Assembly: GCF_000337095.1 (NCBI RefSeq)
Contig: NZ_AOIV01000004.1
Location: 83,021-147,020, forward strand
Direction of reading: 5' to 3'
From: Halogeometricum pallidum JCM 14848
Lineage (GTDB): Archaea > Halobacteriota > Halobacteria > Halobacteriales > Haloferacaceae
Length of the DNA stretch: 64,000 bases
Below the pieces are notes generated by a model, which worked only from the letters and a program-made list of their open reading frames with translations, was not told where the DNA came from and searched no databases. Each line of letters opens with the position of its first letter. The stretch's first letter is position 1. Below, piece by piece: positions 1 to 64,000 of this stretch. The translations under genes were made by a program, and so were the position numbers.

Positions 1-104
1 GGGGACGGGTCCGGATTTCGCTGTATAGCGTCCCGGTTCGGGTGTTACTATGAGTCTAGATGCTGCGCTTTCGGACTGAGACCGTCTCGGTGCGGGTGGA
101 TCTC

Positions 105-338
105 ATGAGCAAGAGACCACGCGAAATCGACCGCACGTTCCTGTGGGGGTTCGCCTGTCCGCGGTGTGGGGGCGACACCGACGTGTTCGTCGACGAACGG
201 TCTGAAACCTACGGATGGATCTGTCCCGCGGCGGACTGCACCGCCGTCGGATTCGGGTTCGAGTCGCGCCGCGCGGCGCGAGTGGGCCTTCGAGCGTACC
301 TCGACGACGGCCCCCGACGGTCGCGGCGCCGGCGCTGA
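105..338 (+). CDS. Small zinc-ribbon protein
   Basis: This is a 77-residue basic protein of unknown function. Two Cys pairs are visible, CPRCGG near residue 18 and CPAADC near residue 40, and they could bind one zinc ion. The C terminus ends in an Arg run (RRSRRRR). An in-frame start 45 bases upstream exists, but the ATG at 105 (MSKRPRE) gives the more natural N terminus. Small zinc-finger proteins of this type are abundant in haloarchaea. No operon partner is visible inside the window. The function is not recognisable. Confidence 0.6.
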   Translation: MSKRPREIDRTFLWGFACPRCGGDTDVFVDERSETYGWICPAADCTAVGFGFESRRAARVGLRAYLDDGPRRSRRRR

Positions 339-771
339 AAGTCGCCGGACGGAGCGGTGGATACCGCTCCCGCCGCGACCCGCTGTTTTACTCGTATGTG
401 TGTCCTCGATCCGCGCGCGGATTCGTGTCGGTGCTTCGCGTCCGTGGCGTTCCTCCTTCGACTCGTCGATTACGGTGCCCGTCGCCAGATAATCCAGTCG
501 TCCGTTGATATCGGCGGCGACGCCGTGGAGGACCCACGGTTGACCCGGTCCGACGGTCTGTGTAATCTGTTTTCTTTCTTCATATCTCGTCCTGTCGTTG
601 ATTCATTTATCTGCTTATATCGAATAACTGGTTCCATCTGAGAGAATACGATCTTACTATAGCGAATTACGAAACTACAGGTTCAGATATACGCGCTAAG
701 TACGTTTATATTCGATATAGTAATGGTGGTTAGAAATATATGGTTTCATAATTGGAATTTTACTAACAAAG
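339..771. other. Gene-free stretch, partly A+T-rich
   Basis: No supported gene lies here. Bases 339-540 have normal base composition but no plausible reading frame. Bases about 560-770 are markedly A+T-rich, with several TATA-like runs, and end at the broken TrkA-type domain. The composition change suggests decayed or imported DNA rather than one promoter. Confidence 0.5.
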
Positions 772-1133
772 GGTGACAAGGGCGCCGTTGAATGCCCCGC
801 TCTCTCCGAACGAATGATGGAACTGGGAGCAACGGGCGACGTCCGGGGGATCGAAGTGACGACCGACCACCTCACCGGACGGACGATCAACGACCTCGGT
901 CAAGACCTTCCCGACGGAGTGTTGATCGCGCCCGTAAGCCGCAGGGAGCGTTCGCAACTCCCGGAGTCTGACCCCGCGTCCCAGCACGGTACTACCCGAC
1001 GTCCGTTGGACGGAGAACGGCCGTTCACGGGGCGATCGAGGGGTACCATCCCGAACGCCACGGCTGGGACTTCGATTTTGCGTCTCTACTGTGGGCGGCG
1101 TTTCGACGAATCGTTACGAAGCTAGTTTTGTAA
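772..1133 (+). pseudogene. Remnant of a TrkA C-terminal (RCK_C) domain protein, frameshifted
   Basis: The first frame reads a typical RCK_C start: GIEVTTDHLTGRTI, then LPDGVLIAPV and a degraded SQLPESDP, roughly 772-985. The family's next strand and C terminus (VGRRTAVHGAIEGYHPERHG) continue in another frame from about 990, and that frame stops at 1131-1133. One indel between the two halves therefore breaks the gene. The N-terminal nucleotide-binding half or channel part is missing and is replaced by A+T-rich sequence. RCK_C domains sense ligands, for example c-di-AMP, in K+ channels and cation antiporters. The assignment rests on motif resemblance only. Confidence 0.6.
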
Positions 1134-1411
1134 CGCATATGCAGTGATGCGTCTACGTTAGTGTTGAAACCTATTGCAGAACACGCTATTAAGACTTACC
1201 CGTAGTTGGTGGACCTCTTCGTACATTCGGAGCACCGAAAGGGACTCTTTTCGAGGTTTCCCCCACAGATCGCACGTTTGGTCGGGATAACTGAACAGTC
1301 GTTTTCCCGTTCGACGGCTACCACTGGAGGAGACGACATCTGCCGGCGGTTGCTACCCCGCACTGCACCACCGAAGTATTTGTCCGAACATAGCGCGAAA
1401 GCCGCTCACCG

Positions 1412-1687
1412 ATGGATGAGGATAGCCGGAACGGGATTCCGCCCGACAGTAGCGCACAGTTTTCGATCGAGAACCTCACCAAACGGGTCGTTTGGACGAC
1501 CGACACGACGGAGTGTCACAGTTGTGGCTCGACGGTCGAACTCCGGTCCGATCACTACTATGCGACTCCGGAAGCGGGTGAGGAGTCGACGTCCGATGAG
1601 GTCGTATTCTGCTCGCGTGCCTGCGCGGAGAGTTACTTCGGGTCGGCTTTGAGCGACTCGACACAGTTCTCGTCGAATTCTCGGTAG
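1412..1687 (+). CDS. Zinc-ribbon (DUF7576-like) protein
   Basis: This is a 91-residue protein with a TRASH/MYM-like zinc motif: ECHSCGSTVEL near residue 35, an HYY segment, and FCSRAC near residue 66. The same pattern recurs in the protein at 23069-23341, so the two are paralogues. The function is unknown; haloarchaea carry many such one-zinc proteins. The last ~15 codons (after YFGS) use rare codons and lie antisense to a good-looking reverse-strand fragment (1633-1783). The present C terminus may therefore be an accident of rearrangement. The start is the first ATG; a second ATG 4 bases later is out of frame. Confidence 0.6.
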   Translation: MDEDSRNGIPPDSSAQFSIENLTKRVVWTTDTTECHSCGSTVELRSDHYYATPEAGEESTSDEVVFCSRACAESYFGSALSDSTQFSSNSR

Positions 1688-1783
1688 GGGAGGAACCGGA
1701 ACACCAGGCCTTCGAGGTCCTCGCGGATCGTGCCGATGATAGCTTCGCCCGACGAGAAAGCGGGCTCCCAATTCAGTCGAACC
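1633..1783 (-). pseudogene. 3'-terminal fragment of an unrecognised gene
   Basis: On the minus strand an open stretch reads WEPAFSSGEAIIGTI, then LEGLVFRFLPYREFDENCVE, and ends SLKADPK with TAA at 1633-1635. Codon use is strongly G/C at third positions and the sequence looks like a folded protein. There is no start codon: its 5' end runs into the 3' end of the aCPSF1 gene in another frame. I read it as the surviving tail of a deleted gene. The family is not recognised. Confidence 0.4.
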
Positions 1784-3677
1784 GGTAGGTCTCCAGATTC
1801 CGCGGTGCGTGCGTCCGGACGTGAAGGTCCTGATAGAGTCCCGACGATAGCTGATCGGTCGACGATTCGTCGCCGTGGACACAGAGAATCCGCTCCGGAC
1901 GTGGAGACATCGTCCGAACGAACTCTTCGAGGCCCGCACGGTCAGCGTGGCCGGAGAACCCGCTCACGGACGCAACGCTGAGCCGCAGCGTCAACTCGTT
2001 GTTCCGACGTCCGCGGCTCTCGAACGGAATCTCGCGCCGTCCGCTCTGAATCCGCCGTCCGAGCGTCCCCTGCGCCTGATAACCGACGAACATGAGCGCG
2101 TTCTCCGGTTCGCCGCCCAGTAGCTCCAACCACGACATGATGGGACCGCCCGTCACCATCCCCGACGTCGAGAGGATGACGCACTGCTCGCCGTCGCGAG
2201 CGATCCGTTCGCGCATGTCGTGACCCCCGTCGACCTGCTGGAACTGCTCTGCGAGGAACGGATTGTCGTCCTCGTGGAGAATGCGCTGGCGCAGTTCGTC
2301 CCGGAGGAAGTGCGGGTACGCCGTGTGAATCGCCGTCGCTTCCCGGATCATCCCGTCGAGATACACCGGCATCGTCGGAATGGCTCCCTCGCTCATGGCC
2401 TCTTCGAGAACCAACATGAGCTCTTGGGACCGGCCGACTGCGAACGCGGGAATGACGACTTTGCCGCCCGCCTCGTGCGTCTCGCTTATCAGCTCGAAGA
2501 GCTTCTCTTCGCTGTCCCGCTGGTCCGTCTGGTAATCGTCACGGCCGCCGTAGGTGGACTCCATGACGAGCGTCTCGGCCCGCGGGAAGTCGTTCGACGC
2601 CCCGTTGAACAGGCGCGTGTCCTCGTAGTGAATGTCTCCGGAGAAGACGACGTTGTGGAAGCCGTCCCCGATGTGGAAGTGCGTCACCGCGCTTCCGAGC
2701 ACGTGACCCGCGTTGGCGAAGGTGAGCTTCACGTCGGGCGCGATATCGGTGACGTCCCCGTAGTCGACGGTGATGGTGTGTCTGAGCTCCTCGCGGACCA
2801 TCTCGCTTCCGTACGGCGGCGTGCGACCTTCCTTGGCCGCGACGTCCAAGTAGTCGAGTTGGAGCAAGCCCATCAGGTCGCGCGTCGGTTGCGTGAGGTA
2901 GACCGGACCGTCGTAGCCGTACTTGAACAGCAGGGGGAGAAGCGCCGAGTGGTCGAGGTGGGCGTGCGTGAGGACGACGGCGTCGAGGGCGGCGATCGGA
3001 TTCGCCTCGGGAGCCTGTAGGTAGGGAACCTCGCCCTCCGCGCCGGGTTTGTCGCCGCAGTCGACGAGGATGCGCGTCTCGGGCGTCGAGAGGATGAAGG
3101 AGGCGCGTCCGACCTCCCGGCAGCAGCCGAGCGTCGTCACCCGGACCCACTCGGTCTCGTGCGTCCGTTCGCGGTGAATCCTCTCGCCGACCCCTTCGAG
3201 AAACTCCCGTCGCTCGTCGCGCTCTTGTAGCAGGAAGTTGCGGACGTTCGCGACGGTCGACGATTCCATCGGGGGCGTCCGAAACACCTCCGGCGTCCAT
3301 CCGACTTTCTGGGATATCTCTCGGAGCGTGCTCGCGCGCCGTCCGATGACTAATCCCGGCTTCTCGGCCTCGATAAGCACCTCGCCGGTGGCCGGATAGA
3401 ACCCGAGATTCGTGACGCCCGCCTCTTCCGGCAGTAGGTCGAGAATGACCGGTTTCGCCGTCGACGGGTCCGTCTGTGTTCCGGGCGCCGGTCGTACGGT
3501 GATCCGTTTTTTCACCTCGTTCGCCAACTGACGTATCAGGTGGTCGTTCTCGGCGAATTTGCGGGGCGTGTCGGTGTAAACGATGAGCTCCGGCCCTTCG
3601 TACGTGACCCGAGCGATCGATACGTCGTCGGGGACTTCAGATTCGATGAGTTCTGTTATCGGTTCGAGCGAATTCAT
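1773..3677 (-). CDS. Archaeal CPSF1 (aCPSF1/FttA) beta-CASP ribonuclease, transcription termination factor
   Basis: The archaeal aCPSF1 family cleaves nascent RNA and terminates transcription. The 634-residue product has the full family layout. N-terminal KH domains span about residues 1-145, with the second KH loop VIGRR near 110. A metallo-beta-lactamase domain follows with the zinc motif HAHLDH near 238-243, and then the beta-CASP region (SGDIHYED, VMESTYGG, PAFAVGRSQE, STSGMVTGGP). It ends with the C-terminal SGFSGHAD and VHGDESS motifs. Length matches the family (about 635). The ATG at 3677 gives the usual N terminus; a GTG 54 bases upstream would add 18 unrelated residues. Haloarchaea can carry more than one beta-CASP paralogue, so this may be either the main or a second copy. 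Confidence 0.93.
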   Translation of the reverse strand: MNSLEPITELIESEVPDDVSIARVTYEGPELIVYTDTPRKFAENDHLIRQLANEVKKRITVRPAPGTQTDPSTAKPVILDLLPEEAGVTNLGFYPATGEVLIEAEKPGLVIGRRASTLREISQKVGWTPEVFRTPPMESSTVANVRNFLLQERDERREFLEGVGERIHRERTHETEWVRVTTLGCCREVGRASFILSTPETRILVDCGDKPGAEGEVPYLQAPEANPIAALDAVVLTHAHLDHSALLPLLFKYGYDGPVYLTQPTRDLMGLLQLDYLDVAAKEGRTPPYGSEMVREELRHTITVDYGDVTDIAPDVKLTFANAGHVLGSAVTHFHIGDGFHNVVFSGDIHYEDTRLFNGASNDFPRAETLVMESTYGGRDDYQTDQRDSEEKLFELISETHEAGGKVVIPAFAVGRSQELMLVLEEAMSEGAIPTMPVYLDGMIREATAIHTAYPHFLRDELRQRILHEDDNPFLAEQFQQVDGGHDMRERIARDGEQCVILSTSGMVTGGPIMSWLELLGGEPENALMFVGYQAQGTLGRRIQSGRREIPFESRGRRNNELTLRLSVASVSGFSGHADRAGLEEFVRTMSPRPERILCVHGDESSTDQLSSGLYQDLHVRTHAPRNLETYRFD

Positions 3678-4682
3678 ACTCAGTAGTTTCGTTGCCGACT
3701 TCGCGGTCCGAGGGGTACGCACCTCTCCCACGGGGATTCGGTTTCTCGAACCCTGTTGGCGCTGAGGCTTATTCGTACGGCTGCTGGAGGAACCGAGCAG
3801 ACGGGTTAGGAACCGGACGTGCGAAGTCGTCCGTCTCTTCTATCTTGAGTCCGATATAAGTACTTACTGTCTATGGGCTGCCGGATATGCCGCTGGACCC
3901 GTCAGTACGCCTGCGAGCCGACGGTTGACGCTTCCCGAAGGGAGCCTAGAGGTGAAGCAGCTTAAGTGAACTACAGAGCTTTTTCTCCCTCTGTGGCTCC
4001 AAGTAACCAATAGAGTGGTCGATAATAGCTCTGACGGATTCTCGCTCTTCGCACGCACTTTGAGTATTCATCCGTATCTCTTCCCTCCGTAACGAGACAT
4101 TCCAAACATATAGTAGCGATGTGCGGGGGTGAAGCGGAAAATGAAAACAAAGATCCGATAATAGATTTCATATCAAACGAGTGTGACCCTCGTAGTGTAT
4201 TTAAATTCATAGAGTGGATCTTCATTCTCAAGAATAAGGATAAAAAATCGTATCCTGTCCATACGTCTTTATATCTGGTGTTATGGAAGTGGCTGGAAGC
4301 GTAGTATTTAGACCTCGTATTTGCCACCCCGAGAGGGAGACTGCCGAGAACAACGCGGTCGGAGGACCGCGTGACGCCGCGGTCAGTGGACCTCGGAAGG
4401 AAACGAAGCGACGGTAGCGGTGAGTATGCGTTACTATCTCGGACGAACTAGTTTGTCCACAAAACCCTGATATACGTATCTAACGACTGCAGTACGAGCA
4501 CAGACGACGTCGACGATGTCGTCGGTCGCATTCGATCTGCTACTCCGGCAGACCGACCGTGATTAGCGAATCTGTTCGGCTACGACCGAACGCGACGGAA
4601 ATCACACGACGAGTAGCGGTACCGGATTCGCCTCGTTTTGCGTACCGGGACGGATATACCGGTCCGGGGACAGCGTGGATGT
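3678..4682. other. Long intergenic region with an A+T-rich core
   Basis: About 1 kb lies between the divergent aCPSF1 and nop5 genes. Bases about 4090-4310 are A+T-rich. One plus-strand frame there (4119-4304, 61 codons, beginning MCGGEAENENKD) uses A/T-rich codons unlike its neighbours; it has no recognisable family and is not called as a gene. At 4354-4371 a 7-bp hairpin (CGCGGTC, loop GGAG, GACCGCG) is visible. At 4441-4458 there is an imperfect 18-base palindrome centred on AACTAGTT. I see no transposase or tRNA. Confidence 0.45.
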
Positions 4683-5537
4683 ATGAACGACGGTGCGCCC
4701 TCGACGAACGCGGGTTGGTTCGAGGGCATCGACCCCGACGAGTCGGAGAGAGCGAGCGAGGTGATCACTGACGGCGAAGCCGAAGAGCCGCGGAACTGGC
4801 CCGCGATTGCGGTCGAGTCGGGATTCGTCGACTCGGAGGAAGCGTACTACGAACGGCTTCACGAGGCGTCTCTCGACGCGACGAGACGGGAGGTCAGAGA
4901 GCGCGAACGAGCCGACGACATGCAGTTGGTTCATAGTATTCGCGCGATGGACGACGCCGAACGCACCGCGAACGAACTCGCGGAGCGACTCGCCGAATGG
5001 GCCGGGACGCTGTTCGACGACGCCGACGTCGGCGTCGACGGCGCCCGCGCGGTGGCCGAACGCGACCCGGAGACGCCCCTCGAAGAGCGGGTCGTCTCGT
5101 TCGCCGGGCGCATCGCGGACCTCGCCGACGAACGCGACGACCTGCGGGCGTTCATCGAGTCGCGGGCGCCCGCCGTCGCACCGAACCTCTCGGAGATGGC
5201 CGGCCCCGTCCTCGCGGCCCGCCTGGTCGCCCTTGCGGGCGGCCTCGAATCGCTGGCGAAGAAGCCCTCTGGGACCGTGCAGGTGCTCGGCGCGGAGGAT
5301 GCCCTGTTTGCCCACCTCAAGGGTCGCGCCCCCTCCCCGAAGCACGGCGTCATCTACGTCCACGACTACGTGCGCGGCACCCACCCCGACCACCGCGGGT
5401 CCGCCGCGCGCGCGTTCGCCGGCAAACTAGCCATCGCCGCTCGAATCGACCACTACTCCGGGGAGATGAAACCGGGGATACACGAGGAGTTGCGCGAGCG
5501 CATGGAGACGATTCGAGCACGGGAGGCAGGCGAATGA
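4683..5537 (+). CDS. nop5: Nop5/Nop56-family box C/D RNP scaffold protein
   Basis: Nop5 is the scaffold of the archaeal box C/D 2'-O-methylation complex. It bridges the L7Ae-bound guide RNA and fibrillarin. The 284-residue protein has an acidic N-terminal domain, a central coiled-coil (about 85-150) and the NOP domain. That domain has the signature region of AGPVLAARLVALAGGL, the KKPSGTVQVLGAE segment and KHGVIYVHDYV. These are the conserved RNA/L7Ae-binding motifs. It ends at GE and overlaps the fibrillarin start by 4 bases (ATGA), which indicates translational coupling. The ATG at 4683 was chosen because an upstream in-frame ATG adds an unlikely N terminus. Confidence 0.95.
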   Translation: MNDGAPSTNAGWFEGIDPDESERASEVITDGEAEEPRNWPAIAVESGFVDSEEAYYERLHEASLDATRREVRERERADDMQLVHSIRAMDDAERTANELAERLAEWAGTLFDDADVGVDGARAVAERDPETPLEERVVSFAGRIADLADERDDLRAFIESRAPAVAPNLSEMAGPVLAARLVALAGGLESLAKKPSGTVQVLGAEDALFAHLKGRAPSPKHGVIYVHDYVRGTHPDHRGSAARAFAGKLAIAARIDHYSGEMKPGIHEELRERMETIRAREAGE

Positions 5538-6169
5538 CTGACCTGCCCGAGGGCGTCGAACGCCGCACCTTCGACGGCCGCAAGCGACTCGCCACGCGGG
5601 GGGAGACGGTCTACGGTGAACCGCGCGACGAGGAGGGGTGGCGCGCGTGGGACGCCGGCCGGTCGAAACTCGGCGCGATGTTCGAACACGGGATGGATAC
5701 CGGTCTCGTCGGCGGCGAGTCGGTGCTGTACCTCGGCGCGGCGTCGGGAACCACGGTATCGCACGTCGCCGACTTCGCGGGTCCGACGTACGCCGTCGAG
5801 TTCGCGGCCCGACCGGTCCGGGACCTCATCGACGTCGCCGAGGCGCGGGGGAACCTCTTTCCGCTCCTGAAGGATGCGCGAACGCCGGAGACGTACACGC
5901 ACGTCGTCGAGTCGGACCTCGACTGCATCGTACAGGACGTGGCGACGCGCGGACAGGCCGACGTTGCGGTGCGGAACCGACGGTTCCTCAGCGATGACGG
6001 CCGCCTGCTCGCGGCCGTGAAGGCGCGAAGCGAGGACGTCGTCGCCGACCCCGAAGCGGTGTTCGAGGCGTTCCTCGAGGACCTGCGCGACTCCTACGAG
6101 GTACTGGAGACGCAGCGACTGGACCGCTTCCACGAGGACCACCTCGGTGTCGTCGCCCGGCCGAAGTAG
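5534..6169 (+). CDS. flpA: Fibrillarin-like rRNA/tRNA 2'-O-methyltransferase
   Basis: Fibrillarin is the AdoMet-dependent 2'-O-methyltransferase subunit of box C/D RNPs, modifying rRNA and tRNA under guide-RNA control. The 211 residues carry the family's AdoMet-binding LYLGAASGTTVSHVAD (about 70-85) and the VYAVEF-like strand (here TYAVEFAARPVRDL). The DARTPETY segment and the acidic DCIVQDVA strand are also present. Length and order match archaeal fibrillarins, although one usual catalytic-loop residue set cannot be checked by eye. It directly overlaps nop5, the conserved archaeal arrangement. Confidence 0.95.
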   Translation: MTDLPEGVERRTFDGRKRLATRGETVYGEPRDEEGWRAWDAGRSKLGAMFEHGMDTGLVGGESVLYLGAASGTTVSHVADFAGPTYAVEFAARPVRDLIDVAEARGNLFPLLKDARTPETYTHVVESDLDCIVQDVATRGQADVAVRNRRFLSDDGRLLAAVKARSEDVVADPEAVFEAFLEDLRDSYEVLETQRLDRFHEDHLGVVARPK

Positions 6170-6262
6170 ATTCGGGCTTCGGGCCCGCCGCGCCCACCGG
6201 TCGCCCGCACGGGTCGCCGGGGTCCACGACCTATTTAATGAGCCCCGCCGAACGACCGTGCG

Positions 6263-7339
6263 ATGGAACTAGGGTCCGCGGACGCCTTCGACCGGATGGG
6301 CACGCTCGGCGTCGAAGAGGAGTTCTACATCGTCGACGGCGACGGTCGCCCCGCCTCGGGCATCTCGGACCTCGTCTACGACAGTCCCCCCGAGGGGCTC
6401 CTCGGAGACCGCATCGACCACGAACTGTTCCGGTTCACGGTCGAGACGCAGACGCCCCTCATCGAGGACCCCTCGGAGGCGGGGGACCTCGTCCGCGCCG
6501 TCCGGCAGGCGCTCGTCGACCACGCGGCCGACCACGGCTACCGCATCGCCGCGGCGGGCCTCCACCCGGCGGCGAAGTGGCGCGAGCTCGACCACGCGAC
6601 GAAGCCGCGCTACAAGTCCCAACTCGACCGCATCCAGTACCCCCAGCACCGCAACACGACCGCCGGCCTGCACGTCCACGTCGGCGTCGACGACGCGGAC
6701 AAGGCGACGTGGGTCGCCAACGAGGCGCGGTGGTACCTCCCGCCGCTCCTCGCGTTGTCGGCGAACTCCCCCTTCTGGAACGGGTTCGACACGGGCCTCT
6801 CCTCGGCGCGGGCCAAGATATTCGAGAACCTTCCGAACACCGGGATGCCCTCGCGTTTCTCGGACTTCGAGGCGTTCCAGGAGTTCGAGCGTCGGATGGT
6901 CGAGTTCGGGTCCATCGAGGACCGCGGCGAACTCTGGTTCGACGTGCGCCCACACACCGGCCACGGCACCGTCGAGGTTCGGACGCCCGACGCGCAGTCG
7001 GACCCCGAACGGACGCTGGCGTTCGTCGAGTACGTCCACGCTCTCGTCCTCGATTTGGCCGAGCGCTACGAGGACGGCGAGTCAGGGACCGACCTCCGTC
7101 GGGAACTCCTCGACGAGAACAAGTGGCGCGCGACGCGGCACGGCCACGAGGCGAGTTTCGTCGGCCGGGACGCCGAGAGCACCGTCTCTCTCGGCGAGTT
7201 CGTCGACAGTGAGTGCGACCGACTCGGCGTCGACGGCCTCCGCGACGTGTACGACGCCGAGAGCGGAACCGAACGACAGCGGCGGATTCGCACGGAAGAG
7301 GGCCTCGACGCCCTGTGTGAGCACCTGTGTCTCGAATGA
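6263..7339 (+). CDS. gshA: Glutamate--cysteine ligase (GCS2 family)
   Basis: This enzyme joins glutamate and cysteine to gamma-glutamylcysteine, the main low-molecular-weight thiol reported in haloarchaea, using ATP in the cytosol. The 358-residue protein shows the GCS2-type signature [10 protein letters not shown] near residue 15, the [11 protein letters not shown] strand and [13 protein letters not shown]. It also has the conserved [12 protein letters not shown] segment near residue 133 and the C-terminal [15 protein letters not shown]. The length is typical for the YbdK/EgtA-like branch. Its own short upstream region ends in a TTTAAT element about 27 bases before the ATG, so a leaderless start fits. 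A thiol-related role for the next regulator gene is possible but unproven. Confidence 0.9.
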
Positions 7340-7350
7340 CCGTTCGGAAA

Positions 7351-7358
7351 GGTTTTTA
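7351..7358 (+). promoter_or_regulatory. TATA-like promoter element for the winged-helix gene
   Basis: The run GGTTTTTAAG lies about 25 bases before the ATG at 7377, as expected for a haloarchaeal leaderless transcript. It separates the regulator from gshA, which ends only 37 bases upstream of that ATG. Confidence 0.5.
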
Positions 7359-7376
7359 AGCGACTGGTTTTGACCT

Positions 7377-7919
7377 ATGGAACAGAACAGTATGTCTGCG
7401 GACGATACTCCCGACGACACGAGAGAGGACGGTTCCGACGGGGACGAGGTGGCCGACCCGACCGACGCGACCTCGGAGCAATCGACCCGCGAGCGCCTCG
7501 AAGTGGAGGCCGACCGGGCCGTCTCGGAGTTCGACGAGAACATCGTCGACCTGCTGGCGTGGTTGCTCGACACGGAGACGCGCGCTCGCATCTACGTCTA
7601 CCTCCGACAGAACCCGCACACCACGAGCGACGAGGTGGCCGACGGTACCGGTCTCTACCCCAGCACCGTCCGCGAAGCGCTCGCCGAACTCCACTCCGAG
7701 GAGACGGTGACGCGGCGCAAGCGCAAGAACTCCGGGGCGGGCAACAACCCCTACGAGTACACCGCCATCCCGCCGAGCGACCTCGTCCAGAGCGTCGTCG
7801 GACAGGTCCAATCCCAACTGAACACCGTCTTCAACCTCGACCGCCGTCTGCTCGGGGACGACGAGGCGGGCGACATCGAACCCGTCACCATCACCGTCCG
7901 CCCCGACGCCGACGACTGA
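7377..7919 (+). CDS. Winged-helix (ArsR/TrmB-like) transcriptional regulator
   Basis: This is a 180-residue likely DNA-binding regulator. After an acidic disordered N terminus (about residues 1-50) comes a helix-turn-helix region: WLLDTETRARIYVYL, then HTTSDEVADGTGLYPSTVREALAEL, then TRRKRK as the wing. The C-terminal part (YEYTAIPPSDLVQSVVGQVQSQL) may dimerise. The family is common and often uncharacterised in haloarchaea. The ATG at 7377 fits a leaderless transcript from the TATA-like box; an in-frame ATG at 7392 is also possible. It follows gshA and precedes coaD, both thiol-cofactor genes, but no target can be deduced. Confidence 0.8.
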   Translation: MEQNSMSADDTPDDTREDGSDGDEVADPTDATSEQSTRERLEVEADRAVSEFDENIVDLLAWLLDTETRARIYVYLRQNPHTTSDEVADGTGLYPSTVREALAELHSEETVTRRKRKNSGAGNNPYEYTAIPPSDLVQSVVGQVQSQLNTVFNLDRRLLGDDEAGDIEPVTITVRPDADD

Positions 7920-7985
7920 ATCGTCGGCCCTCGTCCGCGCTCCGTAAGCCGACCTTTTTAAGTCGCGAGACGCCGACCCCCGGAT

Positions 7986-8486
7986 ATGAACGTCGCGCTG
8001 GGCGGGACCTTCGATCCGGTTCACGACGGCCACCTCGCGCTGTTCGCGAGGGCCTTCGAACTCGGCGACGTGACCGTCGGTCTCACGAGCGACGAACTCG
8101 CGCCGAAGACCCGCCACGTCGACCGGTACGTCCGACCGTTCGAAGAGCGCAAGCGCGACCTGGTGAACCATCTGCGACCGCTGGCCGAGGAGTACGGTCG
8201 GGAGTTCGACATCCGGGAACTCGACGAACCGACCGGCATCGCCACCGAACCCGGTTTCGACGTGCTCATCGTCTCCCCGGAGACGAAGGACGGCGGCGCG
8301 CGGGTGAACGAGATACGGGAGGAACGCGGCCTCGACCCCCTCGACATCGAGGTGGTGGGCCACGTCTCGGCCGACGACGGAGAGCGCATCTCCTCGACGC
8401 GCATCGTTCGCGGGGAGATAGACCGGCACGGCAATCTGACGCCGGACCGCGACGGTCGCGAGGCGACCCGTCCGGACGACGCCTGA
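7986..8486 (+). CDS. coaD: Phosphopantetheine adenylyltransferase (archaeal CoaD)
   Basis: This enzyme transfers AMP from ATP to 4'-phosphopantetheine to give dephospho-CoA, the penultimate step of coenzyme A synthesis. The 166-residue protein starts with the nucleotidyltransferase motif GGTFDPVHDGH (the HxGH-type site) and has the second nucleotide-binding motif ISSTRIVRG near residue 137. This is the eukaryotic/archaeal-type enzyme rather than bacterial CoaD. A CTTTTTAAG box lies about 25 bases before the ATG, so the gene has its own leaderless promoter. It is convergent with the TFB-like gene. Confidence 0.92.
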   Translation: MNVALGGTFDPVHDGHLALFARAFELGDVTVGLTSDELAPKTRHVDRYVRPFEERKRDLVNHLRPLAEEYGREFDIRELDEPTGIATEPGFDVLIVSPETKDGGARVNEIREERGLDPLDIEVVGHVSADDGERISSTRIVRGEIDRHGNLTPDRDGREATRPDDA

Positions 8487-8530
8487 CTCCGCTCTTCGTT
8501 CGCTCTCTTCTCACGACCGCGGTCGCGTTA

Positions 8531-8611
8531 TAGTAGCGTCTGCAACTGATTACTCATCCGACCGAACGCCGTCGTGCGGTCGAGTGGGTTGAAGACTTGC
8601 AGACGCTACTA
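8531..8611. ncRNA. Candidate structured RNA with a 15-bp perfect stem
   Basis: Arms TAGTAGCGTCTGCAA (8531-8545) and TTGCAGACGCTACTA (8597-8611) are exact reverse complements. Inside, CGACCG (8559-8564) pairs with CGGTCG (8577-8582) to make a second hairpin, and ACTC (8552-8555) can extend it with GAGT. The element fills the gap between two convergent genes, coaD and the TFB-like gene. There is no U-run beside the stem, so a simple bacterial-type terminator is unlikely. An ACA triplet follows the outer stem on the plus strand, but the geometry does not match a standard H/ACA guide. Strand and role are open: a small RNA, a processing signal or a bidirectional 3' end. Confidence 0.5.
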
Positions 8612-8618
8612 CACCGTC

Positions 8619-8927
8619 TCACCACGTCGGCGGCCGGAACCCGGCGTCCTCGAGGATGTCCTTCCAGCGCTGTTGAATGCTGAGACGCGTCACGTCCATC
8701 GCTTCGGCGACGCGCGACTGCGAGCGCTCCTCGCCCGCGATGAGTGCGCCGGCGTAGAGGCTCGCGGCGGCGACGGCCCGCTTCGAACGGTCGGTGTCGG
8801 GGACGTGCGAGAGGAACATGTCGCTCGCGTACGACCGGGCTTCGGACCCGAGTTCCAAGCGGTCTCCGCCCGCCTCGATTCGCTGCAACCACTCCTCGTT
8901 GTCGACCCTATCCCGGGCGCTGTACAT
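8619..8927 (-). CDS. TFB (TFIIB)-like protein with a single cyclin fold
   Basis: This is a 102-residue protein resembling one cyclin repeat of archaeal transcription factor B. It shows LELGSEARSYASDMFL, SKRAVAAASLYAGALI and the recognition-type helix region SQSRVAEAMDVTRLSIQQRWKDI. Full TFBs are about 300-330 residues with an N-terminal zinc ribbon and two cyclin repeats, all absent here apart from one repeat. The short form may bind DNA or TBP and modulate transcription. The ATG at 8927 (MYSARDRV) fits best; a longer frame upstream is Arg-rich antisense noise. The candidate RNA stem lies directly after its stop codon. Confidence 0.75.
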   Translation of the reverse strand: MYSARDRVDNEEWLQRIEAGGDRLELGSEARSYASDMFLSHVPDTDRSKRAVAAASLYAGALIAGEERSQSRVAEAMDVTRLSIQQRWKDILEDAGFRPPTW

Positions 8928-9096
8928 ACCGAACGCTCCGCGCCGACGCACTTGACGCTTGCTCCGGGCGGTGCCGCGAACCGGTCGACGGGGTCGATTC
9001 CGCCGGCCGGTGGGCCGCCCGCCGGACGTCTTCGGAGGCGTCCGACCCGCCGACGAACGATAGCTTCTTACCTCGATTCCTGATACTGTCCAATGC

Positions 9097-9181
9097 GCGC
9101 GGGTAGCCAAGCCAGGCCAACGGCGCAGCGCTTAGGACGCTGTCTCGTAGGAGTCCGCCGGTTCGAATCCGGTCCCGCGCA
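9097..9181 (+). tRNA. tRNA-Leu (anticodon UAG)
   Basis: This is an 85-base type II tRNA. The acceptor stem GCGCGGG (9097-9103) pairs with CCCGCGC (9174-9180), and A9181 is the discriminator base. The anticodon stem CAGCG/CGCTG encloses the loop CTTAGGA, giving UAG, which reads CUA/CUN Leu codons. A long variable arm is present between the anticodon stem and the T arm, and the T loop TTCGAAT is canonical. No intron is seen and CCA is not encoded. A TTCTTA box about 30 bases upstream fits a tRNA promoter. Its 3' end is copied twice downstream. Confidence 0.95.
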
Positions 9182-9393
9182 TGACTTCTCCGAACGCCAG
9201 TGAGGAGAGCCACCGGTACGGTCGGACTCGAAGCAGGGAGCAAACGGAGTGAGCGACCGAGGTTCGAATCCGGTCCCGCGCACTTTCCGTCCGAGCGACG
9301 GCGAGGACGAAAATCGCGACGAGCGGAGAGAACCCTGCAAGGAACGCGCAGCGAGCGAGCATTTCTTGCTCCGGTTCGAATCCGTTCCGCACA
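9160..9393 (+). repeat. Tandem copies of the tRNA-Leu 3' end
   Basis: The last 22 bases of the tRNA (9160-9181) recur without mismatch at 9261-9282 and in a degenerate form at 9373-9393. The copies are spaced about 100-111 bases apart. Each spacer contains GAGCGA/GAGTGAGCGA-type runs. Such 3'-end duplications are what integrases leave when elements insert into a tRNA gene, but no integrase or cargo remains here. Repeated T-arm copies could alternatively arise by slippage. No protein gene is supported between 9182 and 9587. Confidence 0.7.
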
Positions 9394-9587
9394 CTAAGCG
9401 AACTCCCACCGCCGGCAGAGAATCGGTCCGCCCGCCGGGCGTCGATTCGTCCGTCGGCGTCCGCCGGTCACCTCTCAGTCCGCCGTTCTCGCACCCGTCC
9501 CGAACCGGTTGTCTGACGCACGTCAGTCGATATCAGTTCGGAGAACGTCCCACAAGCCTTTTTCTCACTGCAGATGACGTTCACGTG

Positions 9588-10403
9588 ATGGTGGCGCTAT
9601 CGGACCTCCTCGACGATGTCGTGGCCGACGTGGACGCGTTGTTTGTTTTCTCACCCAGCGGTTCGTTCTACGAACGATTCGCGGACGCCGACCTCGACAC
9701 GCCCGTCGTGGTCGTCGCCCCCGAGAACGCCGTCGATGCGGAGACGTACATCGAACTCCCCTTAGAGTTCAAGAACGTCCGCGACCGCATCCGATTCGGC
9801 GTCGAGGGGGCGATGGAGGCGGACGTCGTCGAGGAGGGGGACGTTATCGCCTGTAGTGTCGCCGTGTTCGACGGCGATCAGGACGCCGTGATCCGCGTCC
9901 GCGTCGAGGAGAAGATGCGCTCGGGCATCTACGACCTGTTCGCCAACTCCCGGGCGGACCCCAGCGTCATCCGCGACGTGTTCGAGGTGGCCATCGAACT
10001 CGGCAAGAAGGGCCAGAAGGGCAAGCCCGTCGGCGCGTTGTTCGTCGTCGGCGACGCGGGCAAGGTGATGAACAAGTCCCGGCCGCTGTCGTACAACCCC
10101 TTCGAGAAGTCGCACGTCCACGTCGGCGACCCCATCGTGAACGTGATGCTCAAGGAGTTCTCGCGCCTCGACGGCGCGTTCATCATCTCCGACTCCGGGA
10201 AGATAGTCAGCGCCTACCGCTACCTCGAACCCGCCGCGGAGGGCGTCGACATCCCGAAAGGCCTCGGCGCGCGCCACATGTCCGGGGCGGCGATCACGCG
10301 CGACACGAACACGACGAGCATCGTGCTTTCCGAGTCAGACGGCCTCGTCCGAGCGTTCAAAGGCGGAAAGATGATTCTGGAGATAGACCCGGAGGACTAC
10401 TAA
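9588..10403 (+). CDS. dacZ: Diadenylate cyclase DacZ (c-di-AMP synthase)
   Basis: DacZ condenses two ATP into cyclic di-AMP, a second messenger that controls osmotic and K+ homeostasis. The 271-residue protein has an N-terminal alpha/beta domain (about 1-120) and a C-terminal DAC domain. That domain shows RLDGAFIISDSGKI (the DGA motif, near 200) and GLGARHMSGAAIT (the RHxxA motif, near 225), both catalytic signatures. The size matches euryarchaeal DacZ. The ATG at 9588 sits about 27 bases after a CCTTTTT box, consistent with a leaderless transcript. The stop overlaps the start of the MscS-like gene (TAATG), so the two are probably co-translated. Confidence 0.92.
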   Translation: MVALSDLLDDVVADVDALFVFSPSGSFYERFADADLDTPVVVVAPENAVDAETYIELPLEFKNVRDRIRFGVEGAMEADVVEEGDVIACSVAVFDGDQDAVIRVRVEEKMRSGIYDLFANSRADPSVIRDVFEVAIELGKKGQKGKPVGALFVVGDAGKVMNKSRPLSYNPFEKSHVHVGDPIVNVMLKEFSRLDGAFIISDSGKIVSAYRYLEPAAEGVDIPKGLGARHMSGAAITRDTNTTSIVLSESDGLVRAFKGGKMILEIDPEDY

Positions 10404-11242
10404 TGACACCCGCGGCTACGCTCCTCGCGGCCCAGACCGGCGTACCCACCGAGGCGCCCGACGCCGCCGAACCGTTCTTAGAGGAACTGTTCGGCCTCCT
10501 CCCTCGGGATATCTGGTTCGCGCTCGTCGTCCTCGTCGTCGGCATCGCCGTCGCCCTCCTCCTCGGGACGCTCACCCGACGCGTCCTCGAAGGACTCGGC
10601 GTCCCGGACTCCATCGAGGGCACGTCGTTCGAACGGACCGCGCGCAACTTCGACACCTCGACGGTCGAACTGCTCGGGTGGTTGGTCCGCTACTTCGTCG
10701 TCGGCGTCGCCGTCCTCGCCGCCCTCTCCATCGCGAACGTGAACTACGCCGACCGCTTCTGGAGTCGGGTCGTCGAGTTCCTCCCGATGCTGTTTTTCGC
10801 GGTGGTCATCGTCATCGTCGGCATCGTCGTCGGCGACAAGGTGGGGCTGCTCATCGCGGAGCGACTGCGCGGCGTCAAACTGCCGCAGGTCGGCATCATC
10901 CCGGCGGCCGCGAAGTTCACCGTGTTCTTCCTCGCGGCGCTCATCGCCCTCTCGCAACTCGGCGTCGCCACGACGGCGCTAGTGGTCCTCCTGGCTGCCT
11001 ACCTGTTCGCCGTGGTGTTCCTCGGCGGTATCGCCTTCCGGGATATGCTCCAGTCGGGCGCGGCGGGGACGTACCTCCTCCTCACCCAACCCTACGCCAT
11101 CGGAGACGAGGTGCGCGTCGGCGACACCGACGGTATCGTCCAGGAAGTCGACCTGTTCGTCACGCGCGTCGAGAACGACGGCGAAGAGTACATCGTCCCG
11201 AACCGGAAAGTGTTCGACGAGGGTATCGTCCGTGTGCGATGA
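10403..11242 (+). CDS. MscS-like small-conductance channel family membrane protein
   Basis: This is a 279-residue membrane protein with about five hydrophobic segments: residues 38-56, 93-112, 125-147, 170-190 and 195-213. They are followed by the MscS-type beta domain start FLGGIAFRDMLQSGAAGTYLLLTQPYAIGDEV and RVGDTDGIVQEVDLFVTRV and NRKVFDEG. That layout matches truncated MscS proteins lacking the large cytoplasmic cage C terminus. MscS channels release solutes on osmotic downshift. One base of overlap with dacZ suggests that c-di-AMP synthesis and osmotic gating are expressed together. The function is inferred from the domain. Confidence 0.8.
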   Translation: MTPAATLLAAQTGVPTEAPDAAEPFLEELFGLLPRDIWFALVVLVVGIAVALLLGTLTRRVLEGLGVPDSIEGTSFERTARNFDTSTVELLGWLVRYFVVGVAVLAALSIANVNYADRFWSRVVEFLPMLFFAVVIVIVGIVVGDKVGLLIAERLRGVKLPQVGIIPAAAKFTVFFLAALIALSQLGVATTALVVLLAAYLFAVVFLGGIAFRDMLQSGAAGTYLLLTQPYAIGDEVRVGDTDGIVQEVDLFVTRVENDGEEYIVPNRKVFDEGIVRVR

Positions 11243-11252
11243 TAACGGCCTC

Positions 11253-11268
11253 AACTGACACGTCAGTT
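11253..11268. promoter_or_regulatory. Inverted repeat upstream of a TATA-like box
   Basis: AACTGAC (11253-11259) and GTCAGTT (11262-11268) are perfect arms around two bases. A TATA-like ACTATTTT follows at about 11275, before the gene at 11333. The position suits an operator, but no known regulator matches it. Confidence 0.4.
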
Positions 11269-11332
11269 ACAAAAACTATTTTGAGCTGTCACGGGGATTA
11301 TCGTCCGAACACGGACCCCGCGCACAGCAGAC

Positions 11333-12061
11333 ATGACACCGGACCTCCCTCCAACAGTCGGTTCAGACGCCCTCTCGACGGCAGCGCGCGACACCGCTGA
11401 GACCCTTCTCGAAGCGTTCTACCAGCAGGACATCCGCGAAGAGTGCCTGCTGCGGGGGGACGCTGAGGGGGCGACCGAGGCGGCCGACGCGAGCGCCGAG
11501 GCGATGGCGACGGTGTTCAGAGCGGAGTTTCCCAGACGACCGCCCGAACGCGCCGAACGGGCCGGGAGAGCGTTCGCACACGCCCTGTTCCTCCACGACG
11601 AAATCGAGAACTGGCCCGCCCTCCGATCGAACGACGTGTCGTTCGACCGCCCCGAGACGGAGTTTCTCTTCAGCGACCTCTCGAAGCGGTACGCGGACGA
11701 TATCGAGGAGGACCCCCGCTGGGAGATGGTGCAGAAACTGCTCTGCCGCGTCTGTGCGGAGGCCGGCATCGACTCCGCCTACGGCGAGCGACAGACGGAG
11801 TTCTGGCGACAGCACGGCCAACGCGACGAGAACTGGGCGCGGACGGCGCTGGAGGCGCACCGACTGAAGGTGGAGGCGATGGTCGCCGACTGCGACGGCG
11901 ACGAGGCGACCGCACTCTCCGAGCGGTTCGTCTCGGGCGTGGAGTTACACGACCGGTGGACTCGGATCGACCGAGACCGGGATTTCGCCCCGATACGCGA
12001 TGTCGTCGCCGCCTACTACCAGCGCGTCTTCGAACTTCGCGGCAACTCCCCCTCGGCGTGA
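11333..12061 (+). CDS. Uncharacterised haloarchaeal protein
   Basis: This is a 242-residue acidic, soluble, probably all-helical protein with no signal peptide or membrane segment. No motif of a known enzyme is visible. Notable segments are RAGRAFAHALFLHDEIENW, LLCRVCAEAGIDSAY and a C-terminal IRDVVAAYYQRVFEL. Codon use and composition are typical of the neighbours, so it is very likely a real gene. It is transcribed alone, behind its own TATA-like box and the inverted repeat at 11253-11268, and precedes the histidine kinase. The function is unknown. Confidence 0.7.
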   Translation: MTPDLPPTVGSDALSTAARDTAETLLEAFYQQDIREECLLRGDAEGATEAADASAEAMATVFRAEFPRRPPERAERAGRAFAHALFLHDEIENWPALRSNDVSFDRPETEFLFSDLSKRYADDIEEDPRWEMVQKLLCRVCAEAGIDSAYGERQTEFWRQHGQRDENWARTALEAHRLKVEAMVADCDGDEATALSERFVSGVELHDRWTRIDRDRDFAPIRDVVAAYYQRVFELRGNSPSA

Positions 12062-12111
12062 CCGATCTATCGAACCCGGAGGATAAAATACTCTGAGCGT
12101 CTGGTGGACGT

Positions 12112-13149
12112 GTGGAGTGGAGCATCGACGGAGATGACGACCGCCTCGGCGGTAAGGTGTACCGCCAAGCCTTCCGCAGCACCGGCGCTCCCGCGCTCAT
12201 CGCCGACCCTAACTTCGTCATCCGCGACGTCAACGACAGCGGTCTGGAGTTTCTCGGCTATCGACCGGGTGAACTGGTCGGGCGCTCGGCGGCCGAGATA
12301 TCTGGCGAGGACGACATCTACGCCGACATCGTCGACCACCTCTCGCGCGGCGAGACCTGGAGCGGTCGGTTCGTCGCCCGGACGAGCGAGGGCGACAAGG
12401 TGTACGGTCGCGGGTCCGCGGCCCCCATCCTCGTCGACGGCGACGTCGAGGGCGTCGTCGCCATCTTCGTCGACACGACCAAACAACAGCAGTACGAGAA
12501 CGCCTCGGAGGTGCTGAACAGACTGCTTCGTCACGACCTGCGCAACGAACTCAACGTGATGTACGGCCACATCCAGCGCGCGCAGTCGGCCGCCTCGAAG
12601 GAGGAGGCGACCGAGAGTCTGCAGAAAGCCCAGAAGCTGGTTCTCGAAATCGTCCGCAAGTCCGAGCGAGCGCGCGACCTGCGCGACCTGCTAGAGCGCT
12701 CCTACGCCGCGACCAACCGCCCCGTCCGCCTCGACATCGTGCTGAACAACGCGATGGTCGAGGTGATGCGGGAGTTCTCCGACGCCACGTTCCGCTTCGA
12801 GGTGTTCCCCGAAGTCGTCGTCAGCGCGGACGACCTGCTGTCGACGGCGGTGGAGGCGGTGTTAGAGAACGCCGTCACGCACAACGACGCCGACGACCCG
12901 GTCGTCACCGTCGACGTGGACGTCCGCGAGGACGAGGTGGTCCTCTCGGTTTCCGACAACGGCCCCGGCGTCCCGGAGCCCCAGCGCGACCTGATATTCG
13001 GGCGCGAGGAGTACGACCAACTCCACCACGGCACCGGTATCAGCCTCTTTTTCGCCGACAGCGTCTTCGACAGCTACGGCGGCGACATCTGGGTCGAGGA
13101 CAACGACCCGCGCGGTGCGACGTTCAAGATCCGACTGGAGCGCGTGTGA
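12112..13149 (+). CDS. PAS-domain sensor histidine kinase
   Basis: This is a cytosolic 345-residue two-component kinase. Residues about 15-125 form a PAS domain (QAFRSTGAPALIADPNFVIRDVN and GYRPGELVGRSA). A dimerisation helix with the phosphorylated His, LLRHDLRNELNV, is at about 138-149. The ATP-binding domain has an N box (LENAVTHNDADDP) and a G box (DNGPGVP, then HHGTGISLFF). There is no membrane segment, so the signal is intracellular. The start is GTG at 12112, about 25 bases after GATAAAATA. No response regulator lies beside it; orphan kinases are usual in haloarchaea. The ligand is unknown. Confidence 0.88.
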   Translation: MEWSIDGDDDRLGGKVYRQAFRSTGAPALIADPNFVIRDVNDSGLEFLGYRPGELVGRSAAEISGEDDIYADIVDHLSRGETWSGRFVARTSEGDKVYGRGSAAPILVDGDVEGVVAIFVDTTKQQQYENASEVLNRLLRHDLRNELNVMYGHIQRAQSAASKEEATESLQKAQKLVLEIVRKSERARDLRDLLERSYAATNRPVRLDIVLNNAMVEVMREFSDATFRFEVFPEVVVSADDLLSTAVEAVLENAVTHNDADDPVVTVDVDVREDEVVLSVSDNGPGVPEPQRDLIFGREEYDQLHHGTGISLFFADSVFDSYGGDIWVEDNDPRGATFKIRLERV

Positions 13150-13156
13150 ACCAACG

Positions 13157-13543
13157 ATGCTTTCGATCCAAGTCACCGTCCTGCCCGCCGTCGGCTTCGC
13201 GCTGATGGCGCTCTGCGTAGTTCTGGCCGCGCCTGCGCTGGCGTACGCCGTCTTCGCCGACGCGCGAGCGCTCGGCAGCGACCACCCGTACCTCTGGGGC
13301 GTCGGCTCCGCCGCGGTCGCACCGCTGTTCGTCGTCTATCTCCTCGTCCGCCGCCAGTGGGGGGCGCGCGGACCGCCGTCGGACGGCGAGCGAATCGCGC
13401 GGACCGCCGCCGCGGCGGTGCTGGTCTCCCTGCTCGTCTCGGTGACGTTCACGCCGCCGGACGTCAACTCCCAGATTCTGTGGTTCTGGGGGTCGCTGGT
13501 CGTCGCCGCGCCCGTCTCGTACTCTCTGTTCTACCGGACGTAG
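13157..13543 (+). CDS. Small multi-pass membrane protein
   Basis: This is a 128-residue protein with hydrophobic segments at about residues 5-32, 45-62, 83-98 and 106-122, so three or four membrane passes. A polar loop (QWGARGPPSDGER) lies between the second and third. It starts only 8 bases after the histidine kinase stop and probably shares its transcript. No family is recognised. Possible roles, such as a signalling partner of the kinase, rest only on position. Confidence 0.65.
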   Translation: MLSIQVTVLPAVGFALMALCVVLAAPALAYAVFADARALGSDHPYLWGVGSAAVAPLFVVYLLVRRQWGARGPPSDGERIARTAAAAVLVSLLVSVTFTPPDVNSQILWFWGSLVVAAPVSYSLFYRT

Positions 13544-14080
13544 TCAGTCGTCGTCCTCGAACTCGGCGCTCGACATCTGCCGGGCGGGCACGCCCGCCAC
13601 CGTCGTCCCCGGCGGCACGTCCCGCGTCACGAGCGAGTTCGCGGCCACCTGCGCGTCCTCGCCGACGATGACGCCGGGCAGGATGACCGCCTTCGCGCCG
13701 ATCATCGCCCGGTCTTCGAGGACGACTTCGCCCGTCCGGTACTCCTCCTGCAGGAACTCGTGACAGAGGATGACCGAGTCGTACCCGACGATGACGTCGT
13801 CGCCGAGGGTGATGAGTTCGGGCCAGAACACGTCCGGCGTGGCTTCGAGGCCCCACGAGACGCCGCGGCCGACGGTGACGCCGAGTCGCCGGAGCGCCCA
13901 GTTCTTCCACCGGAGGAACGGCGCGACGCGGGCCACCCACACGAGGAGGTAGTTCAGCGTCACCCGCCAGACGGGTTTCGCGTCGGTCCAGTACTGGAGG
14001 GAGTTCAGGGGGCCGGGCGTCGGGTGCGAGGTCACCCGGCGGTGTCGGGGGCCCGTCGCGTCGTCGGTGTCGTCGCTCAC
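13544..14080 (-). CDS. Hexapeptide-repeat (LbetaH) acyltransferase
   Basis: This is a 178-residue transferase of the left-handed beta-helix family, which moves acetyl or other acyl groups onto sugars or small molecules. Imperfect hexapeptide turns cover about residues 85-165: ITLGDDVIVGYDSVI, VVLEDRAMIGAKAVILPGVIVGEDAQVAANSLVTRDVPPGT. The typical AGVPARQ end follows. The N-terminal third is amphipathic and aromatic (YLLVWVARVAPFLRW), perhaps membrane-associated. A GTG at 14080 (VSDDTDD) is the best start; the frame continues to a TTG at 14110. It is convergent with the preceding membrane gene, with no gap. The substrate is not predictable. Confidence 0.82.
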   Translation of the reverse strand: MSDDTDDATGPRHRRVTSHPTPGPLNSLQYWTDAKPVWRVTLNYLLVWVARVAPFLRWKNWALRRLGVTVGRGVSWGLEATPDVFWPELITLGDDVIVGYDSVILCHEFLQEEYRTGEVVLEDRAMIGAKAVILPGVIVGEDAQVAANSLVTRDVPPGTTVAGVPARQMSSAEFEDDD

Positions 14081-14197
14081 GCGGAACGGTTCTCCGTGCG
14101 AGGGTTTCAATCCCCCGTCGGCCCTCGGACGGTCGTTGCTCGGGCGGCCGTCGCACCGGCAGCGGCCGGTTACGGTGACGCGGTCTGCGACCCGCGC

Positions 14198-15385
14198 TCA
14201 CGGGTAGTTCGACCGCGCGTAGGCGATGAGATCTGACAGCGCCGGGCCGCCGCCCGCCTCGTTGTCCCCCGAAGTGTCGTCTCCGGGCGTGGACGCACCG
14301 ACGCTGTGGACCCCGACGACCCGCGGCCACGGTTCGTCGTCCCACCACCCCCAGTACGGTCCGCCCGAGTGCCCGCCCGAGGTGTCCATGAAATGCCCCA
14401 TGACGTAGCCCGACTGACCGGCCGTCGAACGAGACTGGACGGACTCGATACTACCGGGGCTGAAGAACGCGGGACGCTGCGCCCCCGAGAGGTCGCCGGG
14501 GTATCCGATCTGCTGCCAGTAGTTCCCGTCGTTCCAGGCGGAGGCGTACGTCCGGTAGCCGGCGTATCCCGTCAGGTCGCCCATATTCCTGTCGAGCACG
14601 ACGACGACGTAGTCGAAGGCGGTTTCCTGGTCGGAGAGGCCGTCGGAGGCGTCCGGTCGCTCCCAGTAGACGACTCTGGTTCCCCACGCGTGGCCGAACG
14701 GTTCGTCGCCGGCGTGGAAGGCGGGGGTGAACTTCACCCACCCCGCGCCGTCGTCGTCCCAGTCGACGTTGTGGCCGGCCGTCACCATCAGTCGACGTCC
14801 GATCATCGTCCCCGTACCGGTCCCTGCAGCTGTCTCGACTCTCCCGGCCGTACACCAGGGGAACGATGGGTCTCGGAAGAGATACCGCGTGTCCGGAGTG
14901 AACACCACCTCCGGAACGTCGTTGCCTTCGCGGATGTACCGACGCACCTTCTCGGTGAGTTCCGGCCGGTAGGTCACCGGAAGGTGCGGGGGACGCGAGC
15001 CGTCGGCCCCGTGTCGGCCCTCTAGGTCTTCGACGCTCTGCGGGTCGAGGGGTTCGCGCTCGATGGCAGGCGGGTCGGTTCGCTCCAGTCCGTACGGGGC
15101 TTCCAGAACGAACGAGGAGCGCTCCTCGTCGAAACGGAGCGTCGGCTCGGACTCCGCGTCCTCGACGACGAAGACGCGCCCGAGTTCGACCGTCGTGCCC
15201 GGTGATAGTTGTTCCTCGGCCTCCTCGTCCTCTCGGTCCTCCACCGCGTCGACGTGGGTCGGACGAGTCGGCGGTCGGCGAAGCTCTCGAACTCGGGCCT
15301 CGAATCGCTCCAACACCTCTTCGTCGACGGACGCGGCCCCCGCGTCGCGAAGTTCGTCCAGCAGTCTCCGCATTCGGTCCGTCAC
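14198..15385 (-). CDS. Trypsin-like serine protease (V8/S1B-like)
   Basis: This is a chymotrypsin-fold endopeptidase of about 395 residues. The triad is visible: His in LMVTAGHNVDWDD, Asp in ETAFDYVVVVLDR and Ser in SGGHSGGPYW. The DYVVVVLD and IGYPGDL features resemble glutamyl endopeptidase relatives. Residues about 1-170 are acidic and may form a propeptide or targeting domain. There is no Sec or Tat signal peptide, which is odd because related enzymes are secreted. The start is uncertain: TTG 15412, GTG 15385 or ATG 15373; GTG is used here. An out-of-frame ATG with GATGAGGT before it lies at 15431, so a 5' frameshift hiding a different N terminus cannot be excluded. Confidence 0.82.
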   Translation of the reverse strand: MTDRMRRLLDELRDAGAASVDEEVLERFEARVRELRRPPTRPTHVDAVEDREDEEAEEQLSPGTTVELGRVFVVEDAESEPTLRFDEERSSFVLEAPYGLERTDPPAIEREPLDPQSVEDLEGRHGADGSRPPHLPVTYRPELTEKVRRYIREGNDVPEVVFTPDTRYLFRDPSFPWCTAGRVETAAGTGTGTMIGRRLMVTAGHNVDWDDDGAGWVKFTPAFHAGDEPFGHAWGTRVVYWERPDASDGLSDQETAFDYVVVVLDRNMGDLTGYAGYRTYASAWNDGNYWQQIGYPGDLSGAQRPAFFSPGSIESVQSRSTAGQSGYVMGHFMDTSGGHSGGPYWGWWDDEPWPRVVGVHSVGASTPGDDTSGDNEAGGGPALSDLIAYARSNYP

Positions 15386-15537
15386 GTTGTCTCCGGGTAT
15401 CTGTTTCTCCAACGTCTCTGATGGATGTCATACCTCATCACTATTTTCGACGTTCGAAGAGAATTACCCGGTGGGGCGTATATCCGACCCTGACGGCCGT
15501 ATTCGGATCGAGCTGTGTCGGTAACGGTCGGAACGTG

Positions 15538-16827
15538 TCAGTTGCGCAACTCCGCCATGTGGTCGATTCGACGCTGGACGAGGTCCGGCTTGCCGATGTC
15601 GTGACGGACGCGCAGGCCCTCGCCCGCGGCCGCGAGGGCCGACTCGGCGGACTCCTCGGCCGCCTCGATGGTGTCCTCGACGCCGACGACGGCGAACGAC
15701 CGCGAGGTGGTCGTGTACAGGCCGTCCTCGCGGGCGTCGACGCTGGCGTAGAACAGTAGTGCGTCGCCGGCGCTCTCCTCGTCGACCTCGATTTTCGCCC
15801 CGGAGTCGGGGTCCGTCGGGTAGCCGTCGGGGACGGCGTACTTGCAGACGGTCGCCTTCCCCGCGAACTCCACTTCGGGGAGCGACTCGCCGTCGCGGGC
15901 GGCGGTCACCACGTCGAGGAACGGGGTTTCGAGGACGGGTAGGGTGTTCATCGCCTCGGGGTCGCCGAAGCGGGCGTTGAACTCGACGACTTTCACGCCC
16001 CCGGTGGTGAGCATGAACTGCCCGTAGAGGACGCCCTTGTAGTCGTCGAGTGCGCCGACGGTCGCCTCCAGCACCTCGACGGCCTCCGTGTACTCCTCGA
16101 ACGACATGAACGGCAGTTCCGCGGCCGAATCGCTGTAACTGCCCATGCCGCCCGTGTTCGGACCCTCGTCGCCCTCGTAGGCGCGCTTGTGGTCCTGCAC
16201 GGCGGGCGTCGGGCGCACCTCGCCGTCCGCCACGAACGCCTGCACGGTGAACTCCTCGCCGACGAGGCGTTCTTCGAGGACGACCTCCGAGTAGTCCGAG
16301 TCGCGCAGGTACTCCTTGGCCTCCTCCTTCGTCACCTGGTCGCCGGTGACTTTCACGCCTTTCCCACCGGTGAGGCCCGCGGGCTTGACCGCCAGGTCGC
16401 CGTCGTAGTCGTCGATGTACGCGCACGCCTCCTCGGTGTCCTCGAAGACGGCGAAGTCCGGACAGCCCGGAACGTCGTGGGCGGCCATGAACTCCCGCTG
16501 AAAGGCCTTGTCCGTCTCGATGCGCGCGTCGTCGGACTTCGGCCCGAACGTGTAGACGCCCGCGTCGTCCAACGCGTCCGCGACGCCCGCTTCGAGGGCG
16601 GATTCGGGGCCGACGACGGCCACGCCGGCGCCCACCTCCTCGGCGTAGGCGACGACGGCTTCGGCGTCCGTCTCCGACGCCTGTCGGAACCCGGCCGACA
16701 GCGACGCGATGCCGGGGTTGCGGTTGCTCGCGCAGGCGTACAGTTCGCAGTCCGAGTCCGACGTCAGGGCGCGCGCGATGGCGTGTTCACGGCCGCCGCC
16801 GCCGACGAGGAGCGCAGTCTCCGTCAT
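15538..16827 (-). CDS. purD: Phosphoribosylamine--glycine ligase (GAR synthetase)
   Basis: PurD catalyses ATP-dependent joining of glycine to 5-phosphoribosylamine, the second step of purine synthesis. The 429-residue protein has the family N terminus LLVGGGGREHAIARAL and the ATP-grasp segment KPAGLTGGKGVKV near 140. It also has QDHKRAYEGDEGPNTGGMGSY near 215, where Gly-rich loops bind phosphoribosylamine, and EFNARFGDPE near 285. Length fits the family (about 425-440). The ATG at 16827 (MTETALL) is the natural start; an upstream frame extension is not conserved-looking. It is monocistronic as far as can be seen. Confidence 0.95.
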   Translation of the reverse strand: MTETALLVGGGGREHAIARALTSDSDCELYACASNRNPGIASLSAGFRQASETDAEAVVAYAEEVGAGVAVVGPESALEAGVADALDDAGVYTFGPKSDDARIETDKAFQREFMAAHDVPGCPDFAVFEDTEEACAYIDDYDGDLAVKPAGLTGGKGVKVTGDQVTKEEAKEYLRDSDYSEVVLEERLVGEEFTVQAFVADGEVRPTPAVQDHKRAYEGDEGPNTGGMGSYSDSAAELPFMSFEEYTEAVEVLEATVGALDDYKGVLYGQFMLTTGGVKVVEFNARFGDPEAMNTLPVLETPFLDVVTAARDGESLPEVEFAGKATVCKYAVPDGYPTDPDSGAKIEVDEESAGDALLFYASVDAREDGLYTTTSRSFAVVGVEDTIEAAEESAESALAAAGEGLRVRHDIGKPDLVQRRIDHMAELRN

Positions 16828-16992
16828 ACGCGAACAGACCTCGGCACGAGGGTGTAAAGGTTGCTCTTCTCGGGGACGAATCTGTGCGCGGTCGTGCACA
16901 CCCGGTTCGCGCCGACCAGTCGGACGCGCCTCGTCGGTCGACCGTCAAACGTCCGTTTCACTCACCGGAAGGCACTTTCCGTCGTCCTCCCG

Positions 16993-18393
16993 ATGGGGAA
17001 TATGGTCTCTCGCAGACAGTTCCTCCGACTCGGCGCGGCCGCTCTCCCGACCATCGGTATCGCAGGCTGTCTCGGCGGGCCGAGTCCGCTCGGCGGCCCG
17101 AACGCGCCGCCGCCGACCGACTCGGCGACGTCAACGACCGAAGCGACCGGCGACGGCCCGTCGGAGACGCTGGGCGAGGTGCCCGCGTGGGAACCGGACT
17201 GGTCGCTGTCGTTCGACGGGGACGTACTCGGTCTCGAAGCTGACGGCGGCGACCTATTCACCACGGTGAGCGACGAGGGCGGTGACTCGGCCGTCGCCGC
17301 CATCGCGGCCGTCGACCCCGCCGACGAGTCAGTCCGCTGGCGGACGGCGATGGAGGGCGAGGCCGTCGCCGGGTCCCACGCCTCGGCGCGGGGCATCGCC
17401 CGCGGCGGATGGGGAGCGACGCTCGACGGCGACGCCGTCTACGCCGTCGCCGGCCGGGCGGACGAACGGGAGTGGACCGCCCTCCACTCTCTCGACCGGT
17501 CGACCGGCGAGCGTCGCTGGTCGCTCGAACGCGACCGAGAACTCGGCGTCGCCGGCGTCTCGGAGGGCCTTCTCGTCGCCACCGGACTGGAGTTCTTCCC
17601 GCCTGCGGACGTGACGCCGACCAGCCACCAGACGCCGGAGGAACCCCTCACGACTGTCGTCTACGGACTCGACGCGGACGACGGGAGCCTCCGCTGGACG
17701 CGGGAGTTCGAGGCCGCCTCCGACGTCGGTGCCGGGCCCGAGGGGGTGTACGTCGCCGCCGGGAACCGATTCGTCGGACTCGGTCTCGACGGCGAGACGC
17801 GGTTCACGCTCCGCGTCGGCGGTGGCCCCCCGAGACGGGTCGAAGTCGACGGCGACCGGGCGTTCCTGCTCACTGGAGAGGACGGGGACGCGACGCTCTC
17901 GGGCGTCGCCCCGAACGGCGACGTGGACTGGCGACTCGACGCGCCCGTCGGGGAACTGCTCCTCGGCGCGGAGCGACTGTACGCCGGCGGCGACGCCGTC
18001 CTCGCCGTCGACTCCGACGGCGCCGTCGACTGGCGCGACGACGACTACGGCCGGTGGCTCCTCCTCGACCCGGACGACGACACGCTGTACACGCGGTCGG
18101 GGGTCGGGGCCGACGCGGCGACGGCGTACGACGCCTCGGGCGGAGGCGAACGGTGGACGTTCTCACCGCCGTCGAACAACGCGTGGCCGGAGGCGGCGAC
18201 CGCCGAGAGACTGGTCGCCACCGCCATCACCGCCGAGGACGCGGACAGTCCGTTCTACACCGTCTACTCGGTCGACGCCGACGGCGAGGCGACGAAGTCG
18301 CTCGGCGTCGACACCGCGTTCGACGCGCTCGGAGTCGACGGGAGGGTCTACCTCGGCGACGGCGAGTCGAACCTGCTGGCCCTGACGCCCTGA
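16993..18393 (+). CDS. PQQ-repeat beta-propeller Tat lipoprotein
   Basis: This is a 466-residue exported protein. The N terminus SRRQFLRLGAAAL carries the twin-Arg motif and GIAGC a lipobox, so it should be Tat-exported and lipid-anchored outside the cell. After a linker of Thr/Pro/Asp-rich sequence, repeats of the WxxD/VYxxD type (VRWRTAMEGEA, RRWSLERDREL, LRWTREFEAA, DWRLDAPVGEL, DWRDDDYGRW, RWTFSPPS) form a BamB/PQQ-like propeller from about residue 80. No quinoprotein catalytic residues can be assigned by eye, so a binding or scaffold role is as likely as a dehydrogenase. A second ATG at 17002 also gives a complete Tat signal. Confidence 0.82.
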   Translation: MGNMVSRRQFLRLGAAALPTIGIAGCLGGPSPLGGPNAPPPTDSATSTTEATGDGPSETLGEVPAWEPDWSLSFDGDVLGLEADGGDLFTTVSDEGGDSAVAAIAAVDPADESVRWRTAMEGEAVAGSHASARGIARGGWGATLDGDAVYAVAGRADEREWTALHSLDRSTGERRWSLERDRELGVAGVSEGLLVATGLEFFPPADVTPTSHQTPEEPLTTVVYGLDADDGSLRWTREFEAASDVGAGPEGVYVAAGNRFVGLGLDGETRFTLRVGGGPPRRVEVDGDRAFLLTGEDGDATLSGVAPNGDVDWRLDAPVGELLLGAERLYAGGDAVLAVDSDGAVDWRDDDYGRWLLLDPDDDTLYTRSGVGADAATAYDASGGGERWTFSPPSNNAWPEAATAERLVATAITAEDADSPFYTVYSVDADGEATKSLGVDTAFDALGVDGRVYLGDGESNLLALTP

Positions 18394-18493
18394 GCGCGCG
18401 GCCGTCGCCGCCGCGTCCGTCGACCACCGAATCGACCCCGCCGGACGCGCCGCCTCCACGTCCCTTTAGTCTCCGCGGCGTCGTCTATCGACC

Positions 18494-20671
18494 ATGAGCG
18501 ACGCGACGGGGCGCAATCGGCTAGGCGAAGAGCAGAGTCCGTACCTCCGACAGCACGCCGACAACCCGGTGCACTGGCAACCGTGGGACGAGGCGGCCCT
18601 CGAAACCGCGCGCGAGGAGGACAAACCCATCTTTCTCTCGGTCGGCTATTCGGCGTGTCACTGGTGTCACGTCATGGCCGAGGAGAGTTTCGAGGACGAG
18701 GCGGTGGCGCGGGTGCTGAACGAGTCGTTCGTCCCCGTCAAGGTAGACAGAGAAGAACGACCGGACCTCGACCGCATCTACCAGACCATCTGCCAACTCG
18801 TCTCCGGCGGCGGCGGGTGGCCGCTCTCGGTGTGGCTGACGCCCGAGGGCAAACCGTTCTACGTCGGGACGTACTTCCCGAAGGAGGAGCGACGCGACCG
18901 GGGCAACGTCCCCGGGTTCCTCGACCTCTGCGAATCGTTCGCGAACGCGTGGGAGACCGACAGAGAGGAGATAGAGAACCGCGCCGAGCAGTGGACCGAC
19001 GCGCTGAAAGACCAGTTGGAGGAGACGCCGGACGAGGTGGGCGAGGCGCCGGGGACCGAGGTGCTGGGCGAGGTGACGAAGGCCGCCCTCCGCGGCGCGG
19101 ACCGCGAGTACGGCGGATTCGGCTCCGGCGGGCCGAAGTTCCCCCAACCCGGCCGAATCGAGGCGCTCCTGCGCTCGTACGTCCACTCCGGCGAGGAGGA
19201 ACCGCTCGACGTGGCGATGGAGGCGCTGGACGCGATGGCCGGCGGCGGGATGTACGACCACGTCGGCGGCGGTTTCCACCGCTACGCCACCGACCGGCAG
19301 TGGACCGTCCCGCACTTCGAGAAGATGCTGTACGACAACGCCGAGATTCCCCGCGTCTACCTCGCCGCGCACCGCCTCACGGGTCGGGAGGCCTACGCCG
19401 ACGTCGCCCGCGAGACGTTCGACTTCGTCGCGCGCGAACTCCGGCACCCGGACGGCGGCTTCTACAGCACCCTCGACGCCCAGAGCGACGGCGAGGAGGG
19501 GACGTTCTACGTCTGGACGCCCGAGGAGGTGCGCGAGACGCTGGACGACGAGACGCGCGCCGACGTGTTCTGCGACTACTACGGCGTCACCGCCGACGGC
19601 AACTTCGAGAACGGCACTACCGTCCTCACCGTCTCCGCGCCGATAGACGAGGTGGCCGAAGAACGCGGGCTGACAACCGAGGAGGCCGTCGACCACCTCG
19701 ACGCGGCCCGCGAGACGCTGTTCGAGGCACGGGAGTCGCGGACGCGCCCGCCGCGCGACGAGAAGGTGCTCGCCGGGTGGAACGGCCTGATGGTATCCAG
19801 TCTGGCGCAGGGGTCGCTCGTCCTCGGCGACGAGTACGCCGAACTCGCGGCCGACGCGCTCGGATTCGTCCGCGAGCACCTGTGGGATTCGGACGAGAAA
19901 CGACTCTCCCGCCGGTTCAAGGACGGCGACGTGAAGGGCGACGGCTACCTCGAAGACTACGCGTTCCTCGCGCGCGGCGCCTTCGACCTGTATCAGGCGA
20001 CGGGCGACGTCGACCACCTCGCGTTCGCCGTCGACCTCTCGCGGGCACTGGTCGAGTCCTTCTACGACGAGTCGGCGGGGACGCTGTACTTCACGCCCGC
20101 CGACGGCGAGACGCTCGTCACCCGCCCCCAGGAGCTACAGGACCAGTCCACGCCGTCGAGCGTCGGCGTCGCCGCCTCCCTGCTCCTCGACCTCGACTCG
20201 TTCGCCCCCGACGCCGACTTCGCGTCCGTCGCGGGGTCGGTGCTCGACACGCACGCGGACCGGATTCGGGGACGACCGCTCGAACACGTCTCGCTCGCGC
20301 TGGCGTCGGAGAAGCGCGCCCGCGGCGGGTCCGAAATTGTCGTCTCGGCCGACGCCCTGCCCGACTCGTTCCGCGAGGCGCTGGCGACGCGCTACGTCCC
20401 CGGGTCGGTGCTCTCGGTCCGCCCGCCGACGGACGACGAACTGGCGCCGTGGCTCGATGTCCTCGACCTCACGGAGGCGCCGCCCGTGTGGAAGGGCCGG
20501 GAGATGCGCGACGGCGAACCGACCGTCTACGCCTGCGAGGGGCGGGCCTGCTCGCCGCCCGCGCACTCCGTAGACGAGGCGCTCTCGTGGTTCGGCGGAA
20601 AGCGCGATCTCGACGTGGAACCGTCCGAGGTGGAACTCGACGAGTCGGAACTGGAGTTCGGCGACGAGTAG
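18494..20671 (+). CDS. DUF255 thioredoxin-like domain protein (YyaL/SPATA20 family)
   Basis: This 725-residue cytosolic protein belongs to the YyaL/SSP411 family. Residues about 1-165 form a thioredoxin-like DUF255 domain: [30 protein letters not shown] with the CxxC-type [17 protein letters not shown] and [18 protein letters not shown]. The rest is an alpha/alpha-barrel like N-acylglucosamine epimerases: [56 protein letters not shown]. The family is widely conserved but the substrate is unknown. The start at 18494 gives the complete N-terminal motif. It is monocistronic, with no close partner. Confidence 0.92.
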
Positions 20672-20675
20672 CGGC

Positions 20676-20837
20676 TCAGGCCCGAATCTCGCGGCCGTCG
20701 TAGTGTTGGAGCGTCCCTGCGAGGAACGCGGCGACCGACGCCGCCCGCTCGGCATCCTCGCACGACAGTCCGGTGAGGGCGTCGACGTAGTCGCTGCTCA
20801 GGAGCGTGTGCGTCCCGTGGAAGTCGGTGGAGGGCAC
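20676..20837 (-). CDS. Small protein downstream of thioredoxin
   Basis: This is a 53-residue protein from GTG at 20837, ten bases after the thioredoxin stop. G/C-rich third codon positions and a balanced composition (for example SSDYVDALTGLSCEDAERAA) support a real gene, although its reading frame continues upstream as poor sequence. One Cys is present (LSCED). There is no signal peptide or membrane segment. It probably shares a transcript with the thioredoxin-like gene. No family is recognised. It faces the DUF255 gene tail to tail. Confidence 0.6.
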   Translation of the reverse strand: MPSTDFHGTHTLLSSDYVDALTGLSCEDAERAASVAAFLAGTLQHYDGREIRA

Positions 20838-20847
20838 GTCGGCACGT

Positions 20848-21234
20848 TTACGACCGCAGTTCGTCGGCGAGGTAGACGGCGATGGAGACGCGCGCCTCCT
20901 CGACGAAGCGGGCGACTTCCTCCCCATCGCGTTCGACGACGACGGTCGGAATCAGTTCGATGTCGTACTCCTCGACGAGCGGTCCGGTCTTGCTGCCGTC
21001 CTCCTCTTTTTCCACCGGGTGGTGGTGGATTCGGTCCTCGGGCACCTCGGCCGCGCGGAGTGCGGCCCCGAAGTCGGGCAGTTGGTTGCGGCAGTCCTTG
21101 CACCAGTCGCCGCCCCAGATTCGGAAGACGAGACCCTCCTCGGAGAGCGTCTCGACGGCGTCGGCGTAGGAGTCGGCGTCCCACGCGGGGTTCGGTCGCA
21201 TCGTCTCGAGCGTTCCGGATTCGGCGTCGGCCAT
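20848..21234 (-). CDS. Thioredoxin-fold protein
   Basis: This is a 128-residue cytosolic thioredoxin-like redox protein. The active-site strand and helix are visible as VFRIWGGDWCKDCRNQL near residue 42, with the unusual CKDC active site. The cis-Pro segment is IELIPTVVVERDGEEV near residue 94. The family reduces disulfides in target proteins. The ATG at 21234 begins MADAESG. The short downstream gene follows ten bases after its stop. The partner and reductase are not in the window. Confidence 0.88.
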   Translation of the reverse strand: MADAESGTLETMRPNPAWDADSYADAVETLSEEGLVFRIWGGDWCKDCRNQLPDFGAALRAAEVPEDRIHHHPVEKEEDGSKTGPLVEEYDIELIPTVVVERDGEEVARFVEEARVSIAVYLADELRS

Positions 21235-21424
21235 GGGCGAGGGTAGCGAACGCGGCGACGTAAACCGCGCGGTGCCGGAGACGCTCGCCAGCGCCGGGCG
21301 GCGGTCGGCGGCGAGCGTCGAGTCGTCGACGGCGACGAACGGGCGGAGACGGAGAGACCGATGTATCGGCGTCTCTTGCCCCCGTCCACCACCGTTTTCG
21401 GTGCGAACCGACTACCGAGAGGTG

Positions 21425-22474
21425 ATGGACGCGAACATCCTCGAGACCATCGGCTCCCCGCTGGTCGAGGTGTCGTCGCCCGAGGGGGCGACGGTGGCGG
21501 CGAAGGTGGAGTCGAAGAACCCCGGCGGGTCGGCGAAGGACCGCCCGGCGCTGGCGATGATAGAGGCCGCCGAACGCGCCGGCGACATCTCGCCGGGCGA
21601 CAGCCTCGTCGAACCGACGAGCGGCAACACCGGCATCGGCCTCGCCATGGCGTCGGCGGCGAAGGGCTACGACATCACCATCGTGATGTCCGACTCCGCC
21701 TCGAAGGAGCGCCGCGACGTCATGCACGCCTACGGCGCGGACATCGAACTCGTCGAGGGCGATATCTCCGCCGCGAAAGAACGCGCCGACGAGTTGGAGG
21801 CCGAGGGGATGACGCAACTCCGCCAGTTCGAGAACGAGGCGAACCCCCGCGCGCACTACCGGACGACGGCCGAGGAGATTCTCGAACAGGTCGGCGACAG
21901 GGAGGTAGACGCCCTCGTCGCCGGCGTCGGCACCGGCGGCACCCTCTCGGGCATCGGCCGCCGCCTCCGCGAGGAGTTCCCCGAGATGACCGTCGTCGCC
22001 GTCGAACCCGCCGAGAACGCCGTGCTCTCGACGGGCGAGTCGGGTCCGGACGAATACCAAGGAATGGGGCCGGGGTTCGTCAGCCCCAACCTCGACACCG
22101 ACCTCTTGGACGACATCGAAATCGTCCCCCTCGAAGACGCCGAGGCCGAGTGTCGCCGCCTCGCCCGCGAGGAGGGGATTCTGGTCGGTCAGTCCTCCGG
22201 CGCGTCGAACCTCGCCGCGCGCCGCGTCGCCGAGGAACTCGCCACCCCCGAGGCGAACTGCCCCGAACCGCCGGAGGGGTACGTCATCGAGGACGCGGCG
22301 GACGACATCCGGAAGGACGCCGGGTCGGAGGACGCCCGCGCAGATGGTGGCCCTGCCGGCATAGACGACGCCGCGGACGCCGCGACCGGTGCCGACGCCG
22401 ACGACTGCCCCCTCGTCGTCACGGTGTTCTGGGACAGCGGCGAGCGCTACATGTCGACCGGAATGTTCGACTGA
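21425..22474 (+). CDS. cysK: Cysteine synthase / PLP-dependent beta-substituting enzyme
   Basis: CysK makes cysteine from O-acetylserine (or a related activated serine) and sulfide with pyridoxal phosphate. The 349-residue protein has the PLP-lysine motif KNPGGSAKDR near residue 30, the asparagine loop VEPTSGNTGIGLA near 62 and the phosphate-binding VAGVGTGGTLSGIG near 165. GQSSGASNLAA near 260 completes the fold. An acidic low-complexity insert lies near residues 285-325 (ADDIRKDAGSEDARADGG, then AADAATGADADD), just before the last strand VVTVFWDSGERY. The ATG at 21425 was chosen because the upstream extension is not conserved. It could also act on another O-activated serine. Confidence 0.9.
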   Translation: MDANILETIGSPLVEVSSPEGATVAAKVESKNPGGSAKDRPALAMIEAAERAGDISPGDSLVEPTSGNTGIGLAMASAAKGYDITIVMSDSASKERRDVMHAYGADIELVEGDISAAKERADELEAEGMTQLRQFENEANPRAHYRTTAEEILEQVGDREVDALVAGVGTGGTLSGIGRRLREEFPEMTVVAVEPAENAVLSTGESGPDEYQGMGPGFVSPNLDTDLLDDIEIVPLEDAEAECRRLAREEGILVGQSSGASNLAARRVAEELATPEANCPEPPEGYVIEDAADDIRKDAGSEDARADGGPAGIDDAADAATGADADDCPLVVTVFWDSGERYMSTGMFD

Positions 22475-22515
22475 GGTTCGGGTCGGCGCGGCGTTCGATT
22501 CCCCCGTCAGACGCC

Positions 22516-22971
22516 CTACGAGCCGAACTCCGACTCGTGGACGCGGACGACCACCGTCTCCTCGACCTCGCGCAGGTCGTAGGAGGGAATCGACCCGTCC
22601 GGGCGGCGCGCGACGAACATCGGTTCGACGAGGCGGCCGTCCACGAGGCCGTAGACGGCGAGTCGTTCGGCCGTCTCCTCGGGTCGCACCTCGCCGTCGC
22701 GGACCGCCTCCGCGAGGCGGCGCGAGAGCCACTCGCCGTCGGAGACGCTCGGTTCCCGCACGAGCACGTGGTCGACGAAGCGGACGAGATACCAGTTCAG
22801 GTCGTTACACAGCGAGACGGCGGCGCCGACGCTCACGGTGTCGACGGCCAGGGAGTTCTCGAACGGGGCGCGGATGTCGTACGTCGAGAGGGCGGCCCGG
22901 GCGGTTTCTCTCGACAGAAGCTCGTACTGCACGTTCACGTCGGACGACCCCACGAAACAGACCCGCGTCAC
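22516..22971 (-). CDS. DUF5804-like haloarchaeal protein
   Basis: This is a 151-residue cytosolic protein conserved in haloarchaea without known function. It begins MTRVCFVGSSDVN and then has ELLSRETARAALSTYDI, SLAVDTVSVGAAVSLCNDLNWYLVRF and a C-terminal VYGLVDGRLVEPMFV. There is no signal or membrane segment. I assign it to DUF5804 from memory of that pattern, not from a search. It is convergent with cysK, and the downstream neighbour (zinc-ribbon) is on the same strand but separate. Confidence 0.75.
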   Translation of the reverse strand: MTRVCFVGSSDVNVQYELLSRETARAALSTYDIRAPFENSLAVDTVSVGAAVSLCNDLNWYLVRFVDHVLVREPSVSDGEWLSRRLAEAVRDGEVRPEETAERLAVYGLVDGRLVEPMFVARRPDGSIPSYDLREVEETVVVRVHESEFGS

Positions 22972-23068
22972 GGTGTGAGACCTGACGCGGGCGGGGTTTA
23001 TCCGTTCCGATGCGGGTCGCCGGTCCGGTCGTTACCTGTTACCGCCGTCGCGTTCGCGCGGGGGAGGG

Positions 23069-23341
23069 TTAGGCGTCGTGCTCGTACGCTTCGATCCAGT
23101 CGGCGGCGCACGCCTCGTCGCAGAACGAGAGAAGCCGACGCTCCCGGGTCAACTTCTCCGTGCGGTTCGGCGAGCGCTCGCGGTCGAGTTCGGCCTGGTA
23201 GTGCGGTTCGTTCAGTTCGACCGTCGCGCCGCAGGTCGGACAGGTGTCGGCGCCCGTCCGCCAGCGATTGCGCGGGACGACCTGCAGGACGGTCCATCCC
23301 GCACCGGCCGCCGGGGAGGAGGGGCTGCGAGTCTCAGACAT
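23069..23341 (-). CDS. Zinc-ribbon (DUF7576-like) protein
   Basis: This is a 90-residue protein with CPTCGATVELNEPHY near residue 34 and LSFCDEACAADWIEAY near 71, a likely four-Cys zinc site. It resembles the protein at 1412-1687 (CxxC-G-TVEL, HY, FCxxxC), so the two are paralogues. The N terminus is Ser/Pro-rich and a basic linker (RERSPNRTEKLTRERR) separates the two Cys pairs. No function is established for the family; such modules often mediate protein or nucleic-acid contacts. A FYFACAT-like A+T patch upstream of 23341 could hold the promoter. Confidence 0.75.
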   Translation of the reverse strand: MSETRSPSSPAAGAGWTVLQVVPRNRWRTGADTCPTCGATVELNEPHYQAELDRERSPNRTEKLTRERRLLSFCDEACAADWIEAYEHDA

Positions 23342-23465
23342 GGTCGAACGTACGGGTTCAGGCTATGTAAAGGCATTTACACCCGGTTTTTCATTCGGTA
23401 CGTGTCTGTTTGTGTGGAAAAACGTGACGTTAGTTCTGGTATGTCACCCGAGTAGTGGTAGCCAA

Positions 23466-24647
23466 TCACACGTCCCGGTCGAGCGGTTCGACCGACGCCT
23501 CACGTCCCGCCTCGCGCGCCGCGTCGAGGACGCCGTCGGGTTCGGCGGCGACGACGCTCTCGAGGGAGGCGTTCGTCTCGGGGTGCGACGGCGCGACTCG
23601 CTCGCATCCGACGGGCAGCGTCGAGTCGTCGTAGGTGCCGAGGCGGCGCGCCTCCTCGACGATATCGGATTTGTCGGTCGTCGACAGCGGTCGGTGGACG
23701 GGGAGCGTCGCCGCCGCGTCCGTGACGGCGAGGTTCGGGCCGGTCTGACTCGACTTCTGTCCGAGCGACTCGCCCGTCGCTATCGAGTGGGCGCCGTCGC
23801 GCCGGGCCACCGCCTCCGCCATGACGAGCATCGCCCGGCGGAGCGACAGCATGCGCGTGTCGTCCACCGCCGCGACGAGGCGGTCGACCACGGCCGCGCC
23901 GTCGACGACGCGCGGCCGCAGGTCCTCGCCGGGCGCGCGGGCCGCGAGCGTTCGAACGACCTCGAACGCCCGGGCGCGGTGGTCGGCACCGCCGTAGTCG
24001 CCGATGTCGACGTAGACCGGAATCGGAACGCACCCGCGGCGCATCAGTCGCCACGCGGCGACGGGGGAGTCGATGCCGCCGCTGACGAGGACGGCCACGC
24101 GGCCCTGCGTCCCGAGGGGCAGGCCGCCCGGGCCGTCGAACCGAACGACGGAGACGAACGCCTCGTCGCCGCGGACCTCGATTCGGTACGTCCGGTCGGG
24201 GTCGTCCAACTCGACGGTCGCGCCGGTCAGTTCCTCTATCAGTCGCCCGCCCTCGACGTTCAGGTCCCGACCGGAGAACTCGTGTCTGTCGGCCGGGCCG
24301 ACGCGGTCGGTGTCGACGGCGAACTCCTCCCCGTCGGGATGGTCGGCAGCGAGGGCTTCGAGGGCTTCGTACACCTCTTTCCGCGTCGCGCCGACGGCGA
24401 GCACCGGTCGGGCGAACGAGACGCCGGGGAGCGTCGCCACCGCCTCCGCGACGGCGTGCGCCCCCTCGGCGTCCGGCGCGCGGACGACCATGCGGGACCA
24501 CCGACGCTCCACGTCTCCCTCGAATCCGCGCCCGCGGAGCAGGTCGCGCACGCTCGCGGCCAACCGGCCGGCCATCTTCGCGCGGACCTCGCTGCTCTTG
24601 GCGCCGAACTCGCCGAACCCGACGAGCACGGCGTCCGCTTCGGTCAC
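23466..24647 (-). CDS. thiI: tRNA 4-thiouridine synthetase (ThiI), THUMP and PP-loop type
   Basis: ThiI adenylates and thiolates U8 of tRNA. The 393-residue protein has an N-terminal ferredoxin-like and THUMP region (about 1-165, [17 protein letters not shown], then [17 protein letters not shown]). The PP-loop ATPase follows, starting [20 protein letters not shown] near residue 183 and with [14 protein letters not shown] near 297. It ends at about 393 without a rhodanese domain, so sulfur delivery must differ from E. coli. The conserved Cys in [13 protein letters not shown] is visible. GTG at 24647 starts it. It lies directly downstream of the AdoMet synthetase gene in the same direction. Confidence 0.93.
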
Positions 24648-24726
24648 GACGCGGAGTTGGCCGCCGACCGGTATCAGCGTCCCGGTGTGCTCGCGGTCCG
24701 CAGAACCCGCTCGAACGCGCCGGCGC

Positions 24727-25932
24727 TCAGAACGTCGTCAGTTCGCCGTCGATGACGCGGCGCGTCACGTTCGTCACGTTCGCCAGTTTCTCGTCGATGA
24801 TGGCCTCCACGTCGGCTTCGATGTCCGAGAGGGGGACGCCCTCCTCGGTGACGACCTTGGCGTCGGCGACGTGCGGTTCGTCGATGGGGCGGCCGATCTG
24901 CGAGAGCAGGCGCACCTGCAGGTCGCGGATGCCGTCGACGTCGTCGACGACGGACTCTGCGATGTCGGTCGACAGGAGGTTGTATATCTTCCCGATGTGG
25001 TTGACGGGATTCTTCCCGGAGGTGGCCTCCATGCTCATCGGACGGTTGGGCGTGATGAGGCCGTTCGCGCGGTTGCCGCGGCCGACGGAACCGTCGTCGC
25101 CCATCTCGGCGCTGGTGCCGGTGACCGTGAGGTAGATGGAGCCCTCGTCGTAGTCGTCTGCGGTGTTCACCTGCACGTTCACCTCGCGGTCGGTGTGGTC
25201 CCGCGCCACGTCGCCGACGTACTCGCGGACGTGTTCGACCGCTTCCTCGTACTCCTCGATGTCGGCGATGTAGGCGTCCACCATCGCGGCGGCGACGGTG
25301 ATGTCTATCCGGTCGTCCTCGCGCTTGCCCATCACCTTCACGTCGGGGCCGAGGTACGGATGTCGCTCGGCGTACGGGCCGTTCAACTGTCGTTCGACGT
25401 TCAGCACGATGCTCTCGGTCTCGGTCAGGGGGGCGTGACCGACGCCGAAGGAGGTGTCGTTCGACATCGGCACCTCGACGGCGTCCTCACCGAAGACGTC
25501 CTGCAGGTCCCCTGAACCCTCGCCGAGTTTCACGTCGACGATGACGTCCGTGCCGAACTCCAGTTCGGGAACGTGCTCGGCGAGGTAGTCGCGCGCCGCT
25601 TCGAGGGCGACGGCGTCGACGGGGAGTTTCTTGCCGTCGTACTGCTTGGTCGCGCGGCCGACGAGGAGGATGTAGATGGGTTCGATGACCTCGCCGCCGC
25701 CGAACTGGGGTGCGGACTCGCCGGCAACGATTTGGGTCTCGTCGGTGTTGTAGTGGAGGACTTTGCCGACCCGGTCGAGATAGAGGTTCGAGAGCGCGCG
25801 CGAGACGTTCTCGGCGATGCCGTCGGCGATGGAGTCGGGGTGACCGATACCCTTCCGCTCGACGATTTCGACGCTCTGGTCCTCGACGGCGAGTCGCTCG
25901 ACCGCCTCGATTTTGATGTTCCGCTCGGTCAT
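24727..25932 (-). CDS. S-adenosylmethionine synthetase, archaeal type
   Basis: This enzyme makes AdoMet from methionine and ATP. The 401-residue protein is the archaeal family rather than the bacterial MetK type. It shows [18 protein letters not shown] near residue 27, [14 protein letters not shown] near 60, [17 protein letters not shown]-like text (here [13 protein letters not shown]), and [20 protein letters not shown]. The C-terminal [13 protein letters not shown] is also present. Size is exactly that of the family. ATG at 25932 begins MTERNIKIE. The separate upstream promoter lies near 25960-25985. The methyltransferases in the window (fibrillarin) use its product. Confidence 0.95.
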
Positions 25933-26026
25933 TACGTCCCCTTCCGACCCACTCGGTGCTATAACTTGCGGAAAACTTCTTCCACTCTCGTATTACTGGT
26001 GAGAATACACGCGGGACGGGGCGGCC

Positions 26027-26581
26027 TCACTCCGAGAGGAGGAGGGCGAGATAGGAGGTCCGAATCTGGTCGTTCGGGTCGAGGCCGAGGCGGCGGAGGA
26101 CGTCGAAGGCGCCCTCGCGGGCGGCGTCGACGTCGTCTTCCGTCTGCATCTCCACCTCCACGAACTCGCCGAGGTCCGCCACGGCGTCGAGGGTGACGGT
26201 GTACCCGTCGAGACTGAAGAACTCGCGCTCTTTCTCCACCGTCTCGACCGGTTCGAAGCTGAGACCCGAGAGGATGTTCTCGGCGCTCTCGCCGTCTTCG
26301 ACGGCCGTCTCGTGTTCGCTCCGCGTCTTCGACTGCTCGTCGACGAGGGGACCCTTGTACGTTACCGTCGTCTCCTCTCCGTCGGCCGTTTCCGTCCCGT
26401 CGTCGACGCGCGTCTCCCGGCGGATTCGAAGCGCCTCGTCCGTCTCCGCGAAGTCGCGGTGCGGGGCGTCGTAGTAGGTGTCTACCTGCGTCGTCCGCGC
26501 CTCGCGGACGGCGCCCGCCTCGGCGAGTCGCGCCCGGACCGTCTCGTGGTCCGCGCGGAGTTTGACCTCCACCTCGTACAT
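26027..26581 (-). CDS. CYTH-domain (class IV adenylate cyclase-like) protein
   Basis: This is a 184-residue CYTH-fold protein. The N-terminal signature YEVEVKLRA (ExExK) binds divalent metal and triphosphate. Charged residues typical of the tunnel follow: DTYYDAPHRDF, ALRIRRE, TYKGP, KTRSEHE and FVEVEMQ. The family includes class IV adenylate cyclases (CyaB) and thiamine or inorganic triphosphatases. Substrate cannot be chosen from sequence; cAMP synthesis in archaea is plausible but unproven. ATG at 26581 (MYEVE) starts at the motif, as usual; the 31-codon upstream extension looks like noise. It is divergent from the following membrane gene. Confidence 0.85.
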   Translation of the reverse strand: MYEVEVKLRADHETVRARLAEAGAVREARTTQVDTYYDAPHRDFAETDEALRIRRETRVDDGTETADGEETTVTYKGPLVDEQSKTRSEHETAVEDGESAENILSGLSFEPVETVEKEREFFSLDGYTVTLDAVADLGEFVEVEMQTEDDVDAAREGAFDVLRRLGLDPNDQIRTSYLALLLSE

Positions 26582-26692
26582 ACTCCGGACTGGCGCCCCG
26601 TGCGGGTAAAAACGCACGCTCTCCTCGCCGCAGTTCCTATCCTCCATTCTATATAATGATTTATCACCATCCACAACGTGCTAGTAAATACC

Positions 26693-27211
26693 ATGAGTGG
26701 AGAACTCACGGAACGGGAGTCCGTCGGCGTCGAGGAATCGCTCGCCGAGTCGTTCGACATCCCTATCAGCGGACGCGTCGTCCTGATGGCGATGACGGGG
26801 GGTTTCGCCGGCACGGTGCTGATGATGCCCATCCTCGTCGGCATCCCCGAACTGTTAGGACTGTTTCAGACGGCGCCCATCACCGGATTCGCGGGGTTCG
26901 CCGCGTTCTTCGGCCTCGAACCGACGGTGCTGCTCGGTGTCTTCCTGTTCGGGTTCGGCGGCACCGTCGTCCTCCCCTTGACGTTCCTCGTCCTCGGGGC
27001 GTTCCTCCCGCCGGAGTCGCCGCGCTACCTCCGCGGCGCGACGTTCGCCACGTTCTTCTGGACGGGATTCGTCCCGGCGTTCTGGCCGAACGCCGGCGTC
27101 CTCACCGTCCTCTCCTTCCTCCTCTTTTCGCTCCTCGCCCACTGGGTGTACGGACTGACGCTCGGTGTGGTTCTCCATCGAACTACCGGTATCCCGCAGC
27201 ACGACGTCTGA
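26693..27211 (+). CDS. Membrane protein of the oxidase cluster (DUF6789-like)
   Basis: This is a 172-residue protein with four hydrophobic segments at about residues 30-55, 64-84, 95-115 and 124-163. The last has an aromatic stretch (WTGFVPAFWPNAG). Small proteins like this commonly lie next to haloarchaeal cytochrome oxidase genes; an assembly or quinol-related role is a guess. An ATATAATGATTTATC box lies near 26650-26665, so the ATG at 26693 (MSGELTERE) is probably leaderless. An ATG at 26678 is less favoured. Confidence 0.7.
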   Translation: MSGELTERESVGVEESLAESFDIPISGRVVLMAMTGGFAGTVLMMPILVGIPELLGLFQTAPITGFAGFAAFFGLEPTVLLGVFLFGFGGTVVLPLTFLVLGAFLPPESPRYLRGATFATFFWTGFVPAFWPNAGVLTVLSFLLFSLLAHWVYGLTLGVVLHRTTGIPQHDV

Positions 27212-27295
27212 GCGCGCGCTTCGTTCCCCCCCCGTTCGCACGTTCTCGACGGCGCGCCGTCGGGGACCGAATCGGGAGCGGCGCCGGGAAAACAG

Positions 27296-27316
27296 ATAAA
27301 TAATATAAATAATAAT
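27296..27316 (+). promoter_or_regulatory. A+T-rich promoter of the cytochrome oxidase operon
   Basis: The run from 27296 (ATAAATAATATAAATAATAA) is exceptional in this G+C-rich region. It ends 18 bases before the coxB ATG at 27334. That suits a strong leaderless promoter for the respiratory operon. Confidence 0.6.
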
Positions 27317-27333
27317 CAACAACCCGTGTTCAC

Positions 27334-28116
27334 ATGTCAACAACTACCACTGACGTGGGGCTCGACGTCCTCGCCCAGACGGGGCTGATTCCGCGCGGGA
27401 CGCGCGCGTTCGTCTTCGAGCGTATCTTCGAGGTGTTCCTCGCGTTGGGAACGGCCGTCGGCGTCGTCGTCATCGGCTACATGCTGTACAACGCGTACAA
27501 GTACCGCGCGGGCGGCGGACGCGGGAGCGACGCCGACCGGCCCGTCCTCGGCGAACTCCCGACGGGAAGCGGCGGCGGGCGAAAGCTGTTCACCTCCTTT
27601 TTCCTCAGCACCGTCGTCGTCATCTCGCTCGTCTCGTGGACGTACGGGACCCTCCTGTTCGTCGAGGAGGGGCCGGAGGCGGAGGACGCGATGGAGGTCC
27701 GCGTGGAGGGCTATCAGTTCGGGTGGCGCTTCGTCTACCCGAACGGCCACACCGAGGACGGCACCCTCTACGTCCCCCGAAACGAGTCCGTCAGACTCGT
27801 CGTCACCTCCGACGACGTGTTCCACAACTTCGGCGTCCCCGAGTTGCGGGTGAAGACCGACGCTATCCCCGGCCAGGAGACGGAGACGTGGTTCCGCGCC
27901 GAGGAGACGGGCAACTACAGCGCGCAGTGCTACGAACTCTGCGGGGCCGGCCACTCGTTCATGACGGCGACGGTGGTCGTGATGGAACCCGAGGAGTACG
28001 AGGCGTGGTACGAGAGCACGGAAGGGAACGAAAGCGAAACCGGGAACGCGTCGACGACTGCCGGAGCGACGGCGGAGAGTGACCTCGGCGGAGCGCTCGT
28101 GGAGGTGGCGGGATGA
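27334..28116 (+). CDS. coxB: Cytochrome c oxidase subunit II (CuA)
   Basis: Subunit II carries the binuclear CuA centre that accepts electrons from the donor (probably halocyanin in this lineage). The 260 residues begin with two membrane segments (about 27-52 and 87-108), followed by an exposed cupredoxin domain. The CuA ligands are visible: His in DVFHNFGV, then CYELCGAGHSFM with Cys-x3-Cys-x3-His-x2-Met, and the Glu between the cysteines. The C-terminal tail is Thr/Ala/Gly-rich and acidic. It overlaps the following subunit I/III gene by four bases. Confidence 0.93.
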   Translation: MSTTTTDVGLDVLAQTGLIPRGTRAFVFERIFEVFLALGTAVGVVVIGYMLYNAYKYRAGGGRGSDADRPVLGELPTGSGGGRKLFTSFFLSTVVVISLVSWTYGTLLFVEEGPEAEDAMEVRVEGYQFGWRFVYPNGHTEDGTLYVPRNESVRLVVTSDDVFHNFGVPELRVKTDAIPGQETETWFRAEETGNYSAQCYELCGAGHSFMTATVVVMEPEEYEAWYESTEGNESETGNASTTAGATAESDLGGALVEVAG

Positions 28117-30680
28117 CCGACAGCGCGCCCGGTAGCGGCGGGCGGGACGACCCGGCTCACCGACCCGACGGCGGGCAGCAGGCGGACGCCTCGACGGCGG
28201 CGGGCGAACTGACCGTCCCGGCCCGCAAGAGCGACTACGAGGAGGCCGCCTCGGAGTTCCCGTCGATGGGGAGCATCCGCCGGTGGTTCGTCACGACCAA
28301 CCACAAGGACGTGGGCATCCTCTACATCGTCACGTCGCTGTTCTTCCTCGTCCTCGGCGGCGTCCTCGCGTGGCTCCTTCGGATTCAGCTATGGGCGCCG
28401 CGAACTCCGACGACGACGGTGCTCGAACCGCTGGCGTACAATCAGGCCGTCTCCGCGCACGGACTCATCATGGTGTTCTGGTTCCTCTCGCCGTTCGCGT
28501 TCGGCTTCGCCAACTACGTCGTCCCGCTCCAAATCGGCGCGAAAGACCTCGCGTTTCCCCGGCTGAACGCCCTGTCGTACTGGCTCTACTTGTTCTCCGG
28601 AATCCTGTTCGGCGTCTCCTTCTTCCAGGGCGGGACGTTCGCCGGCGGGTGGACGATGTACGCCCCGCTGAACGTTCCGACGTTCACGCCGGACGTGGGA
28701 GCGAGCACGGCGGTGCTGGCGCTCACACTGTTCGTCGCCAGCGTCACCGTCTCCTCGGTCAACTTCCTCACCTCGATGCACACGATGCGCGCGGAGGGGC
28801 TGACGCTGCGAAAACTCCCCCTGTTCACGTGGTCCATCCTGCTGACCGTCTGGATGATGCTGTTCGCGTTCGCCGCCCTGCTGGCCGCGCTCATCATCCT
28901 CTCCTCGGACAGGCTGCTCGGAACCACCTACTTCGCGCTGGAATCGCCCGCGGGGTCGATGCTGTGGGCGCACCTGTTCTGGTTCTTCGGCCATCCCGAG
29001 GTGTACATCGTCTTCTTCCCCGCACTCGGGGTGATGGCCGAGGTGTTTCAGACGTTCACCGGCCGCCGCATCGTCGGGCGCAAGTGGTTCATCGCGGCGA
29101 TGGTGCTCGTCGCCCTCCAGAGCTTCGTCGTCTGGATGCACCACATGTTCTTGACAACCATCAACCTCCAGATAAAGACGCTCTTTATGATAACCCCCAT
29201 CGGCATCTCGCTGCCGTTCGACCTGATGGTGTTCGCGCTCATCTACACGATGCTGAAGGGGAAGATACGCTTCACGACGCCGTTCCTGTTCGTGTTCGGC
29301 GCCCTGCTGCTGTTCATCATCGGGGGAATCACCGGCGTCTTCCTCGGCGCCATCGTCTTAGACTACGAGTTCCGCGGCACCTACTGGGTCGTCGCGCACT
29401 TCCACTACGTGATGGTCGGCGGCGTCACCGCCCTCGTGGGGGGACTGTACTACTGGTTCCCGAAGATGACCGGGCGGATGTACGACGAGTTCCTCGGGAA
29501 ACTCCACTTCGGCGTCTACTTCGTCGGGTTCAACCTGCTGTACTTCCCGCTGTTCGTCGCGTGGGAGACGCCGCGCCGCGTGTTCGACTACTCGGCCGGC
29601 CTCCAGGTGTGGCACCAACTCGCCACCGTCGGGGCGTTCGTCCTCGGCCTCTCCTTTCTGATCATGTTCTACAATCTGACGAAGAGCGCGCTCTCCGGGG
29701 ACCCGGTGGGTGACAACCCCTGGGAGTACGCGACGACGGCAGAGTGGGCCGTCCCCTCGCCGCCGCCGTTGGAAAACTTCCCGGGCCTGCCGACGTACCG
29801 CGACGGGTCGCTCGGGTTCCGCGAGGAGTCGACGGCGACGGACGGCGGCGTCGCCACGGCGGAGGCGGCCACTCCGTCCGCCGCGCACCACGACGAACGC
29901 GAGGAACACGTCAGCCACGCGAGTTTCTGGCCGTTCGTCGTCGGCGCCGGGACGTTCCTGCTGTTCCTCGGCCTCTCGGGTCTTCGGGACGCGTCGTTCC
30001 CCGAGGGGATATTGGGGAGCGCCTACCTCGGCACCGCCGCCCTCGGCGGCGTCGTCACCCTCGGGTCGCTCGTGTTCATGGGGCTGGAACCGTTCCACGG
30101 ACCCGCGCTCGCGGACGGCGAGGCGTGGCCCTTCGACGGACTGGAGTACGGTAAGGTGGGGATGTGGATATTCCTCGCCAGCGACGTGGTGCTGTTCGGC
30201 GGATTCATCGGCGCCTACGTGTTCACGCGCGTCGCGTTCGGGTGGACGCTCTGGGAGCCGATTCCGGAGAACCCCGTCCCGGGGCTGGTGAACACCTACC
30301 TCCTCCTGACGAGCAGTTTCACCGTCGTGTTGGCGCTCGTCGCCGCCGAGAAGCGAAACCGGCCGGGACTGGTCGCCAGCCTCGTCGCGACGTTCCTCCT
30401 CGGCGTCGGCTTCCTCGGAAACAAGGCAATCGAGTGGAACCACCTGTTCCACGAGGGCCTGTGGCTCTCCTCGAACGTGCGCGCCTCGACGTTCTTCCTC
30501 ACGACCGGACTGCACGCGGCGCACGTCATCGTGGGACTGGTCGTGACGCTGTATCTGGCCGCGCGGGCGTGGCGCGGCGCCTACTTGGAGGACAGCAGTT
30601 CGGTGGAGTACTTCGGTCTGTACTGGCACTTCGTCGATATCGTCTGGCTGTTCCTCTTCCCGCTGTTCTACATCCTGTGA
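28113..30680 (+). CDS. Fused cytochrome c oxidase subunit I-III
   Basis: This is an 855-residue fusion. Residues about 55-555 are subunit I (12 helices), with CuB/haem ligands visible: FGHPEVY near 289, WMHHMFLT near 340 and the haem-binding pair in VVAHFHYVMVGG near 428. HPEVY also holds the cross-linked Tyr. After a linker about 555-600 the last third is subunit III: seven helices with GKVGMWIFLASDVVLFGG and a TTGLHAAHVIVGL segment. A similar I/III fusion is known in Thermus caa3 and several archaea. It couples O2 reduction to proton pumping in the cytoplasmic membrane. The start overlaps coxB. The N terminus (1-45) is disordered. Confidence 0.95.
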   Translation: MTDSAPGSGGRDDPAHRPDGGQQADASTAAGELTVPARKSDYEEAASEFPSMGSIRRWFVTTNHKDVGILYIVTSLFFLVLGGVLAWLLRIQLWAPRTPTTTVLEPLAYNQAVSAHGLIMVFWFLSPFAFGFANYVVPLQIGAKDLAFPRLNALSYWLYLFSGILFGVSFFQGGTFAGGWTMYAPLNVPTFTPDVGASTAVLALTLFVASVTVSSVNFLTSMHTMRAEGLTLRKLPLFTWSILLTVWMMLFAFAALLAALIILSSDRLLGTTYFALESPAGSMLWAHLFWFFGHPEVYIVFFPALGVMAEVFQTFTGRRIVGRKWFIAAMVLVALQSFVVWMHHMFLTTINLQIKTLFMITPIGISLPFDLMVFALIYTMLKGKIRFTTPFLFVFGALLLFIIGGITGVFLGAIVLDYEFRGTYWVVAHFHYVMVGGVTALVGGLYYWFPKMTGRMYDEFLGKLHFGVYFVGFNLLYFPLFVAWETPRRVFDYSAGLQVWHQLATVGAFVLGLSFLIMFYNLTKSALSGDPVGDNPWEYATTAEWAVPSPPPLENFPGLPTYRDGSLGFREESTATDGGVATAEAATPSAAHHDEREEHVSHASFWPFVVGAGTFLLFLGLSGLRDASFPEGILGSAYLGTAALGGVVTLGSLVFMGLEPFHGPALADGEAWPFDGLEYGKVGMWIFLASDVVLFGGFIGAYVFTRVAFGWTLWEPIPENPVPGLVNTYLLLTSSFTVVLALVAAEKRNRPGLVASLVATFLLGVGFLGNKAIEWNHLFHEGLWLSSNVRASTFFLTTGLHAAHVIVGLVVTLYLAARAWRGAYLEDSSSVEYFGLYWHFVDIVWLFLFPLFYIL

Positions 30681-30691
30681 GGTGACAAGAC

Positions 30692-30949
30692 ATGAACACC
30701 AAACTGTACACGGTAATCTACGTCGTGCTGTTCGTCTCGGCGACGGTGCAAGTGCTGGTCGAGTTCGCCGGACTCGCCTACTGGACGGCGTTCGCGCTCA
30801 TCATCGTGCTGTCCGCGATGAAGGCGGTGCTCGTCGCCGCCTACTTCCAGCACCTGCGGTGGGAGCCCCGTTCGTTGACGTACCTCATCGGCATCGGCCT
30901 CGCGGCGGCGCTAGCGCTGACGTTCGCGGCGTCGTACTCCATCCTCTGA
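30692..30949 (+). CDS. Cytochrome c oxidase subunit IV-like membrane protein
   Basis: This is an 85-residue protein with three hydrophobic segments (about 5-28, 34-52 and 60-85) and the typical subunit IV region SAMKAVLVAAYFQHLRWE. It lies eleven bases after the fused I-III gene and is presumably a small structural subunit of the same oxidase. The identification rests on position, size and the FQHLRWE motif. Confidence 0.85.
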   Translation: MNTKLYTVIYVVLFVSATVQVLVEFAGLAYWTAFALIIVLSAMKAVLVAAYFQHLRWEPRSLTYLIGIGLAAALALTFAASYSIL

Positions 30950-30958
30950 GGTGCGCGG

Positions 30959-31180
30959 ATGAGGACTCACATCCGCGTCCGCACGAGGCGGTTCGACCGG
31001 ACGGCCCTCGGGTACGCCCTGCTGTTCTCGCTCCCGATGGCGCTGGGAATCACGGTGATGATGCTGAAGGTGGTCGGCGGACCGCTCTCGCGGCCCCTCG
31101 TGTTCGCGCCGGGCGCCGTCGTCGCCGCCTGCGTCTTCCTCCTCGTCGCCGTCGCGGCGACGGGGGGCGAGGCGGAGTGA
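30959..31180 (+). CDS. Small membrane protein of the oxidase operon
   Basis: This is a 73-residue protein with a basic N terminus (MRTHIRVRTRRFDRTALG) and two hydrophobic segments, about 18-38 and 47-66. It begins nine bases after the subunit IV gene and likely ends the oxidase transcript. A positive-inside rule would put both termini in the cytoplasm. No known family; probably an accessory subunit or assembly factor. Confidence 0.7.
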   Translation: MRTHIRVRTRRFDRTALGYALLFSLPMALGITVMMLKVVGGPLSRPLVFAPGAVVAACVFLLVAVAATGGEAE

Positions 31181-31194
31181 GGGGCCGCCTCCGC

Positions 31195-31560
31195 CCTACA
31201 GTTCGTCCGCGGCGACGACCATCCGGTACCGACGGGTCTCGAACCCCAGCGAGTCGTAGAACGAGCGCGCCCGTTCGTTGTCCGCGTCCACGTCGAGGGC
31301 GAGTTCGCCGCACCCGGCCTCCCGTCCGTAGCGCGCGGCCCGGCGGACCAGTCAGTGCGCGAGCCCCGTCCCCCGGAACGCCGAGCGCACGTAGATATCC
31401 CCGACGACCAGCCTGTCGGGCCGGTCGAAGACGCTCGGGACCGCTCGACGTCCGCTGAGACGAACTCGGCGAGCGCGCTCCCGGGGTCGGTCAGCGGGTC
31501 GTCGCCGTCCGTCCGTTCCTCCGCCGGTTTCGACGGAGCGAACTTCGTTCCACCGCCGTC
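31195..31560 (-). pseudogene. Broken GNAT acetyltransferase
   Basis: On the minus strand the C-terminal half of a GNAT enzyme is readable: RLVVGDIYVRSAFRGTGLAH, an in-frame TGA (31352-31354), then LVRRAARYG, ALDVDADNERARSFYDSLGF and the end EL-stop at 31195. The acetyl-CoA loop (RGTGLA) is cut exactly by the TGA. Upstream, EFVSADVERS continues in another frame, so there is also a frameshift near 31437. The N-terminal half is missing. Two independent lesions make a dead gene more likely than recoding. Confidence 0.75.
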
Positions 31561-31602
31561 GGAGAGCTAGTATTTAACACGGTCCGTGACAACACAAATC
31601 AC

Positions 31603-31806
31603 ATGAACGGAGAGCTGTTCGTACTCGGCGCCGCGACGGCGGCACTCGTCGTCGGACTGGTCGCGCTTCTGTACGGCGAGTACGCCGGTATGACGACCAC
31701 GCTCGTTCCGGCCGGGGGCGTCGTCGCCCTCGCGGGGGTCGGTATCCTCACCGCGCACGTCGCCCGCCTCCCGGACCCGGAGGAGTCGGACGAAGCGGGG
31801 CACTGA
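31603..31806 (+). CDS. Small membrane protein
   Basis: This is a 67-residue protein with two hydrophobic segments (about 6-24 and 31-53) and an acidic C terminus (DPEESDEAGH). A TATTTAAC box near 31571 lies about 30 bases before the ATG, so it has its own promoter. It follows the oxidase genes and may belong functionally to them, but nothing in the sequence proves this. No known family. Confidence 0.7.
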   Translation: MNGELFVLGAATAALVVGLVALLYGEYAGMTTTLVPAGGVVALAGVGILTAHVARLPDPEESDEAGH

Positions 31807-31851
31807 GCGCCCTCCCGCTTCTCGCCTCCTCGCTCCCGCGGCGCGGGCGGT

Positions 31852-32139
31852 TCACCCGGCGATGCTGAACCCGATGATGCCGAGGATGACGAACGCGGCG
31901 TAGACGCTCCCGAGCGCCGCGACCACCTTCAGGTGATAGAGGAAGAGGTCGTCCTCCTCCGCCGCCACCGCCGACTCGTGGGCCGCCCGCTCGGCGTCCG
32001 TCCGCCGCGCCGCGTGCGCCTCGCCGACGTGGAGGACCCGGAGCCGCATCGTTCGGAACGGGCGGCCGCAGTACGGACACGTCGCCGGGGGCGCTTCCCC
32101 GTCGGGAACCGCTGTCTCGGGGCGAACGTCTTCTTTCAT
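31852..32139 (-). CDS. C2H2 zinc-finger membrane protein
   Basis: This is a 95-residue protein combining a zinc finger (CPYCGRPFRTMRLRVLHVGEAH, residues about 21-42) with a C-terminal membrane helix (about 71-94). The finger has the classic Cys-x2-Cys and His-x4-His spacing. Such proteins recur beside haloarchaeal cytochrome oxidase genes; a role in oxidase assembly or metal handling is an inference. It overlaps the upstream membrane gene by four bases (ATGA). Confidence 0.78.
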   Translation of the reverse strand: MKEDVRPETAVPDGEAPPATCPYCGRPFRTMRLRVLHVGEAHAARRTDAERAAHESAVAAEEDDLFLYHLKVVAALGSVYAAFVILGIIGFSIAG

Positions 32140-33563
32140 CGTATCGCCTCCGCGACGGGTTGCGCGACGACCCAGAGGCTGATCACGGTGTACAGCACGG
32201 TGACGGCGACGAACGGGTACTGGCTCCGGAGCGGTTGGAGTCGACCGGGGAACACGTCGAACGACCGCGCGTGCGCCACCCAGACGGCGACGAGGTGTCC
32301 CCCGACGACGACGGCCAACTGGACCGCGCCGAACCACGACGGGAGGACGAGGACGGGCACGGCCGCGGGCGGCGAGAGGGGTGTCGAGACGACAGCGACG
32401 AACGCCGGGAACAGACCGAGGAAGTAGCCGAGAAAGTGCGCGAGGTGGTAGCCGGCGGCGATGGGGACGAGCGCGGGTGCGAACCATCCGGCGACGAACC
32501 GCGCGGTGACGTAGGTGTCCGCAGTCCGGCGGGCGAGGCGGGCCGCGAGGCGGTAGACGGCGAGGAAGCAGGCGAACCCCGCGAACGCGAGGGCGAGGCC
32601 GAGGAGCCATCCGGGCGCTCCGACGCCCGCCGCCCACTCGCGGGCGCCGCGCCACGCGACGGTGGCGACGAGGCCGTCGTACGTCGTCACCCAGAGCAGG
32701 GCGACGACGAACGCCGCGTCGTCCTCGGCCATCGCCTCCGGATAGCGGACGAGCGAGGACCCCGGCACCGAGACGGCGACGCCGTCGTCGGTCCGGCGGA
32801 CGGGCGCGAGCAGCCCGTAGAGGCGGAAGACGCGCGAGACGGGGTCGACGCGCTCGAACCACGCGGACCCGTACCGCGCCGCCCCGGCGACGGTGACGGC
32901 GGTGTACGCGACGACGGCCGCGGCGAGGACGCGCGGGTCCGAGGCGACGGGGCTCTCCACCTCGACCCAGACGAGAACGAGGAGGCCCAGGACGCTCGGC
33001 CACGCGCCGAGGCGGGCGGGGAGTCGGGCGGATGCATCGCGGGGCGCCCCCTCGGCGGTGATTCGACGGACGGCGCGCGCGAGCGTCCGCCACGGGTTCA
33101 CGGCCGGCCACGCGTCGACGACGAGGTAGGTGAACATCGTGAACCCGGCCCACCAGCCGACCCAGACGACGAGGACGGCGAAGTTCGCGAGCGGGGCCGT
33201 CGGCCCGGTCAGCCCCGCCCACACGACGAGCACGAGGACGGCGACGCCCGTCCACCCGAGGAGTCGGCGGCCCCGTTCGGCGGCCGCGCGGAGTCGGCGG
33301 CGGGACCGAAGGCGGCGAGGGCGAGCGAACGCGTCCAGCGCGGCCGCGTCGGTGACGAAACTGGAGAAGAGAAAGGAGACGCCGACGACGCCGCCGCCCG
33401 AGAGGACGACCAGCCAGAACGGGACGGGCGCGGAGCGGAGCGACCCGGCCAGCGACCCCGCGTGCGCGAGCGCCGGCCGGGAGCACAGCGTCGCTGCGAG
33501 GACGGCGGCGACGGCGAGTGACGCGAGGCGGGCGGACCGAACGCGGGCGGGGGGCGGAGTCAC
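32136..33563 (-). CDS. Large multi-pass membrane protein
   Basis: This is a 475-residue protein with about eleven hydrophobic segments. The N terminus (LASLAVAAVLAATLCSRPALAHAGS) resembles a cleavable signal or first helix. Distinctive segments are VVWVGWWAGFTMFTYLVVDAWPAVNPWRT, a cytoplasmic RVFRLYGLLAPVRRTDD, and GYHLAHFLGYFLGLFPAF with paired His residues in the membrane. The conserved WPAVNPWRT and HLAHF patterns suggest a haem- or metal-related membrane protein, but I cannot name it. It forms an operon with its two neighbours (gap of three bases upstream, overlap of four downstream), divergent in direction from the oxidase operon. Confidence 0.75.
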   Translation of the reverse strand: MTPPPARVRSARLASLAVAAVLAATLCSRPALAHAGSLAGSLRSAPVPFWLVVLSGGGVVGVSFLFSSFVTDAAALDAFARPRRLRSRRRLRAAAERGRRLLGWTGVAVLVLVVWAGLTGPTAPLANFAVLVVWVGWWAGFTMFTYLVVDAWPAVNPWRTLARAVRRITAEGAPRDASARLPARLGAWPSVLGLLVLVWVEVESPVASDPRVLAAAVVAYTAVTVAGAARYGSAWFERVDPVSRVFRLYGLLAPVRRTDDGVAVSVPGSSLVRYPEAMAEDDAAFVVALLWVTTYDGLVATVAWRGAREWAAGVGAPGWLLGLALAFAGFACFLAVYRLAARLARRTADTYVTARFVAGWFAPALVPIAAGYHLAHFLGYFLGLFPAFVAVVSTPLSPPAAVPVLVLPSWFGAVQLAVVVGGHLVAVWVAHARSFDVFPGRLQPLRSQYPFVAVTVLYTVISLWVVAQPVAEAIR

Positions 33564-33566
33564 GGG

Positions 33567-34010
33567 TCAGAACGCGCCGAGCAGTTTGAGGACGACGGCG
33601 AGGACGAACAGCGACCCGAGCGCCCACACCCCCAGCAGGGCGGCCTGCGCGTCCTTCAGGCCGTGCCCGCGCGCGGAGACGAACGTACCGTAGAAGACGT
33701 AGAGGCCGAAGACGAGCACCGCGGCGACGAGGAGGAACGCCCCGCCGGCGGCGGCCAGTTCGGTCGGGATGTCCTCGCCGGCGGCGAACAGGACGGCGGC
33801 CCCGCCGAACGCCAACGCGACGGCGACGAACGCCGTAGTCCACACTGCGGGGCTATCGGCGGTCCGGGACAGCGCCGACGGCCGCGTCCCGCCCCGCGTC
33901 GTCCACCCGCCGACGACCGAGTGCTCCCGCCGCCCCCGACCGGTGAGGACGACGGCGGCCACGAGGGCGACTCCGAAGAGGAGACCGACGAACAGCGTTT
34001 CCTGTGTCAT
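33567..34010 (-). CDS. Membrane protein, first gene of a three-gene operon
   Basis: This is a 147-residue protein with four hydrophobic segments (about 6-22, 57-78, 85-112 and 125-145). The loop between the first two is Arg/Gly/Thr-rich (TGRGRREHSVVGGWTTRGG). It leads an operon with the large membrane protein and the zinc-finger protein. ATG at 34010 is followed upstream by an A+T patch (34020-34040) suited to a leaderless promoter. An in-frame ATG at 34022 is possible. The function is unknown; the context points to respiratory-complex biogenesis. Confidence 0.7.
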   Translation of the reverse strand: MTQETLFVGLLFGVALVAAVVLTGRGRREHSVVGGWTTRGGTRPSALSRTADSPAVWTTAFVAVALAFGGAAVLFAAGEDIPTELAAAGGAFLLVAAVLVFGLYVFYGTFVSARGHGLKDAQAALLGVWALGSLFVLAVVLKLLGAF

Positions 34011-34258
34011 GCCAACACTCACCTATCATTAACAATGATTACAGTATCGGGCATAAACGTTCGCTTCCCCGACCGTCCGGTCGGCGGGGTCCGAGGAGAC
34101 GACGGGAGACGGGCGACGCGGCGGTCCTTCGGGCGCGCGGGGGAGAGAGCGAGCGGTGGTCGCCGCGGCCCGACGAGTCCGTACTGCGGTCGTGAGCGGT
34201 CCGTTTCGGCCATCGACGAAACGTGATTCTTAAGGGTCGCACGGGTATTGTTGCGGGT

Positions 34259-35266
34259 ATGAGTGACGAACAGCAGGCGGAGGCCGCCGAGGCGGAGGCC
34301 GATGCAGCGGAAGATGTCGAAGAAGAGGTCGCCGAGGAAGAGAGCGAGGGCGGGATTCAGGACGGCGACTTCGTCCGCCTCGCCTACACGGTCCGAACGG
34401 TCGAGGACGACACCGTCGTCGACACGACCGACCAGGAAGTGGCCGAAGAGGCCGAGATAGACACCGACGAGTACGACTTCGAACCCCGCGTCATCATCGT
34501 CGGCGCGGGCCACATCTTCGAGTCGGTCGACGAGGCACTCATCGGCGCCGAAGTCGGCGACACGGACACCGTCGAGATTCCGTCCGTCGAGGCGTTCGGC
34601 GAGTTCGACGACGACGAGGTGCGGACGATCAGCGCGAACAAGATCGACGAGGACGACCGCTACCCCGGCGCGCAGGTGCAGGTCGACGGCGACCAGGGCC
34701 GCGTCGAGACCATCATCGGCGGCCGCGCCCGCGTCAACTTCAACCACCCCCTCGCCGGCGAGGACCTCGAGTACGAGTACGAGATCCTCGAACTCGTCGA
34801 CGACCGCGAGGAGCAGGCCGAGGGCCTCCTCGGCATGTACCTCCAGCAGGTCCCCGAGGTGTGGATCCAGACCGACGAGGAGGAAGAAGAGCAGGCCGTC
34901 GAGTCCGACGACGGAGACGAGGAGGGCGAACCCGAGACGGAGACCGTCTCCGTCGAGAAGGAGACGCTGTACATCGAGGCCACCCAGCAGATGACGATGA
35001 ATCAGCAGTGGATGTTCTCGAAGCAGCAGATCGCACAGGACCTCATGGACCGCCTCGACCTCGACCGCGTCATCGTGCAGGAGACCATCGACGGGATGGG
35101 CGGCATGATGGGCGGCATGGGCGGTATGATGGGCGGCATGGGCGGCGGCGCCGACGCCGAGGACATCGAGGACGCCATCGAGGACGTCGACGTCGACGCG
35201 GACGAACTCGTTGAGGAACTCGAAGAGGGCGACCTCGACGTCGAGGCGGACGCCGACGAGGAGTAG
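34259..35266 (+). CDS. FKBP-type peptidyl-prolyl isomerase (SlyD-like) with Gly-Met tail
   Basis: This is a 335-residue FKBP-family isomerase/chaperone. After an acidic Glu/Ala leader (1-32) comes the split FKBP domain: DGDFVRLAYTVRT, VIIVGAGHIFESVDEALIGAEVGDT, an insert-in-flap with VDGDQGRVETIIGGRARVNFNHPLAG. Then follow a linker of acidic residues and a C-terminal helical domain (QQMTMNQQWMFSKQQIAQDLMDRLDLDRVI). Residues about 280-300 repeat GMGGMM, then a strongly acidic end. The length is about twice that of SlyD. GATTCTTAAG about 30 bases upstream fits a leaderless ATG at 34259. Confidence 0.9.
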   Translation: MSDEQQAEAAEAEADAAEDVEEEVAEEESEGGIQDGDFVRLAYTVRTVEDDTVVDTTDQEVAEEAEIDTDEYDFEPRVIIVGAGHIFESVDEALIGAEVGDTDTVEIPSVEAFGEFDDDEVRTISANKIDEDDRYPGAQVQVDGDQGRVETIIGGRARVNFNHPLAGEDLEYEYEILELVDDREEQAEGLLGMYLQQVPEVWIQTDEEEEEQAVESDDGDEEGEPETETVSVEKETLYIEATQQMTMNQQWMFSKQQIAQDLMDRLDLDRVIVQETIDGMGGMMGGMGGMMGGMGGGADAEDIEDAIEDVDVDADELVEELEEGDLDVEADADEE

Positions 35267-35341
35267 ACGCGACTTTCGGGGCCGACCCGACTCCGGACCA
35301 GCGCTTTCTTTTGGGACACCCGCGCAGAGAGACCGAGAGCC

Positions 35342-35611
35342 ATGTCCGAGGAGTCACCCCCGACGCTCGCCCCCACCGACGACCTGAAACTGGCCGCCGT
35401 CGCCGCCGGGTGTACGGTCGGGTTGACGCTGCTCCTCCAGTTCGGTCTGGACCGCGACGTCTCCTTTCTCGTTCGCCTCGTGCCCCTGCTCCCCTACTTC
35501 GCGTACGTCTTCACCCGGCGCGTGGACTTCGGCGCACTCGACACCGTCCGCAACTGGTCGGCGCTGACGCTCGCGGTGACGGTTCTGACGCTGCTGTACT
35601 ACGCGGTGTGA
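35342..35611 (+). CDS. Small membrane protein
   Basis: This is an 89-residue protein with three hydrophobic segments (about 17-36, 41-57 and 70-89) and an acidic N terminus. No known family. It stands alone between the isomerase and the RAD55-like gene (convergent). A CTTTCTTTTGG patch near 35303 may be promoter. Composition and codon use are typical of a real gene. Confidence 0.65.
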   Translation: MSEESPPTLAPTDDLKLAAVAAGCTVGLTLLLQFGLDRDVSFLVRLVPLLPYFAYVFTRRVDFGALDTVRNWSALTLAVTVLTLLYYAV

Positions 35612-35638
35612 ACGTCCGTACGGTCACAACTCCCCGAT

Positions 35639-36262
35639 TCAGGCGATGTCGCGACTCGTGTCGACGGCCACCTGATCGCTGAGGCGGAGTTTGATGGTCT
35701 CCTCGGGCGCGCGGCCGCCGCGGAACTTGGGGACGGCGAGGCGGTTCTCTATCTCCGCGCCGTCGACGGTCGTCCGCAGGTCGAACACCACGTCGGCCAT
35801 GTGCTCGGTGTACCGCCGGTTCGCCGGTTCGCCGCCCTTCATCCCGTGGAGGACGGCGAGACCGCCGGTGTTCACCATGTGCGTCTGGAGGCCGTTCAGG
35901 AACGCCCGGTAGCGGACGGGGTCGTTCGACTCCAACACGTCGACGATGTCCACGATGAGGTTCGCGCCCTCGGGCAAGTCGCGGACGAGTTTGTTCGCCA
36001 CGTCCAACGGCGCCTCCCCGCCCACGTCCCGGACGGTGGGCGACCCGGTGCGCGTCCGGGTCCGCGCGATGGCGTCTTCGACCGCCTGATCCGAGCGGAC
36101 GGTCGTCAGATACAGGGTCCCGCGGACGGCGGTGAGTTCGTAGAGGAACAGTTCGGACTGACTGGCCGGGTCGGCCAACAGGGCGACGATGCTCCCCGCC
36201 GGGATGCCGCCGCCGAGTTCGCGGTCGAGGACCGTGATACCGGTCGTCAGTCGATCAGACAC
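35639..36262 (-). CDS. RecA/RAD55-superfamily protein lacking a Walker A motif
   Basis: This is a 207-residue protein of the RAD55/KaiC-like family. The opening TTGITVLDRELGGGIPAGSIVALLADPASQSELFL is the usual family start, but the P-loop GxxxxGKS/T is replaced by ADPASQSE, so ATP binding is doubtful. A Walker-B-like strand ANLIVDIVDVLES and MKGGEPANRRYTEHMADVVF are present. Such variants usually serve as regulators. GTG at 36262 sits 27 bases after CTATTATAG, giving it its own promoter inside the end of the MinD-like gene. It is the last gene of a YlbF-MinD-RAD55-like series. Confidence 0.8.
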   Translation of the reverse strand: MSDRLTTGITVLDRELGGGIPAGSIVALLADPASQSELFLYELTAVRGTLYLTTVRSDQAVEDAIARTRTRTGSPTVRDVGGEAPLDVANKLVRDLPEGANLIVDIVDVLESNDPVRYRAFLNGLQTHMVNTGGLAVLHGMKGGEPANRRYTEHMADVVFDLRTTVDGAEIENRLAVPKFRGGRAPEETIKLRLSDQVAVDTSRDIA

Positions 36263-36283
36263 GACACGTACACAGACAGTCCG

Positions 36284-36952
36284 CTATAATAGCTCTTTAC
36301 GATGCTGTAGATCCGCTGCCACGTCCCGGTACGCACTCCCGACGCGCGCGGCGTCGAGTACGGGCGGGTCGACGGGCGGGACGACGCCCAGGAGGGGGCA
36401 CCCCAGCAGCGACTCGACGCCGCTGGGCGCTAGCCGCGACCGCGTGAGGACGGCGCCGACGACGGGCGTTCCGAGCGATCGGGCCGTCGCTCCCGTCTTC
36501 ACCGCGTCGCGCAGGGAGGGGGCGCACGCGGACGCGACGAGGAGGACGCCGTCCGCCACGCGCACCGGCGCGGCGGCGTCCGGTCCCGCGCCGGCGGGGC
36601 AGTCGACGAGCACCGCCCCCTCGCTCGGCGCGGCTTCGCGAATCCGGTCGAGACGCGCGGCGGTCCGGTCGCCCGCCCGTCTCCCCGAACCCGACGCGCC
36701 CGTCGGCGCCGGACGGACCGTCACGTCGTCGTGGTCGGGGTGGCGGTGGCCGAGGCGGTCCGAGTCGCGGTCGGAGTCCGGGTCCGGGTCCGGCCCCGAC
36801 GGCGGGTCGCGGGGGACGTCCGCCATCGCGTGGAGGTTCGGCATGTCGGCGTCGGCGTCGACGACGACGGTCGGACCGTTGAGCGCGACGGCCAGTCCGA
36901 GCGCCGTCGTGGTCTTCCCGCATCCGCCCTTACCGCCGGCTATCGCGAGCAT
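36284..36952 (-). CDS. MinD/ParA-type P-loop ATPase
   Basis: This is a 222-residue deviant-Walker ATPase. The motif GGKGGCGKTTTALGLAVAL opens the protein (about residues 5-23), followed by VVVDADADMPNLHAMADV, the Walker-A' strand pair. GAVLVDCPAGAGPDAA and LLGCPLLGVVPP follow. A Pro/Asp/Ser-rich acidic insert lies at about 50-100. Related proteins position or switch cell components such as septa, chromosomes or chemotaxis machinery; haloarchaea have several. ATG at 36952 is the usual start at the P-loop; earlier in-frame starts (37024, 37033) add untypical residues. It is followed 21 bases later by the RAD55-like gene. Confidence 0.85.
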   Translation of the reverse strand: MLAIAGGKGGCGKTTTALGLAVALNGPTVVVDADADMPNLHAMADVPRDPPSGPDPDPDSDRDSDRLGHRHPDHDDVTVRPAPTGASGSGRRAGDRTAARLDRIREAAPSEGAVLVDCPAGAGPDAAAPVRVADGVLLVASACAPSLRDAVKTGATARSLGTPVVGAVLTRSRLAPSGVESLLGCPLLGVVPPVDPPVLDAARVGSAYRDVAADLQHRKELL

Positions 36953-37034
36953 GGGGCGACTGGCCGCCTCATCGGAGAAAAAGCCGAGGTCGGTGGGCGC
37001 GAGTCGGAACCGACCAACCCGCATCAATCGCAAC

Positions 37035-37409
37035 TCAGTCCTGACAGCAACCGCCGGCCTCGCCGCCGAAGTCGACGGCGAGGGGGTCGGAGATGGCGCG
37101 GTTCACGTCTTCGAGCCGCTCCTGCAACGTCTCCTGGGCCTCCAGGTACGCCGCCATCTTGTCCTTCGAGTGCAGTTCGTTCTGTGCGGTCTGAACCTCC
37201 TCCAGTCGCTCCTGCGTCGCCTCGCCGCGCTGTCGGGCGAGCATGAACTCCTCGCGGCGCTGCTGGAACTCGCGTATCTCCGCCTGCAGTTCCTCGTCGT
37301 CCTCGACGGCGGCCTTCGCCTCCTCGAACGCCTCGTACTCGGCCGTTTCGGCTATCGCGTCGCCGAGTTCGCGCCCCAGGTCCTCGAGTCGCTCCGTCTG
37401 GATGCTCAT
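37035..37409 (-). CDS. YlbF-family protein
   Basis: This is a 124-residue, highly helical protein of the YlbF/YmcA family: LGDAIAETAEYEAFEEAKAAVEDDEEL, QAEIREFQQRREEFMLARQRGE, MAAYLEAQETLQERLEDVNRAISDPLAVDFG, and a C-terminal GGCCQD. In Bacillus the family acts with YaaT in RNA decay and development; in archaea the role is unknown. The terminal Cys pair could bind metal or form disulfides. It precedes the MinD-like ATPase by 82 bases. ATG at 37409 was chosen; a longer frame is noise. Confidence 0.82.
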   Translation of the reverse strand: MSIQTERLEDLGRELGDAIAETAEYEAFEEAKAAVEDDEELQAEIREFQQRREEFMLARQRGEATQERLEEVQTAQNELHSKDKMAAYLEAQETLQERLEDVNRAISDPLAVDFGGEAGGCCQD

Positions 37410-37530
37410 ACTCCGAGTTGGGAGTCGATTCGTTTGAACCTGCCGGAGGCGGCGGTGGTCGGTCGCGGCCGCTCTCCCGCCGGAACATCGGAGGGAAAGA
37501 GTCGTCACTCTCCGAGTGGTACGGTATCAT

Positions 37531-39084
37531 ATGCCAGTCGTCACGCCCGACGAGTTCGCCGGGTGGCTCCGCCGGCTCGACGGGGACGCGCTGACGGCGT
37601 TCGTCGCCGACCTGTACGCCGACCGGGGGGAATCGGTCGCCGTCCGCGACGACGGGGCGGTCGTCCTCGGCGACGGCGACCGGGTGCTTTCGCCCGTCTC
37701 CGGTCGACGACGGCTTCGCCGACCGAGCGTCGCTCCCGACGCCGACGTCGTGGTCGCGGCGAGACCCACGCCCGCGCTTCTGCGCCGCGCCGCGCGAACG
37801 GACGCGTCCGTCGTCGGTCCCGCGGAACTCCGCAATATCGCGTTGTACGGCCTCGACCGCCGAGACGCCGAGCGCCTCTTTCGGGAGCACTTCGACGCCT
37901 CACCCGTCGTCGATGCGCGGGATCCCGACGACTCGCTCGACCGCCACGCCGCGCTCGGACGAGTCGGCGATTCCCTCGGCGTCGGCGTCATCGCCGTCGT
38001 TCTCGCCGTGCTCGCCGTCGCGGTGCTGTTCGGCCCGTTCGGTCTCGCGCTCTCCCCGACGGACGACGCCGCCGGGTCGCAACCGGATTCGGGGGACGGG
38101 AGCACGGACTCGGCGACCGCCCGGACCGAGGCCGAGTCGTTCCCCCCGGGAATCGCCCCGACGGGCGTGACGAATCCCGAACGGCTCGCGGCCGCCCACG
38201 CCGACGCCGTCGTCGGCCGGTCCTACCGCCTCGTCGTCAGCGAGTCGGGCACCGAGAACTGGGAGGGAGAGGTCTGGGGCGACGTCTGGAAGGAGGCGGC
38301 CGTCGAGAGCCCGCGACGGTTCCGCTACATCGTCACCGGATCCGTCCGCGGCGAGGAGCGCGACGCCGGCGCGAACGCCTCCGGCGGGGCGAGCGGACCC
38401 GACGACCCGACCGAGACCGCCGGAGGCGACGGTACCGCCGCCGGCGACGGCGACGGACTGGTCCACTACACCGCGTACGCGGACGGGCAGTACACCTACG
38501 TCCGCAACGAACGGGGGGACGGGAGCGTCTCCCGCTTCCCCGTTCGCCTCGATGGGAACGGCCACGGCCCGTTCGAGCGACGTACCGCCGCCGCCGTCGA
38601 GCGATACCTGAACGCCACCCGGACGTCCGTCGCGCGCGAGGCGGAGTCGGAACCGGACGCACCGTACCACGTCGTCGCCACGGGGACACCGGAGGCGTTC
38701 GCGGACCCCGAGAACGTCAGTAACTACCGCGCCGAGGCGCGGGTCGACCCCGACGGATTCGTCCGGACGCTCACCGTCTCGTACGCCGTCACCGACGGCG
38801 GAGAGACCCGGAAAGTGCGGTACCACCTGTCGTACTCGGGCGTCGACGCCGTCGAACTCTCGCCACCGCCGTGGTACGAACGCGCTCGGGGCGCGACGGA
38901 GTCCGAATCGCCGCCCCCGATGTCGACGCCCGACCGGACGCCCGTGAACCGGACCGGAACCGCCACCCGCGCGGACGACGCCCGCGCACCGACGACGACC
39001 ACCGGGTCGAACGCGACTGCGCCCCGCTTTGCGAGCGACCGACGCTACCGCTTTACGCCGAGCGACGCCCCGCAGTTCCCGTAG
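37531..39084 (+). CDS. Membrane-anchored protein: nuclease-like N-domain, exported C-domain
   Basis: This is a 517-residue protein with one membrane helix (about 150-175). The first 120 residues (EFAGWLRRLDGDALTAFVADLYADRGE, then ADVVVAARPTP) resemble a degenerate restriction-endonuclease-like fold as found in other haloarchaeal membrane proteins. The large part after the helix lies on the other side of the membrane and has Tyr-rich strands (SYRLVVSESGTENWEGE, VHYTAYADGQYTYVRNE) and a C-terminal Thr/Ser/Pro-rich tail with NxT/NxS glycosylation sites. It looks like a cell-surface sensor or anchor. ATG at 37531 follows an ACGGTATCAT sequence. The function is unknown. Confidence 0.7.
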   Translation: MPVVTPDEFAGWLRRLDGDALTAFVADLYADRGESVAVRDDGAVVLGDGDRVLSPVSGRRRLRRPSVAPDADVVVAARPTPALLRRAARTDASVVGPAELRNIALYGLDRRDAERLFREHFDASPVVDARDPDDSLDRHAALGRVGDSLGVGVIAVVLAVLAVAVLFGPFGLALSPTDDAAGSQPDSGDGSTDSATARTEAESFPPGIAPTGVTNPERLAAAHADAVVGRSYRLVVSESGTENWEGEVWGDVWKEAAVESPRRFRYIVTGSVRGEERDAGANASGGASGPDDPTETAGGDGTAAGDGDGLVHYTAYADGQYTYVRNERGDGSVSRFPVRLDGNGHGPFERRTAAAVERYLNATRTSVAREAESEPDAPYHVVATGTPEAFADPENVSNYRAEARVDPDGFVRTLTVSYAVTDGGETRKVRYHLSYSGVDAVELSPPPWYERARGATESESPPPMSTPDRTPVNRTGTATRADDARAPTTTTGSNATAPRFASDRRYRFTPSDAPQFP

Positions 39085-39293
39085 AGTCACCCGTCCCTCA
39101 CGTCCCGGCCGACGTACGTCCCTCGGCGGTCGGTCGACGGTCCGTTCGAGTTTCTCTGCGGACGAGACGGGATACGACTCGCGGCGAGTACGCCGTCGCG
39201 GGAGGGTGCGAGCGGCTCACAGACCTCTCCCGCCGGAAACCGAGGGGTCAGCAACCGCCGACGTTATCCCTCCCGACTGGCAAGAGAGGTGCA

Positions 39294-40328
39294 ATGAGTC
39301 AAGACGCGACCACCGAGGGGGACCTCAGAAACACCGGGATGTCGCTGCGGCACGACCGGGAGTGGGACTACGAACTCGAACGCATCGTTGAGGAAGTCGA
39401 AGAACGGGACGCGAACCGTGTCGGCCTCCAGTTCCCCGAGGGACTGAAGCGCCGCGGTCCGGCCGTCGCCGACGACCTGCGCGAACTGTGCGGCGACGAC
39501 GTGACGTTCATGCTGTCGGGACAGCCCTGTTACGGCGCCTGCGACCTCGACACCTACCTGATGCGACGGACGGACGTGTTCGTCCACTTCGGCCACTCGC
39601 CGATGAAGGAGTCGGACAAGATCATCTATGTGCCGCTGTTCTCGAACGTCGACCCGATGCCCATCCTGGAGGACTCCCTCGAGGAACTCGACGGCGAGGA
39701 GGTCGGTCTCGTGACGACCGCCCAGCACATGAACCGCTTCGAGGACATGGCCGACTGGCTCGAAGAGCGCGGCTACGACGTCCACACCCGCCGCGGCGAC
39801 GACCGCCTGACGTACGAGGGTCAGGTGTTGGGCTGCAACTACGCCTCCGCCGACATCGACGCCGACCAGGTGCTGTACGTCGGCGGCGGGAAGTTCCACC
39901 CGCTCGGATTGGCGATGGAGCACCCCGACAAGACCGTCGTCATCGCCGACCCCGTCAACAACGTCGTGAAGATAGCCGACACGGAGCAGTTCATGAAACA
40001 GCGCTACGCCTCCGTCCACAAGGCGATGGACGCCGAGAAGTGGGGCGTCATCTTCTGTACGAAGATCGGACAGGGTCGAATGGAGATAGCCGAGAAGATC
40101 ATCGAGGACAACCCGAACGCCTACCTCATCACGATGGACGAAGTGACGCCCGACCGCCTCCGAAACTTCGACATGGACGCGTTCGTCAACACGGGCTGTC
40201 CGCGAATCACCACCGACGACGGCCCGCGCTTCCACAAGCCGATGCTGACGCCGGGCGAGTACCGCATCGCCGTCGGCGACAAACCGCTCGACTCGCTGGA
40301 GTTCGACACGTTCCACGGCACCTGGTAG
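39294..40328 (+). CDS. dph2: Diphthamide biosynthesis enzyme Dph2
   Basis: Dph2 transfers a 3-amino-3-carboxypropyl group from AdoMet to a His of elongation factor 2, the first step of diphthamide synthesis, by a radical mechanism. Three Cys ligands of the 4Fe-4S cluster are visible: GQPCYGAC (near 77), VLGCNYA (near 180) and VNTGCPRI (near 300). Archaeal-specific segments are NRVGLQFPEGLKRRG and HFGHSPMKESDKIIYVP. The 344 residues match the archaeal homodimeric enzyme. AGAGGT nine bases before ATG 39294 is a possible ribosome binding site. The AdoMet donor comes from the synthetase at 24727-25932. Confidence 0.94.
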   Translation: MSQDATTEGDLRNTGMSLRHDREWDYELERIVEEVEERDANRVGLQFPEGLKRRGPAVADDLRELCGDDVTFMLSGQPCYGACDLDTYLMRRTDVFVHFGHSPMKESDKIIYVPLFSNVDPMPILEDSLEELDGEEVGLVTTAQHMNRFEDMADWLEERGYDVHTRRGDDRLTYEGQVLGCNYASADIDADQVLYVGGGKFHPLGLAMEHPDKTVVIADPVNNVVKIADTEQFMKQRYASVHKAMDAEKWGVIFCTKIGQGRMEIAEKIIEDNPNAYLITMDEVTPDRLRNFDMDAFVNTGCPRITTDDGPRFHKPMLTPGEYRIAVGDKPLDSLEFDTFHGTW

Positions 40329-40458
40329 GCGGTTCCTCCCCGTCGTCCGCCGTCTCTCTTTCGTTTCTTCTCTCCGTTGCTTCCGAACGTGACGTTCGTC
40401 CAACTCTCCGACGTAAAGCACGACGCGACGGCCGGTATCGGACTCCTAACTCGCGTTC

Positions 40459-40905
40459 TCAGACGCCTAACTCCGATTCGACGTATCGAACCGCCTCCTC
40501 GGGCGTCTCGCACGCTTTCACGCCCGGCACGTCGTGCGTGTCTAATCCGGCGATTGGGCGGTCGAACACGAGCGAGAAACCCACCTCCGTGAGCGTCCCG
40601 TCCGCGCCGTCGATGGCGATAACGGCATCGCCGTTCATGACGACGAGTCCGTTCCGCGCGTGACCGAGGCCCGTGGCGACGGGGACGTCGACGTACTCGT
40701 TCGCGTCCGCGCGTCGCTCCGTGGGGAGGATGCCGACGGTGTCGCCGCCGACTTCCTTCGCGCCGCGGCAGGCCGCCTCCATCACGCCGCCGAGGCCGCC
40801 GCAGACGACGGTGTGACCCTGTTGGGCGACGAGGCGGCCGGTGTCGGCGGCCGTCTCTCTGGTCTCCTCTCCGACCGTGCCGCCGCCGATGATACTGACT
40901 CGCAT
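40459..40905 (-). CDS. TIGR00725-family (LOG-like Rossmann) protein
   Basis: This is a 148-residue Rossmann-fold protein of the TIGR00725 family, related to LOG/lysine-decarboxylase-like nucleotide hydrolases. Visible signatures: VSIIGGGTVGEETRE at the start, VVCGGLGGVMEAACRGAKEVGGDTVG near 35, ARNGLVVMNGDAVIAIDGADGTLTEVGFSL near 83 in place of the PGGxGTxxE motif. The substitution DGADGTLTE means cytokinin-type phosphohydrolase activity is uncertain. It is convergent with dph2 and separate from the next small gene. The start is ATG at 40905. Confidence 0.85.
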   Translation of the reverse strand: MRVSIIGGGTVGEETRETAADTGRLVAQQGHTVVCGGLGGVMEAACRGAKEVGGDTVGILPTERRADANEYVDVPVATGLGHARNGLVVMNGDAVIAIDGADGTLTEVGFSLVFDRPIAGLDTHDVPGVKACETPEEAVRYVESELGV

Positions 40906-41023
40906 ACTGTTTGGTCGTGGCCGTCGCTGGTACGCGTTTCGTCCGTGAAAACGGACCGAGAAATCGGTCGTCGTCGAGGGCGGTTGATTCGACTGTGGGG
41001 GACGGGCGGCGCGCCGTGCGGGT

Positions 41024-41128
41024 TCAGTCCAAGTCGGAGGCCGGAGGTTCCGGCTCCCAACTTCCGAGCAGGCGCATCGTCTCGTCCATCTGCGAGAAGT
41101 CGGCCGTCTGTCTGCGATGAACTGACAT
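41024..41128 (-). CDS. 34-residue small protein with its own promoter
   Basis: An ATG at 41128 opens 34 codons: MSVHRRQTADFSQMDETMRL, then LGSWEPEPPASDLD, ending in TGA. The first residues are basic and the C-terminal half is acidic and Pro-rich, with one Trp. Codon use is haloarchaeal. A TATA box, read on this strand as CTATATAT at about 41162-41155, lies 27-34 bases upstream and fits a leaderless transcript. The reading frame is too short for most gene callers. No family is recognised and there is no signal peptide. It may be a small regulatory protein. Confidence 0.62.
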   Translation of the reverse strand: MSVHRRQTADFSQMDETMRLLGSWEPEPPASDLD

Positions 41129-41154
41129 AACGTACTATCAAACGCCGGTGGATG

Positions 41155-41162
41155 ATATATAG
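41155..41162 (-). promoter_or_regulatory. TATA box of the 34-residue gene
   Basis: Read on the minus strand the element is CTATATAT, 27-34 bases before the ATG at 41128. No other gene starts on this strand nearby, so it most likely serves the small gene. Confidence 0.5.
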
Positions 41163-41443
41163 CTTATGCCGGATATTAGTTCGCTAACGTGTAGCAGTGA
41201 GTAGATTCCCTATTCGTATGTAGGTTATATAGTACCTAATCGGTACGTTCGTTGTTTTCTTTCGTGAGGGTTACGCCTCCCCCCAACGCGCGAAACGAGG
41301 GGCAAGCGAGTCACGGCCATCGGGTCGGCGGCCCGAAGCGTTCGTCTTTGTTTCGTACCTCGGGAGTATGAATCCGCACCCCTACATAGTTTGGTTCGCC
41401 GGGGTCCGCAACACTTAGTCCCCGCCCGGACGCACGCACGGGC
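41163..41443. other. Intergenic region with a second A+T-rich patch
   Basis: Between the small gene and the MBL gene lies about 280 bases. A second TATA-like run (GGTTATATAG, 41223-41232) is followed by GTACC-TAATC-GGTAC, an inverted repeat at 41232-41246. It points along the plus strand about 200 bases before the MBL gene, so a long leader or short RNA could exist. CACTTAG near 41413 is a nearer candidate promoter for the MBL gene. Nothing else recognisable. Confidence 0.35.
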
Positions 41444-42277
41444 ATGAGCGTCAGCGACTGGGGCGATTGGGTCCCGCGCGCCGTCGAGGCGGCGTCGCCG
41501 GACACCGTCGCCGCCTGGTATCTCGGCTGCAACGGCTTCTTCCTGAAGGGCAGCGAGGGGACGACCGTCGCCATCGACCCGTACGTCGGCCTGGGCGACC
41601 CGCCGCGGACCGTCCGCATGATTCCGGTGCCGTTCGACCCCGACGACGTCGAGGAGATGGACGCGGTCCTCGCGACCCACGAGCACACCGACCATGTCCA
41701 CGGGCCGAGTCAGGCGCCCATCCTCGAATCGACCGGCGCGCAGTACTACGCGCCGGACGACTCCCTGGACGTGGCGTTCGAGGACGAGGCGTGGTTGGAC
41801 GAGTACGACCTCTCGGAGGAGCAGTTCACCGAGGTCGCGGAGGACGACACTTTCGAGGTCGGAGAGTTCACGATTCACGTCGAGTTCTCCCACGACCCCG
41901 ACTCAACGCACCCCGTCTCCTACGTCATCGAGCACGAGTCGGGGACGTTCTTCCACGGCGGCGACACCAAACCGCACGAGGACTTCGACGAACTCGCCGA
42001 GGCGTACGACATCGACGTCGGCGTCCTCGCCTTCGGCGCGGTCGGTAACATCGACGACAAGGAGACGGGCGAGCCTCAGCGGACGAAGTGGTACTCCACG
42101 GAGAACGAGGTGGTGAAGGCCGCTTCCGACCTGCAGTTCGACCGTCTCGTTCCGACTCACTGGGACATGTGGAAGGGCCTGACCGCCGACCCGACCGTGC
42201 TCCACCACCACGCGAAGAGCTACGACCACCCCGAACGGCTCGATATCGTGGAGATAGGCGACCGCGTGGACCTGTAG
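41444..42277 (+). CDS. Metallo-beta-lactamase-fold hydrolase (UlaG-like)
   Basis: This is a 277-residue MBL-fold enzyme. Metal ligands: the THEHTDHVHGP motif near residue 85 (HxHxDH), HDPDSTHP with a His near 150, HGGDTKPHED near 170 and THWDMWKG near 240. The layout resembles the UlaG/ascorbate-6-phosphate lactonase group of small-molecule phosphodiesterases/lactonases, and the family usually binds two metal ions. GCNGFFLKGSEGTTVAIDPYVGLGDPP is the N-terminal strand pattern. The substrate is unknown. The start is ATG 41444, about 27 bases after CACTTAG. Confidence 0.85.
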   Translation: MSVSDWGDWVPRAVEAASPDTVAAWYLGCNGFFLKGSEGTTVAIDPYVGLGDPPRTVRMIPVPFDPDDVEEMDAVLATHEHTDHVHGPSQAPILESTGAQYYAPDDSLDVAFEDEAWLDEYDLSEEQFTEVAEDDTFEVGEFTIHVEFSHDPDSTHPVSYVIEHESGTFFHGGDTKPHEDFDELAEAYDIDVGVLAFGAVGNIDDKETGEPQRTKWYSTENEVVKAASDLQFDRLVPTHWDMWKGLTADPTVLHHHAKSYDHPERLDIVEIGDRVDL

Positions 42278-42344
42278 CACTCCCTTTCTCAGATCTCATA
42301 TTTTCCCCGGTTGTTTTATGTCATCTCTTCTGGTAGGAGGGGTC

Positions 42345-43958
42345 ATGAGTCGTGAGTCCGATGTGGGGGAACCGGTGTCCGTCTCCAATGGAGACGTGCA
42401 GGTGGAGAAGTCATTCGTCGCCGACGAGTTCCCGGTACCCGCCATCAAGTTCCGAATCACCTCGAACAGCGAGGAGTCCGAGCATATCCGTATCGTCGAT
42501 CAGATTCCCGAAGAGTTCCCGATGGAGGGCGTCGGGTTCCACCCGGAGTACGAGAGCGACAACTGGGCGGCGTACAAAGACCACCGCGTCGAGTACGAGC
42601 GAACGCTCGAACCGAACGAGGAGGTGATCACCGTCTACGGCGTCCGACTCGACGAACTGAGCGAGGCCGAGGCGTTCCTCGTCGACCCCGTCCTCGAACG
42701 ACCGCCCGTCCCCGAGGAGGGCGAGGAACCGGGCGACGGCGGCGTCGAGGACATCCTCGGCGAGGACCGAAGCCAACTCGTCCGCGACGCCCTTCAGGGG
42801 CACGGGAGTCTCGCCGACGAGGAGGACCGAGAGACCGTCGAAGCCACTGTCAGCGACGCCGAAAGCGGGGTTCCGGAGGCCGAGTCGACGGCGTCCGCGT
42901 CGGCCTCCGCTTCGGACGTGGAGGCGGCCCTCGATGAACGAGAGGAGGAAATGGCTGACCCCGCGGCCGCCGGCGTCGCCCCGCGGGAACTCACCGCCGA
43001 ATCGACGCCCGCGATAACGCGCGTGTCGAACCCCGAGGTCGACGTTGCGGTCGAGACGCCCGCGGATACGGCGGACGAGACGGTCGACGACGAAGCGGCC
43101 GACGACTACGTCGACCTCGAGGCGTCGGTGGGTGAGGAAGCGGCCGAGGACATCGATGCTGACGCGACGGCCCCCTCCGGTGGCGCGGCGTCGGGGTCGT
43201 TCGCGGCCGGTCTGGCGGCCGAACTGCGGGCGGGCGAGGTGTCCGACGAGGACCTCGACCTCCTCCGCTCGGAACTCGACTTCGGCCTGCCGCGCAGCGC
43301 CGACGTCCGCATCCACCGGCTTCAGGCCCAGATGGACGACCTGCAGGCGTACAGCGACGCGCTCGCGGAGTTCATCGACGAGGAGGGCACCGGTCAGGAC
43401 CTCGTCGACGGCCTGCGGCGCGAAGTGGAGGCGCTGAACGAGGAGATAGACACGTTCAGCGATAATCTCACCGCCCTCGACGCCGAGGTGACCGCGGCCG
43501 ACGCCGACCGCGACGACATCCGCGAGGGCGTCTCGACCCTCGAAGGCGACGTCTCGGCTCTCGACCAACGCGTCGAGGACGCCGCTTCGCGCCTCTCGGA
43601 CGTCGACGACCGGGCGACCGAGGCCGTCGCGGGCGTCGAGGAACTGAGCGCGACGCTGGACGAGGAGATGGAGACGGTCCACGCCGATGTCGAGGAACTG
43701 TCGGACGACCTGAGCCAGACCGCCTCCGCGACGGCCGGACTGGACGAGGAACTCGGCGACGTGCGCGAGGACATCGCCGAACTCGACGGAGACGTGGTCT
43801 CCGCGCGCGAGTCGCTGGAGGGCGATATCGACGACTTGCGTTCGGAACTCGAAGAACTGGACGAGGTGAAATCCCGCGTCGACAGCATCGAGGACGACAT
43901 CGAGGTGCTGATGGCGTTCCGCGAGCGGTTGAACGACGCGTTCGGGTCCGGCGAGTAA
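42345..43958 (+). CDS. Acidic coiled-coil protein
   Basis: This is a 537-residue acidic, soluble protein. Residues about 1-115 form a globular domain of beta character (VEKSFVADEFPVPAIKFRIT, EHIRIVDQIPEEFPMEGVGF). Then an Asp/Glu/Ala-rich disordered region (115-290), and from about residue 315 to the end a long coiled-coil (DDLQAYSDALAEFIDEE, TLEGDVSALDQRVEDAASRL, and so on). The N-terminal part resembles a domain used in membrane-linked archaeal proteins, but no catalytic motif is visible. GGAGGGG precedes ATG 42345 at ribosome-binding distance, an uncommonly strong Shine-Dalgarno for this genome. Possible role: structural or segregation. Confidence 0.75.
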   Translation: MSRESDVGEPVSVSNGDVQVEKSFVADEFPVPAIKFRITSNSEESEHIRIVDQIPEEFPMEGVGFHPEYESDNWAAYKDHRVEYERTLEPNEEVITVYGVRLDELSEAEAFLVDPVLERPPVPEEGEEPGDGGVEDILGEDRSQLVRDALQGHGSLADEEDRETVEATVSDAESGVPEAESTASASASASDVEAALDEREEEMADPAAAGVAPRELTAESTPAITRVSNPEVDVAVETPADTADETVDDEAADDYVDLEASVGEEAAEDIDADATAPSGGAASGSFAAGLAAELRAGEVSDEDLDLLRSELDFGLPRSADVRIHRLQAQMDDLQAYSDALAEFIDEEGTGQDLVDGLRREVEALNEEIDTFSDNLTALDAEVTAADADRDDIREGVSTLEGDVSALDQRVEDAASRLSDVDDRATEAVAGVEELSATLDEEMETVHADVEELSDDLSQTASATAGLDEELGDVREDIAELDGDVVSARESLEGDIDDLRSELEELDEVKSRVDSIEDDIEVLMAFRERLNDAFGSGE

Positions 43959-44077
43959 GCGCCCGGACGCTCCCTTTCTCGCGGTCGCCGATCCGCGCTC
44001 GCACCGTACGCGGTCGAACGACGGCAGTACCGCGTCGAAGCGCAACCTGTTTAGTCGCCCTCCCCGTGCACCCCACA

Positions 44078-44974
44078 ATGACAGAGACGGTGCGCGTCGC
44101 CGTTCCGCGCAAGGGGCGACCGCTCGAAGCCGTGCTCGACCGGTTCGCCGCGAGCGCCGACGCGGCGCAGGTCGCAGACGACATCACCTCGACGCTCCGG
44201 CACGAGAAGGCGGTCACCAAGGGGAAAGCGCATCCCGACCGCGACGTGTACGAGCGACTCGCGGCCTACTCCGACCTCTCGGACCCCGCGATCCCGGAGT
44301 ACACGCTCCTCCGCGACGACCGGGAGGGGATGCCCCGTCGCATCGTCTTCGACAGCGTCACGTTCGACGTCGACGGCGTCGCCGTCCAACTCGTCGGGCG
44401 CGAGGAGCCGTTCCGGGCGCTCCGAACCCACGAGTTCGGCCTCGGGTTCGACAGCGCCGACCTCGTCCTCGAAGAGGTCGTCCAGTTGCGGGAGGAGGGC
44501 GTCGGCTCCCTCGCCGACATCAACGCCCGCATCGACCCGATGGACACCGACGTGCGCGTCGTGAGCGGACTCGGAGACACGGTCTACCACACGCTGATGG
44601 CGAAACCGGAACTCCTGCCGCCGGGGTCGGAGCTGAACCGCGAGTTCGTCGCCGACTACGAGGGGCCGCTCTGCATCTCGCCGCGCTACGAGCGACTCGT
44701 CGAGGCCGTCCTCGGCACCGGCCCCCTTGACGGCGTCTCCTTCGCCTACCCCGACGAGTCCGTAGAGGAGGAGGCGGCCATCGCGGACGTGGGTCTCGGC
44801 GTCTACCTCACGATGACCGGATCGACCGCGCGCGAGAACGGTCTCGTCCTCGGCGAACACCTCTTTCCCTCCGAGACGGTGTTGATGGAGAACGTCGCCG
44901 AAACGACCGAGACAGCCGAACGGGTCGAACGGGCCATCGCCGGTCCCGACGTCGAGACGGAACTGGTCGTCTGA
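44078..44974 (+). CDS. HisG-like (ATP phosphoribosyltransferase-related) protein
   Basis: This is a 298-residue protein with the periplasmic-binding-like HisG fold. Start VRVAVPRKGRPLEAVLDRF matches HisG (AVPNKGRL). The C-terminal part SPRYERLVEAVLGTGPLDGVSF then EEAAIADVGLGVYLTMTGSTARENGLVLGEHLFPSETVLMEN matches HisG's PRPP-binding motif (ExA-x-D-x-TGxT) and the following strand. Whether it is the histidine pathway enzyme or a paralogue of unknown role is not clear; the middle part differs and no other his genes are near. ATG at 44078 (MTETVR) begins at the motif; 44066 is in frame and adds four residues. Confidence 0.72.
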   Translation: MTETVRVAVPRKGRPLEAVLDRFAASADAAQVADDITSTLRHEKAVTKGKAHPDRDVYERLAAYSDLSDPAIPEYTLLRDDREGMPRRIVFDSVTFDVDGVAVQLVGREEPFRALRTHEFGLGFDSADLVLEEVVQLREEGVGSLADINARIDPMDTDVRVVSGLGDTVYHTLMAKPELLPPGSELNREFVADYEGPLCISPRYERLVEAVLGTGPLDGVSFAYPDESVEEEAAIADVGLGVYLTMTGSTARENGLVLGEHLFPSETVLMENVAETTETAERVERAIAGPDVETELVV

Positions 44975-45009
44975 GCGGCCGTCTTCTCCGTTCTCTTCCC
45001 ACTTAGACG

Positions 45010-46251
45010 CTAGACGCCGCGGTCGCCTTCGCTCGCGTTCTCTCTTTCGCCCCCGCTCTCGTGTCCGTCTGCGGAGTCGTCGCTCGGGGCCGGCCCCTCG
45101 TCCGTCGCGGCGTCGGCGGTGGTCGCCTTCATCTCGGTCGGGTCGGTGCCGAGATTCGTCGTGTCCGTCGGGGCCGCCGAGAACGGACGCCCCCACAGGA
45201 GGTCCTCCAGCACGAAGTTGGCGAACTGGACGACGACGACCAACAGCAGGGGACCGAGAAACAGCCCGTACCAGCCGAACAGGGCCGTGCCGAGGATGTA
45301 CGCGAACAGCACCGCACCCTCGTGCATCGTCTGTCCCGAGATGTACGGCCGAACGATGGACTGCGGGAGGATGTCGAGGAGGAGGAAGACGACGACGAGG
45401 AAGCCGACGGGGTAGACGAGGAGGCTCCCGTCGGCCTGCACCGCCCGCAGGGCGAGGTAGGCCGTCGCCGGAACGTACACCAACTTTCCGACGACGAGGG
45501 GGACGAACGTCGAGAGTCCGGTGAGAATCGCCAACAGCGTCGGGAACGGAAGGGAGACCGGCCCGGGAGCGAGGAAGTTGTAGCCGTTGTAGATAGCCAT
45601 CGAACCGAGCGTCACCGCGAGGACGGTGAGGACGTTACCGAAGTAGACCACTTCGAGGTCCGCGTCGATGCCCGCGAGAAACGCGTACGCCGCGGTGTCG
45701 CGGCCGCCGACCGTCTCGCGGTACCACGCCTGCAGTCGGTGCCCGTCCCGGTAGAGGAAGAACGCGAACGCCAGCGCCAGCGTCAGATGGAGTAGTCCCG
45801 TCGTCACCGCGCCGAGTACGCCGGCCAGCGTCCCGAGAGCCTGTTGGAACTGCGATATCTCTCCGAGCTGTCGAACGAACTGCGGGAAGTTCTGGACGAC
45901 GTCCGCGAGCGTCTGTTGGTCGCCGGGGAGGTGGTTCAACAGCAGCGTGACCGTTCCCGAGTCGAGCGTGGCCGTGAGTTCTCGGAGGGCGACGAACCCG
46001 GCGTACCCCAACAGCGCCAGCGTCGGCACGACGATGAACAGGAGGGTAACCGTCGCCGCCAGCCCCCGAGAGTCGATCCATCGCTGGATACGTCGGTTGA
46101 CGGGCCGAGCCCCGTAGTACACGAAGAGTCCGAGGACGAACGTTCCGACGAACGAGAACACGAACAGTCCGACGATACCGGCCACCACCGCTGCGACGAG
46201 CCACCAGCCGACGCGCCGCCGGTCGATAGCGGCCGCTCTTCCAGCGTTCAT
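45010..46251 (-). CDS. AI-2E family membrane transporter
   Basis: This is a 413-residue membrane protein of the AI-2E/PerM/YdiK family with about eight hydrophobic segments. Family patterns: VYYGARPVNRRIQRW near 48, FFLYRDGHRLQAWY near 165, a glycine-rich VLTVLAVTLGSMAIYNG and, in the latter half, LVVVFLLLDILPQSIVRPYISGQTM and GTALFGWYGLFLGPLLLVV. Members are reported to export autoinducer-2, Na+ or other small molecules; a role in haloarchaea is unproven. The C-terminal 55 residues are acidic and disordered. ATG at 46251 was preferred to an upstream GTG at 46269. Confidence 0.88.
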   Translation of the reverse strand: MNAGRAAAIDRRRVGWWLVAAVVAGIVGLFVFSFVGTFVLGLFVYYGARPVNRRIQRWIDSRGLAATVTLLFIVVPTLALLGYAGFVALRELTATLDSGTVTLLLNHLPGDQQTLADVVQNFPQFVRQLGEISQFQQALGTLAGVLGAVTTGLLHLTLALAFAFFLYRDGHRLQAWYRETVGGRDTAAYAFLAGIDADLEVVYFGNVLTVLAVTLGSMAIYNGYNFLAPGPVSLPFPTLLAILTGLSTFVPLVVGKLVYVPATAYLALRAVQADGSLLVYPVGFLVVVFLLLDILPQSIVRPYISGQTMHEGAVLFAYILGTALFGWYGLFLGPLLLVVVVQFANFVLEDLLWGRPFSAAPTDTTNLGTDPTEMKATTADAATDEGPAPSDDSADGHESGGERENASEGDRGV

Positions 46252-46313
46252 ACTATCGCGTTCAGCCACTGCCGATTATAGCTACTGCCCGATACGTCGG
46301 CGGCGCTCCCCAG

Positions 46314-46698
46314 TCACCGACGTCGCAGTCCGAGGAAGTACGCCGGGTTGCTGCTGTGTCGCCGCTCGAACACCGTCCGGTCCGAACTCCATCTTCCACT
46401 CACCCGTCGCCTCGAACCGGGCGCGGACCTCCTCGGAGGTGATGCCGTACTCCGAGCGGTCGTTCGCGCTGGCATCGCCGAGAACGCAGTAGCGGCCGCC
46501 CGATGGGACGACGGCGCCGAGGCCGTCGGAGTAGAGGGCTCCCCACACGAGGAACTCGGCGTCGATTCGGCGCCACCGAGCCTTCTCGCCGGTCTGCCGA
46601 ACGGCGACGAACGAGATGTCGAATATCCCGATACCGCGTCCGAAAACCGGCGGCTCGGCCGAACGACGTATTCGCATCGACTCCGGTTTCAAACCCAA
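46314..46698 (-). pseudogene. Broken SAM-dependent methyltransferase
   Basis: On the minus strand a class I methyltransferase C terminus is readable: VVPSGGRYCVLGDASANDRSEYGITSEEVRARFEATGEW, then, after a frameshift near 46395, RTVFERRHSSNPAYFLGLRRR and TGA at 46314. The two pieces together match the end of haloarchaeal tellurite/thiopurine-like methyltransferases. The N-terminal AdoMet-binding half is missing; the preceding residues (FDISFVAVRQTGEKARW) look unrelated. It lies directly beside the recombinase gene, so insertion or deletion by that element is a natural explanation. Codon use is normal, so the event is recent. Confidence 0.7.
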
Positions 46699-46749
46699 TT
46701 TGATATAGCGATATAGAATTTAACTGGCCTTCTTCAGACGGACAAAATA

Positions 46750-47805
46750 TCAGAGAAGCGAGTAGATATGCCGATCGTACGTCTCGTGCACCCGGTCGCC
46801 CCAGTTGTGGGTGTACGTGTCGATGATGTCGCCGCCGACGTCGCCGCGGAGGTACTTGACGATGCCGCGGTCGCCGGTCCGGTCCCGGAGGTGGGTGGTG
46901 AAGAAGTGCCGGAAGTAGTGCGGCGTGACGTTCTCCTCGCTGTCCCCGCCGGGGCGGTGCCACCCTCGTTCGGCGGCGTGACGTTCGACGAGGTGGTGAA
47001 CCATGTCGGTCGTCAGTCGCTCGCCCCAACTCCCGGAAGTGCTGACGAATAGCGGGTCTGCGGGCGAACGCACGTCGGGTCTGATAGCCAACCAACGCGA
47101 GAGGACCGTCTCCAATTCCCCGTCGACGGGAACCACCGTAGAGCGCTTGCGTTTGTTCGACGCCGTCCGTCGTTCGCCGTCGGTCGTCTCGCCGGCCGAC
47201 GGTTCGGCGGAGATGTACAGCGACGGGCCGCGGCCCTCGAGTTGCGCTCGTCTCGGCGCGTCGCCCAACGGCGTCCCGTCCGCGAGCGATACGTCCCGAC
47301 AGTCGAGGTTGCAGAGTTCGCCGACGCGCATCCCCGTCTTGAGGAGCGTACACAGCACGGCGTGGTCGAGGGGGTGGTGGACCTCCCGCAGGAACTCCCG
47401 CATCTGCGGGACGGATATCTCCCGGCGCGAGGGATTCGCGTCTATCTGCTCGTCCATCTCCTCCATGACGAGCGTCATCGGATTCCCCTCGAACGCGCCG
47501 ACCTGCGTCATGTACGCGTAGAATCGGTGGAGGTAGGTCGCGTACGTGGCGATGGTGCTGTCGGCGGCCTCGGACCCCCGAAGCGAGTGAATCCACGCCA
47601 TGCAGTCGCGGTGGGACGCCTCCTCGACGCGCTTGTCGACGCCCATCGGGTTCGCGTCGGCGTCCGTGAGGAACGCCTCGAACCGCCGCAGGACGCGCTC
47701 GTAAGCCTCTCTGGTCCGTTCGGTCCGCCCGTGGTACGTCATGTCCTGCAGGAAGTACGCGACCGGGTCCTCGACGGTCTCCCCGTCGGCCGTCTCAACG
47801 GCCAT
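46750..47805 (-). CDS. Tyrosine recombinase/integrase (XerC/D-like)
   Basis: This is a 351-residue site-specific recombinase. The N-terminal SAM-like core-binding domain (about 10-115: EAYERVLRRFEAFLTDADAN, YATYLHRFYAYM) is followed by the catalytic domain. Active-site residues: Arg in LKTGMRVGELCNL, Lys in NKRKRSTVVPV, His-x2-Arg in HYFRHFFTTHL, His in IDTYTHN and Tyr in HETYDRHIYSLL. The set is complete, so it should be active. It overlaps the DNA-binding partner upstream by eleven bases, which suggests an expressed pair. The partner chromosomal site is not obvious; the tRNA-Leu copies are 37 kb away. Confidence 0.9.
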   Translation of the reverse strand: MAVETADGETVEDPVAYFLQDMTYHGRTERTREAYERVLRRFEAFLTDADANPMGVDKRVEEASHRDCMAWIHSLRGSEAADSTIATYATYLHRFYAYMTQVGAFEGNPMTLVMEEMDEQIDANPSRREISVPQMREFLREVHHPLDHAVLCTLLKTGMRVGELCNLDCRDVSLADGTPLGDAPRRAQLEGRGPSLYISAEPSAGETTDGERRTASNKRKRSTVVPVDGELETVLSRWLAIRPDVRSPADPLFVSTSGSWGERLTTDMVHHLVERHAAERGWHRPGGDSEENVTPHYFRHFFTTHLRDRTGDRGIVKYLRGDVGGDIIDTYTHNWGDRVHETYDRHIYSLL

Positions 47806-48223
47806 CGTCGCCCCCGGACGCCCCCGACGCGAGCGAGTAGCCCCCGTGCCGACCGCTGTACTGCACCCGGTTCGACGCCTGCAGGTCCTGTAGCGTCTCG
47901 TCGAGGCGGTCCTCGATGTCGTCGGTCAGAGCCTCTAGGAGTTCGTCCCACGAGCGGTGGTCGGTCGCCGAGAGGGTGCTGAGGACGCGCTCTTCGAACT
48001 CGCCTTTTCGGCCCTCCGCGTCGTCGTCCACTTCGCTATCTTCGGTCTCTCCGTACCGGTCGGGCACCTCGAAGTCGCTGCGACCCGCCTGTACCATGGT
48101 CCGCACGAACTCGCTTTGGCTCATCCCGAGTCGTTCGGCGTGGCGCTTCCACTCGTCTTTCTGGTAGACGGGGACGTAGGTCATCACCGACTTCTGTTCG
48201 GTCTGCGAATCATCACTCGACAC
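47795..48223 (-). CDS. Small DNA-binding (RHH-like) regulator paired with the recombinase
   Basis: This is a 142-residue protein. Residues about 12-45 (MTYVPVYQKDEWKRHAERLGMSQSEFVRTMVQAG) look like a ribbon-helix-helix DNA-binding domain, and the second half (ERVLSTLSATDHRSWDELLEALTDDIEDRLDETLQDLQASNRVQYSGRHGGYSL) like a winged-helix module. It resembles haloarchaeal DUF5805 proteins. It starts at GTG 48223, nine bases after GGAGGAGG, a strong ribosome-binding site, and overlaps the recombinase start. It may direct or limit recombination, as accessory factors do. Confidence 0.72.
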   Translation of the reverse strand: MSSDDSQTEQKSVMTYVPVYQKDEWKRHAERLGMSQSEFVRTMVQAGRSDFEVPDRYGETEDSEVDDDAEGRKGEFEERVLSTLSATDHRSWDELLEALTDDIEDRLDETLQDLQASNRVQYSGRHGGYSLASGASGGDDGR

Positions 48224-49716
48224 GGAATCGAACCTCCTCCTTATCCCGTTCCTCGGTGACTCGCGTGGGATGACATCCGGTCGTTCGCATCTGGGTTGGT
48301 TCTCGGTTCTTTTCGTCGGGCTTGGAGGTGAGTCGACCGACGAGCGCTCCCGTCCCTTCCGCCGGAATCTGCCACTCATAGGTGAGTGCTACTGTCGCAG
48401 ATCGCAGTTCGTTCTCCAACACGGTGGCTCGTTTCGCGGTACCGCATTTACCAATATAACTCTACTTATATTGCCAGAGCATGTCCCGAAATCCGGGGTT
48501 ATTTGTATACATACTCTGATTATTCGCCTCTCTGCAGCACTCACACAGATAACCCGCCACCGAATCCGTTGTTTCGTGTCCGACTCGGTAGATGCGCCCC
48601 GCCGAAACGACGCCGTCATTTCGCGCCCGCTCTCGGGTGTACGACTCTCCCTCACACAGAATAATATTCCTGTGTACTAAACAAGAAATAAATGGTCAGT
48701 GGAACCCCATTCTCTGACCGCACACCCTAGGGGTTACGACCCGAGAACACCTGTGTAGAATGCAGTTAATACTGCCGGTAATCGCCGGTGGTTGAGGCAC
48801 GGTTCTGGTAGCCATCGAGGCCCGGGAATCGAAACCTCGACGCGGTGTGGACCACCGGCGTCCGCCCCACCAAAGAACACGTCCGAGAACACGCGGGACG
48901 TCCCGGGCACCGACCCGCCTACTCCGACGGATGGTATTTGGTCTCTAATTGGAACAGATAATGGACGGAAGCCTCCCTCAGAGGTCACCGGTGACCGTCC
49001 CGGTCGACGCCCACTGCTCGGACACTCCGTCACTCCGAACGGGGCGCCTGTACCCGATGCTCGGTACGCAGACTACCCGCCTAGCACCTGACCGTTCCCC
49101 GATCAGACAACCGGTCGCATCCGTTAAACGTCCTCCCGTCGATAACTTCGGCTCCAGTCGCTCCGGCGACGTGGACGACCGCACGCGGGAGACAGGCGAC
49201 GCGTCTGTGAGAACTGTCCACCATGAATCCCCTTGAACCAGACTATCGGTACCGAATCGGGGCCGCACCGTCTAACGGAGTCCGCCGAACATCGGAACGT
49301 CGCGGCGTCGTAGGTTCTCAATCCCTCAATCGGCCCCGGCGGCCTCATCGGGTCGTCGCGTCACAGAGTCGTCCGGCGACGCCTCCTATTCTCTTCGGGC
49401 CACTCCTGGTTTCCTCATTTCCGCTGAGTTCGCCGAGACTTCGAGTCTTCTGGTGGCCCCCTGGTGATCGACTCGGAACCGACGCTCGTCCGTTCGCCGA
49501 ACGCCGGCCGGGGTTCCTTCGAGTCGTTGCCTCGGACTACGAGCGCAGGTCTCCAACCTTATGTGCTCCGTGCTACCCTCGAACACTTGACCTCCGCGAG
49601 TCATGTAAACTCCATAGTGCTATACTAAACTATCCGGTTCCTCTTCGATCTCGTACTCCGAAATCGGATGAATCCGAACGCAAGGCTCTTGTTTAGGTCG
49701 GCCAAATCCCGACCGA
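48224..49716. other. 1.5-kb region without recognisable genes
   Basis: No gene can be supported here. Base composition alternates: A+T-rich patches at about 48440-48500 and 48655-48700, with G+C-rich DNA between. A perfect 14-base palindrome GGTCACCGGTGACC lies at 48983-48996. Several long frames exist (for example minus strand 48734-49033) but their composition is arbitrary and no family is seen. The region may be decayed element DNA beside the recombinase, or may hold non-coding RNA. No tRNA, rRNA or repeat array was found. Confidence 0.5.
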
Positions 49717-50274
49717 ATGGAGTTGACGCGTCGGGACGCTCTCGCGGTCCTCGTCGCGGCGGGTGCCGGGTCGCTCGCGGGTTGTGCGGCGCCGCGGGCG
49801 TCCGACGGCGACGCGGGGACGGGAGATGCAGGAGATGCGGGACCGGTGCCGGTCGGGGACTCGGAGATGGAGACGCTCGTCGCCGTCGCGGAGGTGGTCT
49901 ACCCGTCGGCGGTCGACGGCGTTCCGAAGTTCGTTCGCACGTACACGGGCGGGCGCGTCGACGCTGACGACGCCTACGCCCGCGGCGTCGCCGCCGCGGT
50001 CGGGTCGCTCGACGAGTACGCGGAGGAGTTCCACGGCGACCGGTACGCCGCGCTTTCGGAGTCGACGCGCCGGGAGGCGTTAGACTACATGAGCGTGGAC
50101 GTGGTCGACCCCGTCCCCGACGGCACCGCGGCCCAACGAGTGCGCCACTACGTCGTGAACGAACTGCTGTACGCGTTCTACACCTCGCCGACGGGCGCGG
50201 GACTGGCCGGTTTGGAGAACCCACCCGGCCATCCCGGCGGAACCGAGTCGTACCGCGAGGGTCCCGGCCGATGA
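49717..50274 (+). CDS. Gluconate 2-dehydrogenase subunit 3-like Tat lipoprotein
   Basis: This is a 185-residue exported protein. LTRRDALAVLVAAGAGSLAGC is a twin-Arg signal with lipobox, so it is lipid-anchored outside the membrane. Residues about 45-165 match the gluconate 2-dehydrogenase subunit 3 family, whose members serve as small partners of GMC oxidoreductases: VAVAEVVYPSAVDGVPKFV, GVAAAVGSLDEYAEEF, RREALDYMSV and HYVVNELLYAFYTSPTGAGLAGLENP. Four bases of overlap couple it to the GMC gene. Its role is probably Tat co-export or maturation of the large subunit. Confidence 0.85.
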   Translation: MELTRRDALAVLVAAGAGSLAGCAAPRASDGDAGTGDAGDAGPVPVGDSEMETLVAVAEVVYPSAVDGVPKFVRTYTGGRVDADDAYARGVAAAVGSLDEYAEEFHGDRYAALSESTRREALDYMSVDVVDPVPDGTAAQRVRHYVVNELLYAFYTSPTGAGLAGLENPPGHPGGTESYREGPGR

Positions 50275-51893
50275 GCGACGGACCCGCCGACGAATCCGCC
50301 GCCGCGCCGGACCGCACGCCCTCCCCCCGCGCGGACGTCTGCGTCGTCGGTGCGGGGCCGGCGGGGTCGCTCGTCGCCGCGCGCCTGTCGCGGGCGGAGT
50401 ACGACGTGGTGGTGCTCGACGCCGGACCCCGATTCGACCCGGACGAGAGGTCCGACCGGATGGAGCGACACCTCCGGCCGGGTCTCGACGAGCCGATTTG
50501 GGGGATGGGCGGCGAGCGAGACGCCTACTCCTCGTCGGGGGGGCGCTCCTACCCGCTGAACGCCGCGCGGGTGAAGGGCGTCGGCGGGAGCACCCTCCAC
50601 TGGCAGGGGATGGTGATGCGCCTGCACGAACAGGACTTCGAACTCGACTCCTCGGTCGGACTGGGTGCCGACTGGCCCCTCGACTACGAGGACCTGCGTC
50701 CGTACTACGCCGCCGCCGAACGGGAGTTGAACGTCTCGGGCGCCTCCGACAATCCGTTCGCGCCGCCGCGGGAGCGCCCCCACCCGCTCCCGGCGTTCCC
50801 CCCGTCCTACAGCGACTCGCTGTTCGCCGAGGCGTGCGAGACGCTCGAAATCGCCACCCACTCGGTGCCGAACGCTCGCAACTCCGAACCGGTCGACGGG
50901 CAGAGCGCCTGCGTCGGGTACGGCACCTGCGACCCGGTGTGTCCCTCGGGGGCGAAGTACGACGCCACCCGGCACGTCGAACGCGCGGAGGCGAACGGCG
51001 CGCGGGTGCTCGACCGAGTGCCCGTCCAGCGCCTCGAACACGACGGCGCCGGCGACCGGGTGACGGCGGCGGTGTACGCCACGCCCGACGGCGAAGAACA
51101 CAGACAGACGGCCCGCGAGTTCGTCGTCGCCGCCGGCGGGGTGGAGACGCCGCGCCTCCTCCTCCTCTCGGCCAGCGAGGCGTACCCCGACGGCCTCGCG
51201 AACTCCTCGGGGGTCGTGGGGCGGTACTTCATGGACCACCTGTTCGCGGGCGTCGGGGGAACGCTGGACGAACCCACCCGACAGAAACACGTCGGCTTCA
51301 ACACCACCGAGAGCCACCAGTTCTACGACCGCCCGGACGACTCGCGGACGGCCATCAAACTGGAGTTTCTCAACTACGCCGGCCCGGCCCCCGCGGACGT
51401 GGCCCTCGGCGCGGACGTCTTCGGCGACGCGTTACTCGAACGGGTCCGCGACGCCTACGGAAACCGGGTGGCGATGGGCGCCCTCGTCGAGCAACTCCCT
51501 CGCGCGGAGAACCGCGTCCGACTGGACCCCTCGCGCACCGACGACCACGGCAACCCCGTCCCCGACGTCGTCTGGAGCCTCGACGACCGGACGCGCCGAA
51601 CCCTCGAACGAGCCAACGAGATTCAACGCGCCGTGCTGACCGAGATGGGGGCGGACGTGAAGTGGACCGTCGGCCCGGAGAACACCGGCCCCGCGTACCA
51701 CCACATGGGCACGACGCGGATGGGAACGGACCCGAAGACCAGCGTCGTGAGCCCCCGACTGCGGACGCACGACCTCTCGAACCTCACGCTCGCGGGGAGT
51801 TCCGTCTTCGTCACCGGCGGCGCGATGAACCCGACGCTCACCATCGCGGCCCTCGCGCTGAAGGCCGCCGACCACGTCTCCGAACGTCTCTAA
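50271..51893 (+). CDS. GMC-family FAD oxidoreductase
   Basis: This is a 540-residue FAD enzyme that oxidises alcohols or sugars. The N-terminal Rossmann motif CVVGAGPAGSLVAARLS (near 24) and GVGGSTLHWQGMVMRL (near 100) are GMC hallmarks. CVGYGTCDPVCPSGAK near 213 may bind an iron-sulfur cluster, as in gluconate/fructose dehydrogenases. The C-terminal catalytic His is in YHHMGTTRMG and the FAD motif ends VTGGAMNPTLTIAALALKAADH. It has no signal itself, so the Tat lipoprotein partner probably carries it out in a hitch-hiker export. The electron acceptor is not encoded next to it. The substrate is unknown. Confidence 0.88.
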   Translation: MSDGPADESAAAPDRTPSPRADVCVVGAGPAGSLVAARLSRAEYDVVVLDAGPRFDPDERSDRMERHLRPGLDEPIWGMGGERDAYSSSGGRSYPLNAARVKGVGGSTLHWQGMVMRLHEQDFELDSSVGLGADWPLDYEDLRPYYAAAERELNVSGASDNPFAPPRERPHPLPAFPPSYSDSLFAEACETLEIATHSVPNARNSEPVDGQSACVGYGTCDPVCPSGAKYDATRHVERAEANGARVLDRVPVQRLEHDGAGDRVTAAVYATPDGEEHRQTAREFVVAAGGVETPRLLLLSASEAYPDGLANSSGVVGRYFMDHLFAGVGGTLDEPTRQKHVGFNTTESHQFYDRPDDSRTAIKLEFLNYAGPAPADVALGADVFGDALLERVRDAYGNRVAMGALVEQLPRAENRVRLDPSRTDDHGNPVPDVVWSLDDRTRRTLERANEIQRAVLTEMGADVKWTVGPENTGPAYHHMGTTRMGTDPKTSVVSPRLRTHDLSNLTLAGSSVFVTGGAMNPTLTIAALALKAADHVSERL

Positions 51894-51937
51894 CCGTCTC
51901 CGAGCCTCGCGTCCGGCGAACCGGCCATCGACACTCT

Positions 51938-51951
51938 TTAGGTGGGCCTAA
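51938..51951. promoter_or_regulatory. Palindromic operator resembling a DtxR/IdeR iron box
   Basis: TTAGGTGGGCCTAA is a palindrome with perfect five-base arms (TTAGG/CCTAA). It lies 16-29 bases before ATG 51967 and overlaps the TATA position (CTTTAGG). DtxR-family iron regulators such as IdeR and the archaeal SirR/Idr proteins bind TTAGG-N-CCTAA-type sites. Repression in iron excess would suit the Fe(III) transporter genes that follow. No regulator gene is in the window. Confidence 0.6.
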
Positions 51952-51966
51952 TCCTGTTCCCGAACA

Positions 51967-53139
51967 ATGAGTATACGGCAGGACATATGCGTCGTCGTCC
52001 CGACGATTCGGGAGTACGAGTGTGTCCGAAAGTACGTCGCTAACGCCCGCGAACACGGCTTCGATACCGACCGACTGTTCTTCGTCTTGGTGACCGAAGA
52101 CTTCTGCGACGCCGACGCAATGCGCGCGATGCTGGCCGAGGAGGGTGTCGACGGCGCCGTCTTCGACGGGAGCGACCGCGAGGCGTGGTTCGAATCGCGC
52201 GGCGTCGCCGACTACGACCACCTCGTCCCTGCGGCGAGTCACGCGCAGACCTCTTTCGGACTGCTGTACCTGTGGGCGCACGACCGCTTCGAGTACGGCG
52301 TGTTCATCGACGACGACACGCTACCGCACGCCGACGAAGATTTCTTCGGCACCCACATGGCGAACCTCGCCTACGAGGGGAAAGTCGAGTCGGTCCGCTC
52401 GGACGAGTCGTGGGTGAACGTCCTCTACCAGAGCGACACCGACCTCTATCCGCGCGGCTACCCCTACGCCGCGATGGACGAGAACGTCGAGACCAGTATC
52501 GAGAGAGTCGACTCCGTCGTCGCCTCTCAGGGGCTCTGGACGAACGTCCCCGACCTCGACGCCGTTCGCATCCTGATGGACGGCGACCTGCGGGGACAGG
52601 CCGAGACGCGGACCGAGGCGGCCGACTTCGAGCGGGATTTCGTCGCCGCGGAGGGCCAGTATCTCACCGTCTGCTCGATGAACCTCGCGTTTCGTCGGGA
52701 GGTGGTTCCGGCGTTCTACCAACTGCCGATGGACGACAACGAGTGGTCGGTCGGCCGGTTCGACGACATCTGGTCCGGACTGTTCCTCAAGCGCGCCGCG
52801 GACGTGCTCGGCAAGCGGGTGTACAACGGCGGTCCGCTCTGCGAGCACAACAAAGCCCCCCGCTCGACGTTCGACGACCTGGCGAACGAAGTCGCCGGCC
52901 TCGAACTGAACGAGTACGTCTGGCGGGTCGTCGACGGCGTCGCCGACGACGCCGACTCCTTCGAGGAGGCGTTCGCCGCGATGGCGGACGCCCTCGCCGA
53001 GGGCGACTTCTCCGAGTGGAACAACGGCGCGTTCCTGAACCACTGCGGCGAGTACATGCGCGAGTGGCTCGACTGCTTGGCGGCGCTCGAACCGCGTCCT
53101 GTCGACGCCGAGGAAGGGGCGGTGGTCGCCGATGACTGA
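51967..53139 (+). CDS. RGP-like (alpha-1,4-glucan-protein synthase family) glycosyltransferase
   Basis: This is a 390-residue protein resembling reversibly glycosylated polypeptides (GT75). The N-terminal VVVPTIREYECVRKYV and the central FEYGVFIDDDTLPHADEDF with the metal-binding DDD motif are the main evidence. Plant members interconvert UDP-arabinose forms or self-glycosylate. Haloarchaeal members are annotated as alpha-1,4-glucan-protein synthases. It is the first gene of an apparent five-gene operon with an Fe(III)-type ABC transporter, starting 15 bases after the palindrome at 51938-51951. The last codons overlap the next gene by eight bases. There is no signal peptide or membrane segment. 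Confidence 0.75.
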   Translation: MSIRQDICVVVPTIREYECVRKYVANAREHGFDTDRLFFVLVTEDFCDADAMRAMLAEEGVDGAVFDGSDREAWFESRGVADYDHLVPAASHAQTSFGLLYLWAHDRFEYGVFIDDDTLPHADEDFFGTHMANLAYEGKVESVRSDESWVNVLYQSDTDLYPRGYPYAAMDENVETSIERVDSVVASQGLWTNVPDLDAVRILMDGDLRGQAETRTEAADFERDFVAAEGQYLTVCSMNLAFRREVVPAFYQLPMDDNEWSVGRFDDIWSGLFLKRAADVLGKRVYNGGPLCEHNKAPRSTFDDLANEVAGLELNEYVWRVVDGVADDADSFEEAFAAMADALAEGDFSEWNNGAFLNHCGEYMREWLDCLAALEPRPVDAEEGAVVADD

Positions 53140-54307
53140 GCGACGTTACGGCCGCCGACGCGTCCTCGCGGGCCTCGGCGCCGCGGGTCTCTCGGGCCTC
53201 GCCGGGTGCGGCGGGTTCACCCCCGAGCAGAACGAGGCGACCGGTACCGACGGCGCCGGGAACGGAACCGTCGGCGGGACGGCGGGGGACTCCTTCGGGG
53301 AGTTCCGCGGTTCGGGCCCCCTCGCGGAGGGACGCGGTGACGTCGGCGGGACGGCTATCGCCGACCTGCCGGACCTCAGCGGCGAGTTGACCATCTACCT
53401 CGGCGGCGGCGAGGGCGGCCTCTACCGCGACCTGTTGGCGAGATTCGAGGGGATGTACGACGACTTCAGTTACAACGCGCGCGAGTCCGGGACGTCCGAC
53501 GCGGCGAACACGCTCATCAACGAAGGGTCGGCGACACCCGCCGACGTGTTCTGGTCGGTCGACGCCGGGTCGCTGGCGGCCGTCGCCAACCGAGGACTCA
53601 CCGCGAAACTCCCCTCGAACGTCGTCGACCCGGTGCCCGACGAGTTCCACCCTGACGACCAGTGGGTCGGCACCGCCGGCCGCGCCCGCGCCGTTCCGTA
53701 CAACACCTCGGCGCTGTCCGGGGGAGACGTGCCCGACAGCGTGATGGAGTTTCCGAACTCCGAAGCGCTGGCGAACGCGATGGGTTGGGCGCCGACGTAC
53801 GGCGCGTTCCAGGCGTTCGTCACGGCGATGCGACTCATCGAGGGCGCCGACGCCACGCGCCAGTGGCTCCGCGGGATGCTCGACGCCGGCGTCTCCGAGT
53901 ACAACAACGAGTTCCTCGTCTCCAACGCCGTCGCCGACGGCGAACTCGACGCCGGATTCGCCAACCACTACTACGCCCTGCGCGTGAAGGCGTCCCGACC
54001 GAACGCGCCTCTCGACCTGGCGTTCACCAGCGGCGACGCCGGCGCCCTCATCAACGCCGCCGGCGCGGAGGTGCTCTCGGCCAGCGGGAACCAGGAACTC
54101 GCGTTCACGTTCGTCCGCCACCTGCTGTCGGCGGAGGCTCAGGAGTTCTTCGCCACGCGGACGTACGCATACCCGATGATTCCCGACATCCCGCCCGTCG
54201 GGGGCCTCCCCACCATCGACGAGTTGAACCCCCCGAGCATCGACCTGAGCCGACTGTCCGAGATTCAGCCGACGCTGGAACTGATGCGGGACGTGGGAGT
54301 GCTCTGA
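53132..54307 (+). CDS. Fe(III)-type ABC transporter substrate-binding lipoprotein
   Basis: This is a 391-residue Tat lipoprotein: GRRRVLAGLGAAGLSGLAGC has the twin-Arg motif and lipobox. The mature part is an FbpA-like (class II/III) binding protein: ELTIYLGGGEGGLYRDLL, ARAVPYNTSAL, and ANHYYALRVK with two adjacent Tyr, the typical Fe(III)-phenolate ligand pair of FbpA. The end SAEAQEFFATRTYAYPM is also family-like. The permease and ATPase follow directly. It should capture ferric iron (or a related oxyanion-metal complex) outside the cell. Spermidine or thiamine binding is less likely given the Tyr pair. Confidence 0.85.
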   Translation: MTERRYGRRRVLAGLGAAGLSGLAGCGGFTPEQNEATGTDGAGNGTVGGTAGDSFGEFRGSGPLAEGRGDVGGTAIADLPDLSGELTIYLGGGEGGLYRDLLARFEGMYDDFSYNARESGTSDAANTLINEGSATPADVFWSVDAGSLAAVANRGLTAKLPSNVVDPVPDEFHPDDQWVGTAGRARAVPYNTSALSGGDVPDSVMEFPNSEALANAMGWAPTYGAFQAFVTAMRLIEGADATRQWLRGMLDAGVSEYNNEFLVSNAVADGELDAGFANHYYALRVKASRPNAPLDLAFTSGDAGALINAAGAEVLSASGNQELAFTFVRHLLSAEAQEFFATRTYAYPMIPDIPPVGGLPTIDELNPPSIDLSRLSEIQPTLELMRDVGVL

Positions 54308-54322
54308 TGGGGGTTTCCTGAG

Positions 54323-55963
54323 ATGGTGTCGGACGGGGGGTTCGGCCGCGTCCGCCGACTGCTCGACGACGACGAACCCGGGACGGCCGTCGTCGTCCTC
54401 GCCGCCGCCGTCGCCGCCGCGGTGCTGTCGCCGCTGGTGTGGCTGCTCGTCGGCGCCTCGTCGCTCGACGCCGATGCCGCCGTCTCGCTTCTCACCTCCG
54501 GGACGGCGACGACGGTGCTGGTCAACAGTCTCGTACTCGCCGCCGTCGTCACCGCCGCCTCCGTCGTTCTCGGCGTCCCGCTCGCGGTGTTGACGGTGCA
54601 GACGGACCTCCCGTTCCGGCGGCTGTGGACGGTGCTCGCGGCGCTTCCGCTTGTCGTTCCGAGTTACATCGGCGCGTTCGCGTACGTCTCGGCGTTCGGT
54701 CCGAGCGGGGCGCTCGCGGACCTGCTCGCGCCGCTCGGTATCGGAATCCCGACGGTCTACGGCCTCGGCGGCACGGCGCTCGTGCTGACGCTCTTTACGT
54801 ACCCCTACGTCTTTCTCACCACGCGCGCCTCGCTGCTGTCGTTCGACGCGACGCAGTTGGAGGCCGCCCGGACGCTGAACCACACCTACCCCGAGGCGTT
54901 CCGGCGCGTCATCCTGCCGCAAATCGCGCCCGGGGTGACGGCGGGGGCGCTACTCGTCGCGCTGTACACCATCTCGGACTTCGGGACGCCCGCCATCATG
55001 CGCTACGACGTGTTCACGCGCGTCATCTACGTCGAACTGAACAGCTTCGGCGTCGGACGGGCGAACGCGACGCTGCTGTCGATGCAACTGCTCGCCGTGA
55101 CCGCCCTGATACTCGCCCTCGAATCGCGCGTCGGCGGCGACGCCGCCGCCGGTTACGGGACGCCCTCCTCCGTCGAGACGGTGGTCTCACTCGGTCGCTT
55201 CCGATGGGTCGCCGCCGCGGCCGCCGGGGGGGTGAGCCTGTTCACGCTCGCGCTTCCGGTCGGCATCCTCGGGATGTGGCTCGTCCGCTCGGGCCCCGGC
55301 TACGGCGGCGGCGGCCTCGCGTTCCACCCCGCGTTCGCGGCTAACTCGGTGTACGCGGCCGCGCTGACTGCCGGCGTGACGGTGCTGTTCGCCCTCCCCG
55401 TCGCCTACTACGCGGGGCGGTCGGAGTCGGCGTTCGCCGCTCTGGTCGAACGGGCGACGTACCTCGGCTACGCGATGCCGGGCGTCGTGCTGGGTCTGGC
55501 GCTCGTGTTCTTCTCCAGTCAGTGGCTCCGCGACGCCGTCGGTCCGACCGCCGCGCAACTCGTCTACCAGTCGCTCCCCCTGCTCGTCTTCGCCTACGTC
55601 GTCCGCTTCCTCCCGCAGGCCGTCGGGTCGACGCGCTCGTCGGTGCTCGGGGTGGACCGCGACCTCATCGGCGCGGCCCGGTTGCTCGGCGCCTCCCCGC
55701 GCCGCGCGTTCCGCCGGGTGACGCTCCCGCTCATTTCGCCGGGGCTGCTCGCGGGCGCGGCGCTCGTGTTCCTCACGACGATGAAGGAACTCGACACGAC
55801 GCTCATCCTCCATCCGACAGGGTTTACAACCATTGTGACCTACATCTGGCGAGTTCAAGAGGCCGGCTACTACGGCCGGGCGGCGCTGCCGGCGCTGGTC
55901 TTAATCGCCGTCTCCGGCCTCTCGATGATCCCGCTGCTCAGCGGAGGACGCGACGATGCGTGA
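54323..55963 (+). CDS. Fused-half ABC transporter permease (FbpB/ThiP type)
   Basis: This is a 546-residue permease made of two homologous six-helix halves, as in FbpB/ThiP, so one chain replaces two subunits. Each half has an EAA-loop: EAARTLNHTYPEAFRRVILPQI (near 188) and GAARLLGASPRRAFRRVTLPLI (near 455). Helices begin at about residue 22. It lies fifteen bases after the binding protein and overlaps the ATPase by eight bases. Together with these it forms a complete importer for iron. No additional domain is seen. Confidence 0.9.
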   Translation: MVSDGGFGRVRRLLDDDEPGTAVVVLAAAVAAAVLSPLVWLLVGASSLDADAAVSLLTSGTATTVLVNSLVLAAVVTAASVVLGVPLAVLTVQTDLPFRRLWTVLAALPLVVPSYIGAFAYVSAFGPSGALADLLAPLGIGIPTVYGLGGTALVLTLFTYPYVFLTTRASLLSFDATQLEAARTLNHTYPEAFRRVILPQIAPGVTAGALLVALYTISDFGTPAIMRYDVFTRVIYVELNSFGVGRANATLLSMQLLAVTALILALESRVGGDAAAGYGTPSSVETVVSLGRFRWVAAAAAGGVSLFTLALPVGILGMWLVRSGPGYGGGGLAFHPAFAANSVYAAALTAGVTVLFALPVAYYAGRSESAFAALVERATYLGYAMPGVVLGLALVFFSSQWLRDAVGPTAAQLVYQSLPLLVFAYVVRFLPQAVGSTRSSVLGVDRDLIGAARLLGASPRRAFRRVTLPLISPGLLAGAALVFLTTMKELDTTLILHPTGFTTIVTYIWRVQEAGYYGRAALPALVLIAVSGLSMIPLLSGGRDDA

Positions 55964-57257
55964 GGAACCCACCACCACGAACCGCGAGGAGACGCGTCGA
56001 AACCGAGACGAGGGCGTCAACGCCGATACCGATCCGGGCGCCGACTCACTCTCAGACACCGACGCGGAGAGCGAACGCGCCGAATCCGCCGCGAGCGCGG
56101 CGGACCCGAACCTGACCGACGGCGGCGCCGCCGTCGGCGCGCACGAGGACCCGGCTGTCGTCCCCGAGACGGCCGCGACCGACGACGACTCCGAGGCGGA
56201 CGCCGTGCTCGAACTGGAGGGCGTCGTCAAACGCTACGGCTCCGAGACGGCCGTCTCGGGGCTCGACCTGACCGTCAGGGAGGGCGAACTCGTCACGCTT
56301 CTCGGTCCGTCCGGGTGCGGGAAGACGACGACGCTGCGCATGATTGCCGGTCTGGAGACGGCCACGGAGGGAACCATCGCCGTCGGCGGCGACGTGGTCG
56401 ACGACGGGGGCACTCCGACGCCCCCCGAGGACCGCGACGTAGGGTTGGTGTTCCAAGAGTTCGCGCTGTTTCCCCACCTCAGCGTCGCCGAGAACGTCGC
56501 CTTCGGACTGGACGACCCCGACTCCGCCGAGGCGGAGCGCCGCACGTCCGACCTGCTCGAACTGGTCGGGTTGGGCGACTACGGCGACCGCTCGCCGGCG
56601 GACCTCTCGGGCGGCCAGCGCCAGCGGGTCGCCCTCGCGCGGTCGCTGGCCCCCGAACCCGACGTGCTCCTGCTCGACGAGCCGTTCTCGAACCTCGACG
56701 TGAGCCTCCGCGTGCGGATGCGTGAGGAGGTCAAACGAATCCTCGAGGAGGCCGGCGTCACCGCCGTCTCCGTCACGCACGACCAAGAGGAGGCGCTGTC
56801 CATCTCCGACCGCGTCGCCGTCGTCAACGACGGCCGGGTCGAACAGGTGGGGTCGCCCGGCGAGGTGTTCGAGAACCCCACTTCGCGGTTCGTCGCCTCC
56901 TTCCTCGGACAGGCGAGTTTCCTCCCCGCGACGGTGACCGACGAGGCCGTGGAGACGGCCGTCGGGTCGTACCACCGCGACCTGCTGACGGGTCTCGGGG
57001 ACGGCTACGCCGGCAGTAGCGTCGACGTGTTGGTCCGCCCGGACGACCTGCGAGCGACGCCCACCGCCGAGGGCGACGCCGACGGCACCGTCGTCCGCCG
57101 GCAGTACACCGGTCCGTCGTTCGTCTACCACGTCCGCCTCAACGACGGCACCGTCGTCCGCTGTCTCCACAACCACACCGAGGAGTTCGACGTCGGGGAA
57201 CCGGTCGCCGTGACGCTCGTGGCCGACCACGCCCTCGCGTGGTACCCCTCTCAGTAG
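55956..57257 (+). CDS. ABC transporter ATPase (FbpC/PotA type) with acidic N-terminal extension
   Basis: This is a 433-residue ATPase of the importer. Walker A GPSGCGKTTTLRMIAGLE (near 115), Q loop VFQEFALFPHLSV, signature LSGGQRQRVALARSLA, Walker B LLLDEPFSNLD and H-loop VSVTHDQEEALS are all intact. A C-terminal TOBE-like regulatory domain (about 320-433: SFLPATVTDE, VDVLVRPDDLRATP) is typical for FbpC and PotA. Unusual is an acidic disordered extension of about 75 residues before the domain. The start at 55956 overlaps the permease; a shorter in-frame start is not obvious. Confidence 0.9.
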   Translation: MREEPTTTNREETRRNRDEGVNADTDPGADSLSDTDAESERAESAASAADPNLTDGGAAVGAHEDPAVVPETAATDDDSEADAVLELEGVVKRYGSETAVSGLDLTVREGELVTLLGPSGCGKTTTLRMIAGLETATEGTIAVGGDVVDDGGTPTPPEDRDVGLVFQEFALFPHLSVAENVAFGLDDPDSAEAERRTSDLLELVGLGDYGDRSPADLSGGQRQRVALARSLAPEPDVLLLDEPFSNLDVSLRVRMREEVKRILEEAGVTAVSVTHDQEEALSISDRVAVVNDGRVEQVGSPGEVFENPTSRFVASFLGQASFLPATVTDEAVETAVGSYHRDLLTGLGDGYAGSSVDVLVRPDDLRATPTAEGDADGTVVRRQYTGPSFVYHVRLNDGTVVRCLHNHTEEFDVGEPVAVTLVADHALAWYPSQ

Positions 57258-59492
57258 ATGTCCGGCGGGTCGACGGACGATGACGGGTCGGTCGGCGCGT
57301 CCCCTGGCCTCGGGGCCGCCCTCGAACGCTTCGACCGCGGCCGACTCGCCGCGCTCTGTCTCGCACTCCTCGCCGCCGCCGTCGCCCTCCTCGTCGCGAC
57401 GGAGCTGTTTCCGTACCGCTCGCTGAACCACGACGAGGCGGTCTACCTCCAGCAGGCGGACCTCCTCCTGCACGGTCGACTGTTCCTCCGCCCGCCCGTC
57501 GAGGAGGCGTTCCGGCCGTGGTTCTTCGTCGAGAGCGACCGGGGCCTGTACCCGAAGTACGCTCCGGGACCGGCCGCCGTCTTCGCCCTCGGGAAGACCC
57601 TCGGCGGTTACCCGCTGGCGCTGGCGGGCGTCGCCGCCGCCCTCGTCGCGGGCGTCGCCGCCCTCGGCCGGGAACTGTTCGACGCCCGCGTCGGCGTCCT
57701 CGCGGGCCTCCTCTTGCTCCTCACGCCACTGTTCGTCGTCCAGTCCGGAGTCTACCTGCCGTACGCGCTGACGACGGCGTTGAACGTCGCGTTCGTCGTC
57801 GCGTACCTCCGGAGCGAGCGACGGCGGAGCCTCCGCGACGCGGCGGCCGCCGGCCTCGCCGTCGGCGCCGCCTTCTTCTCTCGCCCGTACACCGCCGTGC
57901 TGTTCGCACTCCCCTTCGTCGCGCACGCCGCCGTTACGCTCTTGCAGTCGGGCCGGAACGGTCGAATCGATCGCGCACAGATCGCCCGACGCCTCGTCAC
58001 CGCGACCGGCGGAACGGCTGGCGTGCTCGCCGCCCTCGGCTACAACGCCGTCGTCACGGGCGACCCGCTCGTGTTCCCGTACCTCGCGTTCGCCCCGGCC
58101 GACGGGCTCGGTTTCGGCCGCCGGGCCATCCTCGGCCACGAGGTGGTCTACACGCCCGAACTCGGCGTCCGCGCGAACGCGCTCGTCCTCGCGGACCTGT
58201 TCTCAGAGTGGGTCGTCGCCGGACGGACCGGCACCGTTCTCGCCGCTCTCGGCGTCGCTCTCGCTCTCTTCCGCCGCTCGGTCGTTCTCGGCGGACGCGC
58301 CCGTCCCGGCCTCCTCGCGGCGACGTATCTTACCGTCGCCGCCGGCAACGTCGCCTTCTGGGGGAACTACAACGTCCTCGGCGCCCTCGAAGACGGCTCG
58401 GACGGCCTCGTCCACTATCTCGGCCCGTACTACCACTACGATCTCATCGTCCCGACGGCGGTGTTCGCCGCCCTCGCCCTCGTCGTCGTCGCCGACCGCT
58501 TCCGGCGCGGCGTCGCCGTGCGCGCCGCAAACCGAGACGGGGTCGACGTCGGTCGAGCGCGCGCGCTCGCGACCCTCACCCTCGTGGTCTGCGCCGCCGT
58601 CGGTGGCGCCCTCGCCGTCTCGGCCGTCGACGAGGTGACCGACCGCGACGCCGCCGTGACCGCGGAGTACCGCGCGGCCTACGCCCCCTTCGCCGACGGC
58701 GATTCTCCGTCGGTCGCCTCGGTTCCGTCGCCGGCCAGCGCCTCGGGAGACGCCGTGGTGTTCCTCCCGACGCCGTACGGGCCGTGGCTGAACCACCCGT
58801 TTCAGACGCTCCGCAACGACGCCGACTACGACGACGGAGCGGTGTACGCGCTGGGCGATACCCGCGAACTCGCCGTCGCGGCGGCGTTCCCGGACCGCGA
58901 CCTCCGCCGGTACGTGTACGCCGGGTCGTGGGCGCCCACGGACGACTCGACGGTCCGAGCGGCCGTCGTCCCCGTCTCCCGTGTCTCGGGCGAACGGGTC
59001 GTCCTCGACGCGTCGTTCGGCCTCCCCGAGGGGGCCGAGAGCGCGACGGTCAGGGTACACGCCGACGGCGGGTCGGCGTACCTCGTCGCGGACGACGCGG
59101 AGGGGCCGGTCTCGCTGTCCGCGGCGGCCGCTCCGGGTCGGCTGACCGTCTCCGGTCCGGGGCTCGAACCCGCGTCCGGAAGCGGGGGCGACGACGGCGA
59201 GAACGGGAACGCGAGCGTCGTGCTTCCTCTCGCCGACGCCGACGAGGTGGCCGTCGAGGTGTTCGTCGAGACCGGCCCGGCGAGCGGGTTCGGCTACGAG
59301 GTGGTGTTCCCCGTCGAGCGCACCGACGACGGCGGGGTCCGCGCGCTCTCGCCCACCGTCGAGCGGTGTCCGGTACCGACGCGGTGCGTCCCGCGGGCCG
59401 TCGACGACTCCCCACCGGGCGTCGGGGTGAACGCGACGCTCTCGGACGGTTCGAATGCATCGAACGGGTCGAACGGGCCTGCGGAAGGGTAG
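57258..59492 (+). CDS. GT-C membrane glycosyltransferase-like protein
   Basis: This is a 744-residue protein with 9-11 helices in its first 450 residues and an exposed C-terminal domain. NHDEAVYLQQADLLLHGRLF (near 55) is the GT-C acidic motif seen in dolichyl-phosphate-mannose protein mannosyltransferases and ArnT. RPWFFVESDRGLYPKYAPGPAAVFAL follows. The tail (residues about 460-744) is a beta-rich domain with Asn-Gly/Ser-rich end (SNASNGSNG). It begins directly after the ATPase stop with no gap, so it belongs to the same transcript. It would transfer a lipid-linked sugar outside the membrane. The donor and acceptor are unknown. Confidence 0.75.
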   Translation: MSGGSTDDDGSVGASPGLGAALERFDRGRLAALCLALLAAAVALLVATELFPYRSLNHDEAVYLQQADLLLHGRLFLRPPVEEAFRPWFFVESDRGLYPKYAPGPAAVFALGKTLGGYPLALAGVAAALVAGVAALGRELFDARVGVLAGLLLLLTPLFVVQSGVYLPYALTTALNVAFVVAYLRSERRRSLRDAAAAGLAVGAAFFSRPYTAVLFALPFVAHAAVTLLQSGRNGRIDRAQIARRLVTATGGTAGVLAALGYNAVVTGDPLVFPYLAFAPADGLGFGRRAILGHEVVYTPELGVRANALVLADLFSEWVVAGRTGTVLAALGVALALFRRSVVLGGRARPGLLAATYLTVAAGNVAFWGNYNVLGALEDGSDGLVHYLGPYYHYDLIVPTAVFAALALVVVADRFRRGVAVRAANRDGVDVGRARALATLTLVVCAAVGGALAVSAVDEVTDRDAAVTAEYRAAYAPFADGDSPSVASVPSPASASGDAVVFLPTPYGPWLNHPFQTLRNDADYDDGAVYALGDTRELAVAAAFPDRDLRRYVYAGSWAPTDDSTVRAAVVPVSRVSGERVVLDASFGLPEGAESATVRVHADGGSAYLVADDAEGPVSLSAAAAPGRLTVSGPGLEPASGSGGDDGENGNASVVLPLADADEVAVEVFVETGPASGFGYEVVFPVERTDDGGVRALSPTVERCPVPTRCVPRAVDDSPPGVGVNATLSDGSNASNGSNGPAEG

Positions 59493-59502
59493 CGCGCGGC
59501 GC

Positions 59503-60201
59503 TCACCGACGCCGCCGGAGTCGCTCCTCGGCGCAGACGCGGAGGATGGACGCGGCTATCTCGCGGCCGCCGGCGAACGGGTCGAGTTTCGTCTCTCCGA
59601 GTCGCTCGGCGTACTCGATTGGCTCCTGTCGGACTCGGTAGCCCCGCATCGCCGGCCGGACGAGGAGTTCGGCGGACAGCCCCGTGTTCTCCGTCCACTG
59701 AATCGACTCGACCACGTCCTCGTGGTAGGCGCGCATGCCCGTCGTCACGTCGTACAGTCGCTCCCCGGAGAGGAGACTCGCCGTCGCCGCGAAGGCGCGG
59801 TTGCCCAGGCGGTTCAGCGCCGGCATCGCCTCGGCGCCGTGGTACAGTCGGTCGCCGCTCACCACGTCGTACCCCTCGTTCACCAGTTCGAGGAAGTCGG
59901 GGATGCGGTCCATCGGGTACGTGCCGTCGCAGTCGGTGGTGACGCGGACCGGGTTCGACGCCTCGGTCAGCGCCCGTTCCACCGCCGCCCCGTACCCCTT
60001 CGGGGGCTGTTTTACGACCGTCGCGCCGCGCTCTCGGGCGACGGCGGCGGTGCCGTCGTCGGAACTGTCGACGACGACCACCTCCGCCCGCCCCTCGGTC
60101 GCGGCGTCGACGTCCGCGAGGACCGACCCGATAGCCTCCACCTCGTTGTACGCCCCCATGACGACGCTCACGTCGCCGAGGTCGTACGCTCGCTCGGTCA
60201 T
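59503..60201 (-). CDS. GT2-family glycosyltransferase (dolichyl-phosphate sugar synthase-like)
   Basis: This is a 232-residue cytosolic GT2 enzyme with no membrane helix. Visible: VVMGAYNEVEAIGSVLADVD, EVVVVDSSDDGT, VVKQPPKGYGAAVERAL, TTDCDGTYPMDRIPDF (DxD-like) and GERLYDVTTGMRAYHEDVV. Haloarchaeal AglJ/DpmA-type enzymes transfer sugars from nucleotide sugars to dolichyl phosphate. Such a lipid-linked sugar could feed the GT-C protein encoded convergently. It has its own promoter with an iron-box-like site (60226-60239). The sugar is not predictable. Confidence 0.87.
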   Translation of the reverse strand: MTERAYDLGDVSVVMGAYNEVEAIGSVLADVDAATEGRAEVVVVDSSDDGTAAVARERGATVVKQPPKGYGAAVERALTEASNPVRVTTDCDGTYPMDRIPDFLELVNEGYDVVSGDRLYHGAEAMPALNRLGNRAFAATASLLSGERLYDVTTGMRAYHEDVVESIQWTENTGLSAELLVRPAMRGYRVRQEPIEYAERLGETKLDPFAGGREIAASILRVCAEERLRRRR

Positions 60202-60225
60202 ACACGCAACTCGACGGCGAATCTT

Positions 60226-60239
60226 TTAGGTGTGCCGAA
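60226..60239. promoter_or_regulatory. Second iron-box-like element upstream of the GT2 gene
   Basis: Read on the plus strand the site is TTAGGTGTGCCGAA, differing from a perfect TTAGG-N4-CCTAA palindrome at one position of the right arm. It lies 25-38 bases upstream of ATG 60201 and overlaps the expected TATA position. With the element at 51938-51951 it makes two promoters of one neighbourhood under the same predicted control. Confidence 0.45.
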
Positions 60240-60262
60240 AAATACTCCGAAGTCGCCGAGAG

Positions 60263-61294
60263 TTACCGCTGGGAGTCACGGAGGATGAGCGGTCCGATGG
60301 CGAGCGTCCGTTTCGCCACCGTGGCGATGCGGAGGATGTAGGAGGTAAACAGTAAGAACGGAATCAGCGTAAAGGTGAACGCCGCGCTCACGACCCACGT
60401 GATGACGGGCACGTCGAGGAACTGCGTCGATCCGAACGTCTCCGCGCCGACGAACGTGAGCATGACGCCGGCGACGAGGAGGGCGGGCACCGCGACGTAG
60501 AGGATGTACTGCGAGAGGTCGACCAGCGCCCACTGGAAGTACAGCGTCTTGATGTGCTCGCGGGCCGGACCGAACATCGACAGCGAGGTTCGGAGGTCAT
60601 CGAACGCCCGCTTCTGGTCGTCCGTGAGCGAGTCGCCGAACTCGCCGGTGATGCGCTCGACCTGGTATATCTTCCACGAGTAGTTGAAGTTGAGCGCGGC
60701 GAACAGCACCTCGAACGTCCCGAAGGAGGCGCCGTCCAACTCGTCTTCGACTTCCTGGGCGTTGCCGTGGATGCTGTCGACGAACTCCGTCACCTGTTCG
60801 CGCAGTTCCTCGTCGTCGCTCTCGGCGGCGAGTCGGTCGACCACCTCGCTCCGCCGTTCGGTCTCGACCACGAGTGCTTGGAGGAACGCGGAGGGGTCGG
60901 CCGGCACCGACTCCCCGAGCAGGTCCTTCGCGTACGTGCGGAAGTCCATCGCGTCGCTCATCCGCTCGCGCTGGTCGCCCAGCGGGCCGTTCTCCTGTGA
61001 GAGCACCAGTTGGTTGATGGTGATGACGAGCGTCGTCCCCGTGACGAGCACGCTGATCATCGTCGAGAAGATGGTCTCTATCGTGTCCGTCGATTTGATC
61101 TCTGCGTCCAGCGACGGCGCGAAGAAGACGCTGAAGAGGATGAAGCCGACGAAGATGAACAGCGCGAACGCCCCGGTCACGACCACCCGGTTCGCCTGCA
61201 GGAGGAGTTTGACTTTCAGTCGGCTCTCGTCGGCCCGCCCCCGCATCGTGTTCGCGGTGCCGATGTCGCTGCTGTCGCCACCGTCATCACTCAT
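60263..61294 (-). CDS. Uncharacterised membrane protein
   Basis: This is a 343-residue protein with four clear membrane segments (about 37-60, 80-100, 260-285 and 292-320). A large helical soluble part (about 110-255) contains charged coiled-coil-like sequence (RSEVVDRLAAESDDEELREQV). The long loop and two helical pairs resemble no family I can name. It overlaps the DUF4177 gene by eight bases, so both are in one transcript running from about 61530. The promoter box of the GT2 gene lies downstream of it. Confidence 0.7.
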   Translation of the reverse strand: MSDDGGDSSDIGTANTMRGRADESRLKVKLLLQANRVVVTGAFALFIFVGFILFSVFFAPSLDAEIKSTDTIETIFSTMISVLVTGTTLVITINQLVLSQENGPLGDQRERMSDAMDFRTYAKDLLGESVPADPSAFLQALVVETERRSEVVDRLAAESDDEELREQVTEFVDSIHGNAQEVEDELDGASFGTFEVLFAALNFNYSWKIYQVERITGEFGDSLTDDQKRAFDDLRTSLSMFGPAREHIKTLYFQWALVDLSQYILYVAVPALLVAGVMLTFVGAETFGSTQFLDVPVITWVVSAAFTFTLIPFLLFTSYILRIATVAKRTLAIGPLILRDSQR

Positions 61295-61502
61295 CGTCGC
61301 CCCCCGACTCGCTGTCGGCCGGCCGTTTCAGGACGATGAACTTCGTTCCACCTCCGACGTAGTCGAGCGTATCCGCGAGTTCCCACCCGTCCGCCCCGAG
61401 TTCGTTCAGCTTCTCGGCCGGGTCGCTCGTCTCTTTTTTCGTCTCCTCGCGCGGCGGGCGAAGCGTCCGATACTCCCACGTCCGCGTTTCGTTCGATGAC
61501 AC
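61287..61502 (-). CDS. DUF4177-like small protein
   Basis: This is a 71-residue protein. TWEYRTLRPP at the start and NELGADGWELADTLDYVGGGTKFIVLKRP at the end match DUF4177 (WEY...LN.LG.EGWEL). The function is unknown. GTG at 61502 was chosen because CTTATC, read on this strand, lies about 25 bases upstream; an ATG at 61535 would add eleven residues. It is co-transcribed with the membrane protein that follows. Confidence 0.75.
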   Translation of the reverse strand: MSSNETRTWEYRTLRPPREETKKETSDPAEKLNELGADGWELADTLDYVGGGTKFIVLKRPADSESGGDDE

Positions 61503-61623
61503 AGACCGGCGTTCGTCGCCGTGCGATAAGCGCATTGGGGCCGTCGGAACGACCCCGCCGGTTAAAGTGCTGGTTTATGGAGGCATAAGCTATAGCCCCC
61601 GTCTGGTCGACGCGTCTAGTTAG

Positions 61624-62934
61624 ATGCGCGAACTTCATCTCTCTGTCTCTGCGGACAAGCGAGACGAGGTCGTCCCCGTCCTCGACGACAACGACATCGA
61701 CTACGTGACGATACCGCGCGACGGCGACGAGACGTTCTTCATGCTCCCCGTCCCGACGGCGGCCGTCTCCACGGTGCTCGAAGGCCTCGAAGAGGCCGAC
61801 GTCGACGAGGAGTCCTACACGGTGGTGACGAAGGCCGAGACGGTGGAGATGTCCCAGTACGAGGGGCTCCGCGAGCGCTACTCCGCGACGGTCAGAAAGC
61901 TCTCGAAGCAGGAACTGCACGCGAAGATACGCGAGATGCAGTGGCCGTATCAGATCTACTACGTGGGGACGGTGCTGAGCGTCCTCGCCGGGGCGGCGGG
62001 ACTGCTCCTCGACCAACCCGCGCTCATCATCGGCGCGATGATCATCGCCCCGCAGGCCAGTTCCGCGCTCGCCGCTCCCGCCGGCGCCCTCCTCGACGAC
62101 TGGGAGATGTTCGTCGCCAGCATCAGAGAGCAGTTTCTCAGCCTCGGACTCGCTATCGTCGGCGCCGCCCTGTTCGGGTGGTTAGTGCAGGCAATCGGCG
62201 TCGTTCCCCCGGCGCTCGAACCCTCGGAGATAGAACTCGTCGGCGTCAGACTGGCGCCGACGTTCCTGTCGACGTTGGGGGCCATCATCGCGGGCATCGT
62301 CGGCGCGTTCGGCTACACGACCGAGCAGTCGACGGCCATCATCGGGGTGATGATAGCCGCCGCACTGATTCCCTCCGCCGCGGCCGCCGGACTCGGTATC
62401 GCGTGGGCGTCTCCGCTCTTGGCGACGGGCGCAGTTCTCCTGTTGCTCGTCAACATCCTCGCCATCAACCTCGGCGCGTTCGTCACCCTCCGGGTGATGG
62501 GCTACGTCCCGGACTGGCGCGAGGAGGGAAAGTCGTTCCGAGAGTCTCTCGAGGACGACCGGATGGCAGTCTACGGGACGCTCCTCGTCCTCCTCGTCGC
62601 CGTCGTCGGCACCGGCTACTTCACCGGCGTCAGCATCGTGTTCTCCCAGTCGGTCAACCAGGAGGTCCAGACGACGTTCGAGCAGCCCTCGTACGCCAAC
62701 CTCACGCTGTCGGGCGTGCAAGTCGGCTACGTCGGCACCTCGCTGGAGAACGAACCGACGAGCGTCACCGTCCACGTCGGCCGCACGTCGAACAACGCCT
62801 ACCCGGACCTCGCCTCGCGGTTGGAACAACAGGTCGAACGGCGGACCGGTCGGAACGTGGCGGTCACCGTCCAGTACACCGAGTCTCGGACGTCGAGTGC
62901 GACCCGTCCGACGGGGAACCCGGCGGCGGCGTGA
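61624..62934 (+). CDS. DUF389 (TIGR00341) family membrane protein
   Basis: This is a 436-residue protein with an N-terminal cytosolic alpha/beta domain (about 1-85: RELHLSVSADKRDEVVPVLDDNDIDYVTI) and six to seven membrane segments thereafter. The DUF389 core IIGAMIIAPQASSALA (about 138-153) is the family's most conserved stretch, followed by GVMIAAALIPSAAAAGLGIAW. The C-terminal domain (about 345-430) is again soluble. The family's transport or sensing role is unknown. Promoter-like TAAAGTG and CATAAGC sequences lie 40-60 bases upstream. The gene is monocistronic. Confidence 0.9.
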   Translation: MRELHLSVSADKRDEVVPVLDDNDIDYVTIPRDGDETFFMLPVPTAAVSTVLEGLEEADVDEESYTVVTKAETVEMSQYEGLRERYSATVRKLSKQELHAKIREMQWPYQIYYVGTVLSVLAGAAGLLLDQPALIIGAMIIAPQASSALAAPAGALLDDWEMFVASIREQFLSLGLAIVGAALFGWLVQAIGVVPPALEPSEIELVGVRLAPTFLSTLGAIIAGIVGAFGYTTEQSTAIIGVMIAAALIPSAAAAGLGIAWASPLLATGAVLLLLVNILAINLGAFVTLRVMGYVPDWREEGKSFRESLEDDRMAVYGTLLVLLVAVVGTGYFTGVSIVFSQSVNQEVQTTFEQPSYANLTLSGVQVGYVGTSLENEPTSVTVHVGRTSNNAYPDLASRLEQQVERRTGRNVAVTVQYTESRTSSATRPTGNPAAA

Positions 62935-62987
62935 CCCGGTGACGCCGGGGACGGAAGAAACGGGAACGAAGGGATTGGGCGCCGCTC

Positions 62988-63698
62988 TCAGACGTCGACC
63001 GGTTCGACGATGTCGGCGTCGTCGTTCGCGGGACTGTTCACCCGCGTCGAGACGGGGTACGCCCGCATCTCCGCGTCGGGGAACGTATCGAGCAGCGACG
63101 CCGCCTCCTCGGCGTCGCCGCGGAGCCACGTCTCCTCTTCCTCCGGTGCGAGGATGACCGACATCCGGTCGTGGAGTTCGGAGACGAGGTCGTTCGGTTC
63201 GGCGGTGACGACGGTGAACGTCTCCAGTACCTCCGCCTCGGCGTCCGCGCCGGCGGACCCCTCGGCGAAGTCGCCGAGGCCGGTCTGCGTCTGCGTCGGC
63301 TTCCAGCGCTCCCAGAGGCCCGCCATGGCGAACGGCCGGTCGTCCTCGAAGGCGACGCGGTAGGGTCGCTTGCCGCCCTCCGCCTGCACCCACTCGTAGA
63401 AGCCGTCGGCGGGGACGAGACAGCGCCGGCGCTCGAACGCCTCGCGGAAACTCGGCTTCTCGCGCACCGTCTCCGCGCGCGCGTTGATGAGATTGTTGCC
63501 GACCGACCGGTCGTCGGCCCAGGAGGGGACGAGTCCCCACGTCAGCGACCGGAAGGCGTCGGGGTCGTCGTCCGTCACGACCGGAAGCTCCTGTCCCGGC
63601 GCGCAGTTGTACCGCGGTTCCGGCGGCGCCTCGAACTCGGCGCCGAACCGCGCTTCCAGTTCCTCCGCCGGGGTGAACAGGCTGTACCGGCCACACAT
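62988..63698 (-). CDS. SRAP-family peptidase/DNA-protein crosslink sensor (YedK/HMCES)
   Basis: This is a 236-residue SOS-response-associated peptidase. The N-terminal MCGRYS puts Cys2 at the catalytic end after Met removal; this Cys crosslinks to abasic sites in single-stranded DNA. Other active-site pieces are YNCAPGQELPVV, NLINARAETVREKPSF, GFYEWVQAEGGKRPYRV and LHDRMSVIL (the His motif). All match the YedK/HMCES family. It protects DNA gaps with abasic sites. An acidic insert (about 140-165) is typical for haloarchaea. ATG at 63698 was chosen because the active-site Cys must directly follow the start. Confidence 0.92.
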   Translation of the reverse strand: MCGRYSLFTPAEELEARFGAEFEAPPEPRYNCAPGQELPVVTDDDPDAFRSLTWGLVPSWADDRSVGNNLINARAETVREKPSFREAFERRRCLVPADGFYEWVQAEGGKRPYRVAFEDDRPFAMAGLWERWKPTQTQTGLGDFAEGSAGADAEAEVLETFTVVTAEPNDLVSELHDRMSVILAPEEEETWLRGDAEEAASLLDTFPDAEMRAYPVSTRVNSPANDDADIVEPVDV

Positions 63699-63822
63699 AC
63701 CTCCCGCTACGCGCGCGGCGGTGAAAACGGTGCGGTCGCCCGGCGAGACGGTCCGTCGTCGGGGCGTCCCGGCCCGCACCCCACTCGAAGGGTTTAGGCG
63801 TCGCCGTCCCCCGGTTGGTGGT

Positions 63823-64000
63823 ATGCGCATCGAGAACAGCTTCATCCCCGTCCGCGGTGTGGGCGAACGGACCGAACGGGGACTGTGGGAGGAGGGCGTC
63901 CTGACGTGGGAGGCGTTCGACCCGCGGTCGGCGCCCGTCGGCGAGAAGACCGGCGCCCGAATCGAGACGTTCGTCGCCGACTCCCTCGAACGTCTGGACG
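63823..64000 (+). CDS. RNase H-like/exonuclease-domain protein, 5' part only
   Basis: The first 59 codons of a gene cut by the window end. The opening MRIENSFIPVRGVGERTERG, then LWEEGVLTWEAF and GARIETFVADSLERL, resembles the N-terminal helix-hairpin-helix-like part of haloarchaeal YprB-type ribonuclease-H-like proteins. No catalytic residue is reached. The TTTAGGCG box about 28 bases upstream fits a leaderless transcript. The assignment is tentative. Confidence 0.6.
   Translation, partial: MRIENSFIPVRGVGERTERGLWEEGVLTWEAFDPRSAPVGEKTGARIETFVADSLERLD

Follow-up and report, generated by a model that had tools for sequence, protein, structure and literature searches.

The least-known part of archaeal proteomes consists of very small proteins, and most candidates for this class are weakly supported. 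The locus considered here lies in a 64,000-nucleotide stretch of the genome of Halogeometricum pallidum JCM 14848 (henceforth the window), and it poses two questions: does a reading frame of only 34 codons encode a protein, and, if so, what might such a protein do? A preliminary description of the window had claimed a 34-residue frame beginning with ATG, a TATA box at the distance typical of leaderless genes, and room of its own between a TIGR00725 gene and an MBL gene. The layout agrees with this account on every point: the coordinates are exact, the strand, which had not been given, is minus, and the frame is separated by 118 bp from the TIGR00725 gene and by 315 bp from the MBL gene. We term the frame and its homologues type A. 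The features of the locus are:

41024..41128, minus strand: type A microprotein gene, 34 codons plus TGA, product MSVHRRQTADFSQMDETMRLLGSWEPEPPASDLD, recognized from sequence, conservation and selection
41156..41161, minus strand: TATA box TATATA, at -33 to -28 from the A of the ATG
40905 to 40459, minus strand: downstream co-directional gene of the TIGR00725 / SLOG cluster 4 family, 148 aa
41444..42277, plus strand: divergent neighbour, a UlaG-like MBL-fold hydrolase, 277 aa, Pfam PF12706 at E 3.7e-21

The start codon occupies 41128-41126 and the stop codon 41026-41024, and the conserved core of the product, RQTADFSQMDETMR, spans residues 6-19; reading 41024-41128 on the plus strand gives a different peptide and not the type A protein. 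The length and the start codon by themselves are at chance level, with 48 ORFs of at least 25 aa overlapping the surrounding 4.5 kb, and the significance of the frame comes from its conservation.

A tblastn search with the 34 residues recovered matches in 36 of 170 whole genomes of the same family, with E values from 2e-18 in the same genus to 0.07, and an internal stop was seen only in the weakest match. Profile searches extended the full-length members to 39 species in five genera of the Haloferacaceae: g1 (5/5 species), g9 (15/15), g15 (2/2), g19 (13/17) and g26 (4/4), of which a pattern scan of named genomes labelled g1 as the Halogeometricum group, g9 as Haloferax and g19 as Halobellus. 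All these members start with ATG and keep the same frame open; their length is 32-49 aa, nearly all falling between 33 and 40. Five residues, namely T8, A9, F11, M14 and R19, are invariant across the 39 species, and the invariant T, A, F and R are each encoded by two to three synonymous codons.

The pattern of substitution is likewise that of a coding sequence. The pN/pS ratio is 0.22 in the Halogeometricum group, 0.38 in Haloferax, 0.47 in Halobellus and 0.34 in g26, as against about 1.0 in column-shuffled alignments, among which the observed value was reached in 0/1000, 0/200, 0/200 and 2/1000 cases, respectively; the two shifted frames of the same strand gave 0.75-3.4. Within genera, DNA identity is 81-89% inside the ORF as opposed to 40-55% over the 50 bases past the stop. 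At the level of RNA, no compensatory changes were seen among the 38 base pairs predicted in five close species, and a scan of 39500-42600 with the Rfam 15 covariance models returned no match up to E 1. Given the frame-specific selection, the drop in identity past the stop and the absence of compensatory pairs and Rfam matches, the conserved unit is therefore the protein product. When the conservation test suggested in the preliminary description (tblastn and dN/dS) was run, the frame proved to be kept open in all 39 species, with pN/pS values of 0.22-0.47 in the four genera tested, so that the coding reading withstood the check. On these comparisons the type A ORF, as far as its coding capacity alone is concerned, is almost certainly a real protein-coding gene.

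Its distribution is narrow. Several genera of the Haloferacaceae have no detectable copy, and there are no supported homologues beyond the family, with no confident match of microprotein size outside it in a sample of about 390 genomes from the order; hence haloarchaea at large do not depend on type A. Weak profile matches outside the family were mostly partial and lay within long frames, and were left out of the counts. Also set aside were matches of the DNA pattern in five unrelated bacterial records (Verrucomicrobia, two Clostridia, Myxococcales and Arthrobacter), none of which encodes the core in a short ORF beginning with ATG, and a single weak match among plasmid records (Methylorubrum, E 1), taken as chance.

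The claim of a clear promoter is strengthened by comparison. The best match to the element AAGATATTTA starts between -33 and -37 in 37 of the 39 species, and exactly at -37 in 26 of them, so that the spacing from the TATA box to the ATG is a conserved trait. The 20 bases around this element are 72-83% identical, whereas the stretch from the element to the ATG is 42-56% identical. Such a layout points to a transcript that would be leaderless or carry a leader of 0-6 nt, transcription itself being a prediction; both the BRE/TATA architecture and the leaderless class have been described in a dRNA-seq study of H. volcanii (PMC4983044). Directly upstream of the TATA box lies a further element:

41163..41188, minus strand: conserved block GTTAGCGAACTAATATCCGGCATAAG, putative BRE and regulator site

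In the five species of the Halogeometricum group the mean pairwise identity is 77% at -75..-45, 83% at -45..-25 and 56% at -25..0, and the block GTTAGC(A/G)AACTAATA..CGGCATAAG abuts the TATA box on its upstream side. The corresponding block differs between genera. Conservation at this position suggests that the type A gene is regulated. Across 41163-41260, past the TATA box, the Halogeometricum group keeps additional intergenic blocks (TAGG..CTCTATAACCTACATACG; also GTTAGCAAACTAATA), and among what is conserved there is a TATA-like element oriented towards the MBL gene. Ahead of that gene lies:

41411..41418, plus strand: ACACTTAG, probably the MBL gene's own TATA element, lying 26-33 bases ahead of the ATG as seen in the sequence

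On the opposite strand, CTAAGTGTTGC is invariant in five species.

Weak profile matches in the same genomes revealed a second kind of microprotein, type B, comprising short near-leaderless ORFs of the form MIV[VA]...RRTATFAEMxxAMR, 33-37 aa long in most species and preceded by a TATA promoter. The copy in the genome of the window was found by a scan with the core pattern:

G000:C1:24694-24792, minus strand: type B microprotein

Type B genes either precede the EF-1A gene by 98-421 bp with the same orientation, or diverge from gcvT, or do both; examples near EF-1A / gcvT come from many Haloferacaceae (L096, L093, L099, L103, L130, L140 and others). The two types are alike in being tiny ORFs restricted to the Haloferacaceae, with a near-leaderless TATA promoter and the core RRTATFxxMxxxMR, but they differ in other respects: the core is C-terminal in type B and near the N terminus in type A, and type B begins with MIV[VA], has no W-x-P tail and occupies the gcvT / EF-1A locus. 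All that they have in common is the core R-x-T-A-x-F-x-x-M-x-x-x-M-R, and the hhalign comparison of the two types (probability 95.6, E 1.2e-8) extends over 19 columns only, a result that would fit common ancestry of the types as well as convergence on a short motif. Within the core T, A, F and M are invariant in 31 aligned members. The core DNA pattern has three matches in the genome of the window, namely type A, type B and one (G000:C5) inside an unrelated frame of 119 codons, which we take as chance; a reversed control pattern had no match in 60 genomes of relatives. When 372 genomes of the order were searched with a profile of the core alone, confident members came from the Haloferacaceae only, and no viral contig contained either core pattern.

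The start codon of type B often falls within an inverted repeat (L086, L099, L109, L151; TTACTATGAAGATAGTAA in L109 and TTACTATGAGCGTAGTAA in L151), which looks like a putative repressor site at the transcription start. A search by eye for an operator common to both types was negative, this palindrome being absent from type A.

Types A and B are undescribed in the databases and literature searched (Pfam, NCBIfam and the text of papers). Neither Pfam nor NCBIfam yielded a family for members of either type up to E 10, a PDB search with type A gave short chance matches only (E 0.7 and above), and a search for the core peptides in the running text of papers found nothing relevant to either type. 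The C(P)XCG zinc-finger micro-proteins of Haloferax volcanii (PMC10716476, PMC11241148) are likewise haloarchaeal and shorter than 70 aa, but they carry two C(P)XCG motifs, whereas type A of the window is devoid of cysteine and its Haloferax homologues have one at most and no pair of zinc-binding motifs. Novel small proteins have also been detected by mass spectrometry within sRNAs of H. volcanii, such as the 40-aa product of sRNA_80 (PMC12482152), which is similarly chromosomal, starts with ATG and matches the Haloferax type A homologue in length. It is probably another gene, since the stop codon of sRNA_80 is TAG and that of type A is TGA in each of the 15 Haloferax species examined, H. volcanii not being recognized among these. 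The same study reports sRNA_61, a very abundant chromosomal RNA of 111 nt with ribosome occupancy and an open stretch of 32 aa, from which no product was detected. As conserved very short genes were sought and added in H. volcanii (PMC4983044), the Haloferax copy of type A may already have a locus tag as a hypothetical protein.

What could so small a protein do? In an AlphaFold2 model of type A (mean pLDDT 75, pTM 0.29) the only structured element is a helix at residues 12-22, the rest being open chain, and the invariant residues fall in this helix and just before it. Two proteins that differ in flanks, order and neighbours thus carry one and the same core, and the simplest explanation is that the core is a docking element for a common partner. 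Since type B has it at another locus and between other flanks, both types probably share this partner, and the neighbouring gene probably does not encode it. We therefore favour the following mechanism. Type A would be a stand-alone gene for a soluble microprotein of 34 residues, read as a leaderless mRNA (0-6 nt leader) from a TATA box of its own and probably controlled by a regulator bound just upstream of that box. The protein would, with less certainty, be mostly unstructured, and the core R-x-T-A-x-F-S-x-M-x-x-T-M-R would form a short amphipathic helix with F, M and M on one face and an R at either end; this helix would fit into a groove on a larger protein, its partner, and modulate that protein. 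Taken as a whole, from the stand-alone near-leaderless gene to the helix docking on a partner common to both types, we regard this statement as about evenly poised between right and wrong; the partner and the docking step in particular we infer from the sharing of the motif and one model of low pTM.

Other readings of the locus can be considered, of which binding to the MBL protein, a leader peptide of the TIGR00725 gene and a non-coding RNA are all weaker than the docking model. In the first, type A acts on the divergent MBL-fold hydrolase as its inhibitor, activator or local regulator, and the divergent pair is a functional unit. Halogeometricum, Haloferax, g15 and Halobellus do have type A upstream of the MBL-fold gene in divergent orientation, and a search anchored on the MBL gene found relatives with a shorter motif at the same place in g12 (e.g. 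MQTSTRRTADFAEMHRAMQMAAGAVADGASRELFGG) and g8 (MTEQRSTANFAAMRRSVSESVPTFDANGLSGLRAE), where the spacing of a TATA-like box is also similar, bringing the genera with this arrangement to six. However, of 40 genomes drawn from across the order 38 contain the MBL gene, and outside the listed genera nearly all of these have no such upstream ORF, indicating that the pair is not obligate. Moreover, in g23 (L061, L087, L152) the short ORFs bearing the core (RRERQTAGFGEMAATMSRAV..., MTRNRQTAGFGEMATTMTEAV...) adjoin an aldo-keto-reductase-like gene in place of the MBL gene, and the same core recurs in type B at gcvT / EF-1A. We thus consider a dedicated role in MBL regulation unlikely, even if it is the alternative that survives best.

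Downstream, the Halogeometricum group, Haloferax, g15 and g26 all have the TIGR00725 gene in the same orientation, with a spacer of 118 bp in the window, an order that would also fit a leader peptide (uORF) controlling that gene from within one transcript. Yet Halobellus keeps the microprotein with no TIGR00725 match within 1.5 kb, in the Haloferax sequence a TATA-like GCACTTATC immediately precedes the next ATG, which would suggest a separate promoter for that gene, and the conservation of amino acids across the entire core exceeds the usual need of a leader peptide, all of which makes this explanation improbable. Still less credence attaches to a small regulatory RNA carrying a spurious ORF: haloarchaeal intergenic transcripts that are occupied by ribosomes but give no product do exist (PMC12482152), but codon-level selection in four genera, the retention of frame and stop, and the negative Rfam and base-pairing results largely refute it, a combined role of the locus as RNA and protein being possible. 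That the frame is a chance ORF near a TATA-like sequence, as the abundance of ORFs of similar size in this GC-rich DNA might suggest, is refuted by its retention in 39 species, by E values down to 2e-18 in other genomes and by purifying selection, leaving it next to no credibility.

Returning to the docking model, a broader version of it may be entertained tentatively, although we think it rather unlikely: the two types would belong to a superfamily of leaderless microproteins specific to the Haloferacaceae lineage and built around one docking helix (RxTAxFxxMxxxMR), whose MBL-side and gcvT / EF-1A-side members bind the same central partner and so make up a regulatory module, perhaps one that tunes translation. 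Irrespective of this, the selection that acts on this frame in four genera, together with the conservation of promoter and neighbour, makes type A a safe target for study. Haloferax, a genus with a genetic model species, keeps type A in 15 of the 15 species found, and the core common to type A and the EF-1A-side type B offers one conserved peptide that could be used as bait for the common partner.
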